From: Bacteroidales bacterium
Lineage (GTDB): Bacteria > Bacteroidota > Bacteroidia > Bacteroidales > WCHB1-69
Assembly (NCBI GenBank): GCA_017994425.1
Contig: JAGOKS010000021.1
Span: 1 to 33,127 of the forward strand
Direction: 5' to 3'
Length of the DNA stretch: 33,127 nt
Shown here: in pieces, positions 1 to 33,127 of the stretch
Layout of the letters: the number at the start of each line of letters is the position of its first letter
How positions within the stretch are numbered: position 1 is the stretch's first letter
Made by a program: the position numbers and the translations under genes
The notes under the pieces: generated by a model
The model's input: the letters and a program-made list of their open reading frames with translations, nothing else
Databases searched by the model: none
Told to the model about the DNA's origin: nothing

Positions 1-234
1 GTATAACACACTATTTACTTCACCACAACTTGATATTGCGCAATGCAAATAGCGTATAAATAACTTATCTGAACCGGCATCAAATCACTCAGCAATATTA
101 TTCATTATGGATATTGCTGCTCGTTGTAATTGGTCTTTAAAACCATAATCTTTATTGTTTTGTAACATTTTGTATATTTCACATACAAACACCCTGGATT
201 CTTTCCAAATTCTTAATTCTTCGTACTTTTGCAT
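1..234 (-). pseudogene. Four-helix-bundle (23S rRNA intervening-sequence-type) protein, broken by an in-frame stop and cut by the window edge
   Basis: Reading leftwards from the ATG at 234, the frame gives a protein starting MQKYEELRIWKESRVF, followed by a stretch ending QRAAISIMNNIAE. This is the pattern of the four-helix-bundle family often labelled S23 or 23S rRNA-intervening-sequence protein. At codon 50 (positions 87-85) the family's usual Gly codon GGA reads TGA. After this stop the same frame continues with good family similarity (FDAGSDKLFIRYL, then SSCGEV) to the window edge, 78 codons in all. Only a nonsense change has occurred, with no frameshift, so it looks recent or is a sequence error. 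Family function is poorly known. TGA reassignment is unlikely because prfB in this window uses TGA as a stop. Confidence 0.6.
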
Positions 235-280
235 AATTTATTAATTTATTTTTTTGTTTCATCTTCGTAATTAGCCTTCT

Positions 281-315
281 CGGCACTCGGCACTCTTGAC
301 TTTCGACTTGCGACT
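281..315. repeat. Heptanucleotide-period tandem repeat, copy 1
   Basis: Five consecutive 7-base units run CGGCACT, CGGCACT, CTTGACT, TTCGACT, TGCGACT. The last three keep the ACT ending while the first bases drift. The block lies between the UDP-sugar dehydrogenase stop and the start of the broken gene. A related block lies at 3180-3214 in the same orientation. Confidence 0.6.
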
Positions 316-321
316 TTATTT

Positions 322-1638
322 TTACAGCACTTCAATATTCTCTCTCCGTGTAATATGTTTCATAACATTTTTAGCGTCGAAGATAGCTTTGGCGTGTTTT
401 TGGACGAGTTCATAATCCACATTGGTATGAGCGGTAGCGACAAAGACCACATCCATAGCAGCGATCAATTCAGGAGTGAGTTCTTTTTCGCCGATAAAAG
501 TTTTCCCGTCTCTTTTATACTCGGAAATATACGGGTCGAAGAAGCAGACTTCTGCCCCTAATTGTTTGAAATTGTCGATAACAGGGAGCGAAGGACTTTC
601 GCGGTAGTCGTCGATATTTTGTTTATACGCCACTCCCAGTACGAGTACTTTCGAGCCGTTGAGGGCTTTTTTATATCTGTTTAATAATTTAGAAACGCGG
701 TGCACACAGTATTCGGGCATACGGTCGTTAATCATCATGGAAGCTTCTATCATGGAGGTATGGAAGCCGAATTCGCGGGCTTTCCATGATAAGTAATACG
801 GGTCTAAGGGAATGCAATGCCCTCCCAAACCGGGACCCGGATAGAAAGCTTGAAAGCCGTAAGGCTTGGTTTTAGCTGCTTCGATGACTTCCCATAAATT
901 TATTTGCATGCGATGGCACAGTATCGCCAGCTCGTTAATCATGCCGATGTTGATATTGCGATAAGTATTTTCGAGTATCTTTTCCATTTCGGCAATAGCG
1001 GGAGAAGAGACGGTATGCACTTCGCCTTCGAGTACGGCACGATACATGGCAGCGATAACCTCTACGGCATCCTTTCCGATGGCACCTACTACTTTGGGAG
1101 TGTTCTTGGTTTTATAAATCAGGTTGCCCGGATCGACACGCTCGGGGGAGAATCCTAAATAGAAATCTTCTCCGCAAAGCAATCCGGAACCTTGTTCCAA
1201 AATAGGCTTTATCAGTTCTTCGGTAGTACCCGGATAGGTTGTAGACTCAAGGACTACCATCGTATTTTTCTTCAAGTATTTAGCTATCTCACGGGAGGAG
1301 TTTTCCACATAACTGATATCCGGCTGCTGGTGTTTGTCGAGCGGTGTGGGTACGCAAATAGCGACAAAATCAACATCCTTGATAAAACTGAAATCGGTCG
1401 TTGCCGATAACAAGCCGTTTTTGACCATATCGGATAAATCACTGTCAACGACATCGCCAATATAATTGATACCGGCATTTACTTGCTCTACTTTGTGCGA
1501 CTGTACATCAAAACCGATGGTTTTAAATCCGGCTTTGGCTTTTTCTACTGCCAAGGGCAAGCCTACATAACCCAATCCTACGACCCCTACCAGTATTTTC
1601 TTTTGTTCGATTTTATCCAATAAAAGTTGTTTATCCAT
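322..1638 (-). CDS. UDP-N-acetylglucosamine/UDP-sugar 6-dehydrogenase (WbpA-like)
   Basis: A 438-residue nucleotide-sugar dehydrogenase, which oxidises C6 of a UDP-hexose to the uronic acid with two NAD+. Visible features are the Rossmann motif GLGYVG (21-26), the ESTTYPGTT loop (131-139), the catalytic-Cys segment GGHCIPLDPYY with Cys275, and a C-terminal UDP-binding domain containing VLGVAYKQNIDDYRESPS. The GHCIPLDP form and the length are closest to WbpA-type UDP-GlcNAc dehydrogenases rather than Ugd/TuaD, but the substrate cannot be settled by eye. The product would feed capsule, O-antigen or exopolysaccharide synthesis in the cytoplasm. The gene stands alone on the minus strand with a TAnnTTTG box about 160 bases upstream and a structured leader. 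No epimerase or aminotransferase partner lies beside it. Confidence 0.88.
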   Translation of the reverse strand: MDKQLLLDKIEQKKILVGVVGLGYVGLPLAVEKAKAGFKTIGFDVQSHKVEQVNAGINYIGDVVDSDLSDMVKNGLLSATTDFSFIKDVDFVAICVPTPLDKHQQPDISYVENSSREIAKYLKKNTMVVLESTTYPGTTEELIKPILEQGSGLLCGEDFYLGFSPERVDPGNLIYKTKNTPKVVGAIGKDAVEVIAAMYRAVLEGEVHTVSSPAIAEMEKILENTYRNINIGMINELAILCHRMQINLWEVIEAAKTKPYGFQAFYPGPGLGGHCIPLDPYYLSWKAREFGFHTSMIEASMMINDRMPEYCVHRVSKLLNRYKKALNGSKVLVLGVAYKQNIDDYRESPSLPVIDNFKQLGAEVCFFDPYISEYKRDGKTFIGEKELTPELIAAMDVVFVATAHTNVDYELVQKHAKAIFDAKNVMKHITRRENIEVL

Positions 1639-1720
1639 TTTTTATATTTTATGTGTAAAAACTAATTTAATTTTGTAATTAACTCATTGACATTGTACAA
1701 CTTTATTGTTTTATTTCAGC

Positions 1721-1761
1721 CTTTTCACGGCTTCGCCGTTGAAAGTGTCAGTATACTTTCA
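1721..1761 (-). promoter_or_regulatory. Two adjacent hairpins in the presumed leader of the UDP-sugar dehydrogenase mRNA
   Basis: On the minus strand, a stem TGAAAGTAT/GACACTTTCA with a 4-base loop (1740-1761, including one G-T wobble) is followed by ACGGC-GAA-GCCGT (about 1727-1739). Both sit between the candidate promoter at 1796 and the ATG at 1638. No T-run follows, so they are not intrinsic terminators. They may be attenuation or mRNA-stability structures, but no known riboswitch class is recognisable. Confidence 0.35.
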
Positions 1762-1795
1762 GCCATTGGTAGATTATTTATCTAAAAATAAGTTG

Positions 1796-1803
1796 CAAAA
1801 ATA
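1796..1803 (-). promoter_or_regulatory. Bacteroidota-type -7 box for the UDP-sugar dehydrogenase
   Basis: The minus strand reads TATTTTTG, matching TAnnTTTG. It implies a leader of about 150 bases. No clear TTTG -33 box lies at the expected distance, so the call rests on the -7 box alone. Confidence 0.4.
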
Positions 1804-2160
1804 AACATTATTTTCCAATAATAAAAGAAATTTCAATAATCAATTTTTCAACAAAACACTAAGCCATTTTATGGAATATTAAAAAAATATTTTAAAAAAC
1901 ATAAAATATTTTATTTTAATTTCCAATACATTATGAATAAGGTTTCATTTTTAGTGTTTTTTTTATTAACAAAAAAAAAAAATTTTTCACTTTCAATATT
2001 TGATTTAGAAACATAACTTTTCGCCCTATAGATTTTTTTTTGAAAAAATAGAAGGCGATTTTTTAAATTTATAGGATAGATTCGTACATTTTATTAATAT
2101 ACATCTTTAAAATAAAGTATTGCTTTCTGCGTTAGCAATAAACTGAGACAAAAAAAAGAC

Positions 2161-3066
2161 ATGAAACGCATCAGATACATCCTTTTCATAAGCATTATCG
2201 TTTTAATAGCAGCAGCTTGCGAGACGCCCATATCGCTTACCATTCCCGACCATGATAATCCGACGGTGATAGAAGGATGGATAGAAAACGGCAAACCGGC
2301 AACGGTCGTTGTATCACAAAGTCTTTCTTATTTTTCGGAAATCACCCTGGCAAGCATACTTTCCGCCATCGATACGACAGCGGAAGTAATAGTCAGTGAT
2401 GATGAGGGCAATAGCGAAAGCTTGACTATAGGGTTCTCGCCCGATCATTTATACGGATTATTGGGGAAAGTATATGTGGGTTCTGTTATCAAAGGTAAAG
2501 CCGGACATACTTACCTGCTAAAGGTTAAAAGCAAAGAAAAAGTATATAGTGCCACTACTATTATTCCTGCTTCTCCGCCGATTTTGGACACTATCCATTT
2601 CAACATCAAAGAGCCTTCCGATACTTCGGCTACCATACGCATACTTATTAATGATAACAGCAACGAATTCAATTGTTATCGTTTCTTTACTCAGATAAAA
2701 GATTTAGATCCCACCTTCAGCCAGACTTCTATAGGTGTTTTTGATGATTTGACGTTTAACGGATTAACGCTAAATTTTGAATTAGTACGCATGCCTACAA
2801 GCAACATCCTCACTGCCAACATGACACAAGAAGAATACGATAATTACTACCGCATGACTTTCTTTCAAGGCGATATAGTTTATATAAAATCGACCACCAC
2901 CGATGTATGGACAAAGAGTTTTTGGTCTTCCTTACAATCGGAAATATCGGCAGGACAAAATCCTTTTGTTACACCGGGCACACACCCTAGCAACATTGAA
3001 GGCGAAAATGTTACCGGCATATGGTCGGGTTACCATGCACGTTATGATACCTTAGAGTTTAAATAA
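2161..3066 (+). CDS. DUF4249-family lipoprotein
   Basis: A 301-residue envelope protein. Residues 1-20 form a lipoprotein signal peptide: positive start, hydrophobic core, then AAAC with Cys20 as the lipidated residue. The mature start ETPISLTIPDHDNPTVIEGW and the following beta-rich region match the DUF4249 family of Bacteroidota, whose members usually sit next to TonB-dependent receptors. No receptor lies next to this gene, which is unusual for the family. The function is unknown; a role at the outer membrane surface is inferred from lipidation and family context. No Shine-Dalgarno sequence precedes the ATG. The protein appears complete, ending 165 bases before recX, and that spacer holds the second heptamer repeat. 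Confidence 0.75.
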   Translation: MKRIRYILFISIIVLIAAACETPISLTIPDHDNPTVIEGWIENGKPATVVVSQSLSYFSEITLASILSAIDTTAEVIVSDDEGNSESLTIGFSPDHLYGLLGKVYVGSVIKGKAGHTYLLKVKSKEKVYSATTIIPASPPILDTIHFNIKEPSDTSATIRILINDNSNEFNCYRFFTQIKDLDPTFSQTSIGVFDDLTFNGLTLNFELVRMPTSNILTANMTQEEYDNYYRMTFFQGDIVYIKSTTTDVWTKSFWSSLQSEISAGQNPFVTPGTHPSNIEGENVTGIWSGYHARYDTLEFK

Positions 3067-3179
3067 TTGAGTATGGATTGGCATGAGGATTTAACCGCAA
3101 AGAACTAAAACCAATTAAGAATTAAGACAAAAGAGATAAACACAACCTACACTTATTTTTTCGGAACGAAAAAAAATCT

Positions 3180-3214
3180 CGGGACTCGGCACTCGGCACT
3201 CGGGACCTTTGACA
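3180..3214. repeat. Heptanucleotide-period tandem repeat, copy 2
   Basis: The units read CGGGACT, CGGCACT, CGGCACT, CGGGACC and a degenerate TTTGACA. The block ends 17 bases before the recX start and has the same orientation and unit as the block at 281-315. It probably belongs to a dispersed intergenic repeat family. Confidence 0.6.
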
Positions 3215-3231
3215 ACTGAAACCTTAAAAAT

Positions 3232-3687
3232 ATGACTAAACAACAAACATTATCGGTATTACAAGCCTTGGAAAAGGCGAAGAAATATTGTGCTTATCAG
3301 GAGCGTAGCCAATGGGAAGTACGACAAAAGCTCCACTCATGGCAATTGCCGGAAGAACAAGCTGAATGGATAATCAGTGAATTGATAAGTGAAAACTTCC
3401 TTAATGAAATGCGTTATGCCAAAACATATACCGAAGGCAAATTCCGCATCAAAGGCTGGGGAAGAGAAAAAATTAAGTATAACTTAAAAGCTAAAGGGGT
3501 AAGTAATTATTGCATAACAAAAGCCCTCGAGGGCATTGCCGAGGCGTATGACAGTCGGTTACAGCAAGAAGCAGAGAAATGGTTACGAACTCATGCCGTT
3601 GGTCCGCAGCAACAACAGAAACTCATTGCCTTCCTCATGAGAAAAGGATATGCCTATAATGACATTATGAAACACCTAAGCAGCTAA
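3232..3687 (+). CDS. recX: Regulatory protein RecX
   Basis: A 151-residue all-helical protein with the RecX pattern: an N-terminal repeat around YCAYQERSQWEVRQKL (19-34), the segment FLNEMRYAKTYTEGKFRIKGWG (56-77), then KIKYNLKAKGV. Length fits the family. RecX binds RecA filaments and modulates recombination and SOS-related activity in the cytoplasm. recA itself is not nearby, and the next gene downstream is prfB after 184 bases that contain inverted repeats. The start has no Shine-Dalgarno sequence, as is usual for the phylum. The heptamer repeat block lies just upstream and could overlap its promoter or leader. Confidence 0.85.
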   Translation: MTKQQTLSVLQALEKAKKYCAYQERSQWEVRQKLHSWQLPEEQAEWIISELISENFLNEMRYAKTYTEGKFRIKGWGREKIKYNLKAKGVSNYCITKALEGIAEAYDSRLQQEAEKWLRTHAVGPQQQQKLIAFLMRKGYAYNDIMKHLSS

Positions 3688-3717
3688 CAAAATCCACACA
3701 ACATACCCCATGCAATC

Positions 3718-3773
3718 CCGTAGGGGTCATATATTACTATAGATATGTTTTTCCTACGGAAAAATTTTGTAGG
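3718..3773. repeat. Intergenic inverted repeat with two alternative pairings between recX and prfB
   Basis: CCGTAGG (3718-3724) is the exact inverse of CCTACGG (3753-3759), with an inner pair CATAT (3728-3732)/ATATG (3743-3747). The right arm can instead pair with GTAGG (3769-3773) through CCTAC (3753-3757), so the two hairpins exclude each other. It may be a dispersed palindromic repeat, a recX terminator, or a leader element of prfB. Only one copy is present in this window. Confidence 0.5.
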
Positions 3774-3871
3774 ATATCACGGATTATTTGAAAAGATTTT
3801 TCAAAAAAAAAACCTATAATTATTAAACATAATTAATGTGTTTCTGTTTTATAAATATAATAAAAAGGAAT

Positions 3872-4994
3872 ATGATACAACACGAAACGATAAAAGCCTT
3901 GGACAAACGACTGCAAGTGCTGAGGAGGTTTCTTTGACATTGACAACAAACTTCAAGAAATAAAAGAGCGGGAAGTAAAGACCCAAGCTCCTGATTTTTG
4001 GGAAAGCCCTACTGCTGCGGAAAAAGAATTAAAACAAATTAACATCTTAAAATCGTGGACGAACGATTTTTCCCATGCACAATCATTGATGGAGGAAGTC
4101 AACATTGCCTATGAATTTCTGGAGTTGGGTGAAATGGAAGAGAGTGAATATGGCACCATTTATTCTCAAGCGAGTGAAGCGATAGAGGCATTGGAGTTTC
4201 GAAATATGATGAATAATGAGGAGGACCGCTTGGGAGTGATACTCACGATTAATTCCGGTGCCGGCGGTACTGAGAGTCAGGACTGGGCGGAGATGTTGCT
4301 ACGCATGTATGTACGATGGGGGGAAGCTAAGGGATTCAAAGTTAAGGAACTTGACCGTTTGGATGGAGATGTTGCCGGCATTAAATCGGCAACCATAGAG
4401 ATAGATGGAGCCTATGCTTACGGCAATCTCAAAGGCGAATCGGGAGTACACCGGTTGGTACGTCTGTCTCCTTTTGATGCTGCCAATCGCCGACACACCT
4501 CTTTTGCTTCCGTTTTCACCTGCCCTATGATTGATGACAACATCAACATTCAGATTAATCCGGCTGATATCACGTGGGATACTTTCCGTTCAGGAGGTCC
4601 CGGCGGACAAAATGTCAACAAAGTAGAGACTGCTGTCCGGCTGCATCATCAGCCATCGGGCTTTGTTGTTGAATGTCAGGAAACCCGTTCCCAATTGCAA
4701 AACAAGGAAAAAGCCATGCAAATGCTCAAATCACGATTGTATGAGCAGGAGTTACAGAAGAAATACGAGAAAATCAACGCCATTGAAAGCAATAAAAAGA
4801 AAATAGAATGGGGCTCACAGATACGCAATTATGTGTTGCATCCCTATAAATTAGTAAAAGACAATCGTACCTCTTATGAAACGGGCAATACACAAGCTGT
4901 TCTCGACGGAGAAATTGACGGCTTTCTGAAAGCCTATTTGATGCAATTCGGACAAGCCAAAGGCAAAGATGCTTTGGAAACAACGTCCATTTAA
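3872..4994 (+). CDS. prfB: Peptide chain release factor 2, expressed by programmed +1 frameshift
   Basis: Class I release factor reading UGA and UAA. The gene starts at ATG 3872, reads 21 codons to CTT (3932-3934) and meets TGA (3935-3937). Skipping one base to read GAC (3936) opens the long frame, for a 373-residue product of normal RF2 length. An AGGAGG (3923-3928) sits three bases before the CTT, the same spacing as the classic bacterial RF2 shift site. The protein has the SPF codon-recognition tripeptide (about 199-201) and GGQ (about 244-246) in the [12 protein letters not shown] loop. The in-frame ATG at 4086 would lose about 71 N-terminal residues and is not the real start. Autoregulation by RF2 level is established for this arrangement. 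Confidence 0.93.
3923..3938 (+). promoter_or_regulatory. RF2 programmed frameshift signal
   Basis: AGGAGG, three bases, the slippery CTT, the stop TGA, then C. When RF2 is scarce, ribosomes pause at TGA and slip one base forward, aided by anti-Shine-Dalgarno pairing to AGGAGG. This is one of only two perfect Shine-Dalgarno sequences I noticed at functional places in the window. Confidence 0.92.
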
Positions 4995-5042
4995 TACAAA
5001 AAAAAATCAAGTCTCTTTTCTATTCTATAAACAAAAAAAGTA

Positions 5043-5050
5043 TACTTTTG
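5043..5050 (+). promoter_or_regulatory. -7 promoter box upstream of cdsA
   Basis: TACTTTTG matches the Bacteroidota TAnnTTTG box and lies 45 bases before the cdsA start. It would drive the cdsA-psd-exonuclease group. The -33 box is not clear. Confidence 0.5.
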
Positions 5051-5095
5051 CGTAGCGTAAAAAATGTTATATAAGCATATCCTAAATTAAGATTA

Positions 5096-5917
5096 ATGAA
5101 AGTTTTACTTACAAGGACACTTACGGGAATTATTTTTGTAGGACTTATTATTTTTTCCATTGTAAGCAATTCTTGGATTTTATTTAATGTATTTCTGATT
5201 TTCACTTGTCTTGCCCTTTTTGAATACAGGAATCTATTAATGGTAAAAGACATACGTTTATCTCCCTTGTTTTTTATACCTGCACTTGCCGTATATTTCA
5301 TGATTGCCTATACGAACATATGGAGAGTCCCTTTCTATGTCAAACTTTTCCCCTATTTATTATTGGCAATATTGTTTCTATATTCCATATTTGCGTTATT
5401 TCGAAAGACACAGCACGGAGCATTGACGGATATTGCAGCTTCTTTAGCCGGTATTATTGTGATAGTAATTCCTTTTGCTTTTATCAATCATTTTGCATTA
5501 TTAACAGTCAACGGACATTTAGTATTGTTGGCAGTATTTGTTCTTATCTGGACAAACGACACTTTTGCATACAGCATAGGCAGTTTAATAGGCAAACACC
5601 CTTTATTTTTAAGAATTTCACCTAAGAAGACATGGGAAGGAAGCCTGGGAGGAGCTTTATGCACATGGATATTTGCCTATTTCTTTCCGGAAATATTCTC
5701 TTCACTTACCTACAACTCTTGGGAATGGATGGGGTTGGCAGCAATTATTATTCTTACAGGTACGCTGGGTGATTTGATAGAATCTATGTTTAAAAGAGAA
5801 TTGGGTGTGAAAGATTCCGGCACTATATTACCCGGTCATGGCGGGGTATTGGATCGTTTTGATTCAATTTTGTTTGCTATACCTTTTGTTTTTATTTATC
5901 TTTATATCATCAATTAA
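5096..5917 (+). CDS. cdsA: Phosphatidate cytidylyltransferase
   Basis: A 273-residue integral membrane enzyme that converts phosphatidic acid and CTP to CDP-diacylglycerol, the branch point of phospholipid synthesis. Several hydrophobic helices fill the N-terminal two thirds. The C-terminal family signature is present: a DLIESMFKRELGVKDSG stretch followed by LPGHGGVLDRFDS (about 233-257), holding the acidic metal-binding residues. The conserved KTWEGSLGG segment is also visible. It is followed after 11 bases by psd, giving two steps of phosphatidylethanolamine synthesis side by side. The intervening phosphatidylserine synthase is not in this window. A promoter box lies at 5043-5050. Confidence 0.92.
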   Translation: MKVLLTRTLTGIIFVGLIIFSIVSNSWILFNVFLIFTCLALFEYRNLLMVKDIRLSPLFFIPALAVYFMIAYTNIWRVPFYVKLFPYLLLAILFLYSIFALFRKTQHGALTDIAASLAGIIVIVIPFAFINHFALLTVNGHLVLLAVFVLIWTNDTFAYSIGSLIGKHPLFLRISPKKTWEGSLGGALCTWIFAYFFPEIFSSLTYNSWEWMGLAAIIILTGTLGDLIESMFKRELGVKDSGTILPGHGGVLDRFDSILFAIPFVFIYLYIIN

Positions 5918-5928
5918 GTCATAAAAAA

Positions 5929-6585
5929 ATGAGAATTCACAGAGAAGGTTATCGTATCATTGTCAGTGTTTTTGCAATTTTAGTAGTAGTATCGGCATTA
6001 ATAACGGCAAATACAGATTCTATTATTCCGCAATTCATTATGTATACATTTGCTATTTGTTTCTTTTATTTTATCGTACGTTTTTTCCGCGTTCCCAAAC
6101 GCCATCTTACCAAAGACGACAATATTATTTATTGTCCTGCTGACGGTAAAATAGTTGTTATAGAAGAGATTGAAGAGAATAAATATTTTCACGACAAACG
6201 TTTGAAGGTTTCGATTTTCATGTCCCCTTTCAATGTGCATGTAAACTCCTATCCTATTTCCGGGGAAGTTAAGAAAGTAGATTATTATCCCGGAAAACAC
6301 ATGATAGCTTGGTACCCGAAGTCTTCGGACAACAACGAACATTCATGCACTCTTATTGAGCATCCCAACAAGACCCAGATACTGGTTAAACAAATTGCAG
6401 GAATCATTGCCCGCCGCATTGTTTGTTATGCTAAAGTAGGCCAAGAGATACATCAGGGCGATGAAATAGGAATCATTAAAATGGGTTCCAGGGTAGATGT
6501 CATTCTTCCTATTAATGTACGTCTGGATGTAGAATTAGGGGAATCGGTACGTTCTAAAAAGACCATTCTAGCTTATTTCAAATAA
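5929..6585 (+). CDS. psd: Phosphatidylserine decarboxylase proenzyme (short form)
   Basis: A 218-residue member of the short Psd class. The proenzyme cleaves itself and forms a pyruvoyl group from the Ser of a Gly-Ser pair, then decarboxylates phosphatidylserine to phosphatidylethanolamine at the inner membrane. Residues 10-50 carry two hydrophobic segments. Motifs include YCPADGKI (68-75), FMSPFNVHVNSYPISG (97-112) and the cleavage site IIKMGSRVD (182-190) with Gly186-Ser187. The C-terminal alpha chain of about 32 residues is usual for the short class. It sits 11 bases behind cdsA and 18 bases before the exonuclease, so it is probably co-transcribed. Confidence 0.9.
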   Translation: MRIHREGYRIIVSVFAILVVVSALITANTDSIIPQFIMYTFAICFFYFIVRFFRVPKRHLTKDDNIIYCPADGKIVVIEEIEENKYFHDKRLKVSIFMSPFNVHVNSYPISGEVKKVDYYPGKHMIAWYPKSSDNNEHSCTLIEHPNKTQILVKQIAGIIARRIVCYAKVGQEIHQGDEIGIIKMGSRVDVILPINVRLDVELGESVRSKKTILAYFK

Positions 6586-6603
6586 TATAAAAACCAATAA
6601 ATT

Positions 6604-7311
6604 ATGCATAAACAAACCACTCTCGAATCCATTTTATTTATAGACATCGAAACGGTAGCCGCCTGTCCTAATTACCAAGTCTTAAGTGAACGCATGAAAT
6701 TTTTCTGGGATAAGAAAGCTGAACACTTGCGAAAAAGTGAAGAAGACACTCCTGAAAATCTTTATCCTCGTGCCGGCATCTATGCTGAGTTTGGTAAAAT
6801 TATTTGTATCTCGGTTGCCTATATTCGTGAAGAACGTGTGCGAATTAAATCCTTTTATGGAGATGATGAAAAAACGCTCCTGGAAGCCTTTGCCACACTA
6901 TTGCACACACATTACAATGGTTCACATCATCGTTTATGTGCCCATAACGGCAAGGAGTTCGACTTCCCCTATATCTGTCGCAGAATGCTGATACATAAAA
7001 TAAAGTTACCTTCTATCCTTGATGTTTCCGGCAAGAAACCATGGGAGACCAGCTTTTTGGATACCATGGATATGTGGCGTTTCGGGGATTATAAACAATA
7101 CACTTCTTTGGATTTATTGGCAACACTCTTCGGTATTGATTCTCCCAAAGAAGATATAGATGGAAGCAAAGTCAACGATTGCTATTGGAAAGAACAAGCC
7201 TTGGAACGCATTAAAACCTATTGTGAAAAAGACGTATTGACAGTTGTACAATTGTATATTTCCTATTATGGAAAAAGCCTTTATCGCACAGAAGACATAC
7301 TGTATGTATAA
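6604..7311 (+). CDS. Predicted 3'-5' exonuclease of the PolB proofreading family
   Basis: A 235-residue stand-alone DnaQ-fold exonuclease. The three metal-site motifs are visible: Exo I LFIDIET with Asp14 and Glu16, Exo II AHNGKEFDFPYI around Asp120, and Exo III YCEKD with Tyr206 and Asp210. This matches the family described as related to the exonuclease domain of DNA polymerase B, common in Bacteroidota. All catalytic acids are intact, so it should act as a DNA 3'-5' exonuclease in the cytoplasm; its cellular role is not established. It follows psd by 18 bases with no Shine-Dalgarno sequence and is convergent with pcm, 20 bases apart. Confidence 0.82.
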   Translation: MHKQTTLESILFIDIETVAACPNYQVLSERMKFFWDKKAEHLRKSEEDTPENLYPRAGIYAEFGKIICISVAYIREERVRIKSFYGDDEKTLLEAFATLLHTHYNGSHHRLCAHNGKEFDFPYICRRMLIHKIKLPSILDVSGKKPWETSFLDTMDMWRFGDYKQYTSLDLLATLFGIDSPKEDIDGSKVNDCYWKEQALERIKTYCEKDVLTVVQLYISYYGKSLYRTEDILYV

Positions 7312-7331
7312 ATCATATCATCAACTACACA

Positions 7332-7970
7332 TTAAACTTTATCTTCCAACATAGGCACAAAGCGAAAGACCCCGTGGGTAGTTGTTTTGTAGGATGTTTC
7401 CGACTCACGCACTATTTTGGTCATCGTTTGCACACCCTCACCAATAGGGACAACAAGCACTCCTCCTATTTTGAGTTGTTTTAAAAGCGTTTGCGGTACT
7501 TCGGCAGCACCGCAAGTAATGACAATGCCATCGTAAGGGGCAAATTCAGTCCATCCCATATAGCCGTCTCCGTATTTAGAGGCGATATTAAAACCCAATA
7601 TTTCAAAAAGTTTTTTCGTCTCATCGTGGATATATTTCTGTCTTTCGATGGTATAGACATAAGCACCCATTTTTTTAAGTATCACTGCTTGGTAGCCGGA
7701 ACCGGTTCCTATTTCGAGGATGCGATTGTTTTTACGCACTTCCAAGAGTTGTGTTTGAATGGCTACAGTATAGGGTTGGGAAATGGTCTGATTACAAGCA
7801 ATAGGCAATGCTCTGTCAGCATATGCATGACCGTATAAAGATTCAGGAACAAAAAAATGACGTGGAATAGCATGAAAAGCCTCCAAAAGTTGAGGATTAT
7901 CGATGCCTTTGCTTTTCAAATCCTCTACCATCTGTGCTCGTAAACCTTTGTCCCTAAAAGTATCTTCCAT
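7332..7970 (-). CDS. pcm: Protein-L-isoaspartate O-methyltransferase
   Basis: A 212-residue SAM-dependent methyltransferase that marks isoaspartyl residues in aged proteins for repair. The family motif TISQPY (62-67) precedes the SAM-binding motif ILEIGTGSGYQAVIL (84-98), followed by YTIERQKYIHDE. The C-terminal GGVLVVPIGEG segment is also typical. Length is normal. It is transcribed leftward from the palindromic promoter region it shares with the oxidoreductase on the other strand. No neighbouring surE or other stress-survival gene is present. Confidence 0.92.
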   Translation of the reverse strand: MEDTFRDKGLRAQMVEDLKSKGIDNPQLLEAFHAIPRHFFVPESLYGHAYADRALPIACNQTISQPYTVAIQTQLLEVRKNNRILEIGTGSGYQAVILKKMGAYVYTIERQKYIHDETKKLFEILGFNIASKYGDGYMGWTEFAPYDGIVITCGAAEVPQTLLKQLKIGGVLVVPIGEGVQTMTKIVRESETSYKTTTHGVFRFVPMLEDKV

Positions 7971-8010
7971 CTTTTTTATAAACTTAATATTTTTATATTC
8001 AAAATAATAC

Positions 8011-8026
8011 TACTTTTGCAAAAGTA
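8011..8026. promoter_or_regulatory. Perfect 16-base palindrome forming a two-way promoter box
   Basis: TACTTTTGCAAAAGTA is its own reverse complement, so a TAnnTTTG box is present on both strands at the same place. It lies between pcm (start 7970, leftward) and the Gfo/Idh/MocA gene (start 8045, rightward). It could serve both genes, or be an operator. The -33 boxes are weak on both sides. Confidence 0.55.
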
Positions 8027-8044
8027 AAAAAAAATGTGAAACAA

Positions 8045-9034
8045 ATGATAAAAGTAGGCGTATTTGGTGCAGGACATCTTGGAAAAATCCATATTAAATG
8101 TTTAAAAAACGTTGAGAAGGTTGAAATTATTGGTTTTTATGATCAAAGCGAAGAAGTTCGCAAGGAAGTATCGGCAACATTCGGCATCCCTTATTTTGAC
8201 AATGCGGAGGCATTGATTGCACAGAGCGATGCCATTGATATTGTTACACCGACGGTATCGCATCATGAAGTAGCCATGCAAGCCTTGAAAGAGAAGAAGC
8301 ATGTATTTATTGAAAAACCGATAACTGCCACCTTACTAGAAGCCAAAGAAATATTAGATTACTCACAATCAAAGCAATTGAAGGTACAAATAGGACACGT
8401 TGAACGTTTCAACGATGCCTATTTAGGTGCCAAAGCCTATATTGACAATCCGATGTTTATTGAATGTCATCGACTGGCGGGTTTTAATCCGCGTGGTACC
8501 GATGTATCGGTAGTATTGGATTTAATGATTCACGACATTGACATACTTTTACATACGGTTAAATCGGAGGTTAAAGACATACATGCCAGTGGCGTAGCCA
8601 TTGTTAGCGATACTCCCGACATTGCCAATGCCCGTATAGAGTTCGAGAATGGATGCGTTGCCAATCTGACTGCCAGCCGTATATCGATTAAAAATATGCG
8701 TCGCACCCGTATGTTTCAGAAGAATGCGTATATAACCATTGATTTTCTTGAAAAGCAAACCAACATCATGCGTATACGCGATTATGTGCCCGAAGATGCT
8801 AACGACTTACTTCCACTTATCCTTGATTTAGGAAATAACAAAGGAAAGAAACGTATCTTTATTGAGACACCTCCTCCGGCAAATGTGAACGCCATTGAGA
8901 TGGAATTACAGCTTTTCATTCAAAGCATTTTACATAATACTCCCTGTGAAGTTTCGGTCAATGATGGCTATCGTGCTCTAAAAATTGCTTATCAGATTAT
9001 GGATAAGTTTATCCCTACAAAACCTATTGTATAA
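8045..9034 (+). CDS. Gfo/Idh/MocA-family NAD(P)-dependent oxidoreductase
   Basis: About 329 residues. The N-terminal Rossmann fold shows KVGVFGAGHLGKIHIK and the family motif VFIEKPITA with the conserved EKP, followed by GHVERFND. The C-terminal alpha/beta domain includes DLMIHDIDI. The family oxidises or reduces sugars and sugar derivatives, and members in envelope loci act on UDP-sugars, but the substrate cannot be told here. I chose the ATG at 8045; an in-frame GTG at 8036 would add three residues, but the promoter box ends only 18 bases before it. It is convergent with the glycosyltransferase gene, 15 bases away, so the two are not in one operon. Confidence 0.82.
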   Translation: MIKVGVFGAGHLGKIHIKCLKNVEKVEIIGFYDQSEEVRKEVSATFGIPYFDNAEALIAQSDAIDIVTPTVSHHEVAMQALKEKKHVFIEKPITATLLEAKEILDYSQSKQLKVQIGHVERFNDAYLGAKAYIDNPMFIECHRLAGFNPRGTDVSVVLDLMIHDIDILLHTVKSEVKDIHASGVAIVSDTPDIANARIEFENGCVANLTASRISIKNMRRTRMFQKNAYITIDFLEKQTNIMRIRDYVPEDANDLLPLILDLGNNKGKKRIFIETPPPANVNAIEMELQLFIQSILHNTPCEVSVNDGYRALKIAYQIMDKFIPTKPIV

Positions 9035-9049
9035 GTTGTGATAAAAAAT

Positions 9050-10258
9050 CTATTCCTGTAATCGTTTATAGAAGCTCAACAATTTATCTGCAATAAGTTG
9101 ATTGTTGTGATGTAAACGAATAAATTCCGCTGCATTTTTTCCGATATAGGTAAATTTTTCCGGATTGGTAAAATATTCTTCCAGACAAGTCAAAAATTCT
9201 TCATGAGTATTAGCAATCATAACACTATGATGATCGATGGCATCGATACCTTCCAAGCCTATGGAAGTAGTGATGACTGCTTTGCCGAGCATCATGGCTT
9301 CAATAATTTTAATTCTTACACCACTCCCTGATAGTAAAGGCACTATTAAAATGCCATTATCTTTCATAAATTGTTCCGCATCGGAGACCTCTCCTATTAT
9401 TTCTACATTGGGATATGCTCTTTCCTTTAATTTTGCCGGCATATGTCTTCCCGCAACGCGAAATGTCAGTTGAGGATACGCATCGTGTATATGTGTCCAT
9501 ATTTTAGTCAGAAACCATTCCAGTCCCTCTTTGTTGGGCATCCAATTCATGGAACCGATAAAAAAAATATTTTGAGCATTGAAAGGAATGGAATTAAATT
9601 GAATGCGATTGGCATCAACCCCAAAAGGAATATTTGTAATAGGGACATTTACTCCATGAGTAAGAAAATACGCTCTATCGACATTTGACAGTGTTTCTAT
9701 ACCATCGACACAATTAGAAACTTCCAATTCATAGATTTTCAACTGCTCACTTAATATTTTTAGATATATTTTTTTGAATATATTCTTGCTGTGAAGTGCC
9801 GTACGTTCCCATACTTTATGTTCGACATTGTGAGCTCGTAAAATAATCTTAGCTTTTGAATATTTCCTGATAAGAGATATATAAGGTGTTAAAAACAAGC
9901 TTTCCATCTGAATAATATCATACTCTTCTTCGGTAAGAATATTCTTCAGTTTACGCTCGAAATCCTCAGAGATAAAACGTTGTATATGATAAGAAGTATT
10001 TGTCAACAAACATTTCAATGCATTCCACATTTTCAGTCGAGTATCGACAAAGACCCATTCTATGGATGTACGTTTCCGATAATCTTCGGGAACATCTTTT
10101 TCGTTAACGAAATATTTTTCTGTATTAACCGCCAGAATCTTCACCTTACAATCTTTTTCTAATAGCATTTGGGTTACCGCATGCATGGCGATAGGACCGC
10201 CTTCGCGGGGAGGGAAAGGTGATTTATTACATAATTGCAATACTTTCATCATTTCCAT
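9050..10258 (-). CDS. Family 4-like glycosyltransferase
   Basis: A 402-residue GT-B fold enzyme. The N-terminal domain starts KVLQLCNKSPFPPREGGPI and contains ILRAHNVEHKVWER. The C-terminal donor domain has GSMNWMPNKEGLEWFL, RVAGRHMP and the IEAMMLGKAVITTSIGLEGI segment with the Glu expected to bind the donor sugar nucleotide. It probably transfers a sugar to an envelope glycan in the cytoplasm. Its ATG shares one base with the stop codon of the LptF-like gene (TAATG), so translation is probably coupled. Other Met codons 6 and 9 bases downstream could also start it. The acceptor and sugar are unknown. Confidence 0.82.
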   Translation of the reverse strand: MEMMKVLQLCNKSPFPPREGGPIAMHAVTQMLLEKDCKVKILAVNTEKYFVNEKDVPEDYRKRTSIEWVFVDTRLKMWNALKCLLTNTSYHIQRFISEDFERKLKNILTEEEYDIIQMESLFLTPYISLIRKYSKAKIILRAHNVEHKVWERTALHSKNIFKKIYLKILSEQLKIYELEVSNCVDGIETLSNVDRAYFLTHGVNVPITNIPFGVDANRIQFNSIPFNAQNIFFIGSMNWMPNKEGLEWFLTKIWTHIHDAYPQLTFRVAGRHMPAKLKERAYPNVEIIGEVSDAEQFMKDNGILIVPLLSGSGVRIKIIEAMMLGKAVITTSIGLEGIDAIDHHSVMIANTHEEFLTCLEEYFTNPEKFTYIGKNAAEFIRLHHNNQLIADKLLSFYKRLQE

Positions 10259-11697
10259 TAATTACCAAAAAGTTTTATTTTTTTAATTTTCATTAGAAAT
10301 TTCTGCCAGGATTCTAAGTCAAACAATCGCGATTCTTTGGAGGCTTTATATATCAAAAAAACACCTAAAGGCAATAAAATGGCAGAGGCTATCCACATTC
10401 CCACAGAGGGTGTTATAACGCCCAAACGCGACATACGTTCACCTATGGTAGATACTACCCAGTAGAAAACAAATATTAAAATACTGGCAATAAGTGGAAT
10501 TCCTATTCCTCCTTTCCGAATAATGGCACCGAGTGGAGCTCCGATAAAGAATAAGAGCAAACAAGCAAAAGCCAAGGCATATTTTCGATGCCATTCAATT
10601 TCATAACGCCATAACAACTTTTGTTGAGAGCCATAATCCATATGACTGAATTCGACGACACTTTTATGTTCTCTGGCATTTTGCAAAGCATATTGTGTTA
10701 TTTGCAAGCTATCGTTTACATTAAATTGTTTGTGAATTAATGGAATTCCCGCTGCAATACTTGCGATACTGTCATTATACCGTGGAAAAAGATTTTTTAA
10801 TGAACCTAACAATCGATCCCCTATTTCAGCTTTACCGGTGATAATTTTAAAACGCATGGTATCAATTATGGTATCCAATTGAAACACATTCAACATTTCA
10901 TAACTGTCTTTGTAGAGTTCTTCATCTGTTCTTTTTAACTCAAAAGAGGCAAGATTAAAACTCAGATGTTGCTCTTTAAAAGTTCCCCGAAGTATAGAAA
11001 TTTCATGGGCTTGTTTATTTTTTCTTTCATCGGCATATCTGAAATTTTCATCATAAATAAAGCCATCATACAAATGAAATATCAAATAATGTTTATCTTG
11101 AGTCATAAACATTTTTCCCTTCTTAGCATAAGTAACGCTTGTATAATTATTTACACGGGTGTGGTCATAAATAAGTACATCGTGAATGGTTTGATTATCT
11201 CTTTCTTTCTTACCTATTCGGATGATATAGTCATCAATTTCCTTATAAAAAACCCCTTCTTCAATATTCAATGCCGGTTTTTGAGAACGTATATCCATTA
11301 ATAAAGTTTTCGCCTTAAGATTAGCAACAGGGACAATATTATTGGATATAAAAAAACCGAGTCCAGCACAAAGCATAGACAAAATAATCAAGGAAGCCAT
11401 GATACGATACAAGGGAATACCTGCCGATTTCATGGCAGTAAGCTCATACCTTTCTCCTAAGTTTCCGAAGAGCATAAGTGAGGATAATAAAATTGCCAAT
11501 GGCAATGCCAACGAAAAAAAGGTAAACGACATATAACCGAGCAATTGGAATAATACCTTCAATTCTAATCCTTTTCCTACCATTTCATCCACATATTTCC
11601 AGAAGAATTGCATTAAAAAAATAAACACAACCACAAAGAAAGTCATGAAAAAGGGACCTATGTAGTATTTTAATATGAAAGTATCAATTTTTTTCAA
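10258..11697 (-). CDS. LptF/LptG-family permease (YjgP/YjgQ)
   Basis: A 479-residue inner-membrane protein. It has the family pattern: a short amphipathic start KIDTFILKYYIGPFF, three N-terminal membrane helices (about 10-120), a large periplasmic beta-jellyroll segment (about 125-360), and three C-terminal helices. With LptB it would form the ABC transporter that extracts lipopolysaccharide and passes it to LptC/LptA. Bacteroidota often encode two such proteins at separate places, and which of LptF or LptG this is cannot be decided by eye. The length is longer than the roughly 360 residues of enterobacterial LptF/G, as in other Bacteroidota. Its stop overlaps the glycosyltransferase start, linking glycan synthesis and export. 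Confidence 0.85.
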   Translation of the reverse strand: MKKIDTFILKYYIGPFFMTFFVVVFIFLMQFFWKYVDEMVGKGLELKVLFQLLGYMSFTFFSLALPLAILLSSLMLFGNLGERYELTAMKSAGIPLYRIMASLIILSMLCAGLGFFISNNIVPVANLKAKTLLMDIRSQKPALNIEEGVFYKEIDDYIIRIGKKERDNQTIHDVLIYDHTRVNNYTSVTYAKKGKMFMTQDKHYLIFHLYDGFIYDENFRYADERKNKQAHEISILRGTFKEQHLSFNLASFELKRTDEELYKDSYEMLNVFQLDTIIDTMRFKIITGKAEIGDRLLGSLKNLFPRYNDSIASIAAGIPLIHKQFNVNDSLQITQYALQNAREHKSVVEFSHMDYGSQQKLLWRYEIEWHRKYALAFACLLLFFIGAPLGAIIRKGGIGIPLIASILIFVFYWVVSTIGERMSRLGVITPSVGMWIASAILLPLGVFLIYKASKESRLFDLESWQKFLMKIKKIKLFGN

Positions 11698-11837
11698 GAA
11701 TGTAATGTTATATTTAAATTTAACTTACGTTACTACTAAATTACTATTGTTATATACATTTGATTCTATAAAACTCTATATTTATTCTTTAATAAAGAAA
11801 TGTTATAAATTATATAATTGAGAAGTATCAGGGTGAA

Positions 11838-12704
11838 TCACTTGATTAGTCGTAATAAATAATCTCCATAACCACTTTTCATCAAGGGGATAGCGATTTT
11901 GCTTAATTGTTCTTTATCAATAAACCCTTGTTGATAGGCGATTTCTTCAATACAACCGATTTTAAGACCTTGCCTATCTTCGATAACCTGCACAAATTGA
12001 GAAGCTTCGATTAAAGAAGAAAAAGTTCCGGTATCGAGCCAAGCAGTACCTCTTCCGAGCAAAGATACTTTCAGTTTACCTTTTTCGAGATAATATTTAT
12101 TAACATCGGTAATTTCGTATTCACCTCTGGCACTTGGCTTAATGTTTTTAGCTACCTCCACTACGGAATTATCATAAAAATACAAACCGGGCACAGCATA
12201 ATTCGATTTCGGGGTTTTAGGTTTTTCCTCGATTGACAAAGCGGTCATATTTTCATCAAATTCTACAACACCATAGCGTTCAGGGTCATTAACATGATAA
12301 GCAAACACAATACCGCCATCGGGATTTGAAGAGGCTTTAAGGGTTTTTTGTAAGCCGGATCCATAAAAAATATTATCTCCCAAAATCAGACAGACTTTAT
12401 CGTTGCCGATAAATCTTTCTCCGAGCACAAAAGCTTGAGCGAGACCGTTTGGAATTTGTTGTTCTTGATAACTGAAATAACAACCTATGCGGCTACCATC
12501 ACCGAGTAGTTTTTGAAAACTAGGTAAATCGTGCGGCGTAGAAATAATCAACACTTCCCTTATATCACTCAGCATCAACATACTCAAAGGATAATAAATC
12601 ATAGGTTTATCATAAATCGGCATCAACTGTTTGCTGCATGCCATAGTCAGCGGATGCAAACGTGTTCCGGATCCACCGGCCAGAATAATTCCTTTCATAC
12701 TCAT
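11838..12704 (-). CDS. rmlA: Glucose-1-phosphate thymidylyltransferase
   Basis: A 288-residue enzyme that makes dTDP-glucose from glucose-1-phosphate and dTTP, the first step of dTDP-rhamnose synthesis. It has the nucleotide-binding signature [16 protein letters not shown] (5-20), then [26 protein letters not shown], and the C-terminal [17 protein letters not shown]. Length is typical of RmlA. The ATG at 12704 gives MSMKG; the ATG at 12698 gives the more usual MKG start, and either is possible. It follows frr by 13 bases in the pyrH-2TM-frr group. The rmlB, rmlC and rmlD partners are not in this window, so the sugar made is uncertain. Confidence 0.92.
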
Positions 12705-12717
12705 TATTTTTCTTGAG

Positions 12718-13281
12718 TTAGATTGTCATAATTTCTTTTTCTTTAAATTCCAACAATTTATCAACTTTCTCGATAAAATCATTAGTAATTCTTTGTATAT
12801 CGGATTCTGCTTTCTTAATTTCATCTTCAGGCACACCATCTTCTTTTAATTCTTTGATGGCGTTGTTGGTCGTTCTTCTATGATTACGGATGGTTACTTT
12901 GACTTGTTCGGCTTCTTGTTTAGCTTTCTTCACCAAATCTTTACGTCTATCTTCTGTTAATACGGGAACGACAACACGGATAACTTCCCCATTATTTTGG
13001 GGATTAAAACCTAAATTTGCAGCCATGATAGCCTTTTCAATTGGAAGAATCATATTTTTTTCCCAAGGTTGAATCATAATTTGTTTTGGATCGGGAATAC
13101 TCAAACTAGCTACCTGAGCTATGGGAGTCATTGTACCGTAATAATCGACCTTTACCCCATCTAACATTTTAACATTAGCTTTTCCTGCCCGTAATTTTTC
13201 TAATTCTTTTTCAAAGAAGTTCATGCTGTTTAGCATGGTTTCTTTCATGGTTTCAATATATAATACTATATCGTCTGACAT
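12718..13281 (-). CDS. frr: Ribosome recycling factor
   Basis: A 187-residue protein of the normal RRF length, acting with EF-G to split post-termination ribosomes. Recognisable segments are [34 protein letters not shown], the [24 protein letters not shown] stretch, and a long C-terminal helix. It sits in the common pyrH-frr arrangement, here interrupted by a small 2TM protein gene, 34 bases downstream of that gene and 13 bases before rmlA. Confidence 0.95.
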
Positions 13282-13315
13282 AAAGTTTAAATTATATTAA
13301 TTCTTGCAATTCTTA

Positions 13316-13678
13316 TTATTCTATTTCTTTTTGTTGTAAGGCTTCCAATTTGGACTTGTTTTTTTCTTGTTCTTTTTCTAAGCGTTTGATTTCTTTGTCC
13401 ACAAAAGATTTGTTCCATTTATAGGCTATCAGATAATGAGCAATAATAAAAATACCCCAAAAAAAGGTGATTGCCAATGATAAGCGAAAAAATACTGAGG
13501 TTTCTCCGTCGTTGACACTATCTTTAAATAAAAATCCCCAAAGCAACCAAAAAAAAGCAATTACCAATAAATAAATAGCAAAATGTATTTTAAAAGACAC
13601 TCTACGCTTGGCACGTTTATATATTTTCTTTTGATCTTCCGTCTTCACCGGATTAATTTCCGTCTCCATTGTTTCCAT
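13316..13678 (-). CDS. 2TM-domain membrane protein
   Basis: A 120-residue protein with a charged N-terminus, two hydrophobic segments (about 32-50 and 66-86) separated by a short loop, and a Lys/Glu-rich coiled-coil-like tail (about 92-120). The segments around KIHFAIYLLVIAFFWLLW and the second helix followed by a basic-acidic tail match the 2TM-domain family common in Bacteroidota, some members of which are fused to histidine kinases. No enzymatic motif is present and function is unknown. It lies one base after the pyrH stop, so it is almost certainly co-transcribed with pyrH and frr. Confidence 0.75.
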   Translation of the reverse strand: METMETEINPVKTEDQKKIYKRAKRRVSFKIHFAIYLLVIAFFWLLWGFLFKDSVNDGETSVFFRLSLAITFFWGIFIIAHYLIAYKWNKSFVDKEIKRLEKEQEKNKSKLEALQQKEIE

Positions 13679-13679
13679 A

Positions 13680-14393
13680 TTATTCCATATTAAAAATTTT
13701 AGTTCCTACATTTTCTCCCATTACCACTTTTTGAAGGTTTTTCTTTTTATTCATATCAAAAACAATGATAGACAGATTATTTTCCATACATAAGGTAAAA
13801 GCGGTAAGATCCATGATATTCAGATCCTTATTATAGGCATCTTGAAACGTTAATCCTTCATATCTTACTGCCTTAGGATTTTTTTCCGGGTCTTTATCAT
13901 ACACTCCATCAACACGTGTTCCTTTCAAGAGAATATCAGCTTTGATTTCTAAAGCCCGTAAAACACCTGTTGTATCAGTAGTAAAGAAAGGATTACCTGT
14001 TCCGGCACTCATTAACACCACATAACCCTTTTCCAGGTATTCAATAGCAAGACGACTACTCATTTTTTCACAAATAGATTCTATAGGTAAAGAAGACAAA
14101 ATAACTGCTTTAACCCCTATTTCTTGTAATTGCATTTGCAAAGCCATGGCGTTGATAACAGTAGCCATCATTCCCATATAATCGCCCTGTATACGATCAA
14201 AGCCCTTCCCTGAACCTTGAAGACCTCTAAAAATATTCCCGCCACCAATAACCACTGCTAATTGTACTTGCATATCAGTTATAACTTTTATTTCGGCAGC
14301 GTAATAATCAAGCATTTCTTTGCTAATGCCATAAGATGCTTTACCCGCCAAAGACGCTCCGCTAACTTTCAATAATACTCTTTTATATTTCAT
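13680..14393 (-). CDS. pyrH: Uridylate kinase
   Basis: A 237-residue amino-acid-kinase-family UMP kinase that phosphorylates UMP to UDP in pyrimidine synthesis. Motifs: YKRVLLKVSGASLAG at the N-terminus, VVIGGGNIFRG, the GDYMGMMATVINA segment, GTGNPFFTTDT for nucleotide binding, and the ILLKGTRVDGVYDKDP stretch. It begins the minus-strand run pyrH-2TM-frr-rmlA behind a well-formed promoter at about 14497-14526. The product supports UDP-sugar supply, though its position with frr is simply the usual bacterial one. Confidence 0.95.
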   Translation of the reverse strand: MKYKRVLLKVSGASLAGKASYGISKEMLDYYAAEIKVITDMQVQLAVVIGGGNIFRGLQGSGKGFDRIQGDYMGMMATVINAMALQMQLQEIGVKAVILSSLPIESICEKMSSRLAIEYLEKGYVVLMSAGTGNPFFTTDTTGVLRALEIKADILLKGTRVDGVYDKDPEKNPKAVRYEGLTFQDAYNKDLNIMDLTAFTLCMENNLSIIVFDMNKKKNLQKVVMGENVGTKIFNME

Positions 14394-14496
14394 ATCTTAA
14401 AGTATTTACAAATAATTCATTAATATAGTATACGGTTTCTCAACTTCTCTGTTAATACTTCATACATTCTTTTTACATTGTATGATATCTAGAGTG

Positions 14497-14530
14497 CAAA
14501 AGTACATAAAAAAATCATTTTTCAAACAAA
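14497..14530 (-). promoter_or_regulatory. Promoter for the pyrH-2TM-frr-rmlA operon
   Basis: On the minus strand TACTTTTG (14504-14497) is preceded by TTTG (14526-14523), 18 bases apart; a second TTTG lies at 14530-14527. This is a good Bacteroidota -33/-7 pair. It implies a leader of about 95 bases before pyrH. Confidence 0.65.
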
Positions 14531-14621
14531 GATTATTAAAATTTAAAATTCCATTTGATAGCGTTTATATTAACCTGATTATTTTTTACAAATTCTTTTA
14601 AAAAAATATACTTTAATTTTA

Positions 14622-14651
14622 TTGTAAACATATAAAAAAAATGTACTTTTG
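14622..14651 (+). promoter_or_regulatory. Promoter for the M20-MurD-LuxE-LuxC-PP2C-STAS operon
   Basis: TTG (14622-14624) and TACTTTTG (14644-14651) are 19 bases apart, a good Bacteroidota -33/-7 pair. The M20 start codon lies 24 bases beyond the -7 box, so the leader is short, with no room for a large regulatory structure. Confidence 0.65.
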
Positions 14652-14675
14652 CAATTGTAATTATACAAAAAGAAC

Positions 14676-15878
14676 ATGAATACTATCATTGAACAAATAA
14701 AACATCTGTCTTCGACCTACTTTTTGGAAACCATAAAATTAAGAAGGCTTATTCATCAATATCCCGAATTATCCGAACATGAATTTGTAACGGCACGTTA
14801 TATTTGCAACACTCTAAAATCTTTCGGAATTAAATCGGAATTGCTGTTAAACAATACGGCAGTTACAGCAACTATTGAAGGGAATGGTTCAAGTAAGACT
14901 GTATTAGGCTTACGAGCTGAAACGGATGCACTTCCAATTGAAGAAAAAGGTGATAAGTCTTATATTTCTACTAATAAAGGTATTATGCATGCATGCGGTC
15001 ACGATGCACACACCGCTTCACTGCTAACAACGGCAAGAATATTAACTTTAATGAAAGATCAATGGGGAGGAATCGTTAAATTATTTTTTCAGCCTTCAGA
15101 GGAGAAATATCCCGGTGGAGCCATTCGTATGATTAATGCCGGTGTATTGGAAAATCCCAAAGTGGATATGATGTTAGCCATGCATGTTTCGCCTGAAATT
15201 GAAATCGGTAAAATTGGTATCAAAGCAGACAATTTTATGGCTTCAACCGATGAAATATATGTAAACATTATAGGCAAAGGAGGACATGCCGCACTTACCC
15301 ATTCATACGTCAATCCTATTTACATTGCCGCCAATAGCATCACTGAATTAGATACAATTTTTAAAGCCAATGCCCCCGAAGAATTTCCATCTGTTCTTAC
15401 TTTTGGGCGTTTTGTTGGTGAAGGTAAAACAAACATTGTTCCTGACGAAACTCATTTGGAAGGCACTTTGCGTACCTTTGATGAAGAATGGAGAAAAAAT
15501 GCTCATAAATTAATCAAAAAAACCTTTACTAAAATTGCAAAAGAACACAAAGGAGAAGCCATCGTTCATATTGCCAACGGCTATCCCGTATTAATCAATA
15601 ATCCGGAAATAGCAAGTTTGTGTGAAAGCTATGCGAATGAATTTTTAGGCTCAGGGAATGTACTTCCCTTACAATATCGTATGACCAGTGATGACTTTGC
15701 TTCTTTCTCGCATGAAGTACCCTCATTAATGTATCGATTGGGAGTTAAAATAGAAGACAAAGAACTGAATCTGCATGCTGCAGATTTTGATATCAATGAG
15801 AAAGCATTGGAATTGTCTCCCGGATTAATGGCTTATATGGCTGTTAACTTATTAAACAATATAAAGATAAATGAGTAA
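14676..15878 (+). CDS. M20-family metallopeptidase / N-acyl-amino-acid amidohydrolase
   Basis: A 400-residue M20D-type enzyme, which hydrolyses an amide such as an N-acyl amino acid or acyl-peptide using two metals. Visible motifs are LRAETDALPIEE (metal and catalytic Asp), MHACGHDAHTASLL (Cys and His ligands), FQPSEEKYPGGA (catalytic Glu pair), the dimerisation insert starting GKGGHAALTHS, and a C-terminal MTSDDFASFSHEVPS segment with a final His ligand in LNLHAADFD. The N-terminus shows no signal peptide, so it is likely cytoplasmic. It is the first gene of the seven-gene operon and overlaps the MurD-like gene by 8 bases. In this context it could release a fatty acid or an amino acid for the acid-activating enzymes downstream; that link is inference. 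Confidence 0.88.
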   Translation: MNTIIEQIKHLSSTYFLETIKLRRLIHQYPELSEHEFVTARYICNTLKSFGIKSELLLNNTAVTATIEGNGSSKTVLGLRAETDALPIEEKGDKSYISTNKGIMHACGHDAHTASLLTTARILTLMKDQWGGIVKLFFQPSEEKYPGGAIRMINAGVLENPKVDMMLAMHVSPEIEIGKIGIKADNFMASTDEIYVNIIGKGGHAALTHSYVNPIYIAANSITELDTIFKANAPEEFPSVLTFGRFVGEGKTNIVPDETHLEGTLRTFDEEWRKNAHKLIKKTFTKIAKEHKGEAIVHIANGYPVLINNPEIASLCESYANEFLGSGNVLPLQYRMTSDDFASFSHEVPSLMYRLGVKIEDKELNLHAADFDINEKALELSPGLMAYMAVNLLNNIKINE

Positions 15879-17247
15879 ATCTATCATTCTTTCCCGATTA
15901 CAAGGAAAACACATCCTTATTTTAGGATATGGCCGGGAAGGAAAATCAACATATAATTTTATCAAACAACATCTTCCAAAAGCAAAAGTTACCATCGCCG
16001 ATGCCAATCCCCATTTAGATATCACAGAAATTAAAAACTATAATGATGCGTATATTTTAGGTGAAAATTATTTGGATACTATCTCTGCTTATGACCTCAT
16101 TATTAAATCACCCGGTATTAGTTTAAAAAATCATCTCTCATTCATTCAAAGAGACATCATTAGCTCTCAAACCGATTTATTCTTACAAGCATATGCTAAT
16201 CAATGTATAGGCGTTAGTGGCACCAAAGGAAAAAGTACTACTTCCAGTTTGATTTATCACATTTTACAATCATTAAATATTCCTTCCCTCTTGGCAGGAA
16301 ATATAGGCATCCCTTTGTTTGACATTATTCCATTAATCCATAAAGAAGTAAAAATTGTGATGGAACTATCTTCCCATCAATTGGAATTTATCCAACAAGC
16401 ACCGTCAACAGCCATCCTTTTGAATATATTTCAAGAACATTTGGATCACTATCTTGGTTTTGAAGCGTATCAGCAAGCAAAATATGCGCTTGCCCGTTAT
16501 CAACAAAAGAATGATACATTCATTTACAATACCGATGATATACTGATTAAAAAATTATTGCAACATTCACCCCCTCAATCTAACCTCTTAGGTTTTTCCT
16601 TTGCCTCATCTACTTCTTCAGCTTGCTATATCCGAAATTATTCCTTTATGTATAAAAACAATGATAAAGAAGAGAAAATCATGGATATCGTTACAAACGA
16701 CTTTCCACTGAAAGGCAAGCACAACCTGGCAAATAGCTGCGCTGCACTACTTGCCGTTCTACCATTTATTCCCGCTGAAAAACGTAAGGAATTAAAAAAT
16801 GCCGTTTATTCTTTTCAGAGCCTAGCGCATCGTTTGGAATTTGTTGCTACAATAGATGATGTAAGCTATTACAATGACAGCATCTCAACGATTCCTCAAG
16901 CCACAATTGCTGCTCTGGAAGCCATCGATAATGTGAACACTTTAATTCTCGGAGGTATGGATAGAGGTATCGATTATATGCCCATGAAAAGTGTTTTTTG
17001 CGATTCACAAGTGGAAAATTTTATTTTTACCGGAAAAGCAGGAGAACGTATGATGCATTTGTGTCAAGCATTTTCTAACAAAAAGACTTTTTTCTCAAAT
17101 GATTATACGGAAATCATAGTCATTGCCAAACGTGTAACACGGAAACATCATGTATGTTTGTTATCCCCTGCTGCCTCCAGCTATGATGCATTTACAAACT
17201 TTGAACACAGAGGCAATGTTTACAAAGAATTAATAAAAAACACTTAA
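15871..17247 (+). CDS. MurD-like UDP-N-acetylmuramoyl-alanine--glutamate ligase, divergent
   Basis: A 458-residue Mur ligase with all three domains: an N-terminal Rossmann-like domain (ILGYGREGKST), a central ATP domain with P-loop GTKGKSTT (117-124), MELSSHQLEF and KGKHNLAN (281-288), and a C-terminal domain. It resembles MurD, but the C-terminal substrate pocket differs: where typical MurD has a DSKATN-like motif this has NDSISTIP (335-342), and GGMDRGIDY (361-369) carries Arg rather than the usual Lys. These changes recall the MurD2 type reported to add L-Glu, though I cannot align them here. It is far from a division/cell-wall gene cluster and overlaps the M20 gene by 8 bases. It may be a second MurD or an amino-acid ligase for another product. 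Confidence 0.8.
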   Translation: MSKSIILSRLQGKHILILGYGREGKSTYNFIKQHLPKAKVTIADANPHLDITEIKNYNDAYILGENYLDTISAYDLIIKSPGISLKNHLSFIQRDIISSQTDLFLQAYANQCIGVSGTKGKSTTSSLIYHILQSLNIPSLLAGNIGIPLFDIIPLIHKEVKIVMELSSHQLEFIQQAPSTAILLNIFQEHLDHYLGFEAYQQAKYALARYQQKNDTFIYNTDDILIKKLLQHSPPQSNLLGFSFASSTSSACYIRNYSFMYKNNDKEEKIMDIVTNDFPLKGKHNLANSCAALLAVLPFIPAEKRKELKNAVYSFQSLAHRLEFVATIDDVSYYNDSISTIPQATIAALEAIDNVNTLILGGMDRGIDYMPMKSVFCDSQVENFIFTGKAGERMMHLCQAFSNKKTFFSNDYTEIIVIAKRVTRKHHVCLLSPAASSYDAFTNFEHRGNVYKELIKNT

Positions 17248-17257
17248 GCATTACTGA

Positions 17258-18391
17258 ATGAAAGCATCTGCTATCAACACTTTATGTAATTTACAAGACC
17301 CATATTTTCACAGTACTGAACGTGACAAACTATTTGTCGATGCCATCAAAGAGAACTATGATATACAATATAAAAAACAAGCGTTTATACGCTATTTAGC
17401 ATCACAACGCGGTTTTAATATCAAAGAAGTAAACACCATTGACGACTTGGCTAAAATACCTCCCCTTTTTGTCGGTATTATGAAAATTCATTCTTTCTGC
17501 AATGTAGAAGAGAAAGACATCAAAATGGTATTGACAAGTTCGGGGACTAAAGGACAGAAAACCCAATCTTTTTTTGATGCAGACTCTTTAGAAAGACTCT
17601 CGAAACTTGCTCTTAACTGCTTCCATGCAGGAGGATGGACTTCGGATATCCCCGCTCATTTCTTTGTTATGGGATACGATATCACTGCTGCCACCGATTT
17701 GGGAACTTCGTGGAGCAACAACCAGTTATTGTCATTAGCCCCTAACAAGAGTGTACATTGGACTATTCTAAAAAACGAACAAGGCGAATTTGTTTTTGAT
17801 TATACCTTCTGGGCAAAGAAAATCATTGAATTAAGTGAAGACGCTCCCATACGACTTACAGGCTTTCCTGCTTTTATGTGCCAAATAGCCTATGAAATAC
17901 AACGCATTAAACCCAATTTCAAAGTAAAAGAAGGTAGTTTTATTACTGCAGGTGGTGGTTGGAAAAATCACAAAGGGAATGTACTCACCCATAAAGAATT
18001 TGGCGATCTTATGGAAAAGACCATGGGTATAACACCCACATGCATACGCGATATTTTCGGCATGGCAGAACATGGCATTCCTTATTGCTCGTGCAGTGCA
18101 GGTAATTATCACATCCCCATTTATTCCCGTTTACTTATCAGGGACCCTTTGTCCTTACAAACACTTGCCGATAATGAAGAAGGATTGATGAATTTAATAT
18201 CTCCTTATAACCTAACCCAACCTAATTTATCGGTACTAGCTACCGACTTGGCAGTCGTAAAAGATAATTGTCCCTGCGGTATTCAAGGTAAATACATTGC
18301 CTCTATCCGCAGAGGAGGCATATCCAAAAACAGAGGTTGTGCCATTGCAGCACAAGAAATATTAACTAAATCACAAGGAGGTAAAGGATGA
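17258..18391 (+). CDS. LuxE-like acyl-protein synthetase
   Basis: A 377-residue member of the LuxE family. In luminous bacteria LuxE adenylates a fatty acid and moves the acyl group to its own Cys near the C-terminus before passing it to the LuxC reductase. The AMP-forming loop LTSSGTKGQKT (92-102) is intact, as is the segment GFPAFMCQI, and a Gly-Cys pair sits at Cys361, 16 residues from the end, matching the place of the acylated Cys in LuxE. Length is normal. A further CPC (338-340) and CSC (277-279) could bind metal. It starts 10 bases after the MurD-like stop and overlaps the LuxC fusion by 4 bases. No luciferase genes are present, so the acyl group has another fate. Confidence 0.82.
   Translation: MKASAINTLCNLQDPYFHSTERDKLFVDAIKENYDIQYKKQAFIRYLASQRGFNIKEVNTIDDLAKIPPLFVGIMKIHSFCNVEEKDIKMVLTSSGTKGQKTQSFFDADSLERLSKLALNCFHAGGWTSDIPAHFFVMGYDITAATDLGTSWSNNQLLSLAPNKSVHWTILKNEQGEFVFDYTFWAKKIIELSEDAPIRLTGFPAFMCQIAYEIQRIKPNFKVKEGSFITAGGGWKNHKGNVLTHKEFGDLMEKTMGITPTCIRDIFGMAEHGIPYCSCSAGNYHIPIYSRLLIRDPLSLQTLADNEEGLMNLISPYNLTQPNLSVLATDLAVVKDNCPCGIQGKYIASIRRGGISKNRGCAIAAQEILTKSQGGKG
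18376..18381 (+). promoter_or_regulatory. Perfect Shine-Dalgarno sequence before the LuxC fusion gene
   Basis: AGGAGG lies 6 bases before the ATG at 18388, inside the last codons of the LuxE-like gene. Almost no other gene start in this window has such a sequence. With the ATGA overlap it suggests strong coupled re-initiation. Confidence 0.7.
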
Positions 18392-21006
18392 GTCGTACCC
18401 ATTATCTGTTCGGAAACAAAATCGAAAGCGAAGAACTTAACATAGCGGTAGCGTTGGAGTATTTTTCTCAAGAAAAGCTCAATGACTTATCCAAACGTTT
18501 TATGCAAATTCCTTTGGAAAACATATTAAATGTATTAGAAAAAACCGGTCTTTACATGTATGATAAAGAGAAGCCCTATTACAAACAATGTATGGAGTCA
18601 TTGCCTCACATGTTACATTACGCTCCTAAGATGGTAGAAAAAGGATTGTCGTTTATTCCTTCCCTTCTTAGTCGTAAGACCATGTTAGACCGATTATCCC
18701 ACTTAGGCAATCATCATGCCCTCGATTATCCGGTTTATAGTGGCAAAGGTCAGTTAAAAAGAGCCGTACCCACCGGTATTGTTTGCCACCTGGCTGCCGG
18801 CAACACTTTTCTGGGTGCCATTGACTCCCTTTTATATGGGGTGATAACAAAGAATATTAATATTGTAAAAATGTCAGCAAACGATTGTTTCTTCCCCATA
18901 GTATTCATGGAAGCTCTGCGAGAAGCAGATACTGACAATATTATATTCCCGTACATCACAATGACTTATTGGAAATCAAGCAACGAAAGCATCGCAGAGT
19001 TGGTTAAAAATACTGCCGATATCATTTTATTGTTTGGAGGAGAAGAAGCTGTTAAATCGGTAAAGAAAGAAATAGCCCCAAAATGCGAAGTGATAGCCTT
19101 TGGTCCTAAAACCAGTTTCGGAATTGTAAGTGCGGAACTTAGCCAAGATGAGCTTTCATTAGCAGCCAAGGGCTTTGCTACCGACATTGTTTTTTGGGAA
19201 CAACGTGCCTGTACCGCTTGCCAGAACATTTTTATCGAAAAATCGGAAAACACCGATTACTTTTTACAAGCTCTCTTTTCAGCCTTGGAAGAAACCGGAA
19301 TTACTTTTCCTCAAGAAACTGTCAACACAGATGCTGCCGTGGAAATCCGTAAGCAAAGAGAAATCGCTCTATGGGAACAATTTACCGGCAACGGACAAGT
19401 CATGGAAGGCACAACATCAAACCACAGTATCCTAGTAAAATACAGCAATTACATCAGTGATTCACCTTTAGAAAGAACCGTAATTGTAAATATTGTTAAT
19501 GCTTGGAAAGACATATTAAACGCTTCCGTGCCGGCATTAAAATATTATATGTCTACCGTTTCCATTGCTTCCAAACACAAACAAGAAATCATGAATACCT
19601 TGATACCTTTTGGCGTGATGCGATTTTGCTCTCCCGGATTGATGTCTTCATCAGCGAGCGCTTCTTACTCTCACGATGGCAAATACATTGTAGAATCACT
19701 TATCCGTTTTATAAACTTTGAAGATTTCAACGATGCACATATCGGCCTTGACTTTATGTCTGAAAAAGAGAAAGAACCAATACTACTCAGTCGGATAAAT
19801 ACTGTTTTAAGTCAAGCCATACAAACCCCTTTTTATAAACAGAAATATACCGGCATTGATTTACCACTTAAGAATTTTCAAGAATTTCAACAACTTAATC
19901 CTTTAACAAAAGAAGAAATGGCAAGCATAAGTGCTCATCATTCCGATGCTGCTTTTACCGCTGCTGACAATCATTGCTATCTCTTTTCCGCAGGCGGAAG
20001 TACCGGTTTAAAAAAATATGTCTTGTATTCAGCCGATGAATTTTCAAAGTCCAAAGAACTCTTTGGCAAAGGATTCAGAGCTTTAGGAATTAAAAAACAG
20101 AATGTTGTTGCCAATCTTTTCCCATGTGGCGCCTTATATACAGCATTTTTGGCCATCAACAAAGGATTGGAAGAAACAGAATGTAAAATTATATCGTTAA
20201 CCGGAAATATTTCACACAAAGACACCTTGGAATATTTCACCATGTGTAAACCTGATACCATTTTTGGATTGCCTTCCCTATTGATACCCTTGGCTCAATA
20301 TGCGGAACAAAATAATTACCGTTTCCAACTTGAAAATATTATTTACGCTGCCGAGCACATGACTGCTGATGCAAAAAAATACTTACAAGCTGTTTTTCAT
20401 GCTAAAAAAATCTCTTCTTTCGGCTATGCTGCCGTTGAAACAGGTCCTATCGGATACCAATGTAACTGCTGTAAAGACAATGAATTTCACGTAGAAGAAG
20501 AATGGGCATACTTGGAATCGGATGAAAATAACGAAGCACTGGTAAGCTGTTTGCACAAAAGCCTTCAACCCATCATCAGATACAAAGTCGGCGATTGCAT
20601 TGAATTCATTCACGAAACCTGCAAGTGTGGCAGATTAAGCCCTAAGTTCCGTCTATTAGGACGAAGCGGAGAGAAAATAAGAATATCAGGGTATAGCGAA
20701 ATTTATTTTGAAGAAATTGAAAAAACAACACAATCTATCGTTAAAGACGGGTTTGTTATCCAATTACTACTGGACCCCTATGGATTGTATACCCAATTGC
20801 GTTTAAATGTAGAAACCGGCTCTTGGAAAGATACCCTATTGAAAGAAAAACTTTATCATGGATTTTTAAACAAAATACCTGTATTACAATTACCAAAAGA
20901 AAAAAATATGATTTCGCAATTTGAAGTCTTTCTTCTAGAACCCTACACACTTCCCAGAGTAGAACGCAGTGGTAAAGTAAGACGTATCATTGACAATCGC
21001 ATTTAA
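18388..21006 (+). CDS. LuxC-like acyl reductase fused to a PaaK/CapK-like adenylating domain
   Basis: An 872-residue two-domain protein. Residues 1 to about 450 match LuxC, the NADPH-dependent acyl reductase: nucleotide-binding segment CHLAAGNTFLGAIDSLLYG (133-151) with NIVKMS after it, and FWEQRACTACQNIF (269-282) with Cys275 as the likely acyl-accepting Cys. Residues from about 455 match the phenylacetate-CoA ligase/CapK branch of adenylate-forming enzymes: RINTVLSQAIQTPFYKQKY, AMP loop FSAGGSTGLKKY (533-544), YAAVETGPIGYQC, the cysteine pairs CNCC and CKCG, and RSGEKIRISGYSEI. One polypeptide may therefore activate a carboxylic acid and reduce an acyl group to aldehyde. It overlaps the LuxE gene by 4 bases and has a perfect Shine-Dalgarno sequence. 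The substrate is unknown. Confidence 0.82.
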   Translation: MSRTHYLFGNKIESEELNIAVALEYFSQEKLNDLSKRFMQIPLENILNVLEKTGLYMYDKEKPYYKQCMESLPHMLHYAPKMVEKGLSFIPSLLSRKTMLDRLSHLGNHHALDYPVYSGKGQLKRAVPTGIVCHLAAGNTFLGAIDSLLYGVITKNINIVKMSANDCFFPIVFMEALREADTDNIIFPYITMTYWKSSNESIAELVKNTADIILLFGGEEAVKSVKKEIAPKCEVIAFGPKTSFGIVSAELSQDELSLAAKGFATDIVFWEQRACTACQNIFIEKSENTDYFLQALFSALEETGITFPQETVNTDAAVEIRKQREIALWEQFTGNGQVMEGTTSNHSILVKYSNYISDSPLERTVIVNIVNAWKDILNASVPALKYYMSTVSIASKHKQEIMNTLIPFGVMRFCSPGLMSSSASASYSHDGKYIVESLIRFINFEDFNDAHIGLDFMSEKEKEPILLSRINTVLSQAIQTPFYKQKYTGIDLPLKNFQEFQQLNPLTKEEMASISAHHSDAAFTAADNHCYLFSAGGSTGLKKYVLYSADEFSKSKELFGKGFRALGIKKQNVVANLFPCGALYTAFLAINKGLEETECKIISLTGNISHKDTLEYFTMCKPDTIFGLPSLLIPLAQYAEQNNYRFQLENIIYAAEHMTADAKKYLQAVFHAKKISSFGYAAVETGPIGYQCNCCKDNEFHVEEEWAYLESDENNEALVSCLHKSLQPIIRYKVGDCIEFIHETCKCGRLSPKFRLLGRSGEKIRISGYSEIYFEEIEKTTQSIVKDGFVIQLLLDPYGLYTQLRLNVETGSWKDTLLKEKLYHGFLNKIPVLQLPKEKNMISQFEVFLLEPYTLPRVERSGKVRRIIDNRI

Positions 21007-21017
21007 AAAAAGCTATC

Positions 21018-22520
21018 ATGGAGAACAATTTCATAGATTCGCATACTTTGCAACTTATTATGCCCAATGAAATGAGCATGATTTACCCTATACAACAAAC
21101 AGCGAAAGCTTATGCCGAAATGCTTGGATTTGAAAAGAAAGAATGTTATCATATCGAATTACTATTAGAAGAAATTTTGAGTAATAGTATCATATATGAT
21201 TTTATGCCCGGGCAAAAAGAAAGCATTAACATTACACTAAATAAAACAACACTTGGATTATCTGTAACCATACATTCCAACAGCATCCCTTTGGATATTG
21301 AAAAAATCAAATCATTTTCAAACATCGAAAAAGAAAACATCATCAAACACAATGCTTCCGGTTTAGGCTCCTTGCTTATTAATAAATTAGCCGATAGTGT
21401 TAACTACATCAACAAAGGCAAAGAAGGACAGTTTATTTATTTTGAAAAAAATATTGTAGGAAAAGCATTTACTGAAACACAAAACCTAACAGACTTTGAT
21501 AGCAACATCATTCCAAAGACAGCATTTACTTTTTATGTCAGGCGATTGAAGCCGGAAGAGTCTTTATTTATTTCGCAACTTGCCTATTACGCTTACCGTG
21601 TAAGTTATATTTACGACAAAATATACTATCCTGAATACGTTAAGAAACTAAATGAAGAAGGGGAAATGCTTAGCATAGTAGCCGTCAATAGTGATAACGA
21701 AGAAATCATAGGTCATGTGGCAGCCATCAAACATGAAATTAGCGGATTACCGGAAATGGGAGTAGCTTTTGTCAATCCTCATTACAGAGGCGGTGGCTGT
21801 TTGCAGCAAACTTCGGAATTTCTCATCAATTTGCTTAAAAAAAATAAAACTATAGCTGCCATCGTGCATGCTGTAACAACCCATCCCTATAGTCAGAAAG
21901 CTGCTTATAAATTAAATTTTCGAGAAACAGCAATTTATATATCAAGGGCAACGCCCTTATTAATGAACGAAATCAAAGAAACGAAACTCATTCGTGAAAG
22001 CATGTTGCTGATGTTATTACTACTAAACAATGACAATAAAAAGCAAATATTTGTTCCTGATCACCATGCAAAAATCATCAAAGAGATATTTGCCAATATC
22101 GGACAAAAAATAGAAATCTTACCTGCGAAGCATGAATCATTTAACATAAATGACGAAGCTGTAGTTGAAGTATCAACCGATAGTTACGGCTGTGGCTTTA
22201 TCATCGTAAAAGAATACGGACTAAACATCATTTCTCTGGTTCATAAAACTTTAAAATCACTCTGCGTCAATCGTATTGAAAGCATTTACCTCTATTTACC
22301 CCTCGATAGTTCGGAAGTAAATATGTGTTGTACAGAACTTGAAAAAGCTGAGTTCTTTTTTGGAGGCATCGTATACCACGCCGATGGGCAATATTATCTG
22401 ATGCTCCAATATCTCAACAACCAACAATACGACTATGAAAGCTTGCATGTTTTTTCTGATTTCGCTAAAATGTTAGTAAATTATATCCATCGCCATGACC
22501 CCAATCAGGATATTTCATAA
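21018..22520 (+). CDS. HATPase (RsbW/SpoIIAB-like) fused to a GNAT acetyltransferase
   Basis: A 500-residue cytoplasmic fusion. Residues about 10-145 resemble the anti-sigma-factor histidine-kinase-like ATPase fold, with the N-box LLLEEILSN (48-56) and a G2-type ASGLGSLLINKL (113-124). The G1 box that should read like DNG is SNS (87-89), so ATP binding may be lost. Residues about 170-310 are a GNAT fold with GHVAAIKHE and the acetyl-CoA loop VNPHYRGGGCLQQ (252-264). The last 190 residues are another domain I do not recognise with certainty, containing LYLPLDSSEVN and FFFGGIVYHADGQYY. The gene starts 11 bases after the LuxC fusion and overlaps the next gene by 26 bases. It could bind the STAS protein and gate the acetyltransferase. 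Confidence 0.72.
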   Translation: MENNFIDSHTLQLIMPNEMSMIYPIQQTAKAYAEMLGFEKKECYHIELLLEEILSNSIIYDFMPGQKESINITLNKTTLGLSVTIHSNSIPLDIEKIKSFSNIEKENIIKHNASGLGSLLINKLADSVNYINKGKEGQFIYFEKNIVGKAFTETQNLTDFDSNIIPKTAFTFYVRRLKPEESLFISQLAYYAYRVSYIYDKIYYPEYVKKLNEEGEMLSIVAVNSDNEEIIGHVAAIKHEISGLPEMGVAFVNPHYRGGGCLQQTSEFLINLLKKNKTIAAIVHAVTTHPYSQKAAYKLNFRETAIYISRATPLLMNEIKETKLIRESMLLMLLLLNNDNKKQIFVPDHHAKIIKEIFANIGQKIEILPAKHESFNINDEAVVEVSTDSYGCGFIIVKEYGLNIISLVHKTLKSLCVNRIESIYLYLPLDSSEVNMCCTELEKAEFFFGGIVYHADGQYYLMLQYLNNQQYDYESLHVFSDFAKMLVNYIHRHDPNQDIS

Positions 22521-24867
22521 AAATAAAACTTTTGCTTATTATCTAAGTATATACGTACTTGGCATTGTAATCATTGTATTTACTTTTTTCCTAATTTACA
22601 ATTACAACATATCGCGTAAACTATTATTAAAGAACGTAGAAGAGAATGCACAACACCTCAGCACTTCGGCTGTGAATAAGATTGAAAGTTTTTTCAGTGG
22701 TATAGAAAAAACCACACAACAGGCCGCCTCATTGATAACTCAAATAGATTCCATCGATTATCAAACACATCGCATAGTAAAAGATGTGCTTTTCTCAAAT
22801 CCTGAAATTTACGGCAGTTGTTTTGCTTTCAAACCCTTAGTTTCTAACAGAGATACTATGTTGAATGCTCCGTATTACTATAAAATCAATAATAAATTAT
22901 CATTTAAAAACCTGGCAGACAAAAACTACGATTATATATTGTGGGATTGGTATCGCATTCCTGCCTCAGAGCATAGAAGTGTTTGGTCTGAACCCTACTA
23001 CGATGAGGGCGGTGGCAATGTATTGATGACAACCTATGCTGTTCCCACTTACCGAAAACAAGGAAGTTCTTCCGATTTTTTGGGCGTGCTTACTGCCGAC
23101 GTATCGCTTGATTGGCTAAATGAAATGCTAAACAACATCCATCTCATTGACAATGCGTATGTTTTTTTGATTTCAAATACAGGAAATATTCTTTCGCATC
23201 CCGATTCGACATTCATAATGAATAAAAACATATCGGAATATGTCAAAAAGGAAACCAATTCAAGTTTTCAAACAGTAGTACACCATATGATACTTGGGAA
23301 AAGTGGTTTCGAGAAAATAAGAAAGGATTTTTACAATAATGAAAGTTGGATTTTTTACACACCCCTCGCCAACAAGGCCTGGTCTCTTGGTTTTGTCTTT
23401 CCTGAAGACGAACTTTACGCCGACCTTCATCTCCTACAAAAAGATTTGCTGCTTATCCTTTTATCCGGAATTTTAGTGTTAACATTTTTTATTCTGTTTG
23501 TTTCCACAAAACTCACCAAGCCCATACGCCATTTAGCCGACCTAATGCATAAAGACAGCGAAGCATTTATACATATGCAAATCCCGGATTTTATTTCTAA
23601 TAAAGAAATTAATATGCTGACGAGCTCCTTTCGCAACTTGCAAAATGAACTTAATAAATACATTGCCCATTTAAAAGAAGTTACCATATCGAAAGAACGC
23701 ATTGAAAGTGAATTACAATTGGCAAGCAAAGTACAAATCAGCATGTTGCCTTGCGCTGAAGATGCTGACAGATACAAAAACAAAATCAACATACATGCTT
23801 ATATACACGCCTCGAAAGAAGTAGGTGGCGATTTGTACGATTATTTCTTTTTGGATGATTCCCATTTGTTTTTTGTCATCGGTGATGTTTCGGGCAAAGG
23901 GATGGGAGCTGCCATGTTCATGACCTCTACCCTCACCTTACTAAGAGCTCATGCAAAAATCGCCGGCAATAATCTGTGCCGCATCCTACAACTCACATCC
24001 GACTACTTGGCAGCCAATAATCCGGATAAATATTTTGTTACACTCTTCACAGGTATTTTTAATGTACAAACCCATGAATTAAACTATATCAACGCCGGGC
24101 ACACTTATCCGGTTATACTTAGCGAAAATACGGAAATAATTCTAATGAATCACACCCACATGCTTCCTTTAGGAATTATAAAACCCAAACAATTCATAGC
24201 GTCGCAATGCAAATTACATCCAAACGATACCTTGTTTTTATATACCGATGGCGTTACCGAAGCTATGAATACCAATAATGAATTATTTGGCACTACCTCT
24301 TTACTTGAGATATTAAAAAATTATTCACAACGCAACAAAGACAAACTTATTTCTTCTGTTTGTCAAGCATTGAAAAGCTTTACAACTGCTGCTCCTCAAC
24401 ACGATGATATCAGCATGTTATGTATACAAGTAAAGGAATGTTTAACGGATAAAGCCCTACACCTTTCATTCAAAAATCTACAAGACATATCCATTCTGAA
24501 TGAAATCAATTGCCAAACAGAACATTTTTTAAAAAATAAAGATGTTCCTACTAAAACAATGCATAGAGTTAAACTTGTTATAGAAGAACTTGTTACCAAT
24601 ACCTTTAAATATGGCTTTTTGGATATTGAAAACAAACAACTTGCTATTGACATGAACATTACAAACCAATACATTGAAATCGTTTATAGTGATAATGGAC
24701 AAGAGTTTGACATCTGCAGTTCGATGACAATATCGGTTCAATCCACTGCTAACATTATTACTATCGGGAAAAGAGGACTTTTATTAATAAATAAATTAAC
24801 GGAAGATTTTTGCTACAAACGAGGAAACAACCTAAATATAAGCAGTTTTAAAATACCTATACCTTAA
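22495..24867 (+). CDS. Membrane sensor phosphatase: Cache, HAMP, SpoIIE-type PP2C and C-terminal HATPase
   Basis: A 790-residue protein. A membrane helix (about 13-35), a periplasmic Cache-like sensor (36-317) with DWYRIPASEHRSVWSEPYYD, a second helix (318-337), HAMP (338-390), and a PP2C phosphatase (about 430-648) starting after LQLASKVQISMLP. Catalytic acids are present in VGGDLYDY (443-450), GDVSGKGMGAA (463-473), YTDGVTEA (583-590) and HDDIS (636-640). Residues 655-790 form an RsbW-like ATPase with N-box IEELVTN, G1 box DNG (733-735) and G2 GKRGLLLI (758-765), all intact. An external signal would thus change the phosphorylation of a partner, most simply the STAS protein encoded 5 bases downstream. 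Having phosphatase and putative kinase on one chain is notable. Confidence 0.88.
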   Translation: MTPIRIFHKNKTFAYYLSIYVLGIVIIVFTFFLIYNYNISRKLLLKNVEENAQHLSTSAVNKIESFFSGIEKTTQQAASLITQIDSIDYQTHRIVKDVLFSNPEIYGSCFAFKPLVSNRDTMLNAPYYYKINNKLSFKNLADKNYDYILWDWYRIPASEHRSVWSEPYYDEGGGNVLMTTYAVPTYRKQGSSSDFLGVLTADVSLDWLNEMLNNIHLIDNAYVFLISNTGNILSHPDSTFIMNKNISEYVKKETNSSFQTVVHHMILGKSGFEKIRKDFYNNESWIFYTPLANKAWSLGFVFPEDELYADLHLLQKDLLLILLSGILVLTFFILFVSTKLTKPIRHLADLMHKDSEAFIHMQIPDFISNKEINMLTSSFRNLQNELNKYIAHLKEVTISKERIESELQLASKVQISMLPCAEDADRYKNKINIHAYIHASKEVGGDLYDYFFLDDSHLFFVIGDVSGKGMGAAMFMTSTLTLLRAHAKIAGNNLCRILQLTSDYLAANNPDKYFVTLFTGIFNVQTHELNYINAGHTYPVILSENTEIILMNHTHMLPLGIIKPKQFIASQCKLHPNDTLFLYTDGVTEAMNTNNELFGTTSLLEILKNYSQRNKDKLISSVCQALKSFTTAAPQHDDISMLCIQVKECLTDKALHLSFKNLQDISILNEINCQTEHFLKNKDVPTKTMHRVKLVIEELVTNTFKYGFLDIENKQLAIDMNITNQYIEIVYSDNGQEFDICSSMTISVQSTANIITIGKRGLLLINKLTEDFCYKRGNNLNISSFKIPIP

Positions 24868-24872
24868 TAAAA

Positions 24873-25208
24873 ATGATAGAATACACCTTAGCTCGTACAG
24901 AAAATCCAATAATCATTACACTTAGTGGTCGCTTGGACGCCTTGAATGCCACATCATTTGAAAAAGCAATGGATGATATATTAAGCAAAAAACAGGACCA
25001 TCTTGTTTTTGATTTAGAAAAGCTTGAATACATCAGCAGTGCCGGAATACGTATCTTTTTACTATTGATTCAGAAGTTAGATGCTTCCAATAAACGAATA
25101 GCTATACTCAATCCCTGCGAAATGGTCAAAGAAGTATTTGAAATGAGTGGATTAAAAGAGTATATTCCTATATTACATCATCCTGATGAAGTGAATGAGT
25201 TAAAATAA
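24873..25208 (+). CDS. STAS-domain anti-sigma-factor-antagonist-like protein
   Basis: A 111-residue single-domain protein of the SpoIIAA/RsbV type. The core reads IIITLSGRLDALNATSFEKAM, then LVFDLEKLEYISSAGIRIFLLL; Ser56 in ISSAG is the expected phosphorylated residue. A kinase of the RsbW type would phosphorylate it and a PP2C enzyme would restore it, and both activities are encoded directly upstream. It ends the operon, overlapping tail-to-tail by 9 bases with the BamA-like gene on the other strand. No sigma factor gene is near, so its output is probably a different partner, for example the HATPase-GNAT fusion. Confidence 0.88.
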   Translation: MIEYTLARTENPIIITLSGRLDALNATSFEKAMDDILSKKQDHLVFDLEKLEYISSAGIRIFLLLIQKLDASNKRIAILNPCEMVKEVFEMSGLKEYIPILHHPDEVNELK

Positions 25209-26603
25209 ATAACCGATTTTTACATATAAATTCGATAAGCCGGCTCCATCTTGTTTATCGAAAGGAACTGCCCAATCGACTGAAAGTATGAAATTTTCAT
25301 TCATGGCAACTTTTAAACCTATACCTGCCGACATATGCGGACGGTAGATTGAGGATTTATCAAAATCAAAATAATCAGCCGGATCATCTTCCGGATTATT
25401 CACTGCCATTACGCTATTAATATGGTCTTCTTCAAAATCATAGGCTTGCGTTATCATTCCTATGTCAAAGAAAGGATTGAATCCCAAATAGAAATGTTGT
25501 TTCCCTATATCGAATTTCCATACTTTTAAACGCAATTCAATATTGGAAAAAGCAAAGCCATTAGCAAGAATTCTGTTTCTTAGTATACCTCTTAATGAGT
25601 TTCCTCCCCCCAAGCCTTCGTACAAAACACGCTGAATATATAAGGTATTCATATAATTATTGGTATAAAAAGGACTTTTACCGGCAATGAGCAATTGCGT
25701 TCCTACACGATATGCCAAGGCAATGTAATCTTTGTATATCGGTACATAATGACGAAAATTCGCATTTAACTTCAAATTATTATAGTCTTTCTGTTGACCA
25801 AAGGCAGCGGTATAGGTTAAGAATGCATCTGCATATATCCCTTTCGAGGGGTTTGATTCTTTGTTGCGACTATCGTAAGTAATCCCCCCCCTAATATAAG
25901 GATGTACGCCTCCATTTTGTTCTTTGGGATGAATGATACCCCAATCGATATACTTTTCATACAAACCCTGTATCGTATCGGGTAGTAGATTCTCTTGCTT
26001 TTTCCCTTTATTAAGCATCGCGATATCAACCACATCAATATTATAATACAAAAGCCCCAGTCCGGCATTCCATTTCCATTTGTGATATATCGTTCCCTGC
26101 ATATCGGCAGCAAAGCGAAAAATATCGCGTTTGTATTTATAGAAAGCACGCGATTTATACCCTTCGGCTACGGTATACTTTTTAGAATTTCTCCATGTAT
26201 CATTATAAACAGATTGATAACCATTGTAGCCGAAAAAGTCACACATAGCGTCGGGTAAATAAGAAATATCTACTGTCAGCCGATGCTTAGGAATCAAATA
26301 TTTAGAATCATAAAAAAACCGAAACAAGCCATAATTCTTTGTCGTATAAGCAGCTTCAACATAGAAAGAATGCAAATATTCCGGATAGGTAGAACCGTCG
26401 CCGTAATAATAGACATTTGCTAATGCTCCGTATTGAAAGCCTAAATCAGCATCGTAAGAAACACTTGGCAAAGCTCCGAAGGTCCAGCTCGTTTTGATTT
26501 TCTTTGGCTCCTCCTGACGAGAAAGGGAATCCGTTTGTGTATAGGAAGTAAACATACACAAAAATAAACTTGACAAAACTGACCATTTCATTGCATTTTT
26601 CAT
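25200..26603 (-). CDS. BamA/TamA-family outer-membrane beta-barrel protein
   Basis: A 467-residue protein with a signal peptide (about 1-22, hydrophobic core WSVLSSLFLCMF) and no POTRA domains. The body is a run of alternating beta strands rich in Tyr and Phe, with SYDADLGFQYGALANVYYYG, the barrel segment GGITYDSRNKESNPSKGIYADAF typical of the Omp85 surface-antigen domain, the loop GLGGGNSLRGILRNR (like the VRGY/F lid motif), and a C-terminal NLYVKIGYLF ending in Phe. It lies in the outer membrane; as a POTRA-less Omp85 protein its cargo is unknown. It is downstream of the DUF362 gene by 31 bases and probably co-transcribed. Its stop overlaps the STAS gene. Confidence 0.8.
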   Translation of the reverse strand: MKNAMKWSVLSSLFLCMFTSYTQTDSLSRQEEPKKIKTSWTFGALPSVSYDADLGFQYGALANVYYYGDGSTYPEYLHSFYVEAAYTTKNYGLFRFFYDSKYLIPKHRLTVDISYLPDAMCDFFGYNGYQSVYNDTWRNSKKYTVAEGYKSRAFYKYKRDIFRFAADMQGTIYHKWKWNAGLGLLYYNIDVVDIAMLNKGKKQENLLPDTIQGLYEKYIDWGIIHPKEQNGGVHPYIRGGITYDSRNKESNPSKGIYADAFLTYTAAFGQQKDYNNLKLNANFRHYVPIYKDYIALAYRVGTQLLIAGKSPFYTNNYMNTLYIQRVLYEGLGGGNSLRGILRNRILANGFAFSNIELRLKVWKFDIGKQHFYLGFNPFFDIGMITQAYDFEEDHINSVMAVNNPEDDPADYFDFDKSSIYRPHMSAGIGLKVAMNENFILSVDWAVPFDKQDGAGLSNLYVKIGYLF

Positions 26604-26634
26604 AATTGAAATTGATTTAAAGTTTCATAAAAAT

Positions 26635-27702
26635 CTATTTATCGATAGAAATTAACCGATATTTTTTCGTTCCCATTCCCATGCTTTCAGCATAATTGAT
26701 TTGATGTTTGCCACTGACGGAATTCTCTTTCAAAAAAGCATCATCACAGGAATGTGCTTTATCGACCAAGTCATGTGCTGCTGCTTCTATTGCTACAATA
26801 TCTGTTGATGCCAATATACCGATATCGGAGATGAAAGGTTTGTTTGGATTGCGACTGCAGTCGCAATCGGGAGACACATTAATAATGATATTAATATAAA
26901 GCGAGTTTTTATAGGTTGTTGTAGTTTTCGCATATTCGACCAAACGTTCTAGAAACAGTTGTTTGCGTTCCAAATCCTCAGCATTAACAATAGCCTTCGC
27001 GGGACAAACGCTTACACATTTACCGCAGGCAATGCATTTGTTTCTATCTATCATCAAAGGATTAAGGCTTATGGCATTTGCAGGACATTGAGAAACGCAA
27101 GCAGCACACTTGATACATTTAGCCGTGTCGGTGGCAGGATAATCGTTAAAATGCATTGCCTTTTTCCCTTCGGGTGTAGCCATGCCCATGGAAGCATTTT
27201 TAATACAACCGCCAAAACCCGCACTACCGTGTCCTTTAAAATGACTGAAATAAATAATGGTTTCGTATTTATCAATATTTTTACCTATTCGGGCTTTTTT
27301 GAAATTCTTACCCCCTACAACATCTAATTCCAAGGTCCCGCCATCATCCAAAATATCTATAGGTGCGAAAGTAAAGCCATGTTCTTTTGCTAATTGTATG
27401 TGTGATTCTGTCGTACGACGTTTTCCCGTATAGGCTACATTGGTCTCTATTAAGGTTGCATCCAACGACAGACATAATTTCTCAACAATGGTTGCCGGCA
27501 CAAAATACTGATTTCCCTCTTCCCCAAAATGTACTTTTATGCCTACCTTACCTTTAACATTATCTTGAATATACGCAAAAAGCTTCATCACCCCTTCCGG
27601 AGAAATATCACGAGTGAAATAAACGTTTGCACTGTCAGTTTGTGCTGACAGCACATTGAATGTCATTGTTAAACAACAAAATAGAATTGTTTTTTTAAAC
27701 AT
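26635..27702 (-). CDS. DUF362-family protein with two [4Fe-4S] ferredoxin motifs and a signal peptide
   Basis: A 355-residue protein. Residues 1-20 look like a Sec signal peptide ending LSA before Gln21. The body matches DUF362: KVGIKVHFGEEGNQYFVP, then HFKGHGSAGFGGCIKNASMGMA, then two ferredoxin motifs, Cys196/199/202/206 and Cys223/226/229/233, and a C-terminal DIGILASTDIVAIEAAAHDL. Function is unknown; it is likely an electron carrier or iron-sulfur redox protein. Export through Sec would be odd for an iron-sulfur protein, which usually folds in the cytoplasm. The gene lies 34 bases after DUF819 and 31 before the BamA-like gene, suggesting an envelope operon. Confidence 0.82.
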   Translation of the reverse strand: MFKKTILFCCLTMTFNVLSAQTDSANVYFTRDISPEGVMKLFAYIQDNVKGKVGIKVHFGEEGNQYFVPATIVEKLCLSLDATLIETNVAYTGKRRTTESHIQLAKEHGFTFAPIDILDDGGTLELDVVGGKNFKKARIGKNIDKYETIIYFSHFKGHGSAGFGGCIKNASMGMATPEGKKAMHFNDYPATDTAKCIKCAACVSQCPANAISLNPLMIDRNKCIACGKCVSVCPAKAIVNAEDLERKQLFLERLVEYAKTTTTYKNSLYINIIINVSPDCDCSRNPNKPFISDIGILASTDIVAIEAAAHDLVDKAHSCDDAFLKENSVSGKHQINYAESMGMGTKKYRLISIDK

Positions 27703-27736
27703 AAAAAGATGTTTTTTTTATTATTTATAGACTAAT

Positions 27737-28963
27737 TTAGATAAATTGCTTCAAAAGTGTAGCTAAAAGGACACCTAAATACGTGCCTATTGCATAACCT
27801 ACCAATCCAATAACAATGCCGCTGATGAGCACTTTTTTATTTTTCATAGCACTGACAATGGGTGGGATAAAAGGAGGGGAGCATAACATGCCTACATGAG
27901 CTACGGTAAATAAATCGCCCGGCACTTTCGATATCTTTGAAAAAATAACATGTAATACTACCGATACTACCATGATATACAACACAAATAAACCCAAATT
28001 CAAGGCAGAAACATTTATACTGTAGATATCGAATTGTGAAGCAACGACCACACTGAATATTAAAATAAAAAACATTCCCAATTCAAACGTCTTAGGTAAT
28101 AGGCGTATGGTTTTGAAAAAAGAAGCAACGATAGCTAAAGTTGTGATTGTTAAAATAATTATCAATTCATTTAATCGAGGCATTGGAGGCAAGCCTTGAA
28201 GTGCAAGATTTTTATTAATCTGTCCTGTAATTAAAAATGAAATGCCCGCTCCTACTCCTAAAAAGAGTAAGGAAATCAACAATGCCAACATCATACGCGG
28301 GAATACCTTTTGATTTGTCATACCGGCATAATTTTCCACTCCGTTTTTTTCCATTTCACTTTGGTTATTTGTATTTTCTATAGTAAAGGTATCTTTATAA
28401 GGCAATAACCATCTGAAGAATTTATAACCACCACCCACTAAAAATAAAATTAAAACCAAGGTAACTAACATTTCAAAAGTATAGGTTAATACTATTGTTG
28501 TTTGATTAACATGTAATGCCGCTCCTATTGCAAAAAAATTCATCGTGCCACCGGTATAAATACCCGTCATCATTCCGGCGACATTGGCAAAATCGTCAAT
28601 ACCGGCATTTCGGAAAATAAAAAAAGCAGATACAACGGCAATAATAATGGATAGGACACCACCGATGAGTGCCGCAATTGTTTTAGGTAAGGACTTCGTC
28701 CATAATCTAAAATCACAATTAAACAACATCAACGGGATAGCCAATGGTACCGTTAAATTCTGAATCCATTTTTGCAATGACATCATGGATGCCGCATCAG
28801 GGTCATCCCCAACGGGGATGAAACCGAAAAGAGCCAACGCTATACCAATGGCATAAGCAATTATGACAGTTCCTACTTGCTGAACAATTTTATAGCGTTT
28901 AAATAAAAAAATAATAAATAAAGGTGCTAATAAATAAATAAGACAGATAATTACAACATGCAT
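27737..28963 (-). CDS. DUF819-family membrane protein
   Basis: A 408-residue polytopic inner-membrane protein with about ten or more hydrophobic helices. The sequence follows the DUF819 (YjcL-like) pattern: TVPLAIPLMLFNCDFRLW, AGMMTGIYTGGTMNF and the C-terminal VAHVGMLCSPPFIPPIVSAM. A hydrophilic loop of about 30 residues (around 195-225) splits the helices. The family is thought to transport small molecules but no substrate is established. A promoter-like box lies at 29015-29022, so the gene probably heads the operon with the DUF362 and BamA-like genes. Confidence 0.82.
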   Translation of the reverse strand: MHVVIICLIYLLAPLFIIFLFKRYKIVQQVGTVIIAYAIGIALALFGFIPVGDDPDAASMMSLQKWIQNLTVPLAIPLMLFNCDFRLWTKSLPKTIAALIGGVLSIIIAVVSAFFIFRNAGIDDFANVAGMMTGIYTGGTMNFFAIGAALHVNQTTIVLTYTFEMLVTLVLILFLVGGGYKFFRWLLPYKDTFTIENTNNQSEMEKNGVENYAGMTNQKVFPRMMLALLISLLFLGVGAGISFLITGQINKNLALQGLPPMPRLNELIIILTITTLAIVASFFKTIRLLPKTFELGMFFILIFSVVVASQFDIYSINVSALNLGLFVLYIMVVSVVLHVIFSKISKVPGDLFTVAHVGMLCSPPFIPPIVSAMKNKKVLISGIVIGLVGYAIGTYLGVLLATLLKQFI

Positions 28964-29014
28964 AATTTAAAATTTTTATCTCACAAAATGTCTTCAAGCC
29001 TTTTATTAATGGTG

Positions 29015-29022
29015 CAAAAGTA
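29015..29022 (-). promoter_or_regulatory. -7 promoter box upstream of the DUF819 gene
   Basis: The minus strand reads TACTTTTG about 52 bases before the DUF819 start. A TTTG lies 15 bases further upstream (29041-29038), closer than usual. It lies just after the radical SAM gene end and would start the DUF819-DUF362-BamA transcript. Confidence 0.5.
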
Positions 29023-29048
29023 TAAAAAAAAATAGTACAAAAATTTTC

Positions 29049-29990
29049 TTAGTTGTAATATTTCCCTTGCCAAGTATTTTTTAACTCCATCTTTTGATGA
29101 ATGATTTGCAAAATTTGGTCATTACGTATATGTCCCCAAGGATTAACAATTAAATAAGGAGGAGGAACTTCTCCGGCTAAGCGTTCTATAATTATTTTAG
29201 GATTCAATCGTTCTAAAAAATCTATTATAAAATCGACATACTCCTCAAATTCAAATAAATGAAATTCATTAGGTTTTGTTTGGTAATCCAATGCCATTGA
29301 CGTACCTTTGATTAGTTGTAATTGATGAAATTTTATAGTATGTATGGGTAATTCTGAAATAATATCTGCCCATTGCATCCATTCTTGTTTTGTTTCACCG
29401 GGCAAGCCGAAAATAAAATGAGCACCGGCATGTATATTCATTTGATGAGTTAACTGAAGTGCCCACACTGATTTTTCAAAATCATGTCCCCGATTAATGG
29501 CTTTCAAACTTCGGTTATTACAACTTTCTATACCATATTCTATAATGATATAATACGTTTCAGCTAATTTGGCAAAAAAATGTAATTTTTCTTCATCTAT
29601 ACAATCAGGTCGGGTCCCGATTACCAATCCAATTATTTTATCATTACTTAATGTTTGATGAAATATCTTTTTTAAATTCTCTAAAGAAGCATAGGTATTG
29701 GAATATGCTTGAAAATAAGCCAAAAACTTATTTGCCTTACGGTACCTGTTTTTATGAAATTCTATCCCCTCTTCTATTTGTAGACTAATACTTTTATCAG
29801 GATGACAATACGAAGGATTAAATGCTTTATTGTCGCAATATGTACAACCTCCTACACTGAGTAATCCATCACGGTTGGGACACGTAAAACCTGCATCAAT
29901 ACTTACTTTTTGAACGCGTTCTCCAAATATTTTCTTTAGATGGTCAGCATACGCATTATATCTACGTTCGTGATTCCATGGATAAGCCAT
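29049..29990 (-). CDS. TIGR01212-family radical SAM protein (YhcC-like)
   Basis: A 313-residue radical SAM enzyme. Instead of the standard CxxxCxxC the cluster-binding Cys are Cys37, Cys49 and Cys52 in CPNRDGLLSVGGCTYC, the spacing typical of the TIGR01212/YhcC family. Other family segments are KFLAYFQAYSNTYA, IGTRPDCIDEE, YGIESCNNRSLKAINRGH and HFIFGLPGETKQEWM. The reaction is not established. It starts 3 bases after the YbbR-like stop and ends the minus-strand run, so it is probably co-transcribed with yajC. Confidence 0.88.
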   Translation of the reverse strand: MAYPWNHERRYNAYADHLKKIFGERVQKVSIDAGFTCPNRDGLLSVGGCTYCDNKAFNPSYCHPDKSISLQIEEGIEFHKNRYRKANKFLAYFQAYSNTYASLENLKKIFHQTLSNDKIIGLVIGTRPDCIDEEKLHFFAKLAETYYIIIEYGIESCNNRSLKAINRGHDFEKSVWALQLTHQMNIHAGAHFIFGLPGETKQEWMQWADIISELPIHTIKFHQLQLIKGTSMALDYQTKPNEFHLFEFEEYVDFIIDFLERLNPKIIIERLAGEVPPPYLIVNPWGHIRNDQILQIIHQKMELKNTWQGKYYN

Positions 29991-29993
29991 ACT

Positions 29994-30410
29994 TTATTTT
30001 TCAATTTCATCCTGCAATTGTATGCAAATTCGAGTAGGTTCAATACTTTTGATGTTTTTTGAAAATTTAGGACAGTTGGCCATATAATCTTTTAGTTGTT
30101 TTTCTTGTATACAAATATGATTGTACTTCTTTTGATACGATGAAGTGATTTTATCATAATCAATTTTAAATTTTTTGGACGATAACTCCAAAGGCATAAA
30201 TGACAATCCTTTATCTTCAAAAACAACTTTAATCAAAGAATCCGATTGATTTACTAACATTTTATTATTCGGAATATTGTAAAACACAACATCTAATTGA
30301 TAGGTTGCCGTATAATTAATAGACATTTTCACAATAAACCAAGCTAACAAAGCTAATATTAAACATGTTAGCAATACAGCATAATTTTTTTTGGTTTTTT
30401 TCTTTGCCAT
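29994..30410 (-). CDS. Short YbbR-like membrane-anchored protein
   Basis: A 138-residue protein with a Lys-rich start, one membrane helix (about 10-28, AVLLTCLILALLAWFIVKM) and a soluble part facing outward. The segment VVFYNIPNNKMLVNQSDSLIKVVFEDKGLSF resembles the first domain of YbbR-like proteins that follow yajC in many Bacteroidales. Those proteins are usually more than 300 residues long, so this is about 40 percent of normal length and appears to hold only one domain. It ends cleanly and is followed 3 bases later by the radical SAM gene. It may be a reduced functional form. The call depends mostly on position and this motif. Confidence 0.55.
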   Translation of the reverse strand: MAKKKTKKNYAVLLTCLILALLAWFIVKMSINYTATYQLDVVFYNIPNNKMLVNQSDSLIKVVFEDKGLSFMPLELSSKKFKIDYDKITSSYQKKYNHICIQEKQLKDYMANCPKFSKNIKSIEPTRICIQLQDEIEK

Positions 30411-30430
30411 AATGTCTGAAGAAAAAATCT

Positions 30431-30766
30431 TTATTTCGCAGGAGTAGTACCAATATCATTTACATTTTGGGCAACTGCACTTTTTTCTATTTTAAGTTTT
30501 GTTCCACCCTCCACTTCAATAATAACAATACTTCCTTCCATATCTAAAATCTTACCATGTATTCCACCAATGGTAACTATCTTATCTCCTTTTTTCAGAT
30601 TTTCTCTAAATTTTTGTATTTCTTTATTTTTCTTTGATTGAGGACGAATCATAAAGAAATAAAAAACCACGATAATTAAAGCAATAAATATCAAGGATTG
30701 ATATCCACTTCCTTTTCCTCCTTCTGCTCCTTGTTGAGCAAACAAAATGATGTTTAATAAATTCAT
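30431..30766 (-). CDS. yajC: Sec translocase accessory subunit YajC
   Basis: A 111-residue small membrane protein with one helix (about 23-41) followed by the family hallmark FFMIRPQSKKNKEIQKF, then the beta-rich LKKGDKIVTIGGIHGKILDM domain. It is a non-essential partner of SecDF in the Sec translocon at the inner membrane. It lies between the DUF1573 lipoprotein (22 bases upstream) and the YbbR-like gene (20 bases downstream). The order yajC then YbbR is common in Bacteroidales; nusB, often upstream, is absent here. Confidence 0.93.
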   Translation of the reverse strand: MNLLNIILFAQQGAEGGKGSGYQSLIFIALIIVVFYFFMIRPQSKKNKEIQKFRENLKKGDKIVTIGGIHGKILDMEGSIVIIEVEGGTKLKIEKSAVAQNVNDIGTTPAK

Positions 30767-30788
30767 AAATTATATATTATAGTTTAAA

Positions 30789-31238
30789 TTAAGGTAATTC
30801 TACAGTAGCTGAAAACCATAAAAGTGTTTCTGCCGGATACGTATTTGCTTGTACTGCAACTTTTTTACGCATCATTCCAGTTTTATTCTCTGTATCAACA
30901 TTTAAAGTAACATAACCATTTTCTCCTTGTTTTACAGGGGTTTTTGTAAATTTAGCAACGGTACAACCGCAACCGGGAACAACGGTTGAAATAATTAAAT
31001 CGTTTTTCCCGATATTTTTAAATTTATAGGTAAAACTCACTTTTTCCCCTTGTTTCAATGTTCCAAAATCATGATCTGTAGTTTCAAATTCAAAAACAGG
31101 CATACTTGTATCAGTAACTTCTCCATCCGCATTTATTGGAATATTCACTAAATCTGTAGATATACTGCTATCCTTTTTATGAGAACATCCCATGATCAAA
31201 ACCATCAAAACAATAAAGCTAAAAAAACGCATCTTCAT
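30789..31238 (-). CDS. DUF1573 lipoprotein
   Basis: A 149-residue protein. Residues 1-18 form a lipoprotein signal with Cys18 after LIMG. The single domain carries the DUF1573 signature: FEFETTDHDFGTLKQGEKVSFTYKFKNIG followed by VVPGCGCTVAKFTKTPV, an immunoglobulin-like fold with a Cys-Gly-Cys pair. The function is unknown, and such proteins are abundant in Bacteroidota envelopes. A promoter-like box sits just upstream at 31256-31263 and would start the DUF1573-yajC-YbbR-radical SAM transcript. Confidence 0.85.
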   Translation of the reverse strand: MKMRFFSFIVLMVLIMGCSHKKDSSISTDLVNIPINADGEVTDTSMPVFEFETTDHDFGTLKQGEKVSFTYKFKNIGKNDLIISTVVPGCGCTVAKFTKTPVKQGENGYVTLNVDTENKTGMMRKKVAVQANTYPAETLLWFSATVELP

Positions 31239-31255
31239 TAATTTTTATAAGTCTG

Positions 31256-31263
31256 CAAAATTA
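31256..31263 (-). promoter_or_regulatory. -7 promoter box upstream of the DUF1573 gene
   Basis: The minus strand reads TAATTTTG, matching TAnnTTTG, 18 bases before the start codon. It implies a very short leader. No matching TTTG -33 box is evident. Confidence 0.45.
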
Positions 31264-31347
31264 ATGAATTTTTACGTAATATATCCATTTTTTTAGAAAA
31301 TAATTTTAATTTAATCTATCCGATGGATATTTATCGAAGAAAAAAAA

Positions 31348-32622
31348 TTATAACTTCAATAAATATAAGCCTATACCACAATGAAGACAAGCTTTAGCAT
31401 CACAATATTTTTTCTTTAATTGTATGAGTGCCTGAGAATGAAAAGCATTATTGAAATCATCGCGTAACAATTGAAACTCTCTGCTTATTTTATTATTCTC
31501 TATCGGAATATCTTCATAAAACTGCACCACTTTGTTTTTTATTTCCTGAGAATTTCTAATTTTTCCTACTTGATACATAAAAGGAAGCACTGCATTAATA
31601 ATTAATGTATGTATTGCCAATTCTCCCATGTGTTTTGATTTTTTTGAAGACAAGCTATCAAACATATAATGTGTTTCCCAATAGGCATTTAATGGAACAC
31701 AAAACCAATTTCGTATTTCATTAACATCTGCTGCTTCCATAATTTTCGACAACAAAGCAGATGACTGATGAATAAGAGCTGACAATTGGGCTATACGAAT
31801 ACTCGGAAATCCGGATGGATATGTTTTGGCAAATTTCCACATTTCTTTCGTACATTTTTTTTTCAAATCGAATTTTTGTTTTAGAAACTCATATTCCTTC
31901 TTTAATTTTCGAGGGTATTCTTCTTGAAATTCAGCATCCAATAATCCTGCTTGCCCAAAAAGCAAGGATTCAATTTGAAACAAATTGTTTTTATGTTTTG
32001 CCAAGTAATACAGTGGCAGAGACTTTGCTAAAAGTTGAAACGGTAAATTATTAATAGTAAATCCAAAGTAATACGACAAAAATTGATAAAAAGCTTCTTC
32101 TTGATTCTGATTGCATTGTTTTAGTATTAATGCTACTGTTTCCGTTTTCTCTTCCAAACGATCGATTAACATTCTATCCAGCCATGCAAACAAACGAAAA
32201 GAATCAATTTGCGAAAATTGATATGTACATGGAATGTTTTCTTTTGATTTCAAGAAAGAAGTATAGGTTTGAATGATTTTCTCTGAAATTAAAGGTTGCA
32301 ACGCCAAAGTTGGGACTAAAGCGTTATTAGGCAATAAAATTTCTTTATCATTTTCATAAACCACATGCAACACTACATTATTATATGCCTTATCGTCTTG
32401 ATGATTGTGTTTATACCAATCGGAGGCTTTTATATGTATTTCAACACAGCCAACCCAAAGAGTAGAATTTATGAGAATCTTTGCATTATAGAAATCGGGT
32501 CCGCTATTCAGATTCAGTTCCCCTACCGATAAAATTGTGATTTTTTCATTTTGGCTTGTTCTACAATCTGTACTGTCAAACAATTTATGTTGCCATATAT
32601 ATTGTAATAATTTCTCGTCCAT
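31348..32622 (-). CDS. DUF2851-family protein
   Basis: A 424-residue soluble protein with no signal peptide or membrane helix. It matches the DUF2851 family of Bacteroidota: the start LLQYIWQHKLFDS, then LNLNSGPDFYNAKILINSTLWVGCVEIHIKASDWYKHNH, YNNVVLHVVYENDKEI, and a C-terminal KKYCDAKACLHCGIGLYLL with three closely spaced Cys. The N-terminal NSGPDF/EIH/HVVYE pattern recalls nuclease-like active sites, but no function is established. It starts 18 bases left of the lipoprotein terminator hairpin, and the promoter was not identified. Confidence 0.8.
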   Translation of the reverse strand: MDEKLLQYIWQHKLFDSTDCRTSQNEKITILSVGELNLNSGPDFYNAKILINSTLWVGCVEIHIKASDWYKHNHQDDKAYNNVVLHVVYENDKEILLPNNALVPTLALQPLISEKIIQTYTSFLKSKENIPCTYQFSQIDSFRLFAWLDRMLIDRLEEKTETVALILKQCNQNQEEAFYQFLSYYFGFTINNLPFQLLAKSLPLYYLAKHKNNLFQIESLLFGQAGLLDAEFQEEYPRKLKKEYEFLKQKFDLKKKCTKEMWKFAKTYPSGFPSIRIAQLSALIHQSSALLSKIMEAADVNEIRNWFCVPLNAYWETHYMFDSLSSKKSKHMGELAIHTLIINAVLPFMYQVGKIRNSQEIKNKVVQFYEDIPIENNKISREFQLLRDDFNNAFHSQALIQLKKKYCDAKACLHCGIGLYLLKL

Positions 32623-32641
32623 ACTAATTTGTTTTATTTAG

Positions 32642-32672
32642 AAAAAAAAGGCCACCACATGGTAGCCTTTTT
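32642..32672 (-). terminator. Intrinsic terminator of the small lipoprotein gene
   Basis: On the minus strand GGCTACC-ATGT-GGTGGCC forms a 7-pair stem (one G-T) with a 4-base loop, followed by eight T. An A-tract on the other side extends the stem. It lies 22 bases after the stop of the small lipoprotein gene and before the DUF2851 start. Confidence 0.85.
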
Positions 32673-32693
32673 GATTGATTCTCAAGCTTTTTC

Positions 32694-32888
32694 TTAGTTA
32701 GCTGGAGCTGCTTCTTCTGCTGCTGGAGCTGCTTCTTCAACTGGTGCTGTAGCTTCTTCAACTGGTGCTGGAGCTGCTTCTTCAACTACTGCTTCTTCTG
32801 CAACTACTGCTTCTTCTTCTTTTGGGGTATTGTTACATGCAACGAATACCATTCCAGCTACAACTAATAATGCCATTAATTTTTTCAT
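32694..32888 (-). CDS. Small Glu/Ala/Pro/Val-repeat lipoprotein
   Basis: A 64-residue protein. Residues 1-18 form a lipoprotein signal with Cys18 in FVACNN. The mature 46 residues consist almost wholly of acidic, Ala- and Pro-rich repeats of the EEAAPA/VEEA type, so the protein is likely unfolded and strongly negative at the cell surface or periplasm. The DNA is an imperfect in-frame tandem repeat. It has its own promoter box and a strong terminator, suggesting it is expressed as a single, possibly abundant, transcript. No function is known, and its position gives no clue. Composition alone makes homology calls unreliable. Confidence 0.8.
   Translation of the reverse strand: MKKLMALLVVAGMVFVACNNTPKEEEAVVAEEAVVEEAAPAPVEEATAPVEEAAPAAEEAAPAN
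32697..32820. repeat. Imperfect in-frame tandem repeat within the small lipoprotein gene
   Basis: Repeated GCTGCTTCTTC and GGTGCTGGAGC-type units of about 18-24 bases make up the mature part of the gene. All copies keep the reading frame, so unit loss or gain would change protein length without breaking it. Confidence 0.6.
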
Positions 32889-32938
32889 ACTAGTATAAAA
32901 TTTAATTGTTAAAAAAAAATATTTTTATTTATGTGGTG

Positions 32939-32946
32939 CAAAGATA
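32939..32946 (-). promoter_or_regulatory. -7 promoter box of the small lipoprotein gene
   Basis: The minus strand reads TATCTTTG, matching TAnnTTTG, about 50 bases before the start codon. The upstream DNA is almost pure A/T, which may act as an UP-like element; no TTTG -33 box is visible. Confidence 0.5.
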
Positions 32947-32949
32947 TAA

Positions 32950-33127
32950 CTTTATTTTTTATTACTAAAAAAAAAATAAAAAAAATAAAAAAAAATTATT
33001 TCTGTGTAAACAGCAGTAATACTGCCATTTATTTTTTTTTTGTTTTTTTTTTTTTGCTATATGTAAGTGAATTGCTATTAAAATTTAAAAAAAAATGGAA
33101 GCAAAATATTTTTTTTTGAATTTATTT
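32950..33127. other. Homopolymer-rich non-coding end
   Basis: The stretch is built of long A runs (about 32966-32997) and T runs (about 33028-33055), with a small GCAGT-AAT-ACTGC stem between them (33013-33025). No convincing gene is present. The stem has only five pairs, so I do not call it a terminator with confidence. Confidence 0.5.

Follow-up and report, generated by a model that had tools for sequence, protein, structure and literature searches.

The window, a stretch of 33,127 nucleotides from a genome of the Bacteroidales (contig JAGOKS010000021.1), carries on its forward strand five neighbouring genes that form one unit. They encode a LuxE acyl-protein synthetase, a fusion of a LuxC reductase with a PaaK-type adenylating (ANL) domain, a HATPase-GNAT protein, a Cache-SpoIIE-HATPase protein and a STAS protein (Table 1). 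The end of the LuxE gene shares 4 bp with the start of the fusion. Two further genes, for an M20 amidohydrolase and MurD, precede this cassette. In one congener (G004) the block is absent from the same locus and MurD adjoins Omp85, so both upstream genes lie outside the cassette. Another congener (G002) has the M20-MurD pair without the cassette, and the two genes were therefore rejected as members of the pathway. A foreign base composition of the block was not seen, its GC content being 0.34–0.39 as in the flanks.

Table 1. Coordinates of the cassette genes and of their upstream neighbours in the window
Feature	Position	Strand	Remarks
M20 amidohydrolase, outside cassette	14676..15878	+	upstream; PF01546
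MurD, full-length, outside cassette	15871..17247	+	upstream; TIGR01087 314.9 bits, cut-off 212
LuxE acyl-protein synthetase, 377 aa	17258..18391	+	PF04443; LuxE chain of 7XC6; Cys361
LuxC-ANL fusion, 872 aa	18388..21006	+	single ATG-to-stop frame
LuxC reductase half	18388..19722	+	residues 1-445, catalytic Cys275; PF05893; 7XC6_A
PaaK-type ANL adenylating half	19723..21006	+	residues 446-872; NCBIfam and PDB matches, motifs
HATPase_c_2 + GNAT acyltransferase, 500 aa	21018..22520	+	overlaps next gene; HATPase_c_2, Acetyltransf_1
Cache sensor + SpoIIE (PP2C) phosphatase + HATPase, 790 aa	22495..24867	+	PF07228, PF22673, PF02743, PF13581
STAS anti-sigma-factor-antagonist-type protein, 111 aa	24873..25208	+	PF01740 and TIGR00377 above cut-off

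The LuxC-ANL fusion protein

A first-pass annotation had described a single frame of 872 residues with a LuxC-like part containing Cys275 and a C-terminal AMP-forming domain, and had proposed a domain search of both halves. This search found LuxC by Pfam and a PaaK-type ANL domain by NCBIfam and PDB, and the description was borne out in both parts. The chance of 872 open codons in random sequence of the same composition is about 10 to the power of −27. The fusion was confirmed to be real and intact, with the LuxC reductase at the N-terminus and the PaaK-type ANL domain at the C-terminus.

The LuxC half matches PF05893 with 225.6 bits (cut-off 21) over residues 40–440, which covers profile positions 3–400 of 401, and a PDB search found chain A of 7XC6 (E 4e-29). 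Across the fused relatives compared, Cys275 never varies, and lux-operon LuxC has it too; Q272, H429, D430 and G431 are likewise invariant, lux-operon LuxC included. The NCBIfam equivalog cut-off for luminescence LuxC was missed (152.7 of 750 bits). Judged by these matches, the LuxC half is a LuxC-family protein and not a bioluminescence enzyme. Neither luciferase genes (luxA/luxB) nor luxD were found among the Pfam matches of the window proteins, and the cassette is not a lux bioluminescence operon. It resembles the LuxC-LuxE system of bioluminescence (7XC6) in that LuxE and LuxC are adjacent and the acyl-carrying Cys of LuxE and the catalytic Cys of LuxC are kept, but differs from it by the additional C-terminal ANL domain on LuxC and by the GNAT and partner-switch genes alongside.

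For the ANL half (matched region about residues 454–871), NCBIfam gave the DVU_1553 family (E 8e-24) and archaeal PaaK (E 2e-23), with every NCBIfam match under its equivalog cut-off, and PDB gave the phenylacetate-CoA ligase 4R1L (E 7e-18). Pfam AMP-binding PF00501 did not match this half at 1e-3. With PaaK ligases (4R1L and others) it shares the fold family, P-loop, A5, A7, A8, A10 and CxCGR, whereas it reaches only 68.7 bits on the PaaK equivalog model (cut-off 646.3) and falls into a separate clade. In the ANL tree, from which two divergent ANLs of about 450 aa (loci L043/L044) were left out, standalone and fused cassette ANLs group together in a single clade (100/99), separate from ordinary PaaK. 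Judged by its matches, the ANL half is homologous to PaaK without itself being a PaaK.

Its P-loop, the loop FSAGGSTGLKKY of the first-pass annotation, occupies residues 533–544. G536 and G537 of this loop, Y732, G735 and D736 of A7, R759 of A8 and Lys863 of A10 are invariant in the 11 fused proteins aligned, and the motifs as a set, with CxCGR at 745–749, are invariant or nearly so. By sequence, the ATP motifs are intact and the half is not degenerate. AlphaFold2 gave a mean pLDDT of 29.6 for the fusion from an alignment of 3 sequences, and this model was set aside. Between the end of the LuxC match (440) and the start of the ANL match (about 454) there is no match to a carrier domain and no space for one. 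Carboxylic acid reductases (CAR) of the A-PCP-R type differ from the fusion, which has the reversed order, a LuxC-type reductase and no carrier (PCP) domain, and on its domain content the fusion is not such a CAR.

Although the source assembly is fragmented (144 contigs), the idea that the fusion arose as an assembly or annotation artefact has next to no probability. It was refuted because the same fusion occurs in independent genomes (95%, 76%, 45%, 43% identity and lower) and on complete plasmids in two other phyla, and because both halves are under purifying selection (dN/dS against the 95% relative G005 of 0.08 for the LuxC half and 0.11 for the ANL half). Two separate genes, the alternative considered in the first-pass annotation, were excluded by the 95% relative, in which the fusion is intact; in two genomes at 76% (G001 and G003) it is present in fragments ended by contig ends. 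Values of dN/dS were 0.07–0.12 for LuxE, both fusion halves and HATPase-GNAT, and 0.15 for the neighbouring MurD.

Proposed acid activation by LuxE and the fused ANL domain

LuxE matched PF04443 with 128.4 bits (cut-off 24.9) and also matched the LuxE chain of 7XC6. Residues S94, S95, T97, G99 and C361 are invariant in 15 LuxE proteins, lux-operon LuxE among them. From its family, LuxE would convert an acid to the acyl-AMP, which would then be carried on Cys361. Its P-loop and acyl-accepting Cys361 are intact and the fused ANL domain has all core motifs, and these motifs support the earlier claim that, with a separate LuxE upstream, one reductase is served by two acid-activating domains. LuxE and the fused ANL domain may use different acids or may, as the other option of that annotation has it, work in a two-step route by way of CoA.

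In relatives, up to four ANL-fold activators were found per operon. LuxC proteins of the same clade also stand beside LuxE without any ANL, which favours the ANL domain as an add-on with its own job and not as a feeder of the reductase. The basic feeder thus seems to be LuxE, and the ANL domain a dispensable addition.

Partner-switching genes and distribution of the cassette

HATPase-GNAT is present at every Bacteroidales LuxC-ANL locus with readable flanks. All seven relatives examined match HATPase_c_2 in Pfam, four of the seven also Acetyltransf_1; the G1 box of the HATPase domain is degenerate, and AlphaFold2 (2 sequences) gave a pLDDT of 38 for a model that was likewise set aside. Elsewhere, HATPase-GNAT proteins often adjoin STAS, SpoIIE or RsbW-like genes. 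They are found in many genomes without LuxC-ANL, so their role need not be biosynthetic.

The Cache-SpoIIE-HATPase protein matched PF07228 with 157.6 bits, has two likely transmembrane segments by hydropathy (about 11–40 and 311–341) and contains the catalytic Asp motifs of PP2C. Its gene gave the only SpoIIE match in the assembly. In the STAS protein, the phospho-acceptor region YISSAG is kept, so that PP2C Asp residues, a HATPase N-box and the STAS Ser are all present in this pair. As in modules of the partner-switching type, which combine a SpoIIE phosphatase, a HATPase kinase and STAS, these features lie adjacent here, but the HATPase partner is fused to GNAT and the operon has no sigma factor gene. 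Adjacent SpoIIE/STAS genes were found at only part of the LuxC-ANL loci, namely in the window genus and at L044, L049 and L052.

LuxC-ANL fusions occur in about 2% of the Bacteroidales genomes sampled and also on Streptomyces and Salmonella plasmids. LuxE adjoins the fusion wherever the sequence upstream of it is readable. One or two extra standalone ANL proteins are encoded in related cassettes, which often have an MFS exporter as well; the plasmid cassettes of Salmonella and Streptomyces carry LuxE, GNAT and a standalone ANL beside the fusion, with an MFS exporter in Streptomyces. The window block has neither a standalone ANL nor an MFS gene and thus shows no complete export pathway. The Salmonella GNAT aligns to the GNAT and the C-terminal part of HATPase-GNAT (prob 98.8), and the Streptomyces GNAT shows weak homology (prob 86). 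A single origin of the fused ANLs had a p-AU of 0.054, with 3 changes needed on the LuxC tree. The distribution is sporadic, and presence and absence vary within one genus. Phage carriage was rejected, as phage records gave no full-length match and viral contigs none, and anti-phage defence was dismissed as PADLOC gave no match. Compared with E. coli chromosomes and plasmids, the Salmonella gene had no near match. The first-pass annotation did not include the limits of the module, its partner-switching regulators (HATPase-GNAT, SpoIIE, STAS) or the occurrence of the cassette across phyla.

Possible functions of the cassette

The preferred reading, held tentatively at a little short of an even chance, is that the five genes are a discrete unit which is controlled by a partner switch and serves to make a small metabolite, either acylated or derived from an aldehyde. 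It builds on the gene content, motifs, conservation and block boundaries observed above; the substrates and product, the order in which the steps occur and the link from STAS to GNAT are speculative. By analogy to known LuxE, LuxE would adenylate one acid, probably a fatty acid, which would pass from Cys361 to Cys275 of LuxC. From the families of the proteins, the LuxC half would use NAD(P)H to reduce the acyl group to the aldehyde, the fused ANL domain would adenylate a second acid and pass it to CoA or straight to a nucleophile, and GNAT would acylate an amine, or else a lysine of a protein. The Cache-SpoIIE-HATPase protein would sense a periplasmic signal and accordingly set the phosphorylation of STAS, which might in turn act on the HATPase domain fused to GNAT.

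A rather unlikely alternative is a self-contained carboxylic acid reductase, in which a single acid is activated by the ANL half and reduced by the LuxC half, while LuxE loads it alternatively or in an assisting role. This would be a one-polypeptide version of GriC and GriD, which, according to PMC10179220, adenylate and reduce 3-amino-4-hydroxybenzoate, respectively, in grixazone biosynthesis. Compared by this functional description, both systems combine an AMP-binding activator with a reductase to give an aldehyde, but GriC and GriD are two proteins and that text describes them without a LuxE. The direct fusion of the halves favours substrate channelling; against this stand the constant presence of LuxE with intact Cys and P-loop, the LuxC relatives of the same clade that use LuxE alone, and the missing carrier domain. 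It is also unlikely that HATPase-GNAT is a regulator and not a pathway enzyme, acetylating the candidate Lys863 of A10 under partner-switch control and so turning ANL domains off. Pat and AcuA switch off acetyl-CoA synthetase by acetylation. The invariance of Lys863, GNAT genes beside ANL genes in three phyla and the fusion of GNAT to a partner-switch domain would agree with such a role, whereas many HATPase-GNAT genes lie at loci that lack an ANL gene.

Ordinary lipid metabolism, with supply of fatty aldehyde or alcohol for wax esters or ether lipids, is improbable. An alternative fatty acyl-CoA reductase provides wax ester precursors in halophilic archaea, according to PMC11948995, and ElbD of Myxococcus, which acts in the synthesis of ether lipids in myxobacteria, combines a CoA-ligase with a reductase domain (PMC9131029). 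ElbD likewise unites acid activation and acyl-CoA reduction in one protein, but its domains are a FAR1-type reductase, ACS, ACP and AGPAT (PMC9131029), of which ACP and AGPAT are absent here. Pfam/NCBIfam-type searches of the window proteins detected neither a wax synthase or AGPS nor an acyltransferase (AGPAT) or ACP, and a sporadic distribution that differs inside one genus is ill-suited to membrane housekeeping.

Each part of the proposed metabolite cassette belongs to a known enzyme family. Their combination had no matching system in Pfam, NCBIfam, PADLOC or the literature searched. The recurrence of its core, rearranged, in unrelated bacteria suggests an undescribed small-molecule pathway, which in this lineage is coupled to a signalling switch of its own. 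A wider proposal, put forward with more doubt than confidence, is that this pathway, which comprises LuxE, LuxC-ANL, GNAT, additional ANL ligases from a single dedicated clade and in many cases an MFS exporter, is common to Bacteroidota, to Actinomycetota and to plasmids of enterobacteria, with gene transfer as the probable route, and that in Bacteroidales the acyltransferase is under direct partner-switch control through the RsbW-like fusion, with an extracellular cue gating an enzyme and not a sigma factor. If so, LuxE, LuxC-ANL and GNAT together would be a genome-mining handle for a metabolite class of Bacteroidales, Streptomyces and conjugative Salmonella plasmids, and the locus would offer a way to test partner-switch control of an enzyme in place of a sigma factor.

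Other Bacteroidales have LuxE-LuxC fusions of 800–830 aa (L047, L048 and L050), which also place LuxE/LuxC chemistry in one chain but have another partner and order and belong to a separate LuxC clade (99/97). Classical AMP-binding genes lie alongside these fusions, and a GT2 gene was found in L047.

A LuxC reductase fused to an adenylating domain

LuxC-ANL is a real fusion, in which a LuxC reductase and a PaaK-type AMP-forming adenylating (ANL) domain share one frame. The LuxC domain (PF05893, residues 40–440) scored 225.6 bits in Pfam against a cut-off of 21, and this half also matched the LuxC chain of PDB 7XC6 (E 4e-29). The second half resembles PaaK-type adenylating enzymes: in NCBIfam it matched the DVU_1553 family at 8e-24 and an archaeal PaaK model at 2e-23, each short of its equivalog cut-off, and in the PDB it matched the ligase 4R1L (E 7e-18). 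Structure prediction from only two to three closely related sequences gave no usable model. An intact copy (95% identity) was found in the congener G005, and fragments at 76%, ended by contig ends, in G001 and G003; in G003, the gene order downstream of the fusion equals that of the window. The uninterrupted frame, the domain matches and the congener copies confirmed the fusion proposed in the first-pass annotation, and its coordinates, Cys275 and loop (residues 533–544) were correct.

Codon comparison between the window and G005 gave dN/dS values of 0.08 for the LuxC half and 0.11 for the ANL half; thus, both halves are maintained by selection. Values for LuxE, HATPase-GNAT and the adjoining MurD were 0.08, 0.12 and 0.15. 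Residues invariant in 11 fused proteins include Q272, C275 and H429-D430-G431 in the LuxC half, and G536, G537, E656, Y732, G735, D736, C745, C747, R759 and K863 in the ANL half.

Coordinates of the cassette and related features
Feature	Location	Strand	Remark
LuxC-ANL fusion	window 18388-21006	+	single frame, 872 codons + stop
Five-gene cassette	window 17258-25208
Full-length MurD	window 15871-17247
C-terminal MurD piece	G000:C99:13893-14429		L063
LuxE-LuxC fusions	L047:8528-10936; L048:8421-10907; L050:9811-12282
Divergent ~450-aa proteins	L043:10515-11879; L044:5642-6991
LuxE + LuxC, S. europaeiscabiei plasmid	L103:1658-10116		NZ_CP109155.1
687-aa protein and MFS gene, Streptomyces	L106:6110-9441		NZ_CP108701.1
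Broken HATPase-GNAT gene	L052:7400-8946		G103

Extent and distribution of the cassette

The same-strand gene order is M20, MurD, LuxE, LuxC-ANL, HATPase-GNAT, Cache-SpoIIE-HATPase and STAS. LuxE overlaps LuxC-ANL by 4 bp, and HATPase-GNAT overlaps the SpoIIE gene by 26 bp. Because MurD of G004 (partial, at a contig end) adjoins Omp85 directly with the cassette absent between them, and the M20-MurD pair of G002 occurs at another location without LuxE, the cassette comprises the last five genes. Full-length MurD is sited away from the division and cell-wall cluster, likewise in congeners, and in the window genus the cluster itself has just a ~180-aa C-terminal MurD piece in the murD slot, which MraY and FtsW flank.

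Strong LuxC proteins were found in 15 of 393 Bacteroidales genomes. Reading of the frames identified seven as LuxC-ANL fusions (the window's own assembly, G356, G379, G235, G303, G338 and G103), one more (G320) as a LuxC-ANL interrupted by a contig end, three as LuxE-LuxC fusions and the others as single LuxC. A search for relatives added one carrier (G022), and a phylum-wide sample of 396 genomes yielded no additional LuxC-ANL. Among plasmid records, relatives spanning most of the fusion occur on Streptomyces plasmids and two conjugative Salmonella plasmids. Their annotated neighbours are LuxE, GNAT and a PaaK-like ligase, joined in Streptomyces by an MFS transporter. The LuxE-LuxC single-chain fusions adjoin AMP-binding genes, and their LuxC forms a separate clade. 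On a S. europaeiscabiei plasmid, LuxE and LuxC lie beside YcaO, MBL-fold and DUF692 genes, a set that appears to be a modified-peptide cluster involving carboxyl reduction.

Possible roles of the two acid-activating domains

LuxE makes acyl-AMP, holds the acyl group on its own cysteine and hands it to the cysteine of LuxC, which reduces it to the aldehyde. The conserved residues support such a relay in the cassette, where LuxE would activate the acid and LuxC would release the aldehyde; the LuxE P-loop and C361 are kept in 15 of 15 LuxE compared. The earlier proposal was partly borne out: two acid-activating domains beside one reductase are supported by the upstream LuxE with these residues and by the invariant ANL motifs, and the use of two different acids is favoured. 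Three LuxC that belong with the fused ones to a larger clade, from Bacteroidales G359, S. europaeiscabiei and a Chloroflexota plasmid, adjoin LuxE without a fused ANL, which argues that this domain is probably dispensable for feeding LuxC. A competing reading, by analogy with the GriC/GriD model, is that LuxC-ANL might be CAR-like. We favour a fused ANL half that would activate a second acid, distinct from that of LuxE.

Two cassettes (L043 and L044) encode four ANL-fold proteins each, namely LuxE, the fused domain, a 427–438 aa ligase and a divergent 449–454 aa protein, the last assigned to the fold by motif reading; a Pfam scan of the L043 protein gave no match. The standalone ligase is missing from the cassette in the window genus and G103, and the window genome outside the cassette holds no good copy. 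The ANL tree, from which the domain filter excluded the divergent proteins, groups the cassette domains, whether fused or standalone, in a single clade (100/99) separate from the ten general PaaK proteins included. A Streptomyces protein of 687 aa with a cassette-type ANL domain, adjoining an MFS gene without LuxC, is perhaps another member.

HATPase-GNAT and the partner-switch genes

HATPase_c_2 was found in all seven aligned HATPase-GNAT members and GNAT (Acetyltransf_1) in four. For the Salmonella cassette GNAT, the match covers GNAT plus the C-terminal portion (probability 98.8); the Streptomyces match is weaker (86). Both are without HATPase, and the HATPase part is therefore confined to Bacteroidales within this survey. 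A profile search found full-length HATPase-GNAT in ~22 Bacteroidales genomes, most without LuxC-ANL, and STAS, SpoIIE or RsbW-like genes adjoin it in about half of 13 loci read that lack LuxC-ANL (L089–L101), so it looks like a general partner-switch effector used by the cassette; a wider family of partner-switch-controlled acyltransferases is possible. The GNAT could be the pathway N-acyltransferase or a lysine acetyltransferase targeting ANLs.

From the gene set, we infer that SpoIIE and STAS would control the cassette. SpoIIE-HATPase, the product of the sole SpoIIE gene found in the window's assembly (88.5% complete), retains its PP2C and HATPase motifs intact, and the STAS protein keeps its YISSAG serine region. 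The HATPase of HATPase-GNAT has a degenerate G1 box, and several members have lost the N-box Asn. In G103, the HATPase-GNAT gene is broken into two overlapping frames, which is a frameshift or a sequencing error.
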